DNA of 64,000 nucleotides from Gloeomargarita sp. SRBZ-1_bins_9 (lineage in GTDB: Bacteria > Cyanobacteriota > Cyanobacteriia > Gloeomargaritales > Gloeomargaritaceae), in NCBI GenBank assembly GCA_039794565.1, contig JAUQVX010000002.1, positions 1-64,000 on the forward strand, written 5' to 3'. The first letter of the stretch is position 1; the number at the start of each line of letters is the position of its first letter. The notes under the pieces are model-generated. The model did not search any database. It was not told where the DNA came from and saw only the letters and a program-made list of their open reading frames with translations. Made by a program: the position numbers and the translations under genes. Below, piece by piece: positions 1-64,000 of the stretch.

Positions 1-142
1 GCGGGAAGCGGCCAAGTTAAGCGGCATCACCGAGGTGCCTACCAGTCCGTCGCGGGGGGTGGAAACCTTCTTTGATGGGGTGACTTTTGACCCGGCCAAC
101 CCCCAGCAGTACCTGGCTCAACTGCAAATCAAGCGCGCGTAA
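1..142 (+). CDS. nrtA: NrtA nitrate/nitrite-binding protein, C-terminal end only
   Basis: This is the last 46 residues of an open frame entering from the left edge and ending at TAA 140-142. The visible end (…[19 protein letters not shown]…KRA) has the character of the C-terminus of cyanobacterial NrtA, the lipid-anchored periplasmic nitrate/nitrite-binding subunit. nrtB starts 16 bases downstream behind a strong AGGAGG, followed by nrtC and nrtD, which supports the call more than the short peptide does. The promoter and any NtcA sites lie outside the window. Confidence 0.8.
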
Positions 143-158
143 AGGAGGTGCATCCACA

Positions 159-989
159 ATGGTTACGGCTCCCAGTCCTGGTTTTTCACCCCCCCGCTGG
201 CACCAGTGGCGGCAGAAATATGCTCCGCAGGTGCTCCCACCCCTGGTGGGCATTGGGGGATTTTTGCTGCTGTGGCAGGTGCTTTCGATGGCGGGGGTGA
301 CCCGGCTGCCGGCCCCCAGCACCCTATTGACGGACGACAGCACGCGCCAATTGCTGCTCAATCCCTTTTTCGACCGGGGGGGCTTGGATAAGGGCCTGTT
401 TTGGCAAACCCTGGCCAGTTTGACGCGGGTGGCCAAGGGTTACGGTGCGGCGGCGGTGGTGGGGGTGAGTTTGGGCATCTGGGTGGGGGTTAACCCCATC
501 GTCAACCGGGCGTTGGACCCCCTGTTTCAGTTCCTGCGCATGATTGCCCCCTTGGCCTGGGTGCCCATTACCCTAATTGCCCTGCCCAATGTACAGACGG
601 CGGCGATTTTCGTGATTTTTATTACGTCTGTGTGGCCCATTTTGCTCAATACGGCGGTGGGGGTGCGGCAGATTCCCCAGGACTACAAGAATGTGGCGAT
701 GGTGTTGCAGCTAAACCCCCGCGCCTATTTTTTCAAGATTCTGCTGCCGGCGGCCTTGCCCTATATCTTTACGGGGTTGCGGATTGCCATTGGTTTGGCC
801 TGGCTGGCGATTATTGCGGCGGAGATTGTCATGTCGGGGGTGGTGGGCATCGGCTTTTTCATCTGGGACGCCTACCAGCAGAACTATGTGAGTGAGGTAA
901 TCCTGGCGGTGATTTACATCGGCGCGGTGGGCCTGATCCTAGACCGGCTGGTGGCCTGGGTGCAGCGACTGATTGTTCCGCAGCAGTAG
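159..989 (+). CDS. nrtB: NrtB nitrate/nitrite ABC transporter permease
   Basis: A 276-residue inner-membrane permease of the nitrate/nitrite (bicarbonate/taurine-type) ABC family, which should form the channel for substrate delivered by NrtA. Several hydrophobic segments are visible (first at about residues 28-46, others from about residue 100 to the end). An EAA-type cytoplasmic loop lies near residues 215-245 (AAEIVMSGVVGIGFF). The frame is open from 87, but the ATG at 159 follows AGGAGG at 143-148 with good spacing and gives a normal N-terminus. The stop overlaps the Shine-Dalgarno of nrtC, so the genes are co-transcribed and probably translationally linked. Confidence 0.93.
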   Translation: MVTAPSPGFSPPRWHQWRQKYAPQVLPPLVGIGGFLLLWQVLSMAGVTRLPAPSTLLTDDSTRQLLLNPFFDRGGLDKGLFWQTLASLTRVAKGYGAAAVVGVSLGIWVGVNPIVNRALDPLFQFLRMIAPLAWVPITLIALPNVQTAAIFVIFITSVWPILLNTAVGVRQIPQDYKNVAMVLQLNPRAYFFKILLPAALPYIFTGLRIAIGLAWLAIIAAEIVMSGVVGIGFFIWDAYQQNYVSEVILAVIYIGAVGLILDRLVAWVQRLIVPQQ

Positions 990-998
990 GAGGGGTCT

Positions 999-3011
999 AT
1001 GGCGGTTTTGGTGGCGGTCGAGCAGGTGGAAAAACGGTATCCCTTGGGGGGTGGTCAGTCCTACCTGGCGTTGCAGGGGATTGATTTGGAGATCCAGCAG
1101 GGGGAGTTTGTGTCCTTCATCGGCCACTCGGGGTGCGGTAAGTCCACGTTGCTGAATCTGATCGCGGGGCTGGACCAGCCGACCCAGGGGCAGGTGTGGG
1201 TAGGGGGTCAGCCGGTGCGCCAACCGGGGCCAGACCGGATGGTGGTGTTTCAGAACTATTCCCTGCTGCCCTGGCTGACGGTGTGGGAGAATGTGGCCCT
1301 GGCGGTACAGGAGGTGTTGGGGCATCTGTCGCCGGCGCAACAACGGCAACGGGTGCAACAGTACCTGGAGCTGGTGGGGCTGCTGGCGGCCAAGGACAAG
1401 TATCCGGCGCAATTGTCGGGGGGGATGCGGCAACGGGTGGCGATCGCCCGGGCGCTGGTGATCCAACCCCAGGTGCTGTTGTTGGATGAGCCTTTCGGGG
1501 CGTTGGATGCCCTGACGCGGGGGCATTTGCAGGAACAGTTGCTGCGTATCTGCGAGGAGCAGCGGGTGACCACCATCATGGTGACCCACGATGTGGATGA
1601 GGCGGTGTTACTCTCGGACCGGATCGTCATGCTCACCAACGGCCCTGGCGCCCAGATTGGCCAGATTCTGGCGGTGGACATTCCCCGACCCCGGCGGCGG
1701 ATGGAGGTGGTGAAACACCCCAGCTACTACAGCCTGCGCAGCGAGGTGATTTATTTTCTCAACCAGCAAAAACGCATCAAACAAATGCGCGCCCGTTCGG
1801 CCAAGGCGGTGGCCCGGCACGGGCTGGAAAAGGTGAATTTGGCCCTCGGGTTTGTGCCCCTAACGGCCTGTGCACCCCTGGCGGTGGCCTACGAAAAGGG
1901 TCTATTTGCCAAGCACGGTCTGGAGGAGGTGCACCTGGTGCGGGAAAGCAGTTGGCGGGGGATCGTGGACGGGCTGGTGGGGGGCTATTTGGACGCGGCC
2001 CAGACGCCGGCGGGACTACCGGTGTGGTTGACCTTGGGGGGCTATCAGGAACGGCTCATCCCGGTGGTTAGCAGCTTAACCATGACCCGCAACGGCAACG
2101 GGATTACCTTGGCCCGGCGGTTCTACGAGCGGGGAATTCATACAGCGGCTCAGTTGCGGGCGTACCTCCAGGAGCAAACCACTCCCCCCATCTTTGGCAT
2201 GGTGCATCCGGCGTCTATGCACAACCTGCTGTTGCGCTACTGGCTGGCGGCGGCGGGGATTGACCCGGACCGGGATGTGCGGTTGCGGACGATTCCCCCG
2301 GCCCAGATGGTGGCGGATTTGCGGGCGGGTACCATTGACGGCTACTGCGTGGGGGAACCTTGGAATCTGCGGGCGGCCCTGGAGGGCATCGGCTTTACGG
2401 TGGCCACGGACCAGGAATTGTGGCTGGACCACCCGGGGAAGGTGCTGGGGGTGCGGGAGGACTGGGCCATGCGCTATCCCAATACCCACATTGCCCTGGT
2501 GAAGGCCCTGCTGGAGGCCTGCTACTACTGTAGCCAACCGCAGCACCACGAGGAAATTCGCCATCTATTGGCCCGCCCGCTCTACCTGGGAACCGATGTG
2601 CGCTACATCCAGTTGGGGGAACCGGGCAAGCTCACCTGTGAATTAAACCAACCGGAGTACGCCCACCACCGGTTTTATGGGGAGGGGTTGAACCGGCCCA
2701 GCCGTACGGAACACCTGTGGATCATGACCCAGTTGGCCCGCTGGGGCGAGGTGCCCTTTCCCCGCAACTGGCTGGAAATCCTGGAGCGGGTGTGTCGGGT
2801 GGATGTGTTTACCATTGCCGCTCGGGAGGTAGGCTTACTGGGCACCGCCCAAACCAGCCGCAGCCCGATTCGCCTGTTCGATGGCAGCGCGTTCACCAGC
2901 CAGCAGGACCCCATTGACTACCTGAATCGCTTAGCCATCAAGCGGGATTTTGCCGTAGCCGAAATTGGACTGGAACGGCCCCAGGCGGTATCCCCCGGCT
3001 CAGTTATCTAA
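999..3011 (+). CDS. nrtC: NrtC ATPase fused to a NrtA-like substrate-binding domain
   Basis: This 670-residue protein has the two-part architecture peculiar to cyanobacterial NrtC. Residues 1 to about 255 form an ABC ATPase (Walker A GHSGCGKST near 42-50, signature LSGGMRQR, Walker B VLLLDEPFGALD near 159-170). From about 280 onward it resembles the binding protein NrtA. In the family the C-terminal domain is cytoplasmic and mediates ammonium- or nitrogen-responsive inhibition of uptake; that role is inferred here. The start ATG 999 follows TAGGAGGGG, which contains the nrtB stop. A 52-base stretch in the ATPase part (1233-1284) is identical to nrtD, discussed as a finding. Confidence 0.95.
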   Translation: MAVLVAVEQVEKRYPLGGGQSYLALQGIDLEIQQGEFVSFIGHSGCGKSTLLNLIAGLDQPTQGQVWVGGQPVRQPGPDRMVVFQNYSLLPWLTVWENVALAVQEVLGHLSPAQQRQRVQQYLELVGLLAAKDKYPAQLSGGMRQRVAIARALVIQPQVLLLDEPFGALDALTRGHLQEQLLRICEEQRVTTIMVTHDVDEAVLLSDRIVMLTNGPGAQIGQILAVDIPRPRRRMEVVKHPSYYSLRSEVIYFLNQQKRIKQMRARSAKAVARHGLEKVNLALGFVPLTACAPLAVAYEKGLFAKHGLEEVHLVRESSWRGIVDGLVGGYLDAAQTPAGLPVWLTLGGYQERLIPVVSSLTMTRNGNGITLARRFYERGIHTAAQLRAYLQEQTTPPIFGMVHPASMHNLLLRYWLAAAGIDPDRDVRLRTIPPAQMVADLRAGTIDGYCVGEPWNLRAALEGIGFTVATDQELWLDHPGKVLGVREDWAMRYPNTHIALVKALLEACYYCSQPQHHEEIRHLLARPLYLGTDVRYIQLGEPGKLTCELNQPEYAHHRFYGEGLNRPSRTEHLWIMTQLARWGEVPFPRNWLEILERVCRVDVFTIAAREVGLLGTAQTSRSPIRLFDGSAFTSQQDPIDYLNRLAIKRDFAVAEIGLERPQAVSPGSVI

Positions 3012-3029
3012 TGCGTTTGGGAGGCAATC

Positions 3030-5092
<2,063 letters not shown>

Positions 5093-5167
5093 CTAGGAAA
5101 CAGCCATTTTTTTTGTAATGTACCCCAAGACGGTCCCCCCCGGACGCTATGATGGGTTTGGGGTTTT

Positions 5168-5241
5168 GGGGCTGTAGCTCAGTTGGATAGAGCAAGCGCC
5201 TCCTAAGCGCTAGGCCGCCGGTTCAACTCCGGCCAGTCCCG
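5168..5241 (+). tRNA. tRNA-Arg (anticodon CCT)
   Basis: A full cloverleaf is readable: acceptor GGGGCTG pairs with CAGTCCC (one G-U), D-arm GCTC/GAGC, anticodon stem AGCGC/GCGCT with loop CTCCTAA (anticodon CCT, reading AGG), five-base variable loop, and T-arm GCCGG/CCGGC with loop TTCAACT. Discriminator G; CCA is not encoded. A TATGAT hexamer at 5148-5153 is a plausible -10 element, without a convincing -35. Confidence 0.95.
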
Positions 5242-5314
5242 TTGGCAACTCGGCCACTTCTGAACTACACCTGAACCATAAGCGATACTACCTATCCCCC
5301 GGCTGGCCGGACAA

Positions 5315-5358
5315 CAAACAAAACCGTCACCGCAGCAAGGGGCTTATTGCCCACGGTG
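5315..5358 (-). terminator. Putative Rho-independent terminator of the cellulose-synthase operon
   Basis: Read leftward, an interrupted stem (CACCG 5328-5332 with CGGTG 5354-5358, and inside it GGGC 5340-5343 with GCCC 5349-5352) is followed by a T-rich run TTTTGTTTG (complement of 5315-5323). It sits about 50 bases past the stop of the leftward GT2 gene. Confidence 0.5.
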
Positions 5359-5406
5359 GAATCTAGAAATTTTGCACACTAACCCTTCCCATGGTCAGCC
5401 AGTCAC

Positions 5407-7530
5407 CTACTTGGCCGCCAGGGGATATAGCCGCCATAGGCTGGTGATCATTGCCCACAGGGTTTGCCACTCCGGCACCTTGACTTCCGGCCATTGGTTG
5501 GGTTGGCAGTACAGGTAAGGAATCAACCGCCGCAGGGTAGGCAGGTCCATGTCCAAGAAAGTGACTTGCAGCACTGGTCCTTCGGGATGCACCTGGACCG
5601 GCAGCTCCAGATGGCCCAAGGGACTCCCTTGCCGAAACACCAAATACCCCCTTCCCGGTTGCCGAACCCCCTGACCCACGAGCACCACCAAGGCCCCCGC
5701 TTCCGACAGTGCTACCGTCGCCCCCGGCCATCTCCATCCCCTGAGCTTGAGTTCACAGGGCACCTGCCGGGCAAACCAGGGATAGGGCGACCGGTGTACA
5801 TCTATTGCGGCCAGCAGACAAACCGCCAGCAGCATCCCGTTGTAGACTGCCCAAAAGAGATTGACGGCCAAGCTATCGGGATTCCGCACCACTACCCCCT
5901 GCAGCCACACCTGCCGCCCCACCCCCAGTACTGACAACCCCAGCAACACCAGCAAAGGATGCATCAAGGGCCAATGGCAGTGAATGCTTCTGGTATCAAC
6001 ACCTTTGGGGGTCACCTTAAACGGCTTGTTGTAGGGATTGAGCAAGGTACGCACCACCGTCAGGGCCATCGGCCAGCACAGCAGCGTCTCGTACACATCC
6101 GACCAAAAAGCCGAGCGCCGGTTTTCCGTCAACCAGGAAAAACACATCACCCCGCTGATGTAATAGGGCAGGTAGAAGAAAATTAATTCGTCCACCGTCG
6201 CCCGCAACGGCGCAATGTCCAGCAGGAGATAGACCAAGGGTGCTGTTAGAAACACCAACCGACACAGGGACAAAAACCAGTACAAAAACCCCAGGGCATG
6301 GGAAAAGCGCTGTCCCCAACTCAGCCCCGGCATCGTCAACACATTGGCCCCCAAAAACAGGAGTTGCAACGTCCCCTGTCCCCACCGCAATCGCTGATCC
6401 ACAAATGCGCCGATGGTTTCCGGTGCCAGTCCCGCTGCCAGGGCCTCATTGAGATATTTGACCCGGTAACCCCGTCTTTGCAGCTGCAGGCTCAGGAAAT
6501 AGTCCTCGGTGATGCTGCCGGTGGGAATGCCGCCAATTTCCTCCAGGGCACTGCGCCGCACCACAAAACAGGTGCCACAACAAACCACCGCATCCCAAAA
6601 ATCCCGGCTCGGCTGGATGTAGCGGAAAAACAGGGTCTGTTCATTGTTGACAATTCCTTCCAGCCCCAAATTCACCGAAACCGGGTCTTCGTTGAAGAAG
6701 TTTTGGGGGGTTTGCACCAGCGCCGTCCGGGGGTCCTGGAAAAAGCCTACTGTGCGCTGCAGGAAATTCTGTGTCGGCACAAAGTCGGCATCGAAAATGG
6801 CCACCAGTTCCCCGTGCAATGTCGGCAGGGCGTGATTGATATTACCCGCTTTGGCATGGCGATTGTCCGGGCGGTCCCGGTAACCACACCCCAGCGCCTG
6901 GGCCAGTTTTTTCACCTCAGGCCGTCGCCCATCATCCAGCAGATACACCCGCTTGTGGGGATAGTCCATCGCCTGGCAGCCGATGACCGTGCGCCGCAGA
7001 ATGGTCACGTCTTCGTTATAGGTGGGAATGAGCACATCCACCCAGGGCAGGTAGGTCCCCTCCAACACAGCCCGACTCCAGCGGTCCGCCTCCCGCGAGC
7101 GGTTTACCTGGAAGATGTGGTGAAGGTAAAACAACACCGCGTTCAGCAGCGTCAGTGCCTCCGCCCCAAACAAGGCCAAAGACACCGTCGCCGCCACCGG
7201 ATTTTCCAGATTCAGGGTGGCCACCAGACGCCACAGCAGATAGCGCACCCCCCAAAACGCCGTCACGACACTGACCACCGCACGGCTAACCGGCTGGGGG
7301 CGGGGGAACACCTCCTTCAGCAGATACGTAAACGCCAGCCACACCAAAGCCGGTAAGGCCAGGGCCTGTAATGTTGTACTCCAGGGGCGAAATGTCGTCT
7401 GTCCCCAGGTCCACAGGTTCAACCCCAGCTCCCCCAGGATGTCCCCTGCCCCCTGCAGCAGACCCACTAATACCAGGGCCACCACCCCCAGCCACAGCAG
7501 CCACCAGTCCAGTGCCGCTCCCTTCCCCAT
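5407..7530 (-). CDS. Cellulose-synthase-like GT2 glycosyltransferase (BcsA/XcsA type)
   Basis: A 707-residue processive membrane glycosyltransferase. Two or more N-terminal membrane segments (residues about 10-105) precede the GT2 core with all expected acidic motifs: LLDDG near 197-201, DAD at 247-249, TED near 341-343 and QRLRW near 379-383. Further membrane helices follow, then a C-terminal region from about residue 590 that could be a degenerate PilZ domain; I see no clear c-di-GMP RxxxR/DxSxxG pair. The ATG at 7530 shares its A with the TGA of the upstream HlyD gene, so translation is coupled. In Thermosynechococcus a CesA/HlyD/TolC set makes extracellular cellulose. The same product is likely here but unproven. 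Confidence 0.85.
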   Translation of the reverse strand: MGKGAALDWWLLWLGVVALVLVGLLQGAGDILGELGLNLWTWGQTTFRPWSTTLQALALPALVWLAFTYLLKEVFPRPQPVSRAVVSVVTAFWGVRYLLWRLVATLNLENPVAATVSLALFGAEALTLLNAVLFYLHHIFQVNRSREADRWSRAVLEGTYLPWVDVLIPTYNEDVTILRRTVIGCQAMDYPHKRVYLLDDGRRPEVKKLAQALGCGYRDRPDNRHAKAGNINHALPTLHGELVAIFDADFVPTQNFLQRTVGFFQDPRTALVQTPQNFFNEDPVSVNLGLEGIVNNEQTLFFRYIQPSRDFWDAVVCCGTCFVVRRSALEEIGGIPTGSITEDYFLSLQLQRRGYRVKYLNEALAAGLAPETIGAFVDQRLRWGQGTLQLLFLGANVLTMPGLSWGQRFSHALGFLYWFLSLCRLVFLTAPLVYLLLDIAPLRATVDELIFFYLPYYISGVMCFSWLTENRRSAFWSDVYETLLCWPMALTVVRTLLNPYNKPFKVTPKGVDTRSIHCHWPLMHPLLVLLGLSVLGVGRQVWLQGVVVRNPDSLAVNLFWAVYNGMLLAVCLLAAIDVHRSPYPWFARQVPCELKLRGWRWPGATVALSEAGALVVLVGQGVRQPGRGYLVFRQGSPLGHLELPVQVHPEGPVLQVTFLDMDLPTLRRLIPYLYCQPNQWPEVKVPEWQTLWAMITSLWRLYPLAAK

Positions 7531-8855
7531 CAGGGCCTGAGAAATTCCACCTCTACCCGCTGGCCCACACCACAAAAATCTCCCCGGCGGCTCCATACCT
7601 GCGGGGGTGCTTGCAGTTGCACTTGCACCTCCAGTTCATGGCGCACCAACTCCGGCGGCGGCACAGCCACATCCGTTCCTACGGTCACTTGTCCCGTTCC
7701 CCCGCGAATGGCCCGCACCCGTCCCGGTAACACCCGCTGCGTCCCATCCAAGAAACGCACCACCGCCCGTTGTCCCAGATGCAGCCGGTGATTGGTCCGC
7801 TCCGCCACCAAAGCACTCACCCACACCTGCTCGCAATTGAGCAGTTGCAGCAGCGGCGTACCGGCTCCCACATGGGTCCCCAGCTCCCCCGTGCGCAGGG
7901 GCACCGACCAGACCACCGTCTCCCCCGGACTGCGCAACACCGTCGCCTGCACCAACCGCAGTTGCTGTTCCGCTTTGCGAATGTCCTGTGCCAGGGTGAC
8001 CAACGTCGTCTGGAGCTGTTGTTTTTCCTGCTCCAGGTCCGTAATTTCTTTGGTCAAATCCAGCAGTCGGATGGCCGGAAAGCTAAAGGTCCGCGCCGAA
8101 TCCAGTTGCAATCCCGCCTGGGCCGCCTGCAGGTTCAGACGCTGCCGTTCTAGCTCGGCTTGGCGTTCCCTAACGGTCTCCTGGGCTAAGCGCGCCTGGG
8201 TTCTGGCCTGGTCCACCTGCTGCTGGGGAACTGCTCCTTCTTGAGCCAGGGCCATGGCCCGCTCCAACTCCTTCTGGGCCAAAGCCAATTGGGCCTGGGC
8301 CGCCCGCAACTCACTCCGACTGCGATCCAAAGCCGCCCGGAAAAATGCCACATCCAGCGCCGTCTGCTGCCGGGACTTTTGGCGTAGCAGTTCATAGGTC
8401 TGTCGTCGCTGGGCCAACTGCCGGTTCACACTCTGGAGCTGCTCTTGGGTTAGGCGCTGCCGTCCCCGCAGATGTTGCAGGTCAATTTCCAACTGAGCAT
8501 TGCGCTCATTAGTGATCCGGCCCAACACTGCCCCTTGGGAAAGCATCTGCCCCGGCTGCAAAGGTTCCAGGCGCAACGTCCCCTCAATCGGCGCATAGAT
8601 CGTGATGACCTCCCCATTGATATAAGCCACCCGGCTGAACACCCGCGTCAGACGTCGCCAGCCCCACCACACCGCCACACCCAGCAGCATCAGCCCCACC
8701 AGCGCTCGCCCCGCCCGCACCCATAACTGCCGGCCTGGCGCCTTGTCTTGGGGTTGCAGTGGGGGAGGTAACGGACCACTAATCGCTGCCCGATCCAGCC
8801 AAGACTTCAACCGTTGGGGATGGGTCACGGTGCCTATGGTAATGCCACAAAGCAA
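7530..8855 (-). CDS. HlyD-family membrane-fusion (periplasmic adaptor) protein
   Basis: Up to 441 residues. A single membrane anchor (about residues 50-67) is followed by a biotinyl-lipoyl-like half-motif (EGTLRLEPLQPGQMLSQGAVL), a long coiled-coil hairpin rich in Q, L, R and E (about residues 120-290), and the second half-motif plus beta-barrel. Such adaptors bridge an inner-membrane exporter to a TolC-type channel. The one-base overlap with the cellulose-synthase-like gene suggests it serves polysaccharide export. Start uncertain: TTG 8855 gives the longest form and GTG 8828 is an alternative. A perfect palindrome lies just upstream at 8866-8880. Confidence 0.85.
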   Translation of the reverse strand: MLCGITIGTVTHPQRLKSWLDRAAISGPLPPPLQPQDKAPGRQLWVRAGRALVGLMLLGVAVWWGWRRLTRVFSRVAYINGEVITIYAPIEGTLRLEPLQPGQMLSQGAVLGRITNERNAQLEIDLQHLRGRQRLTQEQLQSVNRQLAQRRQTYELLRQKSRQQTALDVAFFRAALDRSRSELRAAQAQLALAQKELERAMALAQEGAVPQQQVDQARTQARLAQETVRERQAELERQRLNLQAAQAGLQLDSARTFSFPAIRLLDLTKEITDLEQEKQQLQTTLVTLAQDIRKAEQQLRLVQATVLRSPGETVVWSVPLRTGELGTHVGAGTPLLQLLNCEQVWVSALVAERTNHRLHLGQRAVVRFLDGTQRVLPGRVRAIRGGTGQVTVGTDVAVPPPELVRHELEVQVQLQAPPQVWSRRGDFCGVGQRVEVEFLRP

Positions 8856-8865
8856 TACTAAAGGG

Positions 8866-8880
8866 TTATAGCTGCTATAA
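8866..8880. promoter_or_regulatory. Perfect palindrome upstream of hlyD, candidate operator
   Basis: TTATAGC-T-GCTATAA, a 7+1+7 perfect inverted repeat, ends 10 bases before the earliest possible start codon of the HlyD gene. Its position suits a repressor or activator site for the hlyD/cellulose-synthase operon. No regulator is identified. Confidence 0.45.
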
Positions 8881-8960
8881 GGTCAAGGGCCTAAGCTTAT
8901 GTTTTCCTTAAAATGCTCCCCCCTCCGCAACTGGGCCAGATGGACCCTGCTACAGCCCCC

Positions 8961-10304
8961 CTAGGACATCAGGCGTTCCCGGTTTTGTTGAGCGTACATC
9001 TCCCGTAACACCACCGCCGGGTCAATCCAGCGCCCATCATGGCGCAACCCCCAGTGCAGGTGGGGTCCGGTTGTCCGTCCCGTCATCCCGACCCGCCCGA
9101 TACGCATCCCTGCTGTCACCCACTGCCCCTGCCGGATGTTGAGACCACTGGAGGGGTCTAGCAAATACACCCCTTGGCTATCCCGGGCCGCCCGTCCCCG
9201 TAAGTGGCAATAAATGTGCTCCCAACGCCCAGAGCGGATAACGATACCCGTCCCGCAGGCGGGGTCATTAAAAATCTCCACAATGCGGCCATCCCACCAA
9301 CTGCGCACATAACTGCCTTCGGGGGCGGCCAAATCCAGTCCATAGTGAAATCCCCGCCCACGTGGCCCAAAAGGCGAAGTATAGGCCTGGAAGTTCTCCA
9401 CCGGAAAAGACCCCAACGCCCAGGACTGGGGTTGCATCTCGGGGCGAAGAATGGCCACCGGTTGCGGGTCCGCAGCAATACCCCAGTTATCGGGGGCGGT
9501 GACCTGGTGAGCGGGATGAGCTGCTACCGGCGGGTTTTCCCCCCCCCGCACCACCATGACGCCGCCTAGATAACCAACCTGTTGCACATGAACGCGCCAC
9601 TGGGTCTGTCCCGGTTGTACCTGCAGGATCACCCGAGTTACCGGCGGCTGCTGAGCTATCTGCACCAAACGGATATTCTGCACCCCCAGTTGGGTCAGTT
9701 GGGGTAAAGGCTGGGGTTGATAGCTCGGCGACAGGGCCGTATTGCCCAAATCAATCCACACCTGCTGACCGTCAGCAGTGCGCTGCACCCGCGTTGAACC
9801 CGTTTGCCCCTGGGTTTGCAGAAAAATGCCGGCCTCCGTCACCCGTAGACCCCGGATAACGGCCCCCTTCCCAGCCGTGGAAGTCAGCCATTCCGGTTCC
9901 ACCGACGCCGCAGGCATCCCCCCCGGTAGTTGCACCCGCCAATGGCCACCGCCGACAGCCTCCACCTGCACGTCCGTCGCCTGGACGTTCACACCCGGAT
10001 GAAATTCCACCACAATCCGCGTGGTTGTCTCGTCAAACTGGGCCACCCGCACCTGGCGCACCTGTCCCCGCTGCCAATGGCGCACCTCTCGTCCAGCTGG
10101 CCAGAGGGTCTGCGGCAAATCAATCACCACCCGCGTCGGCTGGGATAACACCTGCACCCGGGGTTGAGCCACCCCATCGGTCGTAAATTCCAACACATGG
10201 ACGTCCGGGTTAAAGTGCCACTGTTGCAAGCGGGCAGCATGGGCAGGCACGGCCAGCAACGATAAGCCTACCGAACCCGGTAGTATCCAGGCTGATTTCA
10301 TCAT
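8961..10304 (-). CDS. Secreted AMIN-domain M23 metallopeptidase (cell-wall hydrolase)
   Basis: A 447-residue exported protein. Its N-terminal signal peptide ends near PAHAA (residue 24). An AMIN-type beta domain (residues about 30-110, binds the envelope) and a middle region of uncertain fold are followed by a LytM/M23 peptidase domain from about residue 310. Zinc ligands are visible as HYGLD (HxxxD) and HLHW (HxH), so it should be catalytically active on peptidoglycan cross-bridges. Start ATG 10304 follows AAGGAGATT. The gene is transcribed in the same direction as hlyD but is separated from it by 105 bases containing the palindrome, so it may be its own unit. Confidence 0.88.
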   Translation of the reverse strand: MMKSAWILPGSVGLSLLAVPAHAARLQQWHFNPDVHVLEFTTDGVAQPRVQVLSQPTRVVIDLPQTLWPAGREVRHWQRGQVRQVRVAQFDETTTRIVVEFHPGVNVQATDVQVEAVGGGHWRVQLPGGMPAASVEPEWLTSTAGKGAVIRGLRVTEAGIFLQTQGQTGSTRVQRTADGQQVWIDLGNTALSPSYQPQPLPQLTQLGVQNIRLVQIAQQPPVTRVILQVQPGQTQWRVHVQQVGYLGGVMVVRGGENPPVAAHPAHQVTAPDNWGIAADPQPVAILRPEMQPQSWALGSFPVENFQAYTSPFGPRGRGFHYGLDLAAPEGSYVRSWWDGRIVEIFNDPACGTGIVIRSGRWEHIYCHLRGRAARDSQGVYLLDPSSGLNIRQGQWVTAGMRIGRVGMTGRTTGPHLHWGLRHDGRWIDPAVVLREMYAQQNRERLMS

Positions 10305-10324
10305 CCTAATCTCCTTAGGGTGTC

Positions 10325-10351
10325 TGAGAAGCTTGTTGGCGTGTGAGAAGC
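10325..10351. repeat. Short direct repeat TGAGAAGC x2 upstream of the M23 gene
   Basis: TGAGAAGC occurs at 10325-10332 and again at 10344-10351, 19 bases apart, inside the leader of the leftward M23 peptidase gene. Two half-sites about two helical turns apart could be a regulator-binding site. The rest of the 10305-10467 stretch is AT-rich promoter-like DNA with no gene. Confidence 0.25.
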
Positions 10352-10467
10352 CTTCTGGGAGCGTGTTTAATCACAATAATTTATTTCGCAGCTTACCACA
10401 GTCTATCGGTTCCCCCCATCAGTCATAAAAAATTCTTATAAATTACGGGGCCAGGGGGCAATGATTG

Positions 10468-10508
10468 AAAAAAAAAAAGGCCGGTTTTGGCAGCGCCACC
10501 CCGGCTTT
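10468..10508 (-). terminator. Rho-independent terminator downstream of rpoZ
   Basis: Read leftward, the GC stem GCCGG (complement of 10501-10505) pairs with CCGGC (complement of 10480-10484) and is followed at once by eleven T residues (complement of the A run 10468-10478). It lies about 75 bases past the rpoZ stop. Confidence 0.65.
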
Positions 10509-10582
10509 CGCGTCTGTCCTCAATCCTCTCTTTGTTTAGACAGGAACCCTGGGCAGTCGGTTCAACCCACCGGGAAAATTTT

Positions 10583-10834
10583 TTAACCCAGGGTTTCCGT
10601 CAAATTCTCCCCGCCCACCAATTCCGGTTTGAGCTTTTCCGCCATTTCAATAATTGCCCGGATTACCGGCTTGTTGAAGGGATCATCCAGGGCGTCTAAG
10701 TCCTCATAGCGACAACGTTTAGCGCACAGGGCCACCTGGTGGGTGATTTCGTAGCGGTTCCGGGCGTCCCGCAGCAACTCCTCAGTCCGAAACAGAATCT
10801 CTACCGGGTCAATGCGATGACGGCGCTGTAGCAT
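10583..10834 (-). CDS. rpoZ: RNA polymerase omega subunit
   Basis: An 83-residue protein matching the cyanobacterial omega subunit in length and pattern: an EELLRDARNRYEIT helix, an AKRCRYEDLD segment and the DDPFNKPVIRAIIEMAEKL stretch. Omega assists folding and assembly of the large beta-prime part of RNA polymerase. The frame extends back to a TTG at 10861, but ATG 10834 gives the family-typical start. It is followed by a strong hairpin-plus-T-run terminator, so it seems to be a single-gene transcript. Confidence 0.85.
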   Translation of the reverse strand: MLQRRHRIDPVEILFRTEELLRDARNRYEITHQVALCAKRCRYEDLDALDDPFNKPVIRAIIEMAEKLKPELVGGENLTETLG

Positions 10835-10929
10835 AGGGTTATCGCTCGGCCAGAAAGTCAACTAAGCGCTATCCTAACACCCGAATTCCCCCTGGGCCTC
10901 AGGATAGCACCGAAGGTGGTACCCCGTCT

Positions 10930-11979
10930 ATGGTGTGGGTAGAACGACCAAAGGAGTTCCCGTGGCCAGTCGCCTTAGCCCTTTTGGCCGGTATTGTTGG
11001 CGTTCTGCTGTGGAGCGAGGGTGGGTTTACCGCACCGGCCGTCGCCTGGGATATCGTGACCAACGCCTTGATCACCCTCTTGGGCGAGTACCCCGATAAA
11101 CCCCGAACCCTGATCGGCCAAGTTTTTCAACTCTTGCTGTTGCTGTTTGGCACTCTCGTCTTTGGCGCCATTGTCGGTAAATTTTCCTCTTTTTTTGTAA
11201 CCCAGGCCCTTTGGCAGGAGAAGGCGATGCAGACCTTTTGCGACCATATCATTATCTGTAACTGGAACGAAAAAGCGCCAGCCGTGGTTCATCAACTTTT
11301 AGAGGGTACTCGCCGCAACCCCCGGGATATTCTAGTCATCTCTGCCTCAGATATTCCCCAAAAGGCTGATTTCGCCGATGAACCCCATGTGCATTTTGTC
11401 CAGGCTGACCCCACCCACCATGCCACTCTAAGAAAGTACCATGCCCACCAGGCCAGAGCGGTGATTTTACTGGCGGATGAGGATACCCCGGGTCCCGATG
11501 AAAAAAATGTGCTGATTGCCCTGGCCATTAAGCATTTGGAGGTGGAGCCTCACCTTCCCCAAAACATCCACGTGGTGGCAGAATTAGTAAAACTCGACCG
11601 TTACCGGCATCTTAAAGAGGCAGGGGTTGATGAAGTGGTGTCGGCCCAGACCTACAGCGCCGGAATGATTGCCCAAAGCGCTCTGTTTAGAAATATGTCG
11701 GTGGTCTATCAACAACTGCTGACCTATAGCGATGACACCAATGAGTTTTACTTTATTGAACCGGGGAATTATCCTGCTTCCTGGCGGGGATTGACCTTTG
11801 TGGAACTCAGCCAGCAAGTGGCCCGCTGTTCCCAACCCGAACAGCCGATCATGCTGGTTGGCATCCGCCGGGGCGATGGCCGGATTGTGCTCAATCCCAA
11901 ACTCAGTCAATTCCCGGCTTTGGCAGCGGATGATACGCTAATTGTTATGGCCTTCCAAACCATTACGCATCTTGAGTAG
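10930..11979 (+). CDS. 2TM channel-like protein with RCK (TrkA-N) domain and atypical filter
   Basis: A 349-residue protein laid out like a two-helix potassium channel: TM1 about residues 12-29, a pore-loop region, TM2 about 64-86, then a cytosolic RCK domain from about residue 95 (CDHIIICNWNEK) and a C-terminal RCK-C-like part. Where channels carry TVGYGD this protein reads TLLGEYPD (49-56), and the Rossmann glycine motif GxGxxG is replaced by CNWNEK. Both changes recall the CASTOR/POLLUX-like branch rather than classical MthK channels, so ion selectivity cannot be inferred. It lies five bases upstream of aroK and is probably co-transcribed with it. No good ribosome site precedes the ATG. 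Confidence 0.7.
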   Translation: MVWVERPKEFPWPVALALLAGIVGVLLWSEGGFTAPAVAWDIVTNALITLLGEYPDKPRTLIGQVFQLLLLLFGTLVFGAIVGKFSSFFVTQALWQEKAMQTFCDHIIICNWNEKAPAVVHQLLEGTRRNPRDILVISASDIPQKADFADEPHVHFVQADPTHHATLRKYHAHQARAVILLADEDTPGPDEKNVLIALAIKHLEVEPHLPQNIHVVAELVKLDRYRHLKEAGVDEVVSAQTYSAGMIAQSALFRNMSVVYQQLLTYSDDTNEFYFIEPGNYPASWRGLTFVELSQQVARCSQPEQPIMLVGIRRGDGRIVLNPKLSQFPALAADDTLIVMAFQTITHLE

Positions 11980-11984
11980 TCGCC

Positions 11985-12590
11985 ATGGACCTCGGCTTGG
12001 TGGCCCAGGCCCGTCACCATCTTGGCGGTGTCAGTGTGTTTTTGGTGGGGATGATGGGGTGCGGCAAAAGTACCACCGGCAAGGCATTGGCCCGGCAGTT
12101 GGGCTATCGGTTTTGTGATACGGACCAGTTGATTGGGCAAGTTACAGGGCGCACCATTCCCCATTTATTTGCCGCTGAGGGGGAGGCGGGGTTTCGCCGG
12201 TGGGAATCCCGGGTGCTGGCGGAGGTTTCCAGTTATACCCGTCTGGTGGTGGCGACCGGGGGCGGCTGTGTGACCCAATCCCTGAACTGGAGTTATCTCC
12301 AACATGGGGTTGTGGTGTGGCTGGATGTACCGGTGGAGGTGTTGGTGCAACGGCTACAGCAGCGGCAAGACCGGCCCCTGTTAGCCCAAGCCCAAACTCC
12401 CGATGAGCTACAGCAGCGGTTGCAGGCATTGCTGGCCCAGCGGCAGGCCTACTACGCCCAGGCGGACGTGCGGGTGTCCATCACAGCGCAAATGCCGGTG
12501 GCCAGCGTGACGCAAGCGATTTTGCAGGGAATTGTGCGGAACACCCACCCCCGTGGTCAGTCTGTTAAATATACCCGTAAAATGGAGTGA
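11985..12590 (+). CDS. aroK: Shikimate kinase
   Basis: A 201-residue P-loop kinase phosphorylating shikimate at O3 in the chorismate pathway. Visible: Walker A GMMGCGKST near residues 22-30, DTDQLI (shikimate-binding Asp), the ATGGG loop and the RPLL lid region. It starts five bases after the channel-like gene, and its TGA falls just upstream of the protease gene. The last ~25 residues are basic and not conserved-looking. Confidence 0.93.
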   Translation: MDLGLVAQARHHLGGVSVFLVGMMGCGKSTTGKALARQLGYRFCDTDQLIGQVTGRTIPHLFAAEGEAGFRRWESRVLAEVSSYTRLVVATGGGCVTQSLNWSYLQHGVVVWLDVPVEVLVQRLQQRQDRPLLAQAQTPDELQQRLQALLAQRQAYYAQADVRVSITAQMPVASVTQAILQGIVRNTHPRGQSVKYTRKME

Positions 12591-12601
12591 GCGAGGTTCA
12601 G

Positions 12602-13822
12602 ATGTCTTGGCGAGTCCGGCGAACCGTCATGCGTCCCAGAGGGTGGTTTCAGTTGTTGACCCATGCCCTGGCGCTATTGGTGGGTGTGGTGCTTACGGTG
12701 GTGGGTTTTCGTGCCTTGCCGTCCCAAGCGGACCCCCTGGACCAGGTGGTGGCCAACTCACCTGTGGCTTTAACCGGTAGCGCCAAACCGACGGCGAGTA
12801 ATTTTGTGGTGGCGGCGGTGCAGCGGGTGGGCCCGGCGGTGGTGCGCATTGATACGGAACGCACCGTGAGTTTGAACATTGATCCCTTTTTTGATGACCC
12901 CTTTTTCCGGCGCTTTTTTGGGGAGTTCAATATCCCCCGGGAACGCACGGAGCGGGGTCAAGGTTCTGGCTTCATCATTGACAAAAACGGCACTATCCTG
13001 ACCAATGCCCATGTGGTGGAGGGGGCGCAACGGGTGATGGTGACCTTGACCGATGGGCGACGGTTGTCGGCACGGGTGCGAGGGGTTGATGAGGTAACGG
13101 ACCTGGCCGTACTCAAGCTAGACAATCCGCCGAGCAATTTGCCAGTGGCCCCCCTAGGGGATTCCAACAAGTTGCAGGTGGGGGATTGGGCGATTGCGGT
13201 GGGGAACCCCCTGGGTTTGGATAACACGGTGACGTTGGGGATTATCAGCAATTTGCGGCGCACCAGTTCGGAGGTGGGGATTCCCGATAAGCGGTTGAAT
13301 TTTATCCAGACGGATGCGGCCATCAACCCCGGCAATTCGGGCGGTCCTTTGCTGAATGCCAATGGGGAAGTGATTGGGATTAATACGGCGATCCGGGCTG
13401 GGGCGGAAGGGATTGGGTTTGCCATCCCGGTGGATTTGGCCAAGACCATTGCTCCGATTCTGGCGGAAGGCAGGACGGTGCCCCACCCCTACATCGGGGT
13501 CACTATGAGTACCCTGACGCCGGAGTTGGCGCGGCAAATCAATAGCGATCCCAACAGCCTGATGCAGGTGCCGGAGGTCAATGGGGTGATCATTCGCCAG
13601 GTGTTGCCCCGGAGTCCGGCGGCGGAAGCGGGCCTGCGGCGAGGGGATGTGATCGTGGAGGTGGAAGGGCAAAAGGTGACCAAGGCTGAGGACCTACAAC
13701 AAATCGTGGAACGCAGCCAGGTGGGTCAGCGCCTGCAAATGCGCATCCGCCGCGGCGACCAAACCCTGACGCTGAATGTCCGCACTGGGGACCGCAAGCA
13801 GGTGTTGGGGCAGCAGCGCTAG
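12602..13822 (+). CDS. HtrA/Deg-family serine protease (HhoA/HhoB/HtrA type)
   Basis: A 406-residue periplasmic serine protease. An N-terminal hydrophobic export signal or anchor (about residues 16-36) is followed by a trypsin-like domain with the full triad (His in NAHVVEG, Asp in VTDLAVLKL, Ser in GNSGGP) and a single C-terminal PDZ domain (about residues 300-390). One PDZ domain is the usual layout of the three cyanobacterial Deg proteases; which of hhoA, hhoB or htrA it matches cannot be told by eye. ATG 12602 has GAGG five bases upstream. A GTG at 12587 overlapping the aroK stop is the alternative. It lies tail-to-tail with the glycosyltransferase gene, five bases apart. Confidence 0.92.
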   Translation: MSWRVRRTVMRPRGWFQLLTHALALLVGVVLTVVGFRALPSQADPLDQVVANSPVALTGSAKPTASNFVVAAVQRVGPAVVRIDTERTVSLNIDPFFDDPFFRRFFGEFNIPRERTERGQGSGFIIDKNGTILTNAHVVEGAQRVMVTLTDGRRLSARVRGVDEVTDLAVLKLDNPPSNLPVAPLGDSNKLQVGDWAIAVGNPLGLDNTVTLGIISNLRRTSSEVGIPDKRLNFIQTDAAINPGNSGGPLLNANGEVIGINTAIRAGAEGIGFAIPVDLAKTIAPILAEGRTVPHPYIGVTMSTLTPELARQINSDPNSLMQVPEVNGVIIRQVLPRSPAAEAGLRRGDVIVEVEGQKVTKAEDLQQIVERSQVGQRLQMRIRRGDQTLTLNVRTGDRKQVLGQQR

Positions 13823-13827
13823 CGCTC

Positions 13828-15945
13828 TCAACCCCTATACCGCCGCCACATTTGCTGAAAGGCTTCTCCCAACTGCTGGGCAAAACGTTTACCGTTCCAC
13901 AGGGGGGAGGTATGGCGGCTCTCCAACAGGCGCTGGCGGATGTCTCGGCGCAGGTCGGCATCGGTCCCCAGGCGCACCCCCCAGGCTATGTATTCCTCCG
14001 GCGTGTGGGCAATGCCCTCGCTGATACCGCACTGGGTGAGGAAAGCGTAGCTATGGCGGGCGGCAAATTGTTGGCCCACGCGGGTCACCAGGGGTACCCC
14101 GAGCCACAGGGCTTCCAGGGTGGTGGTGGCGCCGTTATAGGGGTAGGTATCCAGCACCACATCCGCCAGGGTTTGCAAATTGGCCCGATGCACATATTCG
14201 CTATCCACGGGGGGCAAAAAGCGCAACCGTCCGGGGTCAACCCCGAGGGCCTGGGCTTGGGTCACAAACTGGTGCTTTAAGCCTGCGCTGTCGTAGATGT
14301 ATTTCACGCACAGGTAACTATTGGGTACTTCCCGCAGCACTTGTAACTGGAGGTCCACGGTGGCGGGATGGCGTTTATAGCCGCTCTGGGCCGTGTAAAA
14401 AATCACCGCATCCGGGGCGATCCCCAAATCCTCCCGGCGCCAGGTCGGCACGTCAATTTCAAACCCATCCACGGCGATATAGGTCTCCGGTAAACGCCAG
14501 ATGGTTTCTTGGTAATAGTCTTGGGCGTCCGCTGGCAACACCCAGGGGTCGGCAAGGAAGTAGTCAATGGTATCTAAGCCGCTGGCGTCCCAGCCCAACC
14601 AGGTGACTTGAATCGGCGCCGGCTTTTGGGCCAGGACCACACAGCCGCTACTCAAGGTCAAACTGTCCATATCCACCAAAATGTGGATGCCGTCGCGGGC
14701 GATTTGTTCTGCCAACTGCCTGGGGTGGTCGTGATAGACGTAGTGATCACATTGCTGTACAAACCAGGAGTGCCCCAACTCATCGGGCGGCTGGCCAATG
14801 TAGTACAGGAAAAACTCGAACTGCTCCCGGTCGTAGTGCCGGAAAAACGAGCGGGCCAACCAGCCTACCGAATGGCGGCGGAGGGTGAACGATAAAAAAC
14901 CTACCCGCAACCGGGACGGTGCAGCCTTGATGAGGGGCGTCAGCCGCCGAAACCCGCGACCGACTCGGGACGTAATGCGGTTGATCAGGGGGCGGTCTTG
15001 GGCTGGCTCATCGCGCAAATAGGGCAGCAAAAAGGGGATGTGAAACAGGTTAGCCCCCAGCAATTGGAACGCCGGTCGGAAGTCCGTCTGGGGGTCGGCT
15101 ATCTCCTGTAGCAAGCGGACATAGGATGGGGTTTGAGCAAGTACTTCTGACCAGGCGCTGCCGCCGGCATTGAGCAACTCCCGCAACCGGCAGTACAGGG
15201 CGTAGGCTTGGGCCACCGGGGAATGGTTTTGGGCAGCGGCCATCTGCCGGTTACATAGATCAAGGGCCTGGTCGTGTTGGTGGATTTCCCCATACAGATT
15301 GGCCAAGACCCCCAAAAGCTCGATGTTGTCTGGGTCCACCTCTAGCGCCAAGTTCAGCAGTTTTTCCCGCACCGGTAGCGCATTTGGCCACTGCAGGCGA
15401 TGACTGGCGGCTAACAGGGTTTGGGCGTAGGTCTGGGCCGGTAAATGGGAGCGACAGGCCAACACCAACTGCTCCACCAGGGGGTTGTATTCCACCTGGG
15501 TGAGCACTGTCATTAGGGTTTGGCGTAACCGTTGGGGGGGAAACTCCTGGGTCGTTTGCAGGGTTTGGAGCAGGGTTTCCAGGGCTGCGGTGGTCAATTG
15601 CTCCTGGGTGGCGGCGGCTTCAATCCAACGACACAGGCGTTCCGGCGTCGGGGCGACTTCCCAAGCGGCTTGGTACAGCTCAACACTCACCGCCGGTTGG
15701 CTGTCCTGATAGGGTGGCGCTTGGGTTTCTAACCATTGGGCTAGGGCTTCTAATGCCGGCGCTGAAAGGTCGGTCAAGGCGCGCAACCACCAGGTCTGGG
15801 CGGCCTCCGGGTCATCCTGCAGTAAACAGGCCAACCCCCCATAGCCCCAGGCGGTGATGTCCGTCGCTTCCTGGGCTAACACCCGCTCCGCTGCGGCCAG
15901 CAGTCCGGCATAGTCCTGTTGGTCTAGCCAGGGTTGGGGGTCCAT
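13828..15945 (-). CDS. TPR protein with GT41 (SPINDLY/O-GlcNAc transferase-like) domain
   Basis: A 705-residue protein. The N-terminal ~300 residues are helical and TPR-like; residues about 330-700 match the GT41 catalytic region (GFLSFTLRRHSVGWL, PIQVTWLGWDASGLDTIDY, FYTAQSGYKRHP, DTYPYNGATTTLEALWLGVP). GT41 enzymes transfer GlcNAc or related sugars to Ser/Thr of cytosolic proteins. Donor and target here are unknown. I chose ATG 15945 because the following sequence starts the TPR fold; it lies inside the last 22 bases of the upstream MerR-pentapeptide gene, implying coupled translation. Divergent from these two genes are a tubulin-like protein and a sugar epimerase. Confidence 0.85.
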   Translation of the reverse strand: MDPQPWLDQQDYAGLLAAAERVLAQEATDITAWGYGGLACLLQDDPEAAQTWWLRALTDLSAPALEALAQWLETQAPPYQDSQPAVSVELYQAAWEVAPTPERLCRWIEAAATQEQLTTAALETLLQTLQTTQEFPPQRLRQTLMTVLTQVEYNPLVEQLVLACRSHLPAQTYAQTLLAASHRLQWPNALPVREKLLNLALEVDPDNIELLGVLANLYGEIHQHDQALDLCNRQMAAAQNHSPVAQAYALYCRLRELLNAGGSAWSEVLAQTPSYVRLLQEIADPQTDFRPAFQLLGANLFHIPFLLPYLRDEPAQDRPLINRITSRVGRGFRRLTPLIKAAPSRLRVGFLSFTLRRHSVGWLARSFFRHYDREQFEFFLYYIGQPPDELGHSWFVQQCDHYVYHDHPRQLAEQIARDGIHILVDMDSLTLSSGCVVLAQKPAPIQVTWLGWDASGLDTIDYFLADPWVLPADAQDYYQETIWRLPETYIAVDGFEIDVPTWRREDLGIAPDAVIFYTAQSGYKRHPATVDLQLQVLREVPNSYLCVKYIYDSAGLKHQFVTQAQALGVDPGRLRFLPPVDSEYVHRANLQTLADVVLDTYPYNGATTTLEALWLGVPLVTRVGQQFAARHSYAFLTQCGISEGIAHTPEEYIAWGVRLGTDADLRRDIRQRLLESRHTSPLWNGKRFAQQLGEAFQQMWRRYRG

Positions 15946-16946
15946 CGGTTTTCCAGGGTTGGCGCATAGAGTTGTCCATTCGGTAGGGTAGCGCCCCACA
16001 GGTTGGCCGTTGCTAGGCTAGCCGGGTCCAAGTGGGCATCGGTCAAATCGGCTCCACTGAGATTCGCGCCCCACAGCAACGCCCCCGTTAAATTGGCCTC
16101 CCGCAGGTTGGCGCCGATGAGTAGAACTTCGCTCAAATTGGCCTGTTGTAAATTAGCCGCTGTCAGATTGGCTCCCCCCAGATTAGCGCCCACCAGGTTG
16201 GCCTCCTGCAAATCCGGCTCGCTCAAATCCGTGCCGATCATCACCGCGCCGATGAGTTGACTGCGGCGGAAATAGCCTCCGATGGCGTCAGCACCCGTCA
16301 AGTTTGCCCCGATCAAGCGGCTGTCTTCTAAAACGACTTCGGCCAAATTGGCCAGCATCAGTTGGGCGCGACTGAAATCCACCCCGCTGAGATTCACCCG
16401 GGCCAGGTTCACCTGCACCAGGTCCCATCCCTGGAAGTTCCGTTCCCCGGCCCAGTAGCGCTGTAGGAGCTGGTCCCGGTTGGGGGTGGCCGCGGTGGGC
16501 AAACTGGGCAGATGGGTGGGATGGGCCGCTTCCGCTAGCCATTGCTCGAGGGTCCGGCGACCATCCATGGGGGCATCCGTCTCCGGCAAGCGTCCGGTTA
16601 ACCACTCCAAGCGCTGGCTAATGGCCTGGTGGGTCGCCTGGAGCTGCTGCATCTGTTGGGTCAAAAGCTCCAAACGTTCCTGGACCAGCCGCCGAAAACT
16701 GCCGTAGGGGTTAATCCCCCGGGCCTGCAATTGCACCAGTTGTTTGATGTCCTCCAGGGTCAAGCCGAACTGCTTGCAGTGTTGGATAAAGAGCAGTTGT
16801 GCCAGGGACTCCGGCGGATAGAGCCGATAGCCGCTTTTGTTGCGCTCCGGGGGAGCCAGCAAACCTTCCCGCTCATAAAACCGAATGGTTTGGGGGGACA
16901 CACCGGCTTGACTGCTCAATTCCCCGATTAACCAACCCCGCTCCAT
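15924..16946 (-). CDS. MerR-family regulator fused to pentapeptide repeats
   Basis: About 340 residues. Residues 4-70 form a MerR winged helix (LIGELSSQAGVSPQTIRFYE, then SGYRLYPPESL). A helical dimerisation segment covers about 80-120. From about 165 to 325 the protein consists of A(D/N)LxG-type pentapeptide repeats, predicted to fold as a right-handed beta helix in place of an effector-binding domain. No metal-binding cysteine pair of the CueR/ZntR kind is evident. Starts at 16973 or 16997 are also possible. It diverges from the tubulin-like gene with a shared control region of about 100 bases, so it may regulate that promoter. Confidence 0.85.
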   Translation of the reverse strand: MERGWLIGELSSQAGVSPQTIRFYEREGLLAPPERNKSGYRLYPPESLAQLLFIQHCKQFGLTLEDIKQLVQLQARGINPYGSFRRLVQERLELLTQQMQQLQATHQAISQRLEWLTGRLPETDAPMDGRRTLEQWLAEAAHPTHLPSLPTAATPNRDQLLQRYWAGERNFQGWDLVQVNLARVNLSGVDFSRAQLMLANLAEVVLEDSRLIGANLTGADAIGGYFRRSQLIGAVMIGTDLSEPDLQEANLVGANLGGANLTAANLQQANLSEVLLIGANLREANLTGALLWGANLSGADLTDAHLDPASLATANLWGATLPNGQLYAPTLENRWTPNPG

Positions 16947-16990
16947 CGTGTCGCCCGCTGTCTTCTTCCCCATTGTATCGGTCGGCAGGA

Positions 16991-17019
16991 GGGACAAAAC
17001 CGCAGAAATTGCCTACAAT
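16991..17019 (+). promoter_or_regulatory. Putative sigma-70 promoter of the tubulin-like operon
   Basis: GGGACA (16991-16996) and TACAAT (17014-17019) are spaced by 17 bases, placing a start site near 17026, about 25 bases before the coding start. The divergent MerR gene begins nearby. The spacer is normal rather than the 19-20 bases typical of MerR-activated promoters. Confidence 0.4.
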
Positions 17020-17050
17020 ACAGCCAACGGCATCCATGGGGAAATCAACT

Positions 17051-20000
17051 ATGGCCGAGTACCAAGGCATGACTCCCACCATTGTGGTCGGGTTGGGGGG
17101 TACGGGCAAAGAAGTGCTCATGAAAATCCGGCGGATGATTGTGGAGACCTACGGCAGCCTCGACGCCCTCCCCATCGTGTCCTTCCTGCACATTGATACG
17201 GAACAAAACGCCAAGGTTTCCGAACCCCAGGTGGTGCTCAAGCAGGACATTTCCCTGCGTCCGGTCGAGCAAGTTTGGGCCAAGGTGGACAACGCCAAAG
17301 CCATCCTCAATCGCATTGCTGACTACGACTACCTCATGGAATGGTTTCCCCCTGAGCTGGCGGGCACGGACGCGATTCTGGCAGGGGCAGGCCAAATCCG
17401 GGCGTTGGGGAAATTTGCCTTCACCGTCAACTACCAAACCATCAAGAATGCTTTTGCCCATGCCCGCGCCCGCATCCTGGGCCACGAAAAATTCATGCTG
17501 GACCGCTGGGGGGTGCAACTGGACAAGGGCATTAACATCTTCATCGTCTGTTCTTTAAGCGGCGGCACGGGTTCGGGGATGGTGCTGGATATGGCCTATA
17601 ACGTGCGGGATTGGGTGCCCCCTTCGGACCTGCCCCAAACCTGTGCCTTTTTGGTGCTGCCGGGGGCCTTTTCCGGCCTGGGAGACCGGGTGATTGCCAA
17701 TGCCTACGCCGCCTTGATGGAGCTGGACCACTACTCCCGTCCCCACACCCGTTTTGAAACCCAATACAGCAACAACATGGCCGACCGCATCAGCAGCCAA
17801 AACGCCCAGGACACCCCCTTTAGCTTCTGCTACCTGGTGGGCAACAGCAACGACAAGGTAACCCTGCCGACCCTGGAGGCGGTTTTGGAGATGGTGGCCC
17901 AAAACATTTTCCTGGACTTTTCCTCGGGCTTTAGCCAGTACAAGAAACTGGTGCGGGACAACATTCGTAAGCACTGGGCCAGCCCGGACCCCTTGGGCTT
18001 TCCCCAAAGCTATATCACCTTCGGTCTGTCTAGCATTCAATTTCCGGTGCAGCGGGTGCTGAATGCCTGTGCCTCCCGGTTAGCAGTAGCCCTGGTGGAC
18101 TGGTGGGCCAATCCCACGCCCGCTCCTACAGCCATGCGGGATGTGATCAAAACCGAAATCCTGCCCCATCTGGGCCTGGCGGAGTCGGAAAACAACCACC
18201 AATTACTTGACAGCCTCAGCGTGGGCGATAACATGAAACCCTACAGCAAAGAAGTGGCCGATTGGGTGGCCAGCCTGCGCAAGCGCCGCAATGACCTTAA
18301 TATTCCGTTTGAAAATCTCCGGCGGTTTGTTTCGGTTGAGGAGGAAAAATACCGGGTGCATTTTAACGATGCCGATAGCGACCCGCGGCGCTGGAGCGAT
18401 TATTTCCAAAAGATGTGGGATAACCTGAATCGGCTGATTCCCCAAAAGACCCGGGAACTGCGGGAAACGGTGGCGCAAATGGTGGAGGACCGCTTCCGGG
18501 GACCCAAATGGACGCGCCAGTTTTTGGAAGTGTTGCTGGAGGTGTGGCTGGAGTTTCGCACCACCTTTGACCAATCTCGGCAAAAGGAGTGGCTGCCCCG
18601 GGAACGCTCCGCTAGTCAAGCGCTGCAAATTTTGCTCAAACAGATTGACAACCACGCCCGGCAGATGCTGTTGGTGAACAAAAAAAAGGTGATTGACGAT
18701 GATTTCAACGCCATCATGCAGGCGCTGGAGTCCATTTATGTTGCCAAGGTGGAAGTCAAAGCCCGGGCGCTGGCGATTCCCTTGCTGGATGCCCTGCGGG
18801 AGGAAACCCAACGCCTGCTCAACGACCTGAATAACTTTGATAGAAACCTGGAGCAGTTGCGGCGGCAGTTGGCGGAACGGGAGCAGGTCTATACGCGGGA
18901 GACGGGGACACTCACAGTCAACGGCATTTTGCTCTACGACCCCAAGGACATTGACCAGATTTACAGCAAAACTTTGGCCAACCGGGGCGAGAGTGTGTTT
19001 CAGGGCATGAGCCAGGACATTTGGGGTGGCATGGGCTGTCGCCTGTTTGACCTGCACACCTTTGAGCACCTGCGGCTACAGGATTTGTACCAACGTATCA
19101 TCAACCGGGCGATTGATGAATTCAGCAACAGCGAGCAGCTCAAGGTTTCAGTGGCGGAAAAATTCATTGCCCAATATCCCACCGTCGAGCAGCAGGAGGC
19201 GCAACTCAAAAGCACGTTTGAAAAAAGCGAGGCTTTCTTGCGGTTCAGTCAGGAGCAGGCGCGCTTGGGTTGGGATGACCGCCTGGAAAAACGCCAGACC
19301 CTGGTGGGGATTCAAGGGGGTAATAAACCCACCGATCCAGCAGTGGCGGCTCTCCTGCCCTTGCTGCGCAAAGCCACCACGCTAACTGATAAGGACATTC
19401 GCCCCTATAACGACCCCCACCACATCTATTTCGTGCGGGAGATCGGGGCGTTTCCCCTGCGGTTGATTGAGGGGATGGAGCGGATGCGGACGATTTATCG
19501 CACGGTGCTCCAAAATGACCGCAACCCGTTGCACACCCACCACAACCGCCAGCAGTTTGCCGACATCATGCCGGCGTCGAGTGAAGAAATCCAGGTGCGG
19601 GAAAACATCATCCTGGGGCGGGTGTTTGAGCTGCTCACCGAGGCGGAAAACAAGCTGACGGGTTACCCGGAAATCAAGCTGCATTACCAGGACAGTGCAA
19701 CGGGGTTGGCCCGCAGTTTGACCTTGGGGAGCACCTGGGAAGAGGCGGAGCAGTATTTGTTGGCGGACCAAAACCGTAAAGCCAGGGAGTTGCTCAACGA
19801 CGGCATCCAAAAAATTCTCAAGCAGGCGACGACGAAGGAGGCCAAGCGCGCCCTGTACGAGCAGTTGATGGGCTATTTGCAGACGCTAGAGCGAACCCTA
19901 CCGGCGGGCCGCGACCATCCGACCTACCAGCGCGCGGAGGAGGCCATCAGCAATTGCGTACGGACTTACCGCTTGTTTGAGCCGGGGACGACCCCCCCAC

Positions 20001-20395
20001 CCAAGGTGGCTCAACCGTCAGCGCCGGCGGCAGTCCCCGCAGGGGTGGTCGATAGCGACATAGAAAAGTTCACCAAGTTGGTGGAGGCTTGTTTCAAGGG
20101 GGGGAAAACGCCGTCGGACAAAGAGCTGGCCATTCTCGATAAGTTGCGGCAGAAGTACGGGGTGAGCAAGGAGAAGGCCCAGGAGATCATTGCCCGTTAC
20201 CAGCCCAAAAAAAATGATCCGGAATTGGCGGCCTATGAGTACGGGTTGATGTTCCGGGCGTTTCTCGATAACGATGGGGAAATTGGCTTGGATGAACGCG
20301 CCCAGCTGCTGGAGTTGCAGGAGGAGTTGGGGCTGACGGATGCCCAGGTGGCCATTATCGAGGCCAATATCCGCGACGAGTTGGGCCTGGGTTGA
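17051..20395 (+). CDS. Large tubulin-superfamily (Tubulin_2/FtsZ-like) protein
   Basis: A 1114-residue protein. The N-terminal GTPase-like domain begins with a Rossmann strand and P-loop-like turn (VVGLGGTGK, 12-20) and carries the tubulin signature as LSGGTGSG (169-176). These are hallmarks of the tubulin/FtsZ superfamily, and the length and layout fit Pfam Tubulin_2, whose members are of unknown or membrane-remodelling function. A long, mostly helical middle region (about 400-960) contains charged coiled-coil stretches. A Pro/Ala-rich linker (about 975-1000) leads to two similar helical modules at the C-terminus (DKLRQKYGVSKEKAQEII and LQEELGLTDAQVAIIEANI). ATG 17051 has GGGGAAA seven bases upstream. 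The stop shares a base with the epimerase start. Confidence 0.8.
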   Translation: MAEYQGMTPTIVVGLGGTGKEVLMKIRRMIVETYGSLDALPIVSFLHIDTEQNAKVSEPQVVLKQDISLRPVEQVWAKVDNAKAILNRIADYDYLMEWFPPELAGTDAILAGAGQIRALGKFAFTVNYQTIKNAFAHARARILGHEKFMLDRWGVQLDKGINIFIVCSLSGGTGSGMVLDMAYNVRDWVPPSDLPQTCAFLVLPGAFSGLGDRVIANAYAALMELDHYSRPHTRFETQYSNNMADRISSQNAQDTPFSFCYLVGNSNDKVTLPTLEAVLEMVAQNIFLDFSSGFSQYKKLVRDNIRKHWASPDPLGFPQSYITFGLSSIQFPVQRVLNACASRLAVALVDWWANPTPAPTAMRDVIKTEILPHLGLAESENNHQLLDSLSVGDNMKPYSKEVADWVASLRKRRNDLNIPFENLRRFVSVEEEKYRVHFNDADSDPRRWSDYFQKMWDNLNRLIPQKTRELRETVAQMVEDRFRGPKWTRQFLEVLLEVWLEFRTTFDQSRQKEWLPRERSASQALQILLKQIDNHARQMLLVNKKKVIDDDFNAIMQALESIYVAKVEVKARALAIPLLDALREETQRLLNDLNNFDRNLEQLRRQLAEREQVYTRETGTLTVNGILLYDPKDIDQIYSKTLANRGESVFQGMSQDIWGGMGCRLFDLHTFEHLRLQDLYQRIINRAIDEFSNSEQLKVSVAEKFIAQYPTVEQQEAQLKSTFEKSEAFLRFSQEQARLGWDDRLEKRQTLVGIQGGNKPTDPAVAALLPLLRKATTLTDKDIRPYNDPHHIYFVREIGAFPLRLIEGMERMRTIYRTVLQNDRNPLHTHHNRQQFADIMPASSEEIQVRENIILGRVFELLTEAENKLTGYPEIKLHYQDSATGLARSLTLGSTWEEAEQYLLADQNRKARELLNDGIQKILKQATTKEAKRALYEQLMGYLQTLERTLPAGRDHPTYQRAEEAISNCVRTYRLFEPGTTPPPKVAQPSAPAAVPAGVVDSDIEKFTKLVEACFKGGKTPSDKELAILDKLRQKYGVSKEKAQEIIARYQPKKNDPELAAYEYGLMFRAFLDNDGEIGLDERAQLLELQEELGLTDAQVAIIEANIRDELGLG

Positions 20396-21321
20396 TGCGC
20401 ATTTTGCTGACTGGGGGGGCGGGGTTTATTGGCTCGGCGGTGCAGGAGGTGTATTGGCAGGCGGGACACGAGGTCGCTATCTTGGATGATTTCAGCACGG
20501 GCGACCCAGCCTATGTCCATCCCCACAGTCGGGTCTATCAGGCTGATGTGCGGGATGCGGCTGCGGTTGCGCGGATCGTCCGGGAATGGCAGCCCCAGGT
20601 GATTAACCACCACGCTGCCCAGATTGATGTGCGGTTTTCGCTGGACCAACCGGTAGCGGATGCCCAAACCAATATCTTGGGTTCGCTGCATCTGCTGGAG
20701 GCGGCCCGGCAGGGGGGGGTGCAGCAGTTTATCTTTGCGTCGTCGGGGGGGGCCTGCTATGGGAATTTGCAGCAGATTCCGGCGCCGGAAACCCACCCTT
20801 TGCAACCCCTGTCGCCCTATGGCATCGCTAAGGTGACGGTGGAGTATTATTTGCAGGTCTATTACCAAACCTATGGGTTGTCCTATGTGGCTTTGCGCTA
20901 TGCCAATGTGTATGGCCCCCGCCAGGGACGCAAAGGGGAAGCAGGGGTGATCGCGGCTTTTATCCAGGCGCTGTTGACGGGGCAAACGCCGGTGATTTAC
21001 GGCTCAGGGGAGCAAACCCGGGATTTTGTCTATGTGCAGGATGTGGCGGAGTTGAATTTGCGGGTGCTGGGTTATCGGGAACCCCTGATACTCAACGTGG
21101 GCACGGGCCGGGAAACGTCGGTGTTGGAACTCTATGGCCTGATTCAGCAGTTGGTGGGCACCAAGGTGACGCCCCGGTTTCTGCCGGCGCGGGTAGGGGA
21201 GGTGAGCCGCAGTGCCCTGGATGGGGGTCTGGCTTGTCGGTTGCTGGGGTGGACGCCCCAAACGCCTTTGGCTCAGGGGTTGCAGGCCACGCTCGACTGG
21301 TATCGCCAGGTGCTACAGTAA
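20395..21321 (+). CDS. NAD-dependent epimerase/dehydratase, GalE-like
   Basis: A 308-residue extended short-chain dehydrogenase. NAD-binding GGAGFIG (residues 8-14), DDFSTG, the SSGG(A)CYG serine region and the catalytic YGIAK (YxxxK) are present. This is the UDP-glucose/UDP-GlcNAc 4-epimerase branch, but substrate cannot be assigned from motifs. Its ATG overlaps the tubulin-like stop as TGATG, an arrangement normally seen between functionally related products. A GT41 glycosyltransferase lies across the divergent promoter, so a role in making its sugar donor is conceivable. Confidence 0.87.
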   Translation: MRILLTGGAGFIGSAVQEVYWQAGHEVAILDDFSTGDPAYVHPHSRVYQADVRDAAAVARIVREWQPQVINHHAAQIDVRFSLDQPVADAQTNILGSLHLLEAARQGGVQQFIFASSGGACYGNLQQIPAPETHPLQPLSPYGIAKVTVEYYLQVYYQTYGLSYVALRYANVYGPRQGRKGEAGVIAAFIQALLTGQTPVIYGSGEQTRDFVYVQDVAELNLRVLGYREPLILNVGTGRETSVLELYGLIQQLVGTKVTPRFLPARVGEVSRSALDGGLACRLLGWTPQTPLAQGLQATLDWYRQVLQ

Positions 21322-21349
21322 AGGGGAGGGGGGCTAAGGAAGGCAGGCG

Positions 21350-21748
21350 ATGAATGTCTGTATCTTGCAGGCGGAGATCATTCGGGAGCCGCAACTGCGT
21401 TACACGCCGGATACCCAATTGGCGGTGACGGATATGCTGGTGGAGTTTCCGGGCTTGCGACCGGAGGACCCCTGTGGCCGATTGCGGGTGGTGGCTTGGG
21501 GTAATCTGGCGGAACAAACGGCCAAGCAATTTAAAGTGGGGGACCACATTATTATTGAGGGGCGGCTGGGCATGATTAAGGCGGATTTGCCGGGGGGAAT
21601 GCGCACGACCCGCGCGGAATTGACGGCTTCCCGGATTTTCCCTATTCAGGTGGGGGCGGCGATTACGGCGGAGACACCGGCTGCGCCACTGGCACCGGAG
21701 ATACCGGCAACGCTGGAACCGGATGATGAATGCGCCATCCCCTTTTGA
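21350..21748 (+). CDS. ycf41: Ycf41-like single-stranded-DNA-binding (OB-fold) protein
   Basis: A 132-residue SSB-family protein of the cyanobacterial/plastid Ycf41 type: LRYTPDTQLAVTDML, FPGLRPEDP, RLRVVAWGNLAEQ, then a GDHIIIEGRL strand pair. It ends in an acidic tip, DDECAIPF, like the DDDIPF tail through which bacterial SSB recruits partners. Many Ycf41 proteins are described without DNA-binding data, so ssDNA binding is inferred from the fold. Its last 26 bases overlap the start of rdgB. Confidence 0.75.
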   Translation: MNVCILQAEIIREPQLRYTPDTQLAVTDMLVEFPGLRPEDPCGRLRVVAWGNLAEQTAKQFKVGDHIIIEGRLGMIKADLPGGMRTTRAELTASRIFPIQVGAAITAETPAAPLAPEIPATLEPDDECAIPF

Positions 21749-22307
21749 GCTGGTGCTGGCCACGACTAACCCCGGTAAGGTGCGGGAGATTCGGGCTGGC
21801 CTGCCGGGGTGGAATTGCCTGATTCCGCCGGCGGATTTGCTGCTGGAGGAGACGGGGACCACCTTTGCGGAAAATGCCCGGATGAAGGCGGTCCAGGCGG
21901 CCCGGGCCTTGCAGTGCTGGGCGCTGGCGGATGATTCGGGGCTAGAGGTGACGAGTCTGGATGGGGCGCCGGGGGTGTTTTCGTCCCGCTATGGCCGCAC
22001 AGATACCGAACGCATTCAACGGCTGCTGCTGGAGTTGGGGGATGAACCGGAGCGCTCGGCGCGGTTTGTCTGTGTGGTGGCGGTGGCCAATCCCCAAGGG
22101 GAAATCGTGGCGGAGGCGACCGGGGTCTGTGAGGGGGAAATTCTGACGGCGCCTCGGGGGACGGGGGGCTTTGGCTATGACCCCATCTTTTATGTGCCGG
22201 CGTTGGGGTTGACCTTTGCCCAGATGACGCCGGAGCAAAAGCGGCAGGTGAGTCACCGGGGACGGGCGCTGCGGGCGTTGCTACCCCAATTGCAGGCGTT
22301 GCGGTGA
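21723..22307 (+). CDS. rdgB: XTP/dITP pyrophosphatase (RdgB/HAM1)
   Basis: A 194-residue nucleotide house-cleaning enzyme hydrolysing non-canonical purine triphosphates (XTP, ITP) to monophosphates. Family motifs: LATTNPGKVREI at the N-terminus, EETGTTFAENA, ALADDSGLEV, GTGGFGYDPIF and the C-terminal SHRGRALR. Two ATGs in tandem (21723, 21726) leave the exact start open. It overlaps ycf41 at its start and the next gene by GTGA at its end, so the four genes from ycf41 to the flippase-like gene read as one operon. Confidence 0.95.
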   Translation: MMNAPSPFELVLATTNPGKVREIRAGLPGWNCLIPPADLLLEETGTTFAENARMKAVQAARALQCWALADDSGLEVTSLDGAPGVFSSRYGRTDTERIQRLLLELGDEPERSARFVCVVAVANPQGEIVAEATGVCEGEILTAPRGTGGFGYDPIFYVPALGLTFAQMTPEQKRQVSHRGRALRALLPQLQALR

Positions 22308-23185
22308 AAAGACTTGGGCGCGGGGTAGGCTGGGCGCTGGTACTGGGGTTTCTGGGGCGTAAGCTCTGGCAGTCCTGGCAAGAGGTGCAGCAGTTGTCCT
22401 GGCAGCCGGGCTGGTTGGGGTGGTGGCTGGCCGCTGGGTTGGTGACAACGGGGGCGCACCTGTGGGCGGGATGGCTCTGGGGCCAAAGTTTGGGATTTTT
22501 GGGCTATCCGGTGCCGAGTCGCTGGGCGGTGCCGTTGTACGTGCAAACGAATCTGGCTAAGTACGTGCCGGGGAATGTGTGGCATTTCTACGGGCGGGTA
22601 CGGGCGGCCCAAGCGCAACAAATTCCTACGGGCGTGGTGCTGGTGAGTATTGCCCTGGAGGCGCTCCTGTTGGCAGCGGCGGCTTTGCTGGTGGGGGTGT
22701 ATCGCTGGCCCCGGGGACCCGGACCGGCTTTGGCCCTGGCGGCGGTGTTGCTGGGGATCCATCCCTGGTGGGTGAACCGGTTGCTTCACTTCTTGGGACG
22801 CCGAAAGGCCTTCAGCGGACCTTTGCCCCCCCTGCGCCGCTATCCCTTGTTTCTTTTGCTGGGTCATTTGGTGTTTCTGGGACTACGGGGATTGGGGTTC
22901 GGGTGTGTGCTGGGGTCCTGGACGCCGGTGCCCTGGTCACAATGGCCGGTGCTGGCCGGGGCCTTCGGACTGGCTTGGTTGCTAGGGTTTATCGTGCCCC
23001 TGGCGCCCGGCGGTCTGGGGGTGTTTGAGGCGACCTTAACCGTCAGCCTAGAAGGCATCATTCCCACAGTCACGGTATTGGCTGCCGCTGTTAGCTATCG
23101 CTTGGTCAGTGTCCTGGCCGAAATCAGCGCAGCCTTAGTCGGTGGGGTATGGGGGCGGAGGGACTTGAACCCTCACGACCTTTAG
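22304..23185 (+). CDS. Flippase-like integral membrane protein (LPG-synthase TM family, UPF0104)
   Basis: A 293-residue polytopic membrane protein with about seven to eight hydrophobic segments and the family pattern TNLAKYVPGNVWHF near residue 85 and FIVPLAPGGLGVFEAT near 230. This places it in the lysylphosphatidylglycerol-synthase transmembrane (UPF0104) family. No aminoacyl-transferase domain follows, so a lipid-flipping role is only a family-level idea. It starts at GTG 22304, overlapping the rdgB stop by four bases. The last 12 residues (GRRDLNPHDL end) are read from the opposite strand of tRNA-Leu, so the natural C-terminus appears eroded or replaced. Confidence 0.75.
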   Translation: MKRLGRGVGWALVLGFLGRKLWQSWQEVQQLSWQPGWLGWWLAAGLVTTGAHLWAGWLWGQSLGFLGYPVPSRWAVPLYVQTNLAKYVPGNVWHFYGRVRAAQAQQIPTGVVLVSIALEALLLAAAALLVGVYRWPRGPGPALALAAVLLGIHPWWVNRLLHFLGRRKAFSGPLPPLRRYPLFLLLGHLVFLGLRGLGFGCVLGSWTPVPWSQWPVLAGAFGLAWLLGFIVPLAPGGLGVFEATLTVSLEGIIPTVTVLAAAVSYRLVSVLAEISAALVGGVWGRRDLNPHDL

Positions 23186-23463
23186 GGTCAACGGATTTTC
23201 ATTCTCCGCCGGCTTTCGCCGGAGGGCCTGCGCCCCTGGAGAATTGGACTCTCCCTTTACCCACGAAGGACCCTTCGCTCGGGTAGCTCCCGTCGAGTCT
23301 CTGCACCTTCCGAACGATGCGTGTTCGGCTTGGCTCAGGATTGCCCTATCTGCCACAAGGACAGACGTAGGTTCCCCTGAATTTGAGAGCATTCACTTAC
23401 GGGATTTCTCCCGTAAGGCCCAATGACTTAAGTCCGTAGCGTCTACCATTCCGCCACGCCCCC
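23150..23463 (-). tRNA. tRNA-Leu (anticodon TAA), interrupted by a group I intron
   Basis: Exon 1 is 23430-23463 (acceptor GGGGGCG, D-arm, 5' anticodon stem, ending GGACTT) and exon 2 is 23150-23199 (AAAATCCGT…CGCCCCCA). Joined, they give an 84-nt class II tRNA with anticodon stem ACGGA/TCCGT, loop CTTAAAA (anticodon TAA), a long variable arm and T-loop TTCAAGT. Acceptor strands pair perfectly. CCA is not encoded. The 3' 36 bases overlap the convergent flippase-like gene. Confidence 0.95.
23200..23429 (-). ncRNA. Group I self-splicing intron in tRNA-Leu(UAA)
   Basis: The 230-nt insertion lies between U34 and A35 of the anticodon, the classical site in cyanobacteria and plastids. Exon 1 ends in U and the intron ends in G, as group I splicing requires. 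The conserved core segment CAGAGACTCGACGGGAGC (complement of 23286-23303) is present, as are several stems (for example CTTACGGG/CCCGTAAG near the 5' end and TCCGGC/GCCGGA near the 3' end). No endonuclease gene is inside. Confidence 0.93.
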
Positions 23464-23487
23464 AGGCAGCTAATAAGCATAGCACAT

Positions 23488-24099
23488 TTATTCCTGGACG
23501 GCGGCCCACAAAATGGCCGGGGGATACAGACGGTGTTCCTGCTCCTGGATGCGGGCATGCAGGGTGGTTACGGTATCCCCTGGCAAGACGGGCACGGCGG
23601 CCTGGGCAATAATCGGCCCCTGGTCAACCTCCAAAATCACCCGGTGGACGGTGCAGCCAGTAATTTTGACCCCCGCCTGTAGGGCCTGCTCCACCGCATT
23701 GAGACCCGGAAAGGCCGGTAACAAACTGGGGTGGATATTCAGAATCCGTGACCCAAAGGGTTCCAGCAGGACCTGGGTGGCCCGGCGCAGCCAACCGGCC
23801 ATGATCACCCACTCGCTGCCCCAGGTTTGTAAGGTGCGGACCACGGCGGCATCAAAACTCTCCCGGTCGGGGTAGTCTCGATGGTTGATGAGCTGACAGG
23901 GGACGCCGGCGGCTTTGGCCCGCTCCCGCACCGGGGCATCGGGATTGTTGTACACCACACCGGTAACGAGAGCTGGCAGTTTTCCGGCCGCAATCGCCTG
24001 GATAATGGCGGTGAAGTTGCTGCCTTTACCCGAAGCCAAGACCCCTAGCCGCAGGGGTTCGCCCCGATAGTCGGGCCAGTCAGGGGGAACGCACAGCAT
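23488..24099 (-). CDS. purN: Phosphoribosylglycinamide formyltransferase
   Basis: A 203-residue GAR transformylase, which adds a formyl group from 10-formyl-THF in step three of purine synthesis. Motifs: LGVLASGKGSNF near residues 18-29 (GAR phosphate site), the formyl-transfer loop NIHPSLLPAFPG, and the conserved HRVILEVDQGPIIAQ near 155 with its catalytic Asp. The ATG at 24099 lies inside the last 20 bases of the preceding small membrane-protein gene, so the two are coupled. Confidence 0.95.
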   Translation of the reverse strand: MLCVPPDWPDYRGEPLRLGVLASGKGSNFTAIIQAIAAGKLPALVTGVVYNNPDAPVRERAKAAGVPCQLINHRDYPDRESFDAAVVRTLQTWGSEWVIMAGWLRRATQVLLEPFGSRILNIHPSLLPAFPGLNAVEQALQAGVKITGCTVHRVILEVDQGPIIAQAAVPVLPGDTVTTLHARIQEQEHRLYPPAILWAAVQE

Positions 24100-24397
24100 C
24101 GATCAGCGCTCCCAACCAGTCGGCCACCAGCAAGCCCAATAGGGCCCCAATCACATAGGGCAGACGGTTCCAAAGGGGGGTGGGAATGCGGTCGAGCCAG
24201 GTGTTGACCTGGTCCGCCAGGGTTGGGGGCGAGCTGGGCGCCGGGGGTTTGGGCTTCACCCAGGGGGGGACGTTTTGCTCAAAATGAGCAATGCCCGCCC
24301 GCACCCGCTGTTGAGTCTCTCGCACCGCTTGCCAGGATTGCTGCCGACTTTCGGCGAGACGTTGCAGGCGCCGGTCTAGCTCTTCCACATCCACCAT
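24080..24397 (-). CDS. Small membrane protein of unknown function
   Basis: A 105-residue protein I do not recognise. Its N-terminal half is a charged amphipathic helix (about residues 4-42). A Pro-rich linker (PPWVKPKPPAPSSPPT) follows, and the C-terminus has one hydrophobic helix (about residues 82-100). The overlap with purN and its clean frame support a real gene. A helix-linker-single-TM layout suggests a membrane-tethered structural protein, but nothing more can be said. Confidence 0.6.
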   Translation of the reverse strand: MVDVEELDRRLQRLAESRQQSWQAVRETQQRVRAGIAHFEQNVPPWVKPKPPAPSSPPTLADQVNTWLDRIPTPLWNRLPYVIGALLGLLVADWLGALIDAVRSP

Positions 24398-24478
24398 GCC
24401 CGGACTGTGCTAACGTGAAAAATACCTTCCGCTTCTTCATTCTACGCAAGCTTGTCTCCTAGAGAACGCACACATTCC

Positions 24479-27055
24479 ATGGCTGTTGCAGTGGAAGCCC
24501 TGCTGAATTCTGGCATTAGTAAACCGGCGCGCTATCTGGGGCGGGAGTTTGGGGCGGTGCACAAGCCCTGGGACCAGGCGCAGGTGCGTTGGGTGCTGAG
24601 CTATCCCGAACTCTACGAGGTAGGGGCGTCCAATCTCGGCCATATCATTCTCTACAACATCATCAATGCCCAGCCGGGACACCTGTGTGACCGGGCCTAT
24701 TTACCGGCACCAGACCTGGCGGCCAAGCTGCGATCCACCCAAACGCCCCTGTTTGCCGTAGAATCCCGTCGCCCCCTGGGGGATTTCGACATCATCGGCT
24801 TTAGTTTGAGCTATGAACTGGGGGCCACCAATATCTTGGAGATGTTGGATTTGGCGGGGATTCCCCTGACGGCGGCTGAGCGCCGGGAAGGACGTTACCC
24901 CTTAATTTTTGCAGGGGGACCGACAGCCACCGGTAACCCGGAACCCTACGCTGATTTCTTTGACTTTTTTGCCATCGGGGACGGGGAGGAACTGTTGCCG
25001 GAAATCGGGCTGGTGCTCCAGGAGGGGAAGGCGGCGGGCCTGTCGCGGGAGGCGCTACTGCTGGATTTGGCCCAGATTCCGGGGGTGTATGTGCCGGAGT
25101 TTTATGCGCCCCAGCCGGATGGAGCGGTGGTGCCCCGGCGCGATGATGTACCGGCCCGGATTCTACGGCGGGTGGCGACTCCGATGCCGGCCTATGGGAT
25201 TGGCCTGGTACCCTACGTGGAAACGGTCCACGACCGACTGACGGTGGAGATTCGTCGGGGTTGTACGCGGGGATGCCGGTTCTGCCAGCCGGGGATGTTG
25301 ACGCGCCCGGCCCGGGATGTGGACCCGGAAACGGTGGTGCGCACGATTGAGCAGGGGATGCGGGCGACGGGGTTTAATGAGTTTTCCCTGTTGTCGCTGA
25401 GCTGCTCGGATTATCTGTCGCTGCCGGCGGTGGGGTTGGAGATTAAACGGCGTTTGGCGGACCAGCCGGTGAGTTTGTCCCTGCCTAGCCAGCGGGTGGA
25501 CCGGTTTGATGAACATATTGCGGAGATTGTGGGGGGAACGCGCAAAAGTGGCTTGACCTTTGCCCCGGAGGCGGGCACCCAGCGGCTGCGGGATGTGATT
25601 AACAAGGGGCTGACGAACGAGGAGCTGCTGCGGGGGGTGAAAACGGCCTGGGAGCTGGGCTGGGACCGGGTCAAGTTGTATTTCATGATTGGGCTGCCGG
25701 GGGAAACGGATGGGGATGTTCTGGGCATCGCCGAGACCCTAAAGTGGTTGCAGCGGGAATGCCGAGGCCTAGGTCGCAGGCCGATTGGGTTTAATGTCAC
25801 GATTTCTAATTTCACGCCCAAGCCCCACACGCCGTTTCAGTGGCATTCGGTGGCGACGGCGGAGTTTATCCGCAAGCAGGAGCTGCTCCGGGAGGCGTTT
25901 AAGGGGGTGCGGGCGCTCAAGGCGAACTTCACGGATGTGCGCATCTCGGCGATGGAGGATTTTCTGGGGCGGGGAGACCGCTCGTTGGGGAAGGTGATCC
26001 GCCGGGCTTGGGAACTGGGGGCGGGGATGGATGCCTGGTGGGAATCCCTGGACCGGGCCTATGGGGCTTGGGAACGGGCTATTCACGAGGCGGGCCTGAG
26101 CTGGAAGTACCGCACCATTGAGCAGGGGCAGTGGTTTGCCAAGGTGGATAAGGACTATTTGCTGAAGCAGCCCCTGCCCTGGGACCACATTGATACGGGG
26201 ATTGATAAGAAGTGGCTGGTGGAGGATTTGGAACGGGCGCTGGCGGCGGCAACGGTGCCGGATTGCTCCTTTGATGGCTGTTCCCACTGCGGGGTGTGTG
26301 GGGTGGACATGGGCCATAACGTCGTGGTGCCCCCGCCCCCTGTGCCGACGGAGAAAATCGCCCTGCAGATTCCCACCAAGCGGGTGCAGCGCCTGCGGGT
26401 GCGTTTTGGCAAGTTGGGGGAAATGGCCCTGCTGGGTCACCTGGATGTGCTGCGCCTGTTTGACCGGGCGGTCCGGCGGGCGCATCTACCCATTGCCTTT
26501 ACGGAGGGGTTCCATCCCAGCCCCCGCATTGTGCCGGCGACGGCCTTGGCGTTGGGGGTGACCAGCACGGGGGAAATCATGGATTTTGAGCTGCACCAGG
26601 TGTGCGACCCCCAGGTGTTTGTACAGGCGTTGCGGGCCCAGTTGCCCCCGGAAATTCCCCTGTACGAGGTGGCGGAGGTGCCAGTCCATGCCCCGGCGGC
26701 GACCCAATTGCTGGCGGCGGCGGAGTACCGGTTGACTTTGGCGCTGGATGACCCGGAGGCCGAGGCGGATTGGCAGGGGTGGGTACAGGCCATCCTGGAT
26801 GCCGAGGCGATGTGGTGGGAGGGGCAGCGGAAAAACGGTCAGCCCAAGCGGTTGAATCTGCGGGCGATGCTTAACCGGCTGGAGGTGTTGACAGCCAGCG
26901 CCCAGCAGGCGGAGGTGTTCTATCGGGGGGCTTTGTCCCCGGATGGTCAATCCCTGCAACCGGAGCAGGTGCTGTTTATGTTCCAGAAGGTGGGGTCGTC
27001 GGCGATGACCTTGGCCCGCGTTCACCGGGAGCGGGTGATTTTGCGTAGCGGTTAA
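24479..27055 (+). CDS. B12-binding-like radical SAM protein fused to a DUF2344 domain
   Basis: An 858-residue protein. Residues about 1-200 resemble the B12-binding-like domain of TIGR03960-type proteins. A radical SAM domain with CxxxCxxC (CTRGCRFC, 262-269) follows, and the C-terminus from about residue 625 is a DUF2344/TIGR03936 domain ([28 protein letters not shown]). Between the two lies a compact cysteine cluster, [12 protein letters not shown] (about 596-607), which could hold another Fe-S centre or a metal. The family is widespread in bacteria and its reaction is unknown. ATG 24479 is preferred over an upstream TTG. The stop overlaps the mnmE start as TAATG. Confidence 0.88.
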
Positions 27056-28422
27056 TGCTGGGGTTGGGGGATACGATTGCGGCGATTGCCACGGCTGTAA
27101 CGCCGGAGCAGGGGAGTATTGCCATTGTGCGTCTGTCGGGGCAAGCGAGCGTCCCCATTGCCCGCCGACTGTTCCAGGTGCCGGGGAAGCAGGTCTGGGA
27201 GAGTCACCGGATTCTTTACGGCTATGTGCGCACGCCAGAGGGACAGGTAGTGGACGAGGCCCTGCTGTTGCTTATGCTGGCCCCCCGTTCCTACACCCGC
27301 GAGGATGTGGTGGAGTTTCACTGCCACGGGGGCATCGTGACGGTGCAGCGGGTGTTGCAGTTGTGTTTGCAGCAGGGGGCGCGCTTGGCCCGACCCGGGG
27401 AATTTACGCTGCGGGCGGTGCTCAACGGTCGGATTGACCTGACCCAGGCGGAGGCCATCGCTGATTTGGTTGGGGCTAAGTCGTCCCTGGCGGCGGAAAT
27501 GGCCCTGGGGAGTTTGCAGGGGAAATTAGGGCAAGACATTCGCCGCCTGCGCCAAGAATGCATAGACATCCTGGCGGAACTGGAGGCCCGCCTAGATTTC
27601 GATGAGGATTTGCCGCCGTTGGATGTGCCGGCCCTGCAAGCGCGAGTGGCGGCGGTGTTGCAGGACATCGAACGGCTGTTGGCGACGGCGGAAGCGGGGC
27701 AGTGGTTGCGCCGGGGGATCAAGGTGGCGATTGTGGGGCGGCCCAACGTGGGTAAATCCAGCCTGCTGAATGCCTGGAGCCAGACCGACCGGGCCATTGT
27801 CACGGATTTGCCGGGGACGACGCGGGATGTGGTGGACGCCTACCTGGTGGTGCAGGGGATACCCGTGGAAATCCTGGACACGGCGGGGATTCGCCACACC
27901 CAGGACCCGGTGGAACAAATCGGCATTCACCGCTCCCGCCAGGCGATGCACCAGGCGGATGTCGTTTTATTGGTGATCAGCGCCGTCGAGGGCTGGACTG
28001 AGGCAGACCAGGCGCTTTATAAAGAGGTGCAGGGTCGGCGGGTGATCGTGGTGGTGAACAAGATGGATGTGGTTTCGACGCCGCCCCCCCTGCCGGCCGA
28101 TGCCCAACCGGTGGTGTATCTTTCGGCCCTGCAGCGCCAGGGATTGGAGCAATTGGAAACGGTTTTGCTGGAGTACGTTTTCCAGGGCAAGGTACAGCAG
28201 ACCAATCTCACCTACACCATTAACCAGCGCCAGCAGGCAGCCCTGATCCAGGCCCAACAGGCGCTGCAACAGATGCAGGCTACCATGGCCCAGTCCCTAC
28301 CACTGGATTTTTGGACGATTGATTTGCGCTCGGCCATCCAGGCCCTGGGGAGCATCACGGGGGAAGAACTCACCGAAAGCATGCTGGACCAAATCTTTAG
28401 TAAGTTTTGTATTGGCAAGTAG
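27055..28422 (+). CDS. mnmE: tRNA modification GTPase MnmE
   Basis: 455 residues. The N-terminal domain is tetrahydrofolate-binding. A G domain from about residue 225 has [12 protein letters not shown] (G1), LPGTTRD (G2), DTAG (G3) and NKMD (G4), and the C-terminus is the invariant CIGK. With MnmG it installs (carboxymethyl)aminomethyl groups on U34 of certain tRNAs. It is translationally coupled to the radical SAM gene and lies 15 bases upstream of mutS, so the three look like one operon. Confidence 0.97.
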
Positions 28423-28437
28423 GCCGGAGGTGGGGGG

Positions 28438-30990
28438 ATGCTGGCCAACAGCGACTATCGCCAAATTGACCGGGAGCAGTTGGTGGATATGCTGCGCCAC
28501 TACTGCCAGGTGAAGGACCAATACCAGCACGCACTCCTGCTGTATCGGGTGGGGGATTTTTACGAGTCGTTTTTCCAGGACGCCATTACGGTAGCCCGGG
28601 AGTTGGAACTGTATCTGACCAGCAAGTACGGGGGCAAGGAAATCGGCAAGGTGCCTATGGCCGGTATCCCCCACCACGCCCTGGAGCGCTATGCCAGCCA
28701 GTTGCTCAAAAAGGGGTACGCGGTGGCCATTTGCGACCAGACGGAGGATGCGGCCATTGCCGAGCGGGAGCGTCGCATGGTGCGCCGGGAGGTGACGCGG
28801 GTCTTTACGCCGGGAACGCTGCTGGAGGAGGCGCTCCTGCCGGCCAGGGAAAACAATTTTTTGGCGGCCCTGGTGTTGCAAGGGGACCAGTGGGGGCTGG
28901 CCCATGGGGATGTGTCCACTGGGGAGTTTCGGGTCACCCAAGGCCAGGGGCTGGAGACGCTCACCCAGGAGTTGCTGCGCCTGCAACCGGCAGAAGTTGT
29001 GATGCCCACGGAAGTCCCGGAGGCGGTCGGCCTGTGGCGCCCCGGAGAATCAGAGGGCAAAATTCCGGCGGGACTGCCCACCCACTTGACCTACACCCTG
29101 CAACCGGCCCGCTATTTTCACCTGGCCCAGGCGCGGCAACAGGTCCTGGATACCTACGGGCTAAAATCCCTGGAGGGGCTAGGGTGCGAGCATTGGCCCT
29201 TGGCAGTGCGGGCGACAGGGGGGTTGCTGGCCTATTTGGCGCAACACCAGGGCCATTACCACACGGGGCTGCAGTTGCCTACCACCTATTCCCTGAGCGA
29301 GTTCATGCAATTGGACCAACAAACCCGCCGGAATTTGGAATTAACCCAGACGGTGCGGGAAGGGTCGTTTCCGGGGTCCCTGCTATGGGCCATTGACCGC
29401 ACGGTGACGGGGATGGGGGCGCGTCTGCTGCGGCGCTGGCTGCTGCAACCCCTGCTAGAGGTCTCGGCCATCAACGCGCGTCTGGATGCGGTGGAGGAGC
29501 TGGTCCACAAGGGGTTGTTGCGCCAACAGGTGCGGGAGCATCTTAAACAGGTGTATGACTTGGAGCGGTTGCTGGGGCGGGTGCAGGCGGGAACGGCCAA
29601 CGCCCGGGATTTGCTGGCCCTGGCGGATTCCCTGTTGGCGGCCGGTCGCCTGGCCCAGGTGCTCGCCGACGGTCAGTCCCAGTATCTGCGGGAGTTGCAG
29701 GTGGTGCCGCCGGAGTTGGAGGCCCTGGGAGAGCGCATCCGCACCGCCCTGGTGGACTCGCCCCCGGTGACCCTGACGGAAGGGGGCCTGATCCGCGAAG
29801 GGGTGGACCCGGAACTGGACCAACTGCGGCAAACTCTGGCGGATGACCAAAACTGGATCGCCCAACTGGAGGTGACGGAAAAACAACGCACCGGCATCCC
29901 GACCCTGAAAGTGGGCTACAGTAAAACCTTTGGTTATTACATCAGCATCACGCGGGCCAAAAGTGAACAGGCACCCCCGGACTACATCCGCAAGCAAACG
30001 CTCACCAACGAGGAGCGCTACATCACCCCGGAACTCAAGGAACGAGAGATTCGCATTCTCAACCTGCAAGGAGAAATCCAGCAGCGGGAGTACGAGTTGT
30101 TTGTGCAATTGCGGCAGGCGGCGTCCCTCCATCAGCATCTGATTCGTCCCCTGGCCCAAAAAATGGCCCAACTGGATGTGCTGGCGGGGCTGGCGGAGGT
30201 GGCGGTGATGCACAACTACCAGCGACCGGTGGTGGTCACGGGTCGGGAGTTGGTCATTCGGCAGGGACGCCATCCGGTCGTCGAGCAGTTGTTGCCCGCC
30301 GGTTGTTTTGTCCCCAACGACACGGAACTGGGCACCGGCACGGATTTGATGATTCTCACGGGTCCCAACGCCAGCGGCAAAAGTTGTTATCTGCGGCAGG
30401 TGGGCCTGATTCAGCTCCTGGCGCAAATCGGCAGTTTTGTCCCGGCAGCGGCAGCGAAAGTCAGCATCTGCGACCGGATTTTTACCCGGGTGGGGGCGGT
30501 GGATGACCTGGCCACCGGACAGTCCACCTTTATGGTGGAGATGTGCGAAACGGCCAACATCTTGCACCACGCCACGGACCGCTCCCTGGTGTTATTGGAC
30601 GAAATCGGGCGGGGGACAGCCACCTTTGATGGCCTGGCCATTGCCTGGTCGGTGGCGGAATACTTGGCTGCCTATGTGCGTTGCCGGGCGATTTTTGCCA
30701 CCCACTACCACGAACTCAATCAGTTGGCCAACACGTTGAAAAACGTGGCGAATTACCAGGTGGTGGTGCAGGAGCTGGCCGACCAGATTGTGTTTTTGCA
30801 CCAGGTGCGACCGGGGGGAGCAGACCGTTCCTACGGCATCGAAGCGGCTCGGCTGGCGGGGTTGCCCCCTTTAGTGATCAACCGTGCCCGGGAGATCATG
30901 CACCGCCTGGAGAAACACTCCCAGATCACCTTGGGGGATGAGCCGGTGCAGGGGGAATTGCCCTTGTTTGCCCCTAACGTCGCCGACTGA
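28438..30990 (+). CDS. mutS: DNA mismatch repair protein MutS
   Basis: An 850-residue MutS with the mismatch-binding domain near the start (the Phe-x-Glu motif is read from VGDFYESFF), connector, lever and clamp regions, then the ATPase: Walker [14 protein letters not shown] and Walker B/D-loop [14 protein letters not shown], with a C-terminal helix-turn-helix region ([13 protein letters not shown]). Ribosome site CCGGAGGTGGGG precedes ATG 28438. The 3' end overlaps the convergent SpoIID-like gene by 17 bases. Confidence 0.96.
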
Positions 30991-32110
30991 TTTCTGTGCC
31001 CTGGTAGTAGTACTGGAGGATTTGCTGGTAGGTGTAGCCCCGCTGGGCCAGGCTGTAGGCGCCCCACTGGCTCATGCCCAGACCATGTCCAAAGCCCCGC
31101 CCCTGAAACGTAAAACCGCCCGGTGTAGAGTTGAGTAAATCAGCGCTGGCAAGATCGCTGGGGGTGGGTGTCACCGTAAACAAGGTGCTGCGCAGGTCCA
31201 GTAACTGGCGGAGTTCTGCACCTGTGAAAACGCGACTGCCTTGGGTACCCGTCACCCGCACCTGGAGTACGCGACCGCGCGGCGTGGTGCGCTCGGTGGT
31301 GAAACCCGTCACCTGGCCAACGCCGGGAATCAACCGGCTCAGCTCTGCCGGGGTAAAGGTCTTCTGCCAGCTGTATACAGGGGATTCCTGGTCAAAGTCA
31401 GGCACCCCCCGCAGGTAAGGCCGGGGCGACGACCAGATGTCTTCTACGTTTTCCGTGTGACCCCCCGACGCTGCGTGATAGACCGCTTCAATGATTTGCC
31501 CCCGATAAGTAAGCACTTGACCGGCCGTTGCCAACACCGCTTCCCGGGTGCGGTCGGATTCGCGGCTGTAGCCCTTGTAGGCTTGCCAGGTGACCGTGCG
31601 GCCCACGTCAAAATCCGGGTCAGCGGGACGGCGCATGCGGTACAGGACAAAACTGCGCGCAGCTACTGCCTGGGCCTTGAGGGCTTCCAGGGGCCAGTCA
31701 GGGTACATTTCCGACCCCACCACGCTGTAGAGGTACTCCTCTAGGGGCACGTGGTTAACCGCCAGCAGACCATCGGCGCGGGCCACCAAGCGCAGGCGAC
31801 CCCGATACCAGTCATCGCTGATATAGACAAAACCACCATCAGTAGGGCGCACCCACAACACCCGTCCCTGGTAGGTATGCAGCCGGACCTGTCCCCCCTG
31901 GAGTTGGGCACTGAAACCCAGCATGGGTGGCAAAGGTCCCAGCGGCCGTCCTGCCCCATCCGTGACCACCGCCGCACCGGAAACCCCCACCCGGATGGCC
32001 CGAGCATTTTGCTGGATGGCCACCCGGACCTCGGTAGCCCAGGCGACCGTCACCGTGCCCAGGGTAATCACACCGGCGATGACCGTTGCCCGCCACCAGT
32101 GCCAGCCCAT
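30974..32110 (-). CDS. SpoIID/LytB-domain secreted protein
   Basis: A 378-residue exported protein. The signal peptide or anchor is at residues about 6-26. The SpoIID/LytB domain (about 115-360) shows the family's [22 protein letters not shown](F)VLY and [15 protein letters not shown] motifs. In Bacillus SpoIID is a lytic transglycosylase that cleaves denuded glycan. Cyanobacterial homologues are uncharacterised, so a peptidoglycan role is inferred. ATG 32110 follows GGGAGGT at ideal spacing, which is why I rejected the earlier start at 32146. Confidence 0.88.
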
Positions 32111-32192
32111 ACTGACCTCCCAACAAACTGCCCAAAAGTATAACAAGACACGCCAGTGGGTACAATCAAGGGGGTTGGTGTCTAGGCAGGGG

Positions 32193-33206
32193 ATGGTTTT
32201 CCATCGTCGCTTACCCGCCGAATGGGAGCCTCACCAGGGTACCTGGCTTTCTTGGCCCCACAATCGGGAGACCTGGCCGGATTTGCTAGCCCAGGCGGAA
32301 CAGGCTTTGGCTCAAGCTGTTGGATACCTGCGCCAGGGGGAAGTGGTCCACATCAACGTCCTGGACGACACCCACCAGGCCCACGTGCAGACCTTAGTCG
32401 GCGATGGCCCTAACGTGCACTTTCACCAGGTGCCGACGAACGACGCCTGGTGCCGGGACCACGGCGCCATCTTCGTCCTAGAAACCACAGAGACGGGCCA
32501 ACGGTTGGTGGCCACCGGTTGGCAGTACAACGCCTGGGGCGAGAAATACCCCCCCTGGGACCGGGACCGGCAAGTCGCCCGGCGTATGGCGGAAATTCTG
32601 GGGGTGCCCTACCTGCAGCTAGACCCTGTCCTGGAGGGGGGAGCGATTGAATCTAACGGTGACGGCGTACTGCTAGCTGCCAAGTCCTGCTTGCTCCATC
32701 CTCGGCGCAACCCCGGCTTTACCACCGCCACCTGGGAACGGTATTTCCGGGAATACTTCGGGGCTGAGCGAGTGTTTTGGCTGGATGCGGAAATTGCCGG
32801 CGATGACACCGACGGCCATGTGGATGTGACCACCCGGTTCGTGGCGTCAGATGTCCTAGTAGCCGCCCGCGAAACCAACCCCCAGGACCCTAACCACCCA
32901 GCCCTAGAGGCCAACTGGCACCAATTGCAGACTCTAGCCCAGGCCCAGGGATGGCAACTGCTGGCCTTGCCCATGCCCCAACCCGTGATCCATCGCGGCC
33001 AACGTCTCCCCGCCAGCTATGCCAACTTCTACATCGGCAATACCGTCGTTCTGGTGCCCACCTTCAACGACCCCCACGACCGCGTTGCCCTGGACCTACT
33101 GCGGGACTGCTTCCCCAACCGAGACGTGGTGGGCATAGACAGCCGCGCCCTTATTGAAGGGCTGGGGGGACTCCACTGTCTGACCCAACCGGTGCCCGCC
33201 CTTTAG
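32193..33206 (+). CDS. aguA: Agmatine deiminase
   Basis: A 337-residue PAD-type guanidino-modifying enzyme that converts agmatine to N-carbamoylputrescine in polyamine synthesis from arginine. Active-site features: NDAWCRDHG near 85 (Asp), EGGAIESNG near 150, DTDGHVD near 210 (His/Asp) and the nucleophilic Cys in GGLHCLTQ near the end. ATG 32193 follows AGGCAGGGG; the frame opens far upstream over the SpoIID gene, but that part is antisense. The stop interlocks with the pentapeptide gene by four bases. Confidence 0.93.
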   Translation: MVFHRRLPAEWEPHQGTWLSWPHNRETWPDLLAQAEQALAQAVGYLRQGEVVHINVLDDTHQAHVQTLVGDGPNVHFHQVPTNDAWCRDHGAIFVLETTETGQRLVATGWQYNAWGEKYPPWDRDRQVARRMAEILGVPYLQLDPVLEGGAIESNGDGVLLAAKSCLLHPRRNPGFTTATWERYFREYFGAERVFWLDAEIAGDDTDGHVDVTTRFVASDVLVAARETNPQDPNHPALEANWHQLQTLAQAQGWQLLALPMPQPVIHRGQRLPASYANFYIGNTVVLVPTFNDPHDRVALDLLRDCFPNRDVVGIDSRALIEGLGGLHCLTQPVPAL

Positions 33207-34198
33207 GTCACCCGGCCATCAGGCATGGTTGTTTGGTAAAGCATCGCCCCGGTGAAATTCGCCCCCCCAATATCTGCCCTCCACAAATTCGCCTGGCTCA
33301 GGTCCGCCTCCCGCATATCCGCTTTCGTGAGATAGGCTTCCTGGAAAACGGCCTGGACCAGATGGGCCTGGCACAGGTTGCTTAAGGTCAAGTCGGCGCG
33401 CGTGCCTTTGACCTCGTCCATCTGGCAGCGCAGGAAGATGGCTTTGCTGGCTTTGGCTTCTGTGAGATTGGCCTGGCGGAAATCGGCATCGGTGCAATCC
33501 GTCTCTAGCAACCCAGCCCGCACCAGTTGCGCCCGATTCAGACGCGCCCGGTGTAAAATGGCCTGGCTCAAATCCGCCTCGTGGAGATGGGCTTCCTCCA
33601 AAATGGCGTGACTGAGGTTAGCGTTGGCCAGGAGACTGTTTTGCAACTTTGCCCCCTTGAGATTGGCCCGGCGCAAATCCGCCCAGCCCAAATCGGCTCC
33701 CCGCAAATCCGCCCCTTGCAAATCGGCCCCCTGCAAATCCGCCCGCCGCAGATTCACCCGTTCACTTCCCCCTTTGGTGGCCCTCCCCAGGTTGGCTCCC
33801 CGCAGGCAGGCTCCCCGCAAATTGGCACTGGACAGATTCGCCCCCCGCAAATCCGCCTCCACCAAACTGGCGTCCAAGAAATTGGCAAAGATGGCGTGGG
33901 CGCGGGATAAGTTTGCTCGGTACAGGACACTGCCGTGGAATTGAGCTGCGTTGAGGTCACAGGCCGACAAATTAGCCTGGGCCAGATAGGCACCGCTCAA
34001 ATCAGCCTGGCTGAGTTTGGCCTCTTGTAAATCCACCCGGCTGAGGTAGGCAAACACCAACTCGGCGCTATGCAAATCACAACGGCTGAGATTGACATTG
34101 ATCAAATCAGCCTGGTTCAGGCGAATCCCCCGCAGGTCCAGACCGGCAAAATTGCTCTCCCCCCGGCTGTAACGCTGTAGCAGTTCGGCCGCCTCCAT
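33203..34198 (-). CDS. Pentapeptide-repeat protein
   Basis: A 331-residue protein built almost wholly of A(D/N)LxG-type pentapeptides from about residue 15 to the end. This predicts a long right-handed quadrilateral beta helix of roughly 60 repeats. No signal peptide or enzymatic domain is seen, so it is probably cytosolic. Pentapeptide proteins are numerous in cyanobacteria, and their functions are mostly unknown. It begins three bases after the stop of the 352-residue unknown gene, so the two are probably co-expressed partners. Confidence 0.85.
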   Translation of the reverse strand: MEAAELLQRYSRGESNFAGLDLRGIRLNQADLINVNLSRCDLHSAELVFAYLSRVDLQEAKLSQADLSGAYLAQANLSACDLNAAQFHGSVLYRANLSRAHAIFANFLDASLVEADLRGANLSSANLRGACLRGANLGRATKGGSERVNLRRADLQGADLQGADLRGADLGWADLRRANLKGAKLQNSLLANANLSHAILEEAHLHEADLSQAILHRARLNRAQLVRAGLLETDCTDADFRQANLTEAKASKAIFLRCQMDEVKGTRADLTLSNLCQAHLVQAVFQEAYLTKADMREADLSQANLWRADIGGANFTGAMLYQTTMPDGRVT

Positions 34199-34201
34199 GA
34201 C

Positions 34202-35260
34202 TCACGACTCCCCCCGGTCGAGACGGTCCATAACTTGGGTCAATCGCTCGGCAATCGCCTGCACCTGGTAGACAAATTCCCGCAGGTAACGGTAGCGCAG
34301 AGTTGGCGGTAAACCCTGAGCAGCTGTCTCCAAATCCCCCTCCAACTGGCGAAAGACCCGTTCGATATACTCCACCACCTGCCCAACGGCAGCGCTTACC
34401 CGCTGGCGCAATTCGCTGGCGGTGGACAACTCCCGCTGCAACACATCGCTCACCCGCCCGGGGGTAACATCCGGGGGCGTCACCACCGGCATCACCTGGG
34501 ATTCGGAGCCGATGACCACCACCGGTTCCGGAGCCGGTTCGACTAGGGGCGGCGCATCTCCAGGGACCGGTTCCCCGTCGTCGGCCACGGTGGGCTGCTT
34601 GTGCAACCGTTGATAGACCGGTTGGAGCACTTCCCGCAGCGTTCCGGCCACTTGCTGGTATTCCTCCGGTTCGTCCATTTGCTGGGCCGTGGCCTCCAGG
34701 CGCTGACAGAGTTCCTGATAGTCGGGGAACGCCAGCAACAAATCCCGTAGGAGCCGTTCCAACTCCAACCCCTTGACCATCAACCAGGGCGCCGTCAACA
34801 ACATGTCCCCCTGCCGCAACATCCGAGCGATCAGGATTTTCAGGCGCAAAGGATTGGTGCGGTTAACCAGTTCTAGGCGCAGGTCAAACCATTCCTGGGG
34901 CGGTAGGATGGTGGCCTGATCCGGTGGGGTTTGGGTGCGAAACCACTCGGTGGGGTCCTCATCGGGATACAGCACCGCCATGGCCCGCAGGATGGTTTCC
35001 GCCACCGGCATATACTCCACCGGCTTATTCAAACTCCGCACCAGGTTTTCCAGGGTCGGGCGCAACTCCCGCATGGTAGGCCGCACCTCCAGGGTTTTGG
35101 CCACCAGGTCCCGCAGGTCAATAGCCGCCAACTTATCGGCCTGGGTCTCCCAGGTACCCGTGCAGGCAAAAATCAACAGTTTTTTGATCCGCAGGTAATG
35201 CGGACTCTGTTCCAGTTGGGCAGCCACGCTGGCGATAGCAGTTGCCTCGACCAGGGTCAT
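34202..35260 (-). CDS. Conserved-looking protein of unknown function
   Basis: A 352-residue protein I do not recognise. It is mostly helical and lacks membrane segments. The N-terminal part (about 1-210) is rich in Leu/Arg/Glu helices. A Pro/Val-rich low-complexity linker (about 232-275) follows, and a C-terminal helical coil (about 275-350) is suited to oligomerisation. Its place in a tight leftward run between a DivIVA/Cdv3-like coiled-coil gene and a pentapeptide gene hints at a cell-organisation role, but that is context only. Confidence 0.65.
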   Translation of the reverse strand: MTLVEATAIASVAAQLEQSPHYLRIKKLLIFACTGTWETQADKLAAIDLRDLVAKTLEVRPTMRELRPTLENLVRSLNKPVEYMPVAETILRAMAVLYPDEDPTEWFRTQTPPDQATILPPQEWFDLRLELVNRTNPLRLKILIARMLRQGDMLLTAPWLMVKGLELERLLRDLLLAFPDYQELCQRLEATAQQMDEPEEYQQVAGTLREVLQPVYQRLHKQPTVADDGEPVPGDAPPLVEPAPEPVVVIGSESQVMPVVTPPDVTPGRVSDVLQRELSTASELRQRVSAAVGQVVEYIERVFRQLEGDLETAAQGLPPTLRYRYLREFVYQVQAIAERLTQVMDRLDRGES

Positions 35261-35274
35261 TCACTCCCCCCCAT

Positions 35275-35871
35275 CTACGGCTGCCGCTGCTGGAGTTGTT
35301 GGCGTCCCTGATGCACCCGCTGGAGATTTTCCCCCAGCACCTGTTCCAGCAGGGTCAACACCTGGTGGGCATAAGTCTGGGCGCCCTGGATGAGCTGTTG
35401 CCGTTCCGCCTCCGCCTGCTGCCGTTGCCGGGCCAGTTCCTCCTGGGTTTGCTGGCGCAACTGCTGCAACTCGGCAATGGTGCTCTGGCGCAAGGCCGCA
35501 CATTCCTGCTGCACCTGATGCCGTAACCGCTGGGCCTCCTGCTGCGCCTGCTGCAAAATCACGTGCTGATCCAGCAACCGGGCCGCCTGTTGTTCCGCCT
35601 GGAGCACGATGTGTTGCGCCTGGGTCTGGGCATGCCGTAAGATTTGGTCCCGCTGCTGCAACACCTGTTCCGCCTCCAGCACCAGCGCCGGCAGGTTATG
35701 GCGAATGTGGTCCAACTGGGCAAAAATCATCTGCTCGTTCACCAACACCCGGCCACTGAGGGGCACCCGCGGGCTATCGGCCACCAGGATTTCCTCCAGG
35801 CGGTCCAACTCCTGGCGTAGGTGCAAAATGGCCAGTTGGGTTACGTCGTTGACAGGTGAGGTCGGAAGCAT
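35275..35871 (-). CDS. Coiled-coil protein resembling cyanobacterial DivIVA/Cdv3
   Basis: 198 residues. After a short head with [14 protein letters not shown] and [12 protein letters not shown], almost the whole protein (about residues 65-195) is a Gln/Ala/Glu-rich coiled coil. The head-plus-coil layout and the wording of the first 75 residues resemble cyanobacterial Cdv3 (DivIVA-like), needed for normal division-site selection. The resemblance also reaches generic coiled coils, so symbol assignment is withheld. Its ATG lies 31 bases inside the end of coaD. Confidence 0.6.
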
Positions 35872-36350
35872 TGTTCAATCTCCGCAACCAGGGATGGGGG
35901 AACCAGATGGTCAATACTGCCGCCAAAGCGGGCAATCTCCTTGACCACGCTACTACTTAAAAAACTGTACTCGGTGGTGGTGGTCAGAAAAACCGTTTCG
36001 ATCTCCGGCGCCAGGGAGCGATTGGTGTGGGCCATCTGCAACTCGTACTCAAAATCCGACAGCACCCGCAGCCCCCGCAGGATCACCCGCGCCTGGCGCT
36101 GCCGCGCATAGGTCACCGTCAACCCATCAAAACTATCCACCTCCACATTGGGCAAGTGGGCCGTCGCCTGTCGAATCTGCCGCACCCGCTGGGCCACCGA
36201 AAACAGGGGCTTTTTACTGGGGTTGGCCAGGACCGCCACAATCACCCGGCCAAACAACTGACTCCCCCGCTCGATAATGTCCAAGTGGCCGAGGGTAATA
36301 GGGTCAAAACTACCAGGATAAACCGCAATCGGCAAGCCTTTTTCATCCAT
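35841..36350 (-). CDS. coaD: Phosphopantetheine adenylyltransferase
   Basis: A 169-residue nucleotidyltransferase catalysing the penultimate step of coenzyme A synthesis. The motif [16 protein letters not shown] near residues 11-26 holds the T/HxGH nucleotide-binding signature, and [16 protein letters not shown] and [14 protein letters not shown] are the other family blocks. Length is normal. It overlaps the Cdv3-like gene downstream, the first of the leftward run that ends with the pentapeptide gene. Confidence 0.96.
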
Positions 36351-36397
36351 AGCCTGACAGCTAGCTTAGCATCCCGGCCCAGCCCCGGCCAAGAGTC

Positions 36398-37393
36398 CTA
36401 CTCCCGGTGCAATTGGATACGCGGGTCCGCCCACTGCAACAGCACGTCCGCCAGCAAATTCCCCAAAACCAACATCACCGACCCCAGCAGCAAACTGGCC
36501 ATCACCAGGTACACATCCTGGGCCGTCACCGCCTGTAAAATCAACCGCCCCAGCCCCGGCCAATTGAAAAAATACTCAGAAATAAACGCCCCACTCAGCA
36601 GAGAAGCAAACTCAAACCCCAGCAGCGTGATCAAGGGATTAATGGCATTGCGCAGGGCATGGACATAGATCACCCGGTTCTCCAGCAGCCCTTTAGCCCT
36701 AGCAGTACGGATGTAATCCTGGCGCAACACCTCTAGCAAATTCCCCCGCATCAGCCGCTGCAACCCGGCAAAGCTAATGATGGTTAGCGTCAGCGCCGGC
36801 AAAAACAAATGCCAAAGCACATCCAACACCTTACCCAGCAGCGTCAAATCCTCAAAGTCCAGGCGCGTCATATCCCCCACCGGAAACCAGCCCGTGCGCT
36901 GGGCCAAAAACAGCAACAGCAAACCCGCCACAAAACTGGGAAACCCCTGGGCGATGTAGCTGAGGCCCTGTAGGCAATAATCCAGCCAGCGGTTTTGGTG
37001 GACCGCCGCCACGATCCCCAGGGGTATCGCCAACCCCCAGGTCATCAGGAGCGATGTCACCGCCAGGAGCAACGTCGCCGGCACCCGTTCCCACAGCAGC
37101 AGGGCCACCGGTCGCCGATAAACAAAACTCTCCCCAAAATTCCCCCGCAGCACTTGCGACAGCCAACGGACATACTGTTCCACCGGCGATTTATCCAACC
37201 CAAATTGCTGGCGCAGCGCCTCCACCGTCTCCGCCGAAATCGTAGGATTTTGCTGCAGAGTGTTCAGGTAATCCCCCGGCGCCAGTTGCAGGATAGCAAA
37301 GGACAAAGCCGACGCCAACAACAGGGTCAACACCGCTTGCAACAGGCGTTTTAACCAGTAGTTCCTCACCAGGCGGGCCACCCATCTATTCAT
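36398..37393 (-). CDS. ABC transporter permease, Dpp/Opp (peptide/nickel) type
   Basis: A 331-residue integral membrane permease with six predicted helices: one at about residues 14-35, the rest between about 105 and 320. The inner-membrane signature loop reads [16 protein letters not shown]. It belongs to the DppB/OppB family. No second permease, ATPase or binding protein lies beside it, so substrate is unknown; cyanobacteria often scatter these genes. Its ATG overlaps the apt stop by eight bases. Confidence 0.9.
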
Positions 37394-37901
37394 AGGTCAC
37401 CAGGGTTTCGATGGCCGTTTGGGGCAAGCGTTGGCGTCCCCCCAAGTAGGCCAATTCAATGATGAACCCAAACCCCACCAGTTCCCCTTGGGCCTGTTGC
37501 ACCAGTTCCCCCACCGCCCGGGCCGTGCCCCCCGTCGCCAGCAAGTCATCCACCACCAACACCCGTTGGCCTGGGCGAATCCCATCTTGGTGAATCTCCA
37601 ACTGGTCCGTGCCGTACTCCAAGGCATATTCCCGGCGATGCACTGGCCCTGGTAACTTCCCCGGCTTGCGCACCGGCACAAACCCACACCCCAGGGCGTA
37701 GGCAATCGGCACCCCAAAAATAAACCCCCGGGATTCCGGCCCGACGATCACCTCCACCCCCCGTCCGCGAAACCGCCGCGCCAGTTCATCGATTGCATAG
37801 CGCAGCCCCTGTGGGTGGGCCAGCAGCGTCGTGATGTCCCGAAAGATGATCCCCGGTTGGGGAAAATCCGGCACGTCGCGAATCAGCGCTTTTAGGTCCA
37901 T
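37386..37901 (-). CDS. apt: Adenine phosphoribosyltransferase
   Basis: A 171-residue type I PRTase that salvages adenine to AMP. It shows the PRPP-binding motif [14 protein letters not shown] near 120-133, the N-terminal [13 protein letters not shown] and the PES RGF loop. Length is standard. It starts 30 bases after uvrA and overlaps the permease gene, so uvrA-apt-permease are transcribed together. Confidence 0.96.
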
Positions 37902-37931
37902 AGCCGTCCAAACAGGGCCACCGGCTTTTTA

Positions 37932-40775
37932 TTATGCCTGATGGGGACGCGGGGGATGTTGCGCCAGCGCCATTTGCAGATAACGCCCCGTGTGGGAATG
38001 GGGATGTTGGGCCACCTGCTCCGGCGTTCCGGTTGCGACAATCTCACCGCCCTGATGTCCTCCTTCTGGCCCCAAATCGATCACCCAATCGCAACAGCGG
38101 ATCACATCCAAATTGTGCTCAATCACCAGCACCGTATTCCCCTTATCCACCAGGCGTTGGATCACCTCCAGCAACCGATGTACGTCATAAAACGACAAAC
38201 CGGTGGTGGGTTCGTCAATCAAATACAGAGTCCTACCGGTGGCCCGCCGCGACAGCTCCGTCGCCAGTTTGATGCGCTGGGCCTCCCCCCCCGACAACGT
38301 AGGCGCCGGTTGCCCCAGCCGGATATAACCCAGCCCCACATCCACCAGGGTTTGCAGGCGACTGACCGCCTGGGGAATAGCGGCAAAAAACTCGCAGGCC
38401 TCCGCCACCGTCATATCCAACACATCGGCGATGGATTTGCCCTTGTATTTCACCTCCAACGTCTCCCGGCTGTAGCGCTGGCCCTGGCACACCTCGCAGG
38501 TCACATACACGTTGGGCAGAAAGTGCATCTCAATGACATTCACCCCTTGGCCCCCACAGGCCTCGCAGCGCCCCCCCTTGACATTAAAGGAAAAATGGCC
38601 CGCTTTGTAACCCCGCGCCTTGGCCGCCGGTGTCTCGGCAAAAACGGCCCGAATGGCATCAAAGGCCCCTGTGTAGGTCGCCGGATTGGAGCGGGGCGTC
38701 CGCCCGATAGGAGACTGGTCAATCACGATCACCTTATCCAAGGCCTCCAATCCTTCAATCGCTCCCAATTCCGCCGGAAAGGGCACCTTGTGACCGAAAT
38801 GGTGCGCCAAGGCCGGATAGAGCAACTCGTTGACCAACGTGGACTTCCCCGACCCAGACACCCCCGTCACACACACAAACATCCCCAAGGGAATCTCCAC
38901 GTCAAGGTGTTTTAGGTTGTGGCGGTGGGCATCCCGCAGGCGCAGGACTTGGCCATTGCCCGGACGACGGCACGCCGGCGTAACGATTTCCTTGCGGCCC
39001 GACAGGTAAGCCCCCGTGATGGACTCCGGGTGCTCCAGGATGTCTGCCAATTGTCCCTGGGCAACGATGCGGCCGCCGTGCACCCCCGCCCCCGGCCCAA
39101 TATCCACAATGTGATCAGCGCTGCGGATGGTCTCCTCATCGTGCTCCACCACGATCAACGTATTGCCCAAATCCCGCAGGCGCTTGAGCGTGGCCAGCAG
39201 CCGGCTGTTATCCCGCTGGTGCAGTCCGATACTCGGCTCATCCAACACATACAGCACCCCCGTGAGTCCCGAACCGATTTGGGTAGCCAGCCGAATACGC
39301 TGGGCCTCACCGCCGGAAAGGGTCATCGCCGAGCGGTCCAGGGTGAGATAATCCAGCCCCACATCCACCAGAAACTGCAGCCGCGCCCGGATTTCCTTGA
39401 GCACCAGGTGGGCGATTTGGGCTTGGCGGGGCGTAAGTTCCAGGCGCTCCAGCAACTGCAAACACTCCTGCACCGAAACGCCCGTGAAATCCGTAATGCG
39501 GTAGCCCCCCACCCGTACCGCCAGCGCCTCCGGTTTCAAACGCGTACCGTGGCAAGCTGGACAAGGGGAATCGAACCGGTACTGGTCCAGCTTTTGCTGG
39601 ATCAACTCCGACGTCGTTTCCCGATATTGCCGCTCCAGCAGGTTCAGCACCCCCTCATATGTCTTCCAATAGCCCTGGCGGCCATTTCCCAACCAAATCG
39701 GCTCCGGCGCCCCATACAAAATGATCTCCTGCTGCTGGGGCGTCAGTTGACACCAAGGAGTGGCCAAGTCAAAGCCGTAGGCAGCCCCCAAGCTATCCAG
39801 CAGCCCCAGGTAGTAGTCATGGGGTTTATCCGACCAAGGGGCAATCGCCTGGTACAGGGGCAGTTTGGGATTGGGAATCACCAACTCCGGGCTAAAACGC
39901 CGCAAAAACCCCAACCCATGACATGCCGGGCAAGCACCGTAGGGCGAATTAAAAGAAAACAACCGGGGGGACAACTCCGCCATCACCGCCCCATGTTCCG
40001 GACAGGCAAATTTCTCCGAAAACACCCAATCCCGCCAGGCGTCCCCCTCCTGAATACTGGCAATGACCACCCCCTCTCCCTGCTGCAAGCACGTCCTCAG
40101 GGAATCCACCAAACGGCTATACACATCCGGTTTCACCACCAGCCGGTCCACCACGATTTCCAGGCGATGGCTGTGGTTTTTCTCCAGGGGTGGCACCTCC
40201 TCCAGGGCATACACCTGGCCGTTGACCCGCACCCGGGCAAACCCCTGCTGGGCGATTTGGGCCAACAGTTTTTGATGGGTGCCCTTTTTCCCCCGCACCA
40301 CCGGCGCCAGCAGTTGCAACCGCGTCCCTGGAGGTAAGCTCAAAATCTGGTCAGCGATTTGGTCCACCGTTTGGGGGCTGATATTGCGGTCGCAGATGGG
40401 GCAATGGGGCACCCCCGCCCGGCCAAACAACAAGCGGAAGTAATCGTAAATTTCCGTGACCGTGCCCACCGTCGAGCGCGGGTTATGGGACGTGGATTTT
40501 TGGTCAATGGAAATCGCCGGACTCAAGCCCTCGATGGCATCCACCTCCGGCTTATCCAACTGCCCCAAAAACTGGCGGGCATAGGCGCTCAAAGACTCCA
40601 CATACCGCCGCTGCCCCTCAGCAAAGATCGTGTCAAAGGCTAGGGATGACTTCCCCGACCCCGACACCCCCGTAAACACAATCAACCGGTTGCGGGGCAA
40701 ATCCAAATCAATATTTTTCAGGTTGTGCTGGCGGGCGCCCCGGATGCGAATCACCTCGCCGCTGCCGGCTGTCAT
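37932..40775 (-). CDS. uvrA: Excinuclease ABC subunit A
   Basis: A 947-residue UvrA, the damage-recognition ATPase of nucleotide excision repair. Both ABC modules are intact: Walker [13 protein letters not shown] near 35 and [12 protein letters not shown] near 650, each with its signature ([10 protein letters not shown] twice). Zinc-finger cysteines are visible ([32 protein letters not shown]). Start ATG 40775 gives the usual N-terminus ([14 protein letters not shown]). Confidence 0.97.
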
Positions 40776-40793
40776 AGAAAAACTTAGCGACCC

Positions 40794-41138
40794 CTAGGCC
40801 CCCAACAGCTTAAACAGCAACCCATTGAGCACCGCCAACAAGATAGGGCCAATGAAGGCGCTCACCCAGCTTTGCAACCGGAATCCCTTCACCACAGCCG
40901 CCGCGATGGCAAAGATCAAAGCGTTGACCACCAACGTAAACAGCCCCAACGTCAGGATATTCAAAGGCAACGTCAGCACCAGCAACAACGGGCGCACCAG
41001 GGCATTGAGCAACCCCAGCACCAGCGCCGTCCACAAGGCCGTGCCAAACCCTTCTATCCGCACCCCCAGCGGCAGTCGGGAAATAATCCACAAACTCAGC
41101 GCATTCACCACCCACGTCACCAGCAACTTCGTCAACAT
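40794..41138 (-). CDS. Small membrane protein of the phage-holin-4 family (PF04020 type)
   Basis: A 114-residue protein with four hydrophobic helices and the family pattern RLPLGVRIEGFGTALWTALVL followed by VRPLLLVLTLPLNILTLG. Despite the Pfam name these are chromosomal membrane proteins of unknown function, common in cyanobacteria. The ATG lies inside the last codons of the truncated nrdJ gene (ATGTTGA overlap), tying its translation to that gene. Confidence 0.8.
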   Translation of the reverse strand: MLTKLLVTWVVNALSLWIISRLPLGVRIEGFGTALWTALVLGLLNALVRPLLLVLTLPLNILTLGLFTLVVNALIFAIAAAVVKGFRLQSWVSAFIGPILLAVLNGLLFKLLGA

Positions 41139-42316
41139 GACCGCTCCTTATCCTTCTTGCCGACGTGCTCCAGCAACAACTCCCGCAAATAGGCCCTGGC
41201 CTGCTCCCGACTTTCATTATACAGAGCCAAAAACCGCGCCTTCTTTTCCGGCGTATCCAGCAGGTCCCGATTGGCCCGGGCTACGGCCTCCCCTGCCCAT
41301 TGGATCGCCCCCTCCCCCGAGTAGTACTGGCTGCGCACCGACGCAATACAGGTTTCCAGGCTGGGCTTCTGGTGGAACACGCGGGTATGGTTGGCCATGC
41401 GCAGGGCGTCCCGCTCCGGGTCAATCCGCCAGTTACCCTGTTCATCCTGCTGCCAGAGATTGGCCTTAGCGTTAGCCGCCTCCTGGTCCTCCGCCGCAAA
41501 CTGCCGCATCCCCGCCGAGCGCCGGATATTGCCCGCCACCACCGTCGCCGCCGCCTCATCAATCAGCAGACAACACTCCAGGGGCGTCAACTGACGACCC
41601 ACCGCCTTATTGAGAATGCGCGCCACCCGGGGAAACAACGGTGGCAACAAGGCCGGGTTGGCAATCCCCCCAAACCCCTTGAGCGGTTCCCCCTGGGGCC
41701 GCACATGGCTCACCTCCACCGTAACCTGCCAAACGCCGCCTTCTACCGGCTCACTGGCCAGCTCCAGCAGAGCCTGGTAGGCCTGCACCCAGCCCTGGCG
41801 CGAATCCCCCACCCGGATCGTCACCTGCGTCCCCTGGCGTTCCACCTGCGTCTGTTGCAGGCGTTGCTCCGGCGGCACCTCCCCCGGTTGGCCCACCACC
41901 TGCACCTCCAGGCGGGTGGTAATCGGCGGCAACTGCTGCACATACCAAGGTTCCAGCACCGCCCCCGTACCGGCCCCCTGCATCGCCAAATCCATCATCA
42001 GCCCAAAGCTATGCCAGTCCACGATCCGCTGCGACGTACAGTTATAGGCCCCGGAAAAATTCTCCGGCTGGTGAATCCAATCCGTGCCCCCCACCCACAG
42101 CCAGCGACCGGAAGTCAGGGCCTTGAGTTGTTGTTGCATCTCCAGCACCAGCGCCTTTTCCTCCGGCGTAAAACGCCCTAAAACCGCCAAATCCTCGACT
42201 GTACGCTGACACACCTGGGTCCAGGACTCCCGCTGCCCATTGACCCGGCGGCTGTAGGTGCGGAAAAAGACCGGATAGGCGCAAGGGGCCTGCAACGGTA
42301 GGTTGGCCTCGGTCAT
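41132..42316 (-). CDS. nrdJ: Adenosylcobalamin-dependent ribonucleotide reductase, N-terminal half only
   Basis: 394 residues matching the N-terminal half of the single-chain class II reductase (Lactobacillus-type, about 740-770 residues in full). Visible: FRTYSRRV, the active-site Cys in GAYNCTSQ (Cys93), FGLMMDLAMQGAGTGAV and AGNIRRSAGMRQF. The frame ends at GKKDKERSC just before the region where the catalytic loop NPCGEI, with the thiyl-radical Cys and Glu, should be. That loop and the B12-binding C-terminal half are absent from this window in all frames. The frame has no internal damage. The protein cannot be catalytic alone. Either the rest is encoded elsewhere (split gene) or this is a remnant. 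Confidence 0.85.
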   Translation of the reverse strand: MTEANLPLQAPCAYPVFFRTYSRRVNGQRESWTQVCQRTVEDLAVLGRFTPEEKALVLEMQQQLKALTSGRWLWVGGTDWIHQPENFSGAYNCTSQRIVDWHSFGLMMDLAMQGAGTGAVLEPWYVQQLPPITTRLEVQVVGQPGEVPPEQRLQQTQVERQGTQVTIRVGDSRQGWVQAYQALLELASEPVEGGVWQVTVEVSHVRPQGEPLKGFGGIANPALLPPLFPRVARILNKAVGRQLTPLECCLLIDEAAATVVAGNIRRSAGMRQFAAEDQEAANAKANLWQQDEQGNWRIDPERDALRMANHTRVFHQKPSLETCIASVRSQYYSGEGAIQWAGEAVARANRDLLDTPEKKARFLALYNESREQARAYLRELLLEHVGKKDKERSC

Positions 42317-42435
42317 GCTCGGTTTGCCACAACACCATCAGCACTATAGCGTATCCCGGTGGCCGTGCGCAGGATGCCCCTAACCCTCTAGGATAGTAAG
42401 TATTCGTAACCAATTGATCGAATTTTGCAACTTCC

Positions 42436-42699
42436 ATGACCGGCGAATCCTATCTCAATCATCCCAACTTTGGTCTGCTTTACCGGATTTGCCGCTTGGG
42501 AGATGGCAGCGAACTCTACATGACCCTCTATGCCCATCGTCTGTTTTTTCAGGTGCGCTCCCAGGGAGACGCCTTGGAAATTGAACCCGTCAGCCGGCAC
42601 CAGGCCAAAATGCTCATCGAGATGCACCTGCGGGACCTGCGGCGACTCGGTAAACTTCAGGAGTACCAAAAGCTCCAGCAGTGGGAAAAACGCCTGTGA
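42436..42699 (+). CDS. pipX: PipX, PII- and NtcA-interacting protein
   Basis: An 87-residue protein starting MTGESYLNHPNFGLLYRIC, the unmistakable opening of PipX (Tudor-like domain), followed by the two C-terminal helices (SRHQAKMLIEMHLRDLRRL). PipX co-activates NtcA when 2-oxoglutarate is high and is sequestered by PII when it is low, linking carbon/nitrogen status to genes such as nrt. Its TGA overlaps the pipY GTG. It diverges from the nrdJ fragment. Confidence 0.95.
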   Translation: MTGESYLNHPNFGLLYRICRLGDGSELYMTLYAHRLFFQVRSQGDALEIEPVSRHQAKMLIEMHLRDLRRLGKLQEYQKLQQWEKRL

Positions 42700-43391
42700 C
42701 CCCCGAAGAACAACTGGCGCAAAATTGGGAACGCCTGCGCCTGCAAATTCCCCCCCAGGTGCGGGTGGTAGCGGTAACCAAACAGGTACCGGTGGAACTA
42801 ATCCGCCAGGCCTATTACCTGGGGTTACGGGATTTTGGCGAAAACCGCATTCAGGAGGCCATCCCTAAAATCCAAGCCCTCCAGGATTTACCCGGCATCA
42901 CCTGGCACTTTATTGGGCATCTACAACGCAACAAAGCCCGCCTGGCCTTGGAATATTTCCCCTGGATTCACAGCGTGGACGACCTGGCTTTAGCCCAACG
43001 GCTCGACCGGCTAAACGCCCAGTTGCACCAGCCCGCCCAATTACTCCTGCAGGTGAAACTCCGCCCCGACCCCCACAAATACGGCTGGCAGGTCCCCGAT
43101 TTGCTCCAAGCCATCCCCGCCTTGCAGCAACTCCAGCACGTGGCCCTTAAAGGGCTTATGACCATTGCCCCTTTAGGTTTATCCCCCACCGAACTGCAGG
43201 CCCTATTTCGGGAACTGGTGGCCCTAGGGCAGCAGCTTTGCGACCGCCTGCCGATTCAGGAGTATTCGATGGGTATGTCTGATGACTACCCCTATGCCAT
43301 TGCCGCCGGGGCCACCATGGTGCGTTTAGGACGCTGTCTGTTCGGTGAACGACCGACCGCCCCTGCCGGCTACCCCCTTAAAAACTTGTAA
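42696..43391 (+). CDS. pipY: PipY, PLP-binding protein (YggS/PLPBP family)
   Basis: 231 residues from GTG 42696, whose GTGA overlaps the pipX stop. A GTG at 42681 inside pipX is the alternative. It is a fold-type III PLP-binding protein: the Schiff-base lysine is in VVAVTKQVP, and LRDFGENRIQEA, WHFIGHLQRNKA and SMGMSDDYPYAI are family signatures. The protein has no known enzymatic activity and affects PLP and amino-acid homeostasis. The pipX-pipY pair followed by sepF and proC is a conserved cyanobacterial order. Confidence 0.95.
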   Translation: MTPEEQLAQNWERLRLQIPPQVRVVAVTKQVPVELIRQAYYLGLRDFGENRIQEAIPKIQALQDLPGITWHFIGHLQRNKARLALEYFPWIHSVDDLALAQRLDRLNAQLHQPAQLLLQVKLRPDPHKYGWQVPDLLQAIPALQQLQHVALKGLMTIAPLGLSPTELQALFRELVALGQQLCDRLPIQEYSMGMSDDYPYAIAAGATMVRLGRCLFGERPTAPAGYPLKNL

Positions 43392-43711
43392 AAATCCTTC
43401 GCCCCGTCCCCTGTCCATCCCTATAATGACCCAAAGTCCGTCGGTCTGCATCCACCCTGTAGCCGATTAGAGCGATCAATATGTTGAATTTTGTGACAAA
43501 AAAGGTTAGGGTTCAGGTATCATCCATTGTATCGAAGTACATTGGTAGGCCGATACCTGTACCATCACTGGCTGGGTTGACAGGTCAACGTTCGACAACG
43601 GACGGGCGCTGCCAATGGCGGGTGACCAACTCGCTTCCTCAACACATGCGATGTTCCTCCTTCCTCACTGTTGACCCCTACCTTTAGGCCTGTGGCAGGA
43701 GTGGATCTTCC
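43392..43711 (+). promoter_or_regulatory. 320-bp leader/promoter region of sepF with -10 box and palindromes
   Basis: No credible gene. A consensus TATAAT at 43422-43427 is a likely -10 element, with only a weak TTCGCC 18 bases upstream, and would leave a leader of about 275 bases. Within it are an 8-bp inverted repeat CAGGTATC (43514-43521)/GATACCTG (43552-43559) and a 14-bp near-continuous palindrome GTTGACAGGTCAAC (43576-43589). Confidence 0.45.
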
Positions 43712-44278
43712 ATGCAAATGCTGAAGCGCTTGCGCGAATGGGTCAGTTTGGGGGAGCCGGTGGAGTATGATTATGACCCCGGTCAGCATCCGACCTCCCC
43801 ACCCCCCATGACGCCACCGACGACCGAGCGCCGCGACGCTCCCCGTCGGCGGGAACGTCCCTCGATGACGACTGCTTCTGAACCTTCTACCCCGAAAACG
43901 CCCATGAACAACGTGATTGGTTTACCCACAGCCCACAACCAGCCCTTTGAGGTGGTGGTGATGGAACCTCGCTCTTTTGAGGAGATGCCCCAGGCGATTC
44001 AGGCCCTGCGGGAGCGCAAATCGGTGGTGCTCAATGTCACCCTGATGGAACCGGAGTTGGCCCAACGGGCGGTGGATTTTGTTGCCGGCGGCACCTACGC
44101 CATTGATGGGCACCAGGAACGTTTAGGGGAAAGCATTTTCCTGTTTACCCCCAACGGCGTACAGGTCACCACCCGTACTTCGGTACCCAACCCAACCCCC
44201 ATGGAAGCCCCCAATCCCCTACGGAATACGCCCCCCATCTGGACACCAGAGGCGATGCCGGCCTACTTAGCCCAGTAG
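43712..44278 (+). CDS. sepF: Cell division protein SepF (Cdv2)
   Basis: 188 residues: an N-terminal amphipathic membrane-binding helix (MLKRLREWV), a long Pro/Thr-rich linker (about 20-70), and the SepF core (about 78-155) with [39 protein letters not shown] and FLFTPNGV. SepF tethers FtsZ to the membrane in organisms lacking FtsA. The GGAGTGG upstream of ATG 43712 is an adequate ribosome site. It is followed four bases later by proC. Confidence 0.95.
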
Positions 44279-44282
44279 CCCC

Positions 44283-45089
44283 ATGACCTATCGGTTGGGG
44301 GTCATCGGCGGGGGTGTCCTGGCAGAAGCCCTCGTCAAAGGACTGTTAGCCGAAAATATCTATCCTCCTGCGACGATCCTGGTCAGCCATCCCCGGGCGG
44401 AGCGACGGCAGTATTGGCAAGAGACCTATGGGGTGGTGGTCAGTGGTGACAACCGGGCAGCGGCGGCAGCTACAGAGGTTGTGTTAGTGGCCGTGAAACC
44501 CCAACAGTTTTCCCAGGTGGTGCCGGCCCTGAGTTCTGTCCATCCCCAGGCGGTGTTGGTATCGGTCTTGGCCGGTCTGTCCCTGACGACCTTGGAGCAG
44601 ACGGTTCCCGGAGCAGTCTGGGTGCGGGCCATGCCGAATACACCAGTGCGGGTACGGGCCGGGATTACCGCCCTCGCCTGGGGCAGTCGGGTGAATGAAG
44701 TCCAAAAACAGCGGGTCGAGCAACTGTTTCGGGCCGTCGGTCAGGTGGTGGTTGTACCGGAAACCTATTTGAATGCTGTGACGGCGCTGGCGGGGTCAGG
44801 ACCGGCCTATGTGGCTGTGCTACTGGAAGGCTTGATTGATGGGGGAGTGTTGGCGGGCCTACCCCGGGCTTTGGCCACCCAGTTGGCGGTGCAAACCCTG
44901 GCGGGAACGGCGGCCATGCTCCAGCAACCGGGGATAACGCCGGCGGATGTGAAGGCCCAGGTCATGAGTCCCGGGGGGACAACGGCAGCCGGCCTCTTGC
45001 CTTTGGAAACCCAAGGGGTGCGCGGCATCCTGATGCAAACCGTACAGGCGGCCTATCTACGGGCGCAGACGCTGGAACAAGCTGGTTAG
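44283..45089 (+). CDS. proC: Pyrroline-5-carboxylate reductase
   Basis: A 268-residue NAD(P)H-dependent enzyme making proline. It has an N-terminal Rossmann motif GVIGGGVLAEAL, the substrate-loop sequence RAMPNTPVRVRAG near 118-130, the conserved ALAGSGPAYV and the C-terminal VMSPGGTTAAGL. Co-transcribed with sepF. Its stop interlocks with the convergent TPR gene in TTAG. Confidence 0.96.
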   Translation: MTYRLGVIGGGVLAEALVKGLLAENIYPPATILVSHPRAERRQYWQETYGVVVSGDNRAAAAATEVVLVAVKPQQFSQVVPALSSVHPQAVLVSVLAGLSLTTLEQTVPGAVWVRAMPNTPVRVRAGITALAWGSRVNEVQKQRVEQLFRAVGQVVVVPETYLNAVTALAGSGPAYVAVLLEGLIDGGVLAGLPRALATQLAVQTLAGTAAMLQQPGITPADVKAQVMSPGGTTAAGLLPLETQGVRGILMQTVQAAYLRAQTLEQAG

Positions 45090-45916
45090 GGTAGCTTTTC
45101 CAGGAGAGCATCCCGCTGGTGGCGGATCTGGCTAGCTTGGGGTTGCAGGGCCAAAGCCTTTTCAAAACAGGTCAGAGCCTCCGGATAGCGCTGGCCATGG
45201 CTGAGGGCAACCCCTAGGTGATACCAGGCTTCCCAACGGTCGGGTTGTCTTTGGCTGGCCTGCTGGTAGTACGCCAGGGCCTGATCCCACTGGCCTAACC
45301 GCTGCCAAACCTGGCCCAGGAGTAAACAATCGTCGGCCTGGAGGGTGGGTTGGTCAGGCTGGAATTGGGCCAGTTGTTGTTCCAGGTCCCTAGGTAGGGC
45401 GCTGTCGCTTTGGGTCAACCACTGGCGCAGGCGTTCCAAGACCGGTTGGGGGGGGGGAACGACGGTCATGGCTTCCGTGGCTTCGGCCAGGGTATGCAGC
45501 CGTTTTTGCCATTCCTGCTCCAGGGCTTGGCGGGTTTGGGTGGCCAGGGCAGCCAGGGTGATTTGGTAGTGGGTGAGTTGCTGGGCCAGCACTTCCGCCA
45601 CGATGGTCTCCGCCTGGGTGCGCATGGGTTTTTGGGCCTGGTCAGCCGCCATTTGCACCAGTTGCTGAAGAATACTGCGGCGCAACCACCATAAACCCAG
45701 CCCCGTCGCTATCGGCAGCAACACCAGCACCAACAGCAACAGGTTAAGCAGTAGGGTCGTGTGGCGAAAGGCTCGGTCCACCTCCATTTGCACCACTTCT
45801 TGCCAGGGCCGGAAGGTACCGGGTTCAGGACGATGGCCGCCCCCACCCCCGCCTTGGGCCAGCACCGGTCTGACTGTCAGCAGGACGGTCAATCCCAGCC
45901 CCCACCATCGTTGCAT
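45086..45916 (-). CDS. Membrane-anchored TPR protein
   Basis: A 276-residue protein with a signal peptide (cleavage near VLAQG, residue 21), a short periplasmic segment, a membrane helix at about residues 53-75, a coiled coil (about 80-165), and two or three TPR units at the C-terminus (ALAYYQQASQRQPDRWEAWY and ALTCFEKALALQPQ). This is a protein-interaction scaffold at the membrane with no recognisable enzyme domain. Proline-rich motifs separate coil and TPR parts. Confidence 0.75.
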   Translation of the reverse strand: MQRWWGLGLTVLLTVRPVLAQGGGGGGHRPEPGTFRPWQEVVQMEVDRAFRHTTLLLNLLLLVLVLLPIATGLGLWWLRRSILQQLVQMAADQAQKPMRTQAETIVAEVLAQQLTHYQITLAALATQTRQALEQEWQKRLHTLAEATEAMTVVPPPQPVLERLRQWLTQSDSALPRDLEQQLAQFQPDQPTLQADDCLLLGQVWQRLGQWDQALAYYQQASQRQPDRWEAWYHLGVALSHGQRYPEALTCFEKALALQPQASQIRHQRDALLEKLP

Positions 45917-46000
45917 AGGCTATCGCTGCTTTTTTTTCATCTTAGCGTCGGGTGCAGGGGGTCAAAAGACACAGTAAAATGCGAAGGGATGGTGCTTGCG

Positions 46001-46495
46001 ATGGTTATGTCCCTTTGCCCCGTTCCCCTCGACCAGCAACCCCTCCAGGAATATCAGGCTCTACGGGACTCTTGGTTCTACCAATGGCCGGCCTTGAGTT
46101 GGGGCGCCTACGGGCGACGGTTACTGTTGGCGGCGGGTTTGGGGGCACTGGTGGCCATTCCGGTGGCAGCGGCCAGTTTTGACCCTGGACGGCAGCCTTG
46201 GTTATTCGGTTGTGCGGCGGTGGCGGGGGCGGCGGTCTTGCCCAGCTTATTGTTGCTGCAGTTGTACCTGGGGTGGCAGTATGTCCGCCAACGATTGGCC
46301 AGTCGCACGATCGTGTATGAAGAGTCGGGCTGGTATGACGGTCGGACCTGGGAAAAGCCACCGTTGGTGTTGGCCCAGGAGCGGTTGGTCAGTCGGTATC
46401 AGGTGGAACCCCTGTTGCGGCGATTGCAGTGGAGTTTAGCGGGCATGGGCCTGCTGTACGCCGCCGTCGGGGGATTGGGGTGCCTGTGTCGTTAA
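46001..46495 (+). CDS. ycf36: Ycf36/CGLD27-family membrane protein (DUF1230)
   Basis: A 164-residue protein with the Ycf36 hallmarks: CPVPLDQQPLQEYQALRDSW at the start, PVAAASFDPG, LYLGWQYV and YEESGWYDGRTWEKPPLVL, plus three hydrophobic helices. It is conserved across cyanobacteria and algae, with the algal homologue tied to light stress or iron and the biochemical role unknown. Three in-frame ATGs (45989, 46001, 46007) compete. GAAGGGA at 45983 suits 46001. Confidence 0.85.
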   Translation: MVMSLCPVPLDQQPLQEYQALRDSWFYQWPALSWGAYGRRLLLAAGLGALVAIPVAAASFDPGRQPWLFGCAAVAGAAVLPSLLLLQLYLGWQYVRQRLASRTIVYEESGWYDGRTWEKPPLVLAQERLVSRYQVEPLLRRLQWSLAGMGLLYAAVGGLGCLCR

Positions 46496-46500
46496 GCCGG

Positions 46501-47445
46501 GTGAAACGGACCCAAGCCGAACCCTTGACCGTCCACTTACTGCGGGAGGGGATTCCCGAATCGGTGCATTACGTCCATGCCACCTTGACCGATGAACGGG
46601 GCCGCCTTCTGGCCGTGGCCGGGGATGCCGAAACCACTACCTTCGCTCGCAGTAGTTTTAAGCCCTTTCAGGCCCTGGCGGTGGTCAGCAGCGGCACCCT
46701 AGAGCATTTTCGCCTGGGCGACCGGGATTTGGCGGTCATTTGCAGCTCCCACCAGGGGCAGATTGCGGCGGTACGCCAGGTGTTTCGCATCCTCTGGCAG
46801 GCGGATATTGACCCTGCAGAACTCCAGTGCCCTGTTCCCCCGGGCAAGCGCAGCCGGTTGGAACACGGTTGTTCGGGTAAGCATGCGGGGATGCTGGCGG
46901 TTTGTGCCCGCTATGGTTGGCCGCGCCACACCTATCTCCAGCGACAACACCCGGTGCAGGAGTTAATCCTCGGTCAGGTGGGGGAGTTGCTCGGCGTCCC
47001 GGGGGTGGAATTTATCGCTGTCCATGACGACTGCGGCGCACCGACTTATCTGTTACAACTGCACCAACTGGCGGCCCTGTACAGTCACCTGGCGGCGGGG
47101 CAACACCTGGGGCTGGCCCAAATTACCCGGGCGATGACCCAACAGGCCGATCTGGTGGCCGGGTCAGGGCATTTTGATACCGAGCTGATGCAGTTGACCC
47201 AAGGAACGGTGGTCAGCAAAGCCGGCGCCGAGGGGGTACAATGCCTGGCGAACTTAGAAACGGGCATGGGTCTGGCGATTCGGGTACTGGATGGGGCCAG
47301 ACGGGCCAAATACGCCACCGCTATTCACCTGCTTCACCAATTGGGGTGGATTTCCCCGACGACTCGGGAACGCCTGGCCGAACAATTCGTCCAGTTGAGT
47401 CCGTACGTGCGCTTGGAGGTGCAGGGGGAACTGTCCCTCCTGTGA
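46501..47445 (+). CDS. Asparaginase, PF06089 family
   Basis: 314 residues from GTG 46501 (KRTQAEPLTVHLLREG), the usual family opening. A GTG at 46486 overlapping ycf36 is possible. Conserved blocks: SSFKPFQALAVV, ICSSHQGQ, HGCSGKHAGMLAVC, DDCGAPTYLL, SGHFDTELM and KAGAEGVQC, with the nucleophilic Thr/Ser region in SSHQG and GSGK-like segments. These enzymes hydrolyse asparagine to aspartate and ammonia, making it another nitrogen-metabolism gene here. Confidence 0.87.
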   Translation: MKRTQAEPLTVHLLREGIPESVHYVHATLTDERGRLLAVAGDAETTTFARSSFKPFQALAVVSSGTLEHFRLGDRDLAVICSSHQGQIAAVRQVFRILWQADIDPAELQCPVPPGKRSRLEHGCSGKHAGMLAVCARYGWPRHTYLQRQHPVQELILGQVGELLGVPGVEFIAVHDDCGAPTYLLQLHQLAALYSHLAAGQHLGLAQITRAMTQQADLVAGSGHFDTELMQLTQGTVVSKAGAEGVQCLANLETGMGLAIRVLDGARRAKYATAIHLLHQLGWISPTTRERLAEQFVQLSPYVRLEVQGELSLL

Positions 47446-47450
47446 AGGAC

Positions 47451-47480
47451 TTGCCATCTAGGGAGCGCTCGCGTTATGAT
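47451..47480 (+). promoter_or_regulatory. Sigma-70 promoter for initiator tRNA
   Basis: TTGCCA (47451-47456), 18-base spacer, TATGAT (47475-47480), placing transcription start about six bases before the mature tRNA-fMet 5' end at 47493. Confidence 0.65.
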
Positions 47481-47492
47481 TAATACCTGCAC

Positions 47493-47566
<74 letters not shown>

Positions 47567-47663
47567 TCGAGTTACCCTGGGTTGATTGAAGCGAAGGGGT
47601 GGGTGGGTGGCCCGCTTCGACTACCATAGGGAGCAGGCGATTCTTTTGGCATGGGGTGCCAGG

Positions 47664-48539
47664 GTGTTTAAGAAATTATTAATTGCCACGGATTTGCGGG
47701 ATGGGTTGCATCGGTTATTGCGGTTTGTACCGGCGTTGGGGGCGGGGGGAATCGAGGCGGTCACCTTTGTGCATGCGGTGCCCTACCGGGATACGGGTGT
47801 GCGCATCAAGGAGGACTTGGAGGCCCTAGCGGCGGCGCGGGCGAAATTGGTACTCCCGGCGGACACGGGGGGGGTGCAGGTGCAGAGCCTGGTGCGTTCG
47901 GGTAAACCGGCGGATGTGGTGAGCCAGGCAGCCCAAGAAGTCGGCGCCGAACTCATCCTGTTGGGGACGCAACAGCGCAATGTCCTGGCCGAAAAGATCC
48001 TGGGGAGCGATGCTTTGGCCCTGATGCGCCGGTGCGACCTGCCTTTGATGATCATGCGCCCGCAACTGGTGCAGGTTTTGACCGCTGAAGAGCTGGAACT
48101 GCGGTGCCGTCACCTGTTCTACCATCTCCTGTTGCCCTATCGCGGGTGTCCGGAATCCAAACATTTACTGGCCCAAGTCCTGGACCGCCTGCAGAAAGTT
48201 GCCCATCCCCGGGTGGAAACCTGTCATCTGGTATGGGTTGTGGAGGATCCGATTCGGCGGGACTATGACCCGGACCCCCAGGAAATTGCCCGCGCTGAAC
48301 GGGAACTGGATCAAGTGGCCACCCAGTTGACTCCCTATGTTCCCCACGTTCACACCCATGTGCGCACTGGTAACCCGGTAGAGGCCATCCTGGAACTGGC
48401 CCAACTCTTAGACATCAGCGCCGTGACCTTGACCGAAGCCAACATGACCAATCTGTGGAATTTGTCCCTGCCGTTGGGGGGCGAGATGCTGCGGCGTTTT
48501 CCCTATCCCCTGATCCTCTTTTCGTCCCCCGAGAAATAG
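47664..48539 (+). CDS. Tandem universal-stress-protein (UspA) domain protein
   Basis: 291 residues from GTG 47664 (FKKLLIATDLRDG, the usual USP opening strand). The open frame extends 26 codons farther but that part looks non-coding. Domain 1 covers about 1-140 (GAELILLGTQQRNVLAEKILGSDALALMRRCDLPLMIM) and domain 2 about 160-290 (LLDISAVTLTEANMTNLWN…RFPYPLILFSS). The ATP-binding GxxGxxG(S/T) is only partly recognisable, so nucleotide binding is uncertain. Confidence 0.75.
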   Translation: MFKKLLIATDLRDGLHRLLRFVPALGAGGIEAVTFVHAVPYRDTGVRIKEDLEALAAARAKLVLPADTGGVQVQSLVRSGKPADVVSQAAQEVGAELILLGTQQRNVLAEKILGSDALALMRRCDLPLMIMRPQLVQVLTAEELELRCRHLFYHLLLPYRGCPESKHLLAQVLDRLQKVAHPRVETCHLVWVVEDPIRRDYDPDPQEIARAERELDQVATQLTPYVPHVHTHVRTGNPVEAILELAQLLDISAVTLTEANMTNLWNLSLPLGGEMLRRFPYPLILFSSPEK

Positions 48540-48688
48540 GGGCCATTCGTCCCCGGGATAGCTACAGCATAAGCAACAAAAAATGTCCAGGAGATGGCTT
48601 GCTCCCGAACATGTATCGTTGGGGGTATTGATTGGACGATGTTGCTGGGATGCCCTATGCCCTTAGCGGTTAAGGATGGCCGTCTTGG

Positions 48689-49240
48689 TTAGAACAAGGT
48701 ATTGATGGCTGCACCGCTGCGCTCCAACCTGTTGTTGGTGGTTCTGCAGTCATCGTTGCCGGGGTTGCCGTCAATGTAAATGTCGGGGTCGTAATTAATG
48801 GTGACCAAGTAGGTGGGGGGAAATTCTCCTTCGGCAGGGGAGGAGCTATTCCAATCCCGCTCAAAAATGACCTGGACTTGTTCGCCGGGGGCTAGGTTTA
48901 GGAAAGGTTGTTGGGCAACCAGGCGAGCCGGGGACCCCGGTACCTGTTCGTAGAGGGCCACGATTTGCTGGTTGGGGGCTGATTGATAGGGGGCGGACCC
49001 TTGATTGCGCACAACGCCGATAATTTGGACTTGCCCCCGAAAGCGACTGGTACGGTTGAGCAGCTTAAAGTTAATGGCCTGTACGGCCGGGTCAGGGCAG
49101 GTCAGGGAGGGCTGAGGTAAACGGGGTCGTGGCAGCACCGGATTCCGAGGAATGGTCACCTGGGCAACTCCCGGCCGAATTCCTAGGGTCAAGAGGCTGG
49201 TGGCCAACAAAACAGTAGATACAAAGTGGTGGCGGCGCAT
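48689..49240 (-). CDS. Secreted protein of unknown function
   Basis: 183 residues. A clear signal peptide (MRRHHFVSTVLLATSLLTLG…VAQ, cleavage near residue 27) precedes a beta-rich domain whose pattern (IIGVVRNQGSAPY, LNLAPGEQVQVIFERDW, YLVTINYDPDIYIDGN) is like a CARDB/Ig-type adhesion fold. Two Cys (CPDP and DDCRT) could form a disulfide. I do not recognise the family. The frame runs upstream to 49372, but ATG 49240 is the only start giving an export signal. Confidence 0.7.
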   Translation of the reverse strand: MRRHHFVSTVLLATSLLTLGIRPGVAQVTIPRNPVLPRPRLPQPSLTCPDPAVQAINFKLLNRTSRFRGQVQIIGVVRNQGSAPYQSAPNQQIVALYEQVPGSPARLVAQQPFLNLAPGEQVQVIFERDWNSSSPAEGEFPPTYLVTINYDPDIYIDGNPGNDDCRTTNNRLERSGAAINTLF

Positions 49241-49413
49241 AGGATTGACCTCGCTGTTGAAGAGACACCCAAGAAGTGCTTCCTGGTTATTCCCATCTTC
49301 GCCCGCCTTTATCCCCGTGGCAGTGAGCGTCGGCGTTCCTGGGGGATGACCTGGATCACCAAGCCGTCCCAACGTGATTTAATAGAAGCTCAGCTCATGG
49401 CTTAGCCCCTTCT

Positions 49414-50211
49414 ATGCCCGTTGCCGTCTCGGAGCAATTGCACCGCCTGAAGCATCATAATCGCTGCGCCCTCATCCCCTTTGTCACCGCCGGCGACCCC
49501 GATTTGTCCACTACGGCCCAGGCGTTGCGTGTCCTCGATCAGGCGGGGGCCGATGTGATTGAACTGGGGGTTCCCTACAGCGACCCCCTGGCGGACGGGC
49601 CGGTGATTCAAGCCGCTGCCACCCGCGCCCTGGGAAAAGGGGTCACCCTAGACCAGGTTTTGGCCCTGGTGCAGGACGTCTCCAGCCAGATTCAGGCGCC
49701 CATTATTCTCTTCAGCTACTACAATCCCATCCTCAATCGCGGCATTGAACCCTTCTTGCAAGCCATTGCCCAGGCGGGGGTGCGGGGGTTGGTGGTGCCG
49801 GATTTGCCCCTGGAGGAAGCGGATGTGCTGTTACAGCCGGCGCCCTATTACGGCATTGAACTAACCCTGCTGGCGGCGCCCACCAGCCCTCCCGAGCGGC
49901 TGGCCGCCATTGCCCGGCGCTCCCAGGGATTTATCTACTTGGTGAGCATCACGGGTGTCACCGGCATGCGCCAGAAGCTGTCGGAGAAGTTGCCCCAGCT
50001 TTTGGCTCAGCTCCATCAGCTCACGGATAAGCCGATTGGCGTGGGGTTTGGGGTATCTCGACCGGAGCAGGCCCAACAAATCCGCGACTGGGGCGCCGAT
50101 GCCGTGATCGTTGGCAGTGCTTTCGTCAAACGGTTGTATGAGGAGGGATTGACTTCGGTGCAGACGTTTTGCCAGCAGTTGCGTCAGGCCTTAGATAGCA
50201 AAAATTCATAA
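49414..50211 (+). CDS. trpA: Tryptophan synthase alpha subunit
   Basis: A 265-residue TIM barrel converting indole-3-glycerol phosphate to indole. Catalytic Glu is in [16 protein letters not shown] and Asp in [24 protein letters not shown] and [11 protein letters not shown] form the phosphate site. It is not next to trpB, as is usual in cyanobacteria. The 3' end overlaps the convergent glycosyltransferase gene by 28 bases. Confidence 0.97.
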
Positions 50212-51287
50212 ACACCGACCGTGCGGTCCAGCATTTTTTCCACGCTGAATTCCCGTAGTAAACGCTGATAACCGGCCTCCCCCAACTGCCGCCGCAAACT
50301 CCCATCCAGCAACAATTGACTCACCGCCTGGGCTAGGGCCTGGGGGTCGCCAGGAGGCACCAGTAACCCCGTTTGTCCGTGCACCACAATTTCGGGAATG
50401 GCGCCGACCCGGGTGGCGACAATTGGGCGGCGGGCGGCCATGGCTTCCAACAGCACCAGACCAAATCCTTCGTGTAGGGACGTATGCAAAAAAATGTCAA
50501 ATCCCGCCATCCACTGGGCCGCATCCGGTTGATAGCCCAGAAATTGCACGTAGGGCGTAATGCGCAACCGGTCCGCCAGGGCCATCAGGGATGGGCGCAG
50601 GGGGCCATCCCCCAGAATGACCAGCCGCGCCTGGGGTACCTGCCGGTGAATGAGGGGAAAAGCCCGCAGCGCCGTCGCATGGGATTTTTGGGGCACCAAG
50701 CGTCCCACCATGCCGATCACCAACGCCTCCGGCTCCCAGGGCCAACAGGGACGTTCCACCAGAGGTGATGGGGTATAGCCATAGGGAATCACCGTGATTT
50801 TGTGGGCCGGCACCCGCTGGTACTTCATGTTGAAGGCCTTGAGATGCTCAGAAATGACAATCACATGGTCCATCCAGCAGGTATTCCAGGCAATTAGGGG
50901 GCGCATGGGCCAGTACCGCCGGTAGGGGTTGTCGTTGTGGCGGGTGCAGACAATCTTCACCTTGCCTGCCCAGCGGGCCGCCAGAGCACCGTATAAATCG
51001 GCGTAGAGCAGGTGGGTATGCACAATGTCGTAACCACCCCGGCGAATGATCCGGCAAATTCGGGGCAGGATTTGGGGTTCAAATTCCGTATAGATGCGTT
51101 GGTCAATCACCGGAATACCCTGGGCGATGAGGGCTTGGGTTAAGGCGCTGGGGGCTTCATGGGGTTTGGTGAGGGCCAAGAAAGTAACACTATAGCCCCG
51201 CCGTTGCAGCCCCGACAGTAACTGCAACAGGTGCCGTTCCGCCCCGGCAATCGGTCCCGCCCGTTGGATGTGTAGAATTTTGACCAT
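50184..51287 (-). CDS. Glycosyltransferase family 4 (GT-B fold)
   Basis: 367 residues: N-terminal acceptor domain beginning [20 protein letters not shown], linker, and C-terminal donor domain with [27 protein letters not shown] and the EX7E-type segment [20 protein letters not shown]. It probably acts in envelope or exopolysaccharide synthesis; donor and acceptor unknown. No sugar operon surrounds it. Confidence 0.9.
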
Positions 51288-51322
51288 ATAATGCCCGGGG
51301 GAGGGATAGTTCCTAGCGTATT

Positions 51323-53638
51323 ATGCACCGGATTCCTGCCCAACCGGGTCACTGGTCGGCCAGCACCACTTTAGTTGACCAAACGCCTGCCCCGATTATC
51401 TTCCTCACGGCTGCCGATACGGACATCCAAACCCTGGCGCAGGCGGTGGCCCAACTGCCCGCGGATTTCCCGGCCCTGCGGGTGGCTAACTGGTTGCACC
51501 TGAGCACCCCCTACAGCGTGGACGCTTACTTTGACCAAGTTTTAAGCCGGGCGCAGGTGGTGGTGGTGCGGCTGCTGGGCGGCTTGGATTACTGGGCCTA
51601 CGGGGTGGAACGACTCCAGGAACTCACCGCCCAGGTGTGGGTGTTGCCGGGGGATGACCAGGAGGATTGGCGTATCTTCGAGCGGTCGAATGTGCCGGTG
51701 CCCGCTGTGCAATATCTCCATCGCTATTTCCGCTGCGGGGGGGTCAGCAACTATCGCCATGCCCTGGAGTTTGTCGCCAGCTACAGCCTGGGTTGGCCGG
51801 GTCAACCACCGCCACCGCAACCCCTGCCGGAATGGGGCGCCTATGCCTGGGAAGTCAGACCCTCACTACCGGGGGTGGGGATTGTGTTCTATCGCGCCCA
51901 TCTGTTGGCGGGCAACACGGGGGTGATTGACGCCTTGTGCCGGGCCCTGTGGGCTAGAGACCTCCAACCCTGGCCCTACTTTGTCCATACTCTGAGCCAC
52001 CCGGAAACCCGCCAGGCCCTGCAACAGTTTTACCAAGAACATCCCATTGACGTTTTGTGCCTGACAACTGGGTTTTCCGTGGCCCAGTGGCGGGACGAAA
52101 TCCCCGATTTGGCGTTGTGGGAAGCCTTGAACGTCCCCGTTTTGCAGGTGATTTTCAGCACCGACGAACGGGAGACCTGGCGGCAAGGGGTGCGGGGTTT
52201 GTCGCCCCGGGATTTGGGGATGCAGGTGGCCTTGCCGGAGGTGGACGGACGGATCATCACCCGGGCCATTTCCTTCAAAACCCCTCTGCAGGTGCATCCC
52301 CAGTTGCAGGTCCCCATTTATCACTACCAACCGGAGGAGGAACGGGTGAACTTCCTGGCGGACTTGGTCCAGGCCTGGGTGCGCTTGCGCCGGACACCCC
52401 CTGCCGAGAAACGCCTGGCCATCGTTCTGGCCAATTATCCCACCGAAGACGGTCGCATCGGCAACGGCGTGGGTTTGGATACACCGGCCAGTTGTCTGCA
52501 AATTTGGCGGGCGCTGCAAACGGTGGGTTATCGAGTGGGAACACCCCCAACTAGCGGCGATGAATTGATGCACACCCTCATCCAAGGACGCACCAACGAC
52601 CCCGAATCCGCCATTCGTCCTTACCGGGAAAGGGTGCCTTTAGACCGCTACCGGCAATGGTTAACCACCCTACCCCAGTACCAGGCCATCATCGCCCGTT
52701 GGGGGGAGCCGGAGCAGGTGGCCGAGCAGGGGGGCATTCCCGTGTTGGGGCAGCGCTGGGAAAATCTGTTCATCGGCATTCAACCCAGTCGCGGTTATGA
52801 CCAGGACCCCCGCTTGAACTACCACTGCCCCAACTTAGAACCCACCCACCACTACCTGGCCTTTTACTACTGGTTGCGCTACGAATTTCAGGCCCACGCC
52901 GTGATCCATCTAGGCAAACACGGCACCTTGGAATGGCTCCCCGGCAAAAGCGTCGCCCTTTCTCCAGACTGCTATCCAGAAATCGTCTTGGGAACCCTAC
53001 CCAACTTCTATCCCTTCATCGTGAATGACCCCGGGGAGGGGACCCAGGCCAAGCGCCGCGCCCATGCCGTCATCCTGGACCATTTGACCCCCCCCTTGAT
53101 CCGGGCCGAATTGTACGGACCCCTGCTACAGCTCGAGCAACTAGTGGATGCCTACTACCAGGCCGAGGCCCTCAACCCGGAACAGCTCCCTTTTTTGACC
53201 CAACGGATTCAACAACTGGTGCAAGCCGAGCATCTTGACCAGGACTTGCCCCTTAAAAGCAGCGACATAGGTGAACTGATTACCCAGTTAGATGCCTATT
53301 TATGCGAGCTAAAAGAGGCCCAAATCCGGGGGGGATTGCATGTATTTGGGGTATGTCCCGAAGGGGAAAAATTACGGGATTTGGTCATTGCTATCAGTCG
53401 CTATCCCGGACCCGGACGATTGGGTTTAACCCAAGCCATCGCCCAGGATTGGGGTTACGCCTTTGATCCCCTAGAACTCACATCCCCAACATCACCATCA
53501 GCGGCCACAGCACCAGACCCAGCAGCGCCAATTCCGCCAGTAGAATCACCCCTCCAAAACACAACAGTGCCCGTAGCCCCGGCAACTGGTGTTCCCGACC
53601 TACACACCGCACCAGATTCACCACCACCCACAAATTAA
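51323..53638 (+). CDS. cobN: Cobaltochelatase CobN-like protein lacking its C-terminal ~500 residues
   Basis: 771 codons. Residues 1 to about 720 align by eye with CobN/BchH-type chelatase large subunits: LANYPTEDGRIGNGVGLDTP, GTPPTSGDELM, HLGKHGTLEWLPGKSVALS, FIVNDPGEGTQAKRR and GRLGLTQAIAQDWGYAFDP. A complete CobN is about 1250-1300 residues. Here the last ~50 codons are a Pro/Thr/Ser-rich tail read antisense to a membrane-protein gene on the other strand. The C-terminal chelatase part is not in this window. Cobalt insertion in aerobic B12 synthesis is therefore doubtful unless the rest is encoded elsewhere. Confidence 0.82.
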   Translation: MHRIPAQPGHWSASTTLVDQTPAPIIFLTAADTDIQTLAQAVAQLPADFPALRVANWLHLSTPYSVDAYFDQVLSRAQVVVVRLLGGLDYWAYGVERLQELTAQVWVLPGDDQEDWRIFERSNVPVPAVQYLHRYFRCGGVSNYRHALEFVASYSLGWPGQPPPPQPLPEWGAYAWEVRPSLPGVGIVFYRAHLLAGNTGVIDALCRALWARDLQPWPYFVHTLSHPETRQALQQFYQEHPIDVLCLTTGFSVAQWRDEIPDLALWEALNVPVLQVIFSTDERETWRQGVRGLSPRDLGMQVALPEVDGRIITRAISFKTPLQVHPQLQVPIYHYQPEEERVNFLADLVQAWVRLRRTPPAEKRLAIVLANYPTEDGRIGNGVGLDTPASCLQIWRALQTVGYRVGTPPTSGDELMHTLIQGRTNDPESAIRPYRERVPLDRYRQWLTTLPQYQAIIARWGEPEQVAEQGGIPVLGQRWENLFIGIQPSRGYDQDPRLNYHCPNLEPTHHYLAFYYWLRYEFQAHAVIHLGKHGTLEWLPGKSVALSPDCYPEIVLGTLPNFYPFIVNDPGEGTQAKRRAHAVILDHLTPPLIRAELYGPLLQLEQLVDAYYQAEALNPEQLPFLTQRIQQLVQAEHLDQDLPLKSSDIGELITQLDAYLCELKEAQIRGGLHVFGVCPEGEKLRDLVIAISRYPGPGRLGLTQAIAQDWGYAFDPLELTSPTSPSAATAPDPAAPIPPVESPLQNTTVPVAPATGVPDLHTAPDSPPPTN

Positions 53639-54005
53639 TGCCCAGGGAAAAGAGCAATCCCAACCGCGGCGACCAAGCCAGGGCACTCTTGGCAGCACCG
53701 GTGAGCAGTAATGGCCAGAGACTTTGCGCCACCGCCCCGAAGGTATCCGCCACCGAACCCACACCCCCTAGCCCCTGGGCCACCGTGTGCAGCGCCGCCG
53801 ACAGCCAAAACCACCCCAGCCCCAGCCCCAGGCCAAAGGCGAAAAACCACCCCAACCAGCCCATCACCGTACTGCCCGTCCAAGCAGCGGCATTGAGGGA
53901 TAACACCAGGCAGACCAGCACTAGACCGGCCACCGCCACCGGCAGCGAGGGACGCCCCTGGGCAGGTCGAAACCAGCTATTGTACAGCCCTTCCAACAGC
54001 TCCAT
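53478..54005 (-). CDS. Yip1-like polytopic membrane protein
   Basis: A 175-residue protein with five hydrophobic helices (about 25-42, 48-66, 90-108, 115-130, 145-172) and an amphipathic N-terminus (LYNSWFRPAQGRPSLPVAVAG); overall it resembles bacterial YIP1-family proteins of unknown function. Starting four bases after sppA makes it an sppA operon member. Its 3' 161 bases overlap the unusual tail of the truncated cobN. Confidence 0.7.
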   Translation of the reverse strand: MELLEGLYNSWFRPAQGRPSLPVAVAGLVLVCLVLSLNAAAWTGSTVMGWLGWFFAFGLGLGLGWFWLSAALHTVAQGLGGVGSVADTFGAVAQSLWPLLLTGAAKSALAWSPRLGLLFSLGINLWVVVNLVRCVGREHQLPGLRALLCFGGVILLAELALLGLVLWPLMVMLGM

Positions 54006-54009
54006 CCCC

Positions 54010-54969
54010 CTACTCCATCAACGCCAGGGGTACCTTGTGCCACTCGGTCAACCGCCGCCACTGCTGATCCGGAAACCAGCGCTCCAGGCCGAGACGGAAA
54101 AATTGCTGCAACGACTCCCGCCAATCCGGGGCCAAATAGTTGCGGATTACCGGGTCTGTCTGGAGGCCAGTCAATTTTTTCACCTGCTCCACTGCATCGT
54201 AGTAGTTGCCCAGGGAGTCAATCAATTTGGCCTTTAAGGCAGCGGTGCCGATCAAGATACGTCCGTCAGCCACCCGACGTAATTCTTCGCGGCTGATTTT
54301 CCCCTTCCGTCCCTCCAAAATGGCCTCGACGAATTGTTGATAGGACTGATTGACAAAATCTTTCAGCAGATCAATTTCAGTAGGAGTGGTAGGTCGCAAG
54401 GGGGAGGCCATATCTTTGAACTGACCGCTTTTGATAGTCACAGTTTGCACGCCAATTTTTTTGAGTAAATCCGTGAGATTTTGCACCTGGAGGATCACCC
54501 CAATCGAGCCGGTGATGGTGGAGGGATTGGCCACGATGTGGTCAGCCGCCGCCGCCACGTAATAGCCCCCCGAGGCCGCCACCTCCCCCATGCTGGCCAC
54601 CACCTTTATATTTCCCTGGCGCCGCACCCGCATCAGTTCCCGGTAAATGGCCTGGGACGCGGCTGCCGAACCCCCTGGGCTGTTGATGCTCACCAAAATC
54701 GCCTTCACCTTGTCCCGTTGGGCCCGCCGGATAGCCCGCAAAACCGCCTGGGCCCCCAGGGGCGTTCCACCCCCCAAAGGACTACTCTCCCCCCCAAACG
54801 TAATCACCCCGTTGATGGGAATCAAGGCCACATCTGCTGGGCGGGAAGCCACCTCCACCCGCGGTCGCTCCGGCACCTGTGGGGGGATGTTGCCCAACCA
54901 GTTGCTTAGGGCCGCCATCACGCAGACCACAATTAGTACCAGGGCGATCAGCCGGTCTTGCCGCCCCAT
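54010..54969 (-). CDS. sppA: Signal peptide peptidase SppA
   Basis: A 319-residue single-domain SppA. An N-terminal membrane anchor (about residues 8-25) precedes a ClpP-like fold: INSPGGSAAASQAIYREL, nucleophilic Ser in ASMGEVAASGGYYVAAAADH and general-base Lys in VTIKSGQFKDMASP. It degrades signal peptides in the membrane. The cyanobacterial homologue has been linked to light acclimation. Confidence 0.94.
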   Translation of the reverse strand: MGRQDRLIALVLIVVCVMAALSNWLGNIPPQVPERPRVEVASRPADVALIPINGVITFGGESSPLGGGTPLGAQAVLRAIRRAQRDKVKAILVSINSPGGSAAASQAIYRELMRVRRQGNIKVVASMGEVAASGGYYVAAAADHIVANPSTITGSIGVILQVQNLTDLLKKIGVQTVTIKSGQFKDMASPLRPTTPTEIDLLKDFVNQSYQQFVEAILEGRKGKISREELRRVADGRILIGTAALKAKLIDSLGNYYDAVEQVKKLTGLQTDPVIRNYLAPDWRESLQQFFRLGLERWFPDQQWRRLTEWHKVPLALME

Positions 54970-55011
54970 GGGAATCGGTCAACAACGCTGCCCTGATTGT
55001 ACCCCAACCCC

Positions 55012-56022
55012 CTACAACCAACCCTTTTGGATCAGCAATTCGGCGATCTGGATAGCATTCAGGGCCGCCCCCTTGCGAATTTGGTCACCGCACAGCCACA
55101 ACTCCAACCCACAGGGGTGGGATAGGTCCTGGCGAATCCGCCCCACCAACACCGCATCCTTCCCGGAGGCTTCTAGGGGCATAGGGAAGTGGGCCTTTGG
55201 CCAGTCCTCAACAACGGTCACTCCCGGACTCCGTTGCAAAATTGCCCGCGCTTGCTCCACCGGAAACGGCTGGGCAAATTCCAGGTTCACCGCCTCCGCA
55301 TGGGCCCGCAACACCGGCACTCGCACACAACTTGCCGTCAGCCGCAAATGAGGAATCCCCATAATCTTGCGGCTCTCGTGGATCATTTTCATTTCCTCTT
55401 GGCAGTAACCCTGGTCATTCCAGGGGCTGTTGTGGGGAAAGAGGTTAAACGCCAAGGGGTAGGGAAACACCTCTGCCGTCAAGGGCTGTTGGTCCAGGAA
55501 TTGCCGAGTTTGCTGCAGGAGTTCCTGCATGGCCCGCGCACCGGCTCCACTGGCGGATTGATAGGTGGCCACCACCACCCGCTGTAGGGGCTGCACCCGA
55601 TGCAAGGGATAGATGGCTACGCACAACAAAATAGTGGTGCAGTTGGGGTTGGCAATGAGACCCCGATGCTGGGCCAGGGCCTGGGGATTCACCTCCGGCA
55701 CCACTAGGGGCACATCCTCCCGGAGGCGGAAGGCACTGGAGTTGTCAATCACCACCGCCCCCTGTTGGACGGCCACCGGTGCCCACTCCCGGGATACCGC
55801 CGCCCCCGCCGAGGCCAAAACCATATCCAAACCCGCCAGTTCCTGGGCACTGACCGGGCGCACCGGCAACATCTCCCCTTGAAATGGCAGCGCCTGACCC
55901 GCCGAACGGGGCGACGCCAACAGCCGCAACTCCCTGACCGGAAACTGCCGTTCGGCCAACAATTGCCGCATTTCTGTACCCACCGCGCCGGTTGCCCCCA
56001 GGATGCCTACTCGGTAACCCAT
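55012..56022 (-). CDS. asd: Aspartate-semialdehyde dehydrogenase
   Basis: A 336-residue enzyme reducing aspartyl phosphate for Lys, Thr, Met and diaminopimelate synthesis. It has NADP-binding GILGATGAVGTEM at the N-terminus, catalytic Cys in NPNCTTILL, the HESRKIMG substrate segment and the conserved RVPVLRAHAEAV. Divergent from tig, sharing a 62-base control region. Confidence 0.96.
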   Translation of the reverse strand: MGYRVGILGATGAVGTEMRQLLAERQFPVRELRLLASPRSAGQALPFQGEMLPVRPVSAQELAGLDMVLASAGAAVSREWAPVAVQQGAVVIDNSSAFRLREDVPLVVPEVNPQALAQHRGLIANPNCTTILLCVAIYPLHRVQPLQRVVVATYQSASGAGARAMQELLQQTRQFLDQQPLTAEVFPYPLAFNLFPHNSPWNDQGYCQEEMKMIHESRKIMGIPHLRLTASCVRVPVLRAHAEAVNLEFAQPFPVEQARAILQRSPGVTVVEDWPKAHFPMPLEASGKDAVLVGRIRQDLSHPCGLELWLCGDQIRKGAALNAIQIAELLIQKGWL

Positions 56023-56031
56023 CCCCTAGTC

Positions 56032-56061
56032 TTGCTCTCCACAGGATAACGCTAAGATACT
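56032..56061 (+). promoter_or_regulatory. Putative promoter of the tig-clpP-clpX operon
   Basis: TTGCTC (56032-56037), 18-base spacer, GATACT (56056-56061); a start site near 56068 would leave only about 17 leader bases containing GGAGG (56073-56077) before tig. Confidence 0.4.
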
Positions 56062-56084
56062 ATATGCCCCATGGAGGCGGTGCA

Positions 56085-57461
56085 ATGAAAATTACCCAGG
56101 AATCCTTGCCCAATAGTCAGATTGGTTTACGGGTGGAAATCCCTGCTGAGGAAGTCAGCCGGCGCCACGAAGCCGTCTTTCGCCACCTGTTGAAAACGGT
56201 GCGCTTACCCGGATTCCGCCAGGGCAAAGTCCCTGCCCACCTGTTGCGCCAGTACCTGGGGGAAAGCTCCATCTCCGCTGCCGTCGTCGAAGACCTACTC
56301 CAACGGGCGATGCCCCAGGCCCTAGAAAAAATTGCCGTGCCCACCATCGGCGAACCAGAGCTGCGGGACTCAGTGGAAACCCTGGTGCAAAACTACCGGC
56401 CCGACCGACCCTTTGTGTTTCAACTGGCGGTGGACGTTTGGCCGGAGGTCACCTTAGGGGATTACCAGCATTTGCACATCCGCGCCGAGCAGTTTACCTT
56501 CGACCCGGAGTCGGTGGAAAAAATCCTGCAGTATCACCGGCGGCAACGGGCCACCCTGGTCCCGGTGGAACGACCGGCCCAAACCGGGGATGTGGCCATT
56601 ATTGATATGCAGACCTACCAGGCTACGGACCAGGGACGGGGGGCAGCCGTAGATGAACTAACGGCGCAAGATTTAGAAGTGCGTCTGGACCTGGAAGACA
56701 ACCGTTTTTTCCCGGAAATCATCGAGGGCCTAATGGGGATGCAGGTGGGGGAAACCAAGGAAATCACCCTGACCACGCCGGCTGATTTCTGGGAAACCTC
56801 CCTGGCCGGGCAAACCTTTATCGTGGTGGTGACCCTCAAGGAACTGAAGGAACCGGAATTACCCGAACTGGACGACCTGTTTGCCCAGGCGATTAGCGAT
56901 TGCCAGACCCTAGCCGAACTGCGGGATTTCCTGACCCAACGGGAACAGCAACGGGCGGAACAAAAGACTCAACAGAGTATTGAAGAGCAGTTGCGGGAAG
57001 CCCTGGTGGCGATCACTACCGCCGAATTGCCCCATACCCTGGTGCAACGGCAGTTAAACGACCTCATCCAGGACTTTGCCCAGGCCCTGGTGGAGGGGGG
57101 CATGACGCCGGAACAGGTACAGGAGGCCCTGACACCCAACCAGTTGCAGCAGTTGGCCCAACAATTGCTACCCCTGGCCCAGAAAAAAACCAAGCAGTTC
57201 CTGGCCCTGAAAACCATTGCCGAACGGGAAAACTTGACGCCCGCGCCGGAGGTAGTGCAAGAACGGATGGCCCAACTGCGTCAACAGGGGGAACTGGCGC
57301 AAGGATTGGACGACGCGCAACTCCAGCAGGTGGTGGAAACATCGCTGCGGATGCAGATGGCCCTGGACTGGCTCAAAGAACACGCCGAGATTACCTTTGT
57401 CCCCCCGGGAACCCTGGCGGCGCAAACCCAGCCGGAGTCATCCCCAGCGGCGGAGGGTTGA
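56085..57461 (+). CDS. tig: Trigger factor (ribosome-associated chaperone)
   Basis: 458 residues from ATG 56085, which sits seven bases after GGAGG. The N-terminal ribosome-binding domain carries the family signature PGFRQGKVP. The central FKBP-like PPIase domain (about 160-240) includes VDELTAQDLEVRLDLEDNRF and FPEIIEGLMGMQVGE, followed by the long helical chaperone arms. It binds nascent chains at the exit tunnel. tig-clpP-clpX is a widely conserved order. Confidence 0.95.
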   Translation: MKITQESLPNSQIGLRVEIPAEEVSRRHEAVFRHLLKTVRLPGFRQGKVPAHLLRQYLGESSISAAVVEDLLQRAMPQALEKIAVPTIGEPELRDSVETLVQNYRPDRPFVFQLAVDVWPEVTLGDYQHLHIRAEQFTFDPESVEKILQYHRRQRATLVPVERPAQTGDVAIIDMQTYQATDQGRGAAVDELTAQDLEVRLDLEDNRFFPEIIEGLMGMQVGETKEITLTTPADFWETSLAGQTFIVVVTLKELKEPELPELDDLFAQAISDCQTLAELRDFLTQREQQRAEQKTQQSIEEQLREALVAITTAELPHTLVQRQLNDLIQDFAQALVEGGMTPEQVQEALTPNQLQQLAQQLLPLAQKKTKQFLALKTIAERENLTPAPEVVQERMAQLRQQGELAQGLDDAQLQQVVETSLRMQMALDWLKEHAEITFVPPGTLAAQTQPESSPAAEG

Positions 57462-57467
57462 GGCATA

Positions 57468-58145
57468 ATGGGAGACGAGTTCCAGCGGCGGGTTTGTAAG
57501 GCGATGATTACCAGTCTGGCCAACGTGCCTCTGATCACCAGCTTGATGGGGGAGATGATTCAGGAGGCGCCTCCCCGTCCCGAAACGGGGCCAAACCTCC
57601 AAGAGCGACTGATGCAGGCGCGGATCTTGGTGTTGGGCACCCAGGTCACCGATGCCGTGGCCAATCAATTGGTGGCGAGTTTGTTGTACCTAGACGCCCA
57701 GGACCCTACCCAGGACATCAAGTTATTCATCAACTCCCCCGGCGGTTCGGTGACGGCGGGCATGGCCATTTATGACACGATGCAGCAAGTGCGAGCGGAC
57801 GTCTCCACCATTTGTTTTGGTCTGGCGGCCAGTATGGGGGCGTTTCTGCTGGCGGCGGGTGCTCCCGGTAAACGCTTTTCCATGCCCAGTTCGCGGATTA
57901 TGATCCACCAGCCTCTTGGGGGCGCGCAAGGGCAGGCCATTGACATTGAAATCCAAGCCCGGGAAATCCTTTACCACAAGCGCCGGTTAAACGAATTGCT
58001 TGCGCAGCACACGGGCCAGCCCTTTGAGCGGATCGAGGCGGATACGGACCGGGACTTTTTCATGTCGGCCAGTGAAGCCCGGGAGTACGGTTTAATTGAC
58101 CACATCCTCACCCGCGAGACCCTCTATCCCGCGGCGGCCGCCTAA
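57468..58145 (+). CDS. clpP: ATP-dependent Clp protease proteolytic subunit
   Basis: A 225-residue ClpP with an extended N-terminus of about 25 residues. Catalytic triad: Ser in [14 protein letters not shown], His in IMIHQPLGG, Asp in the conserved [10 protein letters not shown] stretch. [20 protein letters not shown] is the oxyanion strand region. It starts six bases after tig with GAGG upstream and precedes clpX. One of several cyanobacterial ClpP paralogues, so paralogue number is not assigned. Confidence 0.95.
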
Positions 58146-58174
58146 ACCATCTATCGTCTGTCTGGGGAGGGTTT

Positions 58175-59488
58175 ATGTCCCGCTATGATGGTCACCTGAA
58201 ATGTTCCTTCTGCGGCAAATCCCAGGATCAGGTCCGCAAACTGATTGCTGGGCCGGGGGTGTACATCTGCGACGAGTGCGTGGAGTTGTGCAACGAGATC
58301 CTGGAGGAGGAATTATCCGAAGCCCGCAGTACGGCACCGGCGCCCAAACGCAAGCCCGCAGCCAGTCGTCCGGCTGTAACCGCCAATTGGGGTCCCCTCC
58401 CCCGCCCCCAGGAGATCAAGCAGTATTTGGACCAGCACGTCATCGGCCAGGAGGAGGCCAAGAAAATCCTGTCGGTGGCGGTTTATAACCATTACAAGCG
58501 CCTGCGGGCGGAGTCCCAGGGCAATGACGACGGGGTAGAACTGCAAAAGTCCAACGTGTTGCTCATTGGGCCGACGGGGTGCGGCAAGACCCTTTTGGCC
58601 CAGACGCTGGCGAAATTGTTAGACGTGCCCTTTGCGGTGGCGGATGCGACGACCCTGACGGAAGCGGGCTACGTGGGGGAGGATGTGGAAAACATTTTGC
58701 TCCGCCTGTTGCAGGTGGCCGATATGGATGTGGAGCGGGCGCAACAGGGGATTGTGTATATTGATGAGATCGACAAAATTGCCCGCAAGAGCGAGAATCC
58801 CTCCATCACCCGGGATGTGTCCGGCGAGGGGGTGCAGCAGGCCTTGCTCAAAATCCTGGAGGGCACCATTGCCAATGTTCCTCCCCAGGGGGGCCGCAAA
58901 CATCCCTACCAGGAATGCATTCAAATCAACACCAGTAATATCCTGTTTATTTGCGGCGGGGCCTTTGTGGGTTTGGAGCGGGTGATCGAGCAACGCCTTG
59001 GTCGCAAAACCATGGGGTTTCTCCTAGAGGATTCCCCAACGCCTTTGCCGGATAAGGGCCAGCGCACTTCGCTGCTGCGGGAAGTGGAACCCGATGACCT
59101 AGTGAAATTTGGCATGATTCCCGAATTCACCGGGCGGATTCCGGTGATTGCCGTCCTGGACCCCCTGGACGAGGAGGCGCTGGCGGCCATTTTGACCCAA
59201 CCCCGCAATGCCCTGGTCAAGCAGTACCAGAAATTGATGCGCATGGACAATATCGAGTTAGAGTTTGAACCGGAGGCCCTACAGGCGATTGCCCGGGAGG
59301 CCTACCGGCGGAAAACGGGGGCACGGGCGCTGCGCAGCATTATCGAAGAGTTGATGTTGGATGTGATGTACGAGTTACCGTCCCGCCAGGATGTGGCCCA
59401 TTGCCGGATCACCCGGGAGATGGTGGAAAAACGTTCAACGGCGGCGGTGCTACTGCATCCCACGGCGGCCCGCTCCCGTCTGGCCTAG
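58175..59488 (+). CDS. clpX: Clp protease ATP-binding subunit ClpX
   Basis: A 437-residue AAA+ unfoldase. N-terminal zinc domain CSFCGKS…CDECVELC, Walker [13 protein letters not shown], Walker [12 protein letters not shown], the pore loop GYVGED, sensor 2 (GARALRSI) and the IGL-type ClpP-binding loop region ([13 protein letters not shown]) are present. It delivers tagged or native substrates into the ClpP chamber encoded just upstream. Confidence 0.97.
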
Positions 59489-59537
59489 GGTTGTCCCCCC
59501 TAGATTAGCCTGGCCGGGGTATCTGGTGCTTGACTTG

Positions 59538-59625
59538 ACCCCTTGTAGGGGTGGCAGGTTGCTGTCCTGGAGTGGCGAAGGGGTTAGTCAGCCCACTCCT
59601 ACCGGAGGACTCCCCTCGAAAGTCC
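59538..59625. other. Intergenic stretch with stacked hairpins, possible structured RNA
   Basis: Between clpX and tRNA-Arg three stems can be drawn: ACCCCT/AGGGGT (59538-59543/59547-59552), GGAGTGG/CCACTCC (59569-59575/59593-59599) and GGACT/AGTCC (59607-59611/59621-59625). CTCC/GGAG (59596-59599/59604-59607) would compete with the second. There is no T-run, so it is not a classic terminator. Nothing else was seen in 59489-59651. Confidence 0.35.
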
Positions 59626-59651
59626 CTGCTGTCGCCCTTGGTCAAGGCTCA

Positions 59652-59724
59652 CGAGCATGGAGGGATTTGAACCCCCGACCACCAGACCCGGAATCTGGTG
59701 CTCTATCCACTGAGCTACATGCCC
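59652..59724 (-). tRNA. tRNA-Arg (anticodon CCG)
   Basis: Read leftward: acceptor GGGCATG/CATGCTC (one G-U), D-arm GCTC/GAGC, anticodon stem CCAGA/TCTGG with loop TTCCGGG (anticodon CCG), variable loop TGGTC, T-arm GGGGG/CCCTC with loop TTCAAAT, discriminator G. CCA is not encoded. Confidence 0.94.
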
Positions 59725-59804
59725 CTAAGCTTCCAGTGTAGCAATTCGATAGTTGCACTGGCGCACTGCTATCATACCAGGTAGTTCAGGTTTAGGTACG
59801 GTCC

Positions 59805-60443
59805 ATGGGTGTACGTTTTTGGCGGTCTTGGTGGCAACGGTTGGTGGTCCTGGGGGCGATTGTGGGATTGGTGGTTCTGGGGGCCGTCGGTTTATCCCCA
59901 GCTCAAACCCCGGCGAATCCCATTGGGGTTGATCCCCTGGATATAGCCGTGTCTCCCCCCAAGCTGTTGAGTATGGCCGGGGGCAGGCGGTTGATGGATG
60001 AGGCGGCCCAGGCGATTGCCCGCAACGACTACAAGACGGCGATTACCAAGCTCCAGGACGCCCGCCAGGTGTTTAATCAGCTCTCGACCTTTCACTCCCA
60101 GTTGGTGAGCAGTTTTACCGGGATTGATAACCAGGTGGCGGACAGTCAACGGCGTCGGGCAGCCGAGGCGGCGGAAATGCGGGACCAGGCGACCTATCAA
60201 CTGGCGCTCGTCCACCGGGCCCAGCAGGAACCGGACTTGGCCGTACCCCTGTTGGTGCAAATTATCCGTAGCCAGCAGCCGACGCGGGAGTTGGGGCAAA
60301 AAGCGTACCAGCAGTTGCTGGAAATCGGGTTTGTGGATGTGCCATTCCCCCGCTTTGGCGACACGGGTCCCCGACCACCGGCTACCCCTGCCCCCCAGCA
60401 ACAGCAACCGAACCGCCCAGCGCCATCTCCAGCGCCCCGCTGA
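59805..60443 (+). CDS. Exported helical protein of unknown function
   Basis: 212 residues with a signal peptide or anchor (about residues 12-33, ending near SPAQT), a helical middle part that reads like one or two TPR units (AIARNDYKTAITKLQDARQVF; ATYQLALVHRAQQEPDLAVPLL), and a Pro/Gln-rich tail (from about residue 182). I do not recognise the family. It is coupled to the deaminase gene by a TGATG overlap, although the link in function is unclear. Confidence 0.7.
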   Translation: MGVRFWRSWWQRLVVLGAIVGLVVLGAVGLSPAQTPANPIGVDPLDIAVSPPKLLSMAGGRRLMDEAAQAIARNDYKTAITKLQDARQVFNQLSTFHSQLVSSFTGIDNQVADSQRRRAAEAAEMRDQATYQLALVHRAQQEPDLAVPLLVQIIRSQQPTRELGQKAYQQLLEIGFVDVPFPRFGDTGPRPPATPAPQQQQPNRPAPSPAPR

Positions 60444-60976
60444 TGCCAGAAGCCGGTCGCCCCAGTTGGGATGAATACTTCCTGATGCTGGCGAAGTTGG
60501 CAGCGACCCGCTCGACGTGCTTGGCCTTGCCGGTGGGGGCGGTGATCGTCAAACAACGGCAGGTCTTGGCGACGGGTTACAACGGCCCCCCCTCCGGTTC
60601 CCCCCACTGCACCGCCCAGGGCTTCTGTTACCCCGGCCTACCCCGCTGTGACCTGAGCCGTTCCTTGCCCTCCCGCGCCATCCACGCCGAAGCCAATGCC
60701 ATTGCCCAGGCGGCCCGCTACGGCATTTCCACCGAAGGCGCCACCATCTACGTGACCCTAGCCCCCTGTTTGGCTTGTTTGAAGCTCATCATTTCGGCGG
60801 GGATTCGGGAAGTGGTCTATGAAACCCCTTTCCACGGGGATAATACTCTGCAGGAGAGCTTCATCCGCGAGGGTTTGCTTCGCATGCGCCAAGTTCAGAT
60901 CGACCCGGCCGTGACCGCCAGGGCCATCCGGTTTCTCCAGGGGGAGACCTCCCTCCTGTTGCCCCAGGAAGCCTAG
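60443..60976 (+). CDS. Deoxycytidylate (dCMP) deaminase, ComEB type
   Basis: A 177-residue zinc deaminase converting dCMP to dUMP for dTTP synthesis. Zinc site: HAEANAIAQ (His plus proton-shuttling Glu) and PCLACLKLI (two Cys). GAVIVKQRQVLATGYNGPPSG is the substrate-side strand block. An inserted Cys-containing loop (CTAQGFCYPGLPRCD) is typical of dCMP deaminases and may bind a second zinc. The stop interlocks with pilT by four bases. Confidence 0.92.
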   Translation: MPEAGRPSWDEYFLMLAKLAATRSTCLALPVGAVIVKQRQVLATGYNGPPSGSPHCTAQGFCYPGLPRCDLSRSLPSRAIHAEANAIAQAARYGISTEGATIYVTLAPCLACLKLIISAGIREVVYETPFHGDNTLQESFIREGLLRMRQVQIDPAVTARAIRFLQGETSLLLPQEA

Positions 60977-62139
60977 AATCCCGCTTTCCCCCGCAGGAGC
61001 ATGGCCATCTCGTTGGGTTTGGGGGAGGCCTCTAGAGCCGTCTCTTCCGTGATCCGTCCCTCCTCGTAGAGGCGCAGCAGGCACTGGTTCATGGTGCACA
61101 TGCCATCCAGGGTGGAGCGGGGAATCAGGTTCTCAATCTCGTCCACTTCGTCCCGGCGGATGTAGTCCTTGATGGCGTCGGTATTGATCATAATTTCGTG
61201 GATGGCCGTGCGTTTGCCATCGGTGGTGCGCACCAGGGCCTGGGCAATCACCGCCACCAGGGTTTCCGCAATCTGCACCCGCATAGGGGGTTGCTCCGAC
61301 GGCTCGTACAGGTTGAGGATCCGGTCAATGGTTTTCACCGCACTATTGGTGTGCAGAGTGCCGAACACCAGGTGACCGGTTTGGGCAGCCTTCAGGGCAA
61401 TGTTGACCGTCTCCCGGTCCCGCATCTCCCCAATCAGAATGATGTCCGGGTCCTCCCGCAAGGAGGCTTTTAGGGCGTTTTCAAACTTCAAGGTGTGAAT
61501 GCCCACCTCCCGCTGGCGGATCAGGGATTTCTTGCTGAAATGCACAAATTCCACCGGGTCCTCAATGGAGATGATGTGTTTGGGAAGGGTCTGGTTAATG
61601 TAGTCCACCATGGCTGCCAAAGTGGTGGATTTCCCGGAACCCGTCGGTCCGGTCACCAGAATCAATCCCTTCTGGTAATGGCACAGGTCCTTGAAAACCG
61701 AGGGCAATCCCAACTGATCAATGGTGAGAATTTTCAAGGGAATGAGACGCAACACCAAAGCCGGCCCCCGCAGGGAAATAAACAGGTTAATGCGCACGCG
61801 AATCTCGTCGCGGAAGGTGCAGGCGCCGTCAAATTCCATGTTTTTGCGAAAGAGTTCGATCTGCTCCGGCTGCAACATTTCCGCAAGCCAGCGGTCGTAG
61901 GTTTCCAGGTCGGTCACCGGTAGGTCTTCCACGATTTCCATAATTCCCCGCTTGCGGAATCGGGGCCGCTCGTTGACGCCGATGTGGATGTCCGAGGCCC
62001 CCTCTGCTTGGGCGCGAAATACCAATTCCTCCATTGAGGGCACCCGGGGTCCGCTGGCTTTGGCTACCGGTGGCGCAACGGTTCGTGGGGGTGGCACCGG
62101 GGGAACGGGGGGCGGTGGTGGAATCGGCGTCGTGCTCAT
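60973..62139 (-). CDS. pilT: Type IV pilus retraction ATPase PilT
   Basis: 388 residues from ATG 62139 (AGGTG upstream); a GTG three codons earlier is possible. An unusual Pro-rich N-terminal tail (about residues 6-25) precedes the PAS-like domain and the secretion-ATPase core: Walker A GPTGSGKST, Asp box, Walker B ILIGEMRDRET, His box FGTLHTNSA and the PilT-specific AIHEIMI. It disassembles pili for twitching and phototaxis. No pilB or pilC is adjacent in the window. Confidence 0.95.
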   Translation of the reverse strand: MSTTPIPPPPPVPPVPPPRTVAPPVAKASGPRVPSMEELVFRAQAEGASDIHIGVNERPRFRKRGIMEIVEDLPVTDLETYDRWLAEMLQPEQIELFRKNMEFDGACTFRDEIRVRINLFISLRGPALVLRLIPLKILTIDQLGLPSVFKDLCHYQKGLILVTGPTGSGKSTTLAAMVDYINQTLPKHIISIEDPVEFVHFSKKSLIRQREVGIHTLKFENALKASLREDPDIILIGEMRDRETVNIALKAAQTGHLVFGTLHTNSAVKTIDRILNLYEPSEQPPMRVQIAETLVAVIAQALVRTTDGKRTAIHEIMINTDAIKDYIRRDEVDEIENLIPRSTLDGMCTMNQCLLRLYEEGRITEETALEASPKPNEMAMLLRGKAGF

Positions 62140-62247
62140 AACGTGCACCTGGACAGGGGTCTTGTTTACTGTACCCAGATCGCTCCTCGATTTTAGCCTG
62201 CCCTGGGGAAATCGCCTAATATTAAAGGCAGCGGCGCAGTATAAACC

Positions 62248-62829
62248 ATGGTAACCACCTCCCGGAAGTAGTCCTTGGCTGAATATTTGGAATACGATGA
62301 CGGCACGGATACCCGCTATAAGTTGGTCAAGGGGGAGCTGGTACCGCTAGTGCTGCCGACAGGACGATATGTGGCGCTTTGCCAACCTCTGGAACGCCTG
62401 CTAGAACAGGAAATTCAGGGGTTAGGGACGGATTGGTTGGTTGGGCGGGGCGATGGGGGAGTATGCCTTCCCCGAGGCGTCGGCTTGGCCACGGTGCGTA
62501 TTCCCGACTTGGTGGTGATTCCCCAGGACACCTGGGCGCAATGGCAAGAGAAGGTAGCGGTGATCGACTGTGACCTTCCCCCGCCCCTGTTGGTCATCGA
62601 GGTCGTCAGCCCTTCCACCCGCGACACGGACTACCGCACCAAACGCCCCGAGTATGCGGCCTGGGACATTCCGGAGTACTGGATTGTGGACCCCCAGGAG
62701 GAGACCCTCACCGTCTTGATCAACCGGGATGGCTGGTTTGATGCCCAGACCGATAGCGGCGACCGACGGTTACAAACTCTCACCTTTGCTGACGCTGCTT
62801 GGACACCTTGGCCGGTTTTGGCCGTTTAA
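62248..62829 (+). pseudogene. Uma2-family (DUF820) nuclease-like gene with early in-frame amber codon
   Basis: From ATG 62248 the frame reads MVTTSRK, then TAG (62269-62271), then SLAEYLEYDDGTDTRYKLV onward without further damage to 62829. The first residues on both sides of the TAG match how Uma2 proteins normally begin, so the stop looks like a recent nonsense change. A TTG at 62275 could restart translation and give a 184-residue protein with the PD-(D/E)xK-like core intact (RIPDLVVIP, LLVIEVVSPS, DYRTKRPEY, DIPEYWIVDP). Either a fresh pseudogene or a gene using the TTG. Confidence 0.7.
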
Positions 62830-62833
62830 TCCC

Positions 62834-64000
62834 GTGCTGACCAGTCTGATAGCCCTCATTCTCCTGGGATTACTGGCAGGGCAAACCGCGCAACGCCTGC
62901 ATGTACCGGCTTTGGTGGGGATGGTGCTGGTGGGGATGCTGCTGGGACCGCCGGGGTTGAATCTCCTCAGTCCTGACCTGCTGGCTGGTGCAGAGGAGGT
63001 GCGGGCGATCGCGGTGATGGTGATCCTGATGAAGGCGGGACTGGGACTCGACCGGGAGAAACTGCGGCAACAGGGTACGGTGGCCCTGCGACTGGGGTTT
63101 TTGCCGGCTTTGGGGGAAGCGCTGGTGGTGGCGGCAGCCGCAGTGGTCCTGCTGGGGTTTGATTGGCTGCAGGGGTTGCTCCTGGGGTGTGTGCTGGGGG
63201 CGGAATCGCCGGCGGTGATCGTCCCGGGCATGCTGCGGCTCAAGAGTTTGGGATGGGGGGTGGACAAGGGCATTCCCGACGCCATCCTGACGGGCAGCGC
63301 TCTGTCGGATGTGTTGTTGCTGCTGCTGTTTAACCTGCTGATGGCTTGGTTGACGGCCCGGTCGGCTGCCGGGGTCTGGTGGTTGCCGGTGCAGGTGGTG
63401 GTGCAGGTGGGGCTGGGAATTGCCCTGGGCTGGTTGATGGCCCAGCTGCTGGTGGCCCTGCTGGTCAAACAAAACTGGACCCAGAATGCTGTCCAGGACG
63501 GGTTGCTCACGGCGGCCTTGGCCCTGGCTTTGGTGGTGGGGGCAGAGCAGTTTCCCTGGTACTCCGGCTATCTGGCGGTGATGGCCACCGGCTTTTTTCT
63601 CATCGAATTGGATGCCCCCTTGGCGCGGCGGTTGCGGGGGAGTTTTGACGGGTTGTGGGTGGGGGCGGAACTGTTCTTGTTTGTCCTGCTGGGGGCGAGT
63701 ATTCAACTGGGAGTCCTGGCGGAGACCTGGCGCGTGGGGTTGGTGATTTTAGCGGTGGGTACATTGCTGGGACGGGGGGCCGGCTGGTGGCTCTCCACCT
63801 GGGGCAGCAACTGGAATGGGCGAGAGCGGCTGTTTTTGCTGGCGGGCAATTCGGCCAAGGCCACGGTCCAGGCGGCGATTGGGGCGTTACCCCTGGCGGC
63901 AGGCCTCCCCAGCGGCGAGCAAATCCTGGCCCTGGCGGCCCTGTCTATCCTGGTGACGGCGCCCTTAGGAGCCTGGGCGATTTCCACCTTTGCGCCCCGT
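62834..64000 (+). CDS. Cation/proton antiporter (NhaP/Kef-like), N-terminal part
   Basis: An open frame of 389 codons from GTG 62834 running off the right edge. The product is almost entirely membrane helices (about eleven). Motifs recall monovalent cation:proton antiporters: GMVLVGMLLGPPG near residue 28, VMVILMKAGLGLD near 62, GCVLGAESPAVIVPGM near 114 and AILTGSALSDVLLLLLFN near 143. Ion specificity and any cytosolic regulatory domain cannot be judged because the 3' end is missing. It starts four bases after the Uma2 stop. Confidence 0.82.
   Translation, partial: MLTSLIALILLGLLAGQTAQRLHVPALVGMVLVGMLLGPPGLNLLSPDLLAGAEEVRAIAVMVILMKAGLGLDREKLRQQGTVALRLGFLPALGEALVVAAAAVVLLGFDWLQGLLLGCVLGAESPAVIVPGMLRLKSLGWGVDKGIPDAILTGSALSDVLLLLLFNLLMAWLTARSAAGVWWLPVQVVVQVGLGIALGWLMAQLLVALLVKQNWTQNAVQDGLLTAALALALVVGAEQFPWYSGYLAVMATGFFLIELDAPLARRLRGSFDGLWVGAELFLFVLLGASIQLGVLAETWRVGLVILAVGTLLGRGAGWWLSTWGSNWNGRERLFLLAGNSAKATVQAAIGALPLAAGLPSGEQILALAALSILVTAPLGAWAISTFAPR

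Follow-up and report, generated by a model that had tools for sequence, protein, structure and literature searches.

A cyanobacterial FtsZl1/Tubulin_2 protein whose subfamily is inherited with a zinc-ribbon membrane protein resembling a surface receptor

A known family with a receptor-like partner

The FtsZl1 family of large tubulin-like proteins, which corresponds to Pfam family PF13809 (Tubulin_2), is widespread in prokaryotes and has been known since 2010, yet almost no function has been assigned to it. In the original description by Makarova and Koonin (PMC2875224), these proteins comprise an FtsZ-like domain, a coiled coil, and a helical C-terminal part (about 1,050 amino acids in all), the cyanobacterial members are described as a clade, a role in membrane remodeling is proposed, and operons shared with vWA, GTPase, and OmpA genes are reported as frequent, not universal. 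A reviewer of that article suggested transport and/or signaling and cited single periplasmic-binding protein (PBP) and PilA neighbors, the PBP neighbors being those of Polaromonas and Arthrospira.

Here, we analyzed a member of this family encoded at positions 17051..20395 (+ strand) of a window, that is, the whole stretch of 64,000 nucleotides under study, from Gloeomargarita sp. SRBZ-1_bins_9; the coordinates and the length of 1,114 residues are those given by the original prediction. Like FtsZl1 proteins, it has an N-terminal tubulin-like domain with glycine loops, followed by long helices and a mostly helical C-terminal part in the secondary structure of its AlphaFold2 (AF2) model, and it coexists with a conventional FtsZ in the same genome. 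Because cyanobacterial FtsZl1 members were described in 2010, the protein alone is not new: it is a member of FtsZl1/Tubulin_2 rather than a new kind of protein, and the apparent novelty is its partnership. Unlike the FtsZl1 pattern, the partner gene of the window subfamily encodes a zinc ribbon, a transmembrane (TM) segment, and a PBP-type domain and is not a vWA, GTPase, kinase, or OmpA gene; no constant vWA, GTPase, or OmpA neighbor of the tubulin-like gene was found in the window or in its orthologs. A second trait of the window subfamily, a helical tail on a Pro-rich linker, finds no mention in the parts of PMC2875224 consulted. CetZ, FtsZ, TubZ, and tubulin share their fold with the window protein, but with identities of only 11 to 16% in structural alignments, and the window protein, which lacks FtsZ_C, has about three times their size. 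Also related is an FtsZl1 protein of the Thermosynechococcus type (locus L043, genome G089), which has a Tubulin_2 domain and a coiled coil, is also 1,114 amino acids long, and is ∼32% identical overall, but which carries a SHOCT tail and lies directly downstream of a REC/CheW/MCP/CheA cluster.

The gene, recognized from the open reading frame list and Pfam, is present in one copy in the window genome (2.22 Mb, 21 contigs) according to a search of that genome. Its start, ATG at 17051, is common to the orthologs, whose N termini read MADY, MSEY, or MAEY, and it is preceded by a weak promoter-like site (GGGACA-17-TACAAT, 16991..17019, + strand, 9/12 matches), of a kind also expected by chance. 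Relatives found across cyanobacteria, mostly of full length, are ∼61 to 91% identical, and the nearest named one (91%) is that of Gloeomargarita sp. SKYG116. Downstream, the ATG of an NAD-dependent epimerase gene (20395..21321, + strand) overlaps the stop codon of the tubulin-like gene (TGATG), and an epimerase gene is the downstream neighbor in all five Gloeomargaritales loci read; because of this overlap and of the conserved neighborhood in Gloeomargaritales, the two genes are probably cotranscribed as a single message. On the other side, a divergent gene about 50 bp away (15924-16997, − strand) encodes a MerR-family helix-turn-helix domain fused to pentapeptide repeats, a neighbor also kept in loci L034, L054, and L063; beyond it lies a gene for a TPR protein with a glycosyltransferase family 41 (O-GlcNAc transferase-like) domain (13828-15999, − strand).

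Predicted tubulin fold, helical arm, and possibly exchangeable C terminus

The profile search proposed in the original prediction gave a clear match: residues 11 to 349 (17081..18097, + strand) belong to PF13809 with 322.8 bits (E value of 3.9e-96; cutoff of 27). Within this domain, the two glycine-rich motifs lie where they had been predicted. GLGGTGK (residues 14 to 20; 17090..17110, + strand) is a T1-like loop in which G14, G16, G17, and G19 are invariant among 33 aligned family members, and SGGTGSG (residues 170 to 176; 17558..17578, + strand) is the T4 glycine-rich GTP-binding signature, invariant from G171 to G176 in the same alignment and in agreement with the family pattern (G/S)GGTG(S/T)G. 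The AF2 model, built on the 33-sequence alignment (mean pLDDT of 84.3, pTM of 0.67), contains a Rossmann-like core and places a tubulin fold around SGGTGSG. The 50 PDB matches listed by Foldseek were all to CetZ, FtsZ, TubZ, or tubulin and all had a probability of 1.00, the best among those listed being CetZ2 (4b45, E value of 2e-4). The outcome named beforehand as refuting, the lack of a tubulin-like Rossmann fold around SGGTGSG, did not occur, because the fold matches listed all belong to the tubulin superfamily.

Other signatures of the superfamily are less evident in the protein. PF00091 stays below its cutoff (14.8 bits versus 33), neither FtsZ_C nor Tubulin_C was found with Pfam, no NCBIfam model matches, and no solved relative was detected by sequence. 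The NxDxxD motif of the catalytic T7 loop is not seen; the nearly invariant D313, which follows the helix at residues 294 to 307, is a candidate only for a T7-type position. Taken with the model, these data support a predicted GTPase-type fold of the tubulin superfamily that is distinct from division FtsZ, as first claimed on sequence. Division FtsZ itself is ruled out, given the missing FtsZ_C and the separate, ordinary ftsZ in the genome, where it is split over the ends of two contigs (C11 and C4). A plasmid-borne origin was also rejected, the plasmid relatives being only remote (∼30% at best), as was a phage tubulin, since a viral library gave only weak FtsZ/tubulin-like matches.

The long helical region noted earlier is present in the AF2 model, where DSSP assigns helices at residues 450 to 479, 484 to 537, 544 to 619, and 631 to 661 within a coiled-coil-like middle (residues 356 to 735; 18116..19255, + strand). 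It is followed by a region delimited from the family alignment and AF2 models (residues 736 to 975; 19256..19975, + strand), in which an α/β structure returns at residues 748 to 893 before giving way to helices, and in which E797, F801, Y816, D838, and P841 are invariant in the 33-member alignment. Residues 736 to 840 are modeled confidently in the full-length protein but not when folded without the N-terminal part, and this loss of confidence suggests that they pack on the N-terminal core. Such packing would make the helical middle an arm inserted in a split tubulin fold.

The C terminus consists of a Pro-rich linker (residues 976 to 1001; 19976..20053, + strand), which is predicted to be disordered at residues 979 to 1000 (pLDDT mostly below 50), and a tail (residues 1002 to 1114; 20054..20392, + strand) with six helices at residues 1002 to 1110 in the AF2 model. 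This tail, seen in the window subfamily only, is conserved among 22 orthologs; the linker that precedes it varies greatly in length. The two helix pairs on a Pro-rich linker that had been described from the sequence are therefore present and conserved, but their mutual similarity is weak, and the term "tandem modules" overstates it: compared with each other, the pairs give a profile-profile probability of 11% (P of 0.0026), and their likeness falls below the 5% level against shuffles in a minority of single sequences, the window protein not being among them. This gives weak support at most to a true tandem duplication. The tail weakly resembles TerB (PF05099; 18.1 bits at best among the orthologs, cutoff of 24.4) and, equally weakly, DUF533; no PDB fold match was obtained for the C-terminal part, and no TM segment is predicted in the tubulin-like protein. 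Sister subfamilies carry GYF_2, a zinc ribbon, or SHOCT at the same end, so that, judged from these sequences, the C terminus of the family looks like an exchangeable adaptor slot.

A constant membrane partner and the sister subfamilies

In 15 of the 16 window-group loci with complete downstream DNA outside Gloeomargaritales, a gene downstream of the tubulin-like gene, usually the next one, encodes a protein in which an N-terminal zinc ribbon (CPKCGxxxN...CEICG) is combined with one TM segment and a periplasmic-binding-type domain; at the sixteenth locus (L075), the anchor protein is encoded elsewhere in the genome. The zinc-ribbon/TM part of this partner is constant and its outer domain swaps, being PstS-like, LivJ-like (Peripla_BP_6), or NMT1 with OmpA. 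By its domain composition, the partner looks like a membrane protein of the surface-receptor type. Nodosilinea nodulosa PCC 7104 is an example of a culturable strain with both genes. In Gloeomargaritales, where the epimerase gene takes the downstream position instead, the partner is unlinked: the window genome encodes a 407-amino-acid PstS-like copy on another contig (C4; L090:4883-6106, − strand). Beside this intact copy lies a decayed duplicate (L090:6103-6873), and SKYG116 has two neighboring partner copies. The zinc-ribbon/TM anchor also occurs fused to WD40 repeats, unlinked to the tubulin-like gene, on contig C4 of the window genome (L089:4917-6038) and in a genome of the same genus (G085; L092:6644-7801). 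No match to the partner was found in a Gloeomargaritales-like metagenome-assembled genome (L063), which is possibly incomplete.

The window subfamily is inherited with this protein: at the thresholds used, the tubulin subfamily and the zinc-ribbon/TM family occur in the same 4 of 386 cyanobacterial genomes. The chance of such an exact overlap is ∼1e-9 by genome and ∼1e-4 by genus (2/142), the latter being the fairer figure; the sample holds two independent lineages only. The zinc-ribbon search model was built from linked copies, so its recovery of the unlinked Gloeomargarita copies provides independent support for the partnership. This receptor-like partnership appears to be new, no description of it having been found in the literature searched, which included few subscription papers.

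A quick tree, in which long branches were flagged, separates the cyanobacterial proteins into three groups, with an SH-aLRT support of 99 for the window group; overall identity is ∼30% for the second group and ∼24% for the third. Upstream of members of the second group lie either genes for a small membrane protein and a TM-anchored Peripla_BP_6 protein or a chemotaxis cluster. In two Thermosynechococcus-type genomes (L042 and L043), a REC/CheY/CheW/MCP/CheA cluster lies directly upstream of the Tubulin_2 gene and a type IV pilin-like gene lies downstream. The membrane protein of the second group was not found in three genomes, including that of the window, by a search run without a positive control. 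In most members of the third group, the gene is embedded among genes for vWA-TM, ZorA-like (PADLOC E value of 6e-14), and ZorB-like (E value of 2e-11) proteins, and OmpA/ExbD-like proteins occur besides vWA at sister loci. Five such loci (L035, from G085, and L037, L045, L047, and L048) combine a sister Tubulin_2 gene with vWA-TM and ZorA-like/ZorB-like (MotA/MotB-type) genes, which places a possible ion-driven motor next to the tubulin-like protein. The window genome does not have the ZorA-like gene of this cluster, but one relative of the genus carries it.

Possible roles and meaning for the family

The only phenotype that we found for a cyanobacterial Tubulin_2 protein is that of sll0445 in Synechocystis, whose mutants are impaired in phototaxis and altered in photosystem II electron transport and whose product associates with pilus assembly proteins (PMC9880817). 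Published work also assigns the gene to a predicted CRP-regulated unit and reports deregulation of its product in a comFB mutant. Sll0445 and the window protein are both cyanobacterial Tubulin_2 proteins, but sll0445 sits in an operon with sll0446-sll0447, and its gene neighbors place it probably in another subfamily. Two PilT-family genes exceed the cutoff in the window genome; one of them, for a PilT-family ATPase (453 bits), lies within the window (60973-62148, − strand).

We tentatively favor a role as a cytoplasmic GTP-binding FtsZl1 scaffold, perhaps one that assembles, coupled to receptor-like proteins of the inner membrane, with an output in taxis/motility or surface behavior; this is plausible, if somewhat short of probable. 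The zinc ribbon of the partner would face the cytoplasm and bind the tubulin-like protein, its outer domain would sense a ligand, and ligand binding would alter the assembly or GTP state of the tubulin-like protein, and type IV pilus taxis/motility or surface behavior would be controlled in this way. Given the sister-subfamily context, Sll0445, and the PilT genes, pilus-based taxis is probably the target of such a scaffold, by analogy. The most specific version, in which swappable periplasmic solute-binding domains control, via the cytoplasmic zinc ribbon, the assembly of a giant tubulin-like scaffold feeding type IV pilus taxis, is doubtful as a whole.

The original prediction of a cytoskeletal or membrane-remodeling GTPase matches the 2010 proposal only, and the receptor-like partner, the chemotaxis cluster, and the phototaxis mutant favor the receptor-coupled scaffold. 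According to Makarova and Koonin, FtsZl1 would assemble on the inner membrane and, together with vWA, GTPase, and OmpA partners, shape membrane or vesicles. The family-level context in PMC2875224 speaks for this, as do vWA and OmpA/ExbD-like proteins at sister loci and OmpA on some window-group partners; however, neither a vWA nor a P-loop GTPase gene is a constant neighbor in the window subfamily, its constant partner is receptor-like, and the ZorA-like gene of the sister cluster is missing from the window genome, which makes membrane remodeling unlikely here. A filament for cell shape or division that works independently of receptors would suit the tubulin/CetZ-like fold, but we regard it as improbable for a subfamily of such patchy distribution (4/386 cyanobacterial genomes) that lacks an FtsZ_C domain and coexists with a separate ftsZ.

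The idea of the 2010 reviewer, that the protein organizes or gates solute-binding proteins and ABC-type uptake, draws on the PstS-, LivJ-, and NMT1-like domains of the partner and on the PBP neighbors cited from Polaromonas and Arthrospira in PMC2875224. Yet, instead of being free, the PBP domains follow a zinc ribbon and a TM segment that anchor them, no permease or ATPase gene is a constant neighbor at the window-group loci, and WD40 repeats replace the PBP domain in one related Gloeomargarita protein, so that we consider a transport role quite unlikely. Tubulins do occur in GTPase-centered conflict systems (PMC7159879), and ZorA/ZorB-like proteins are part of the sister cluster; nonetheless, neither the tubulin-like protein nor its zinc-ribbon-TM-PBP partner has a PADLOC match and no obvious effector gene lies near the tubulin-like gene, which leaves a part in immunity or conflict very improbable.

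The receptor-coupled reading, in which the protein may act inside the cell as the scaffold of a sensing device and not in cell division, bears on a family that has long been without a clear role. The Thermosynechococcus-type context and the published phototaxis mutant tie this family to cyanobacterial taxis, and a constant partner that can be tested physically and whose outer domains are interchangeable offers a handle on the subfamily: on the part that binds, on the ligand, and on a tubulin fold gated across a membrane.
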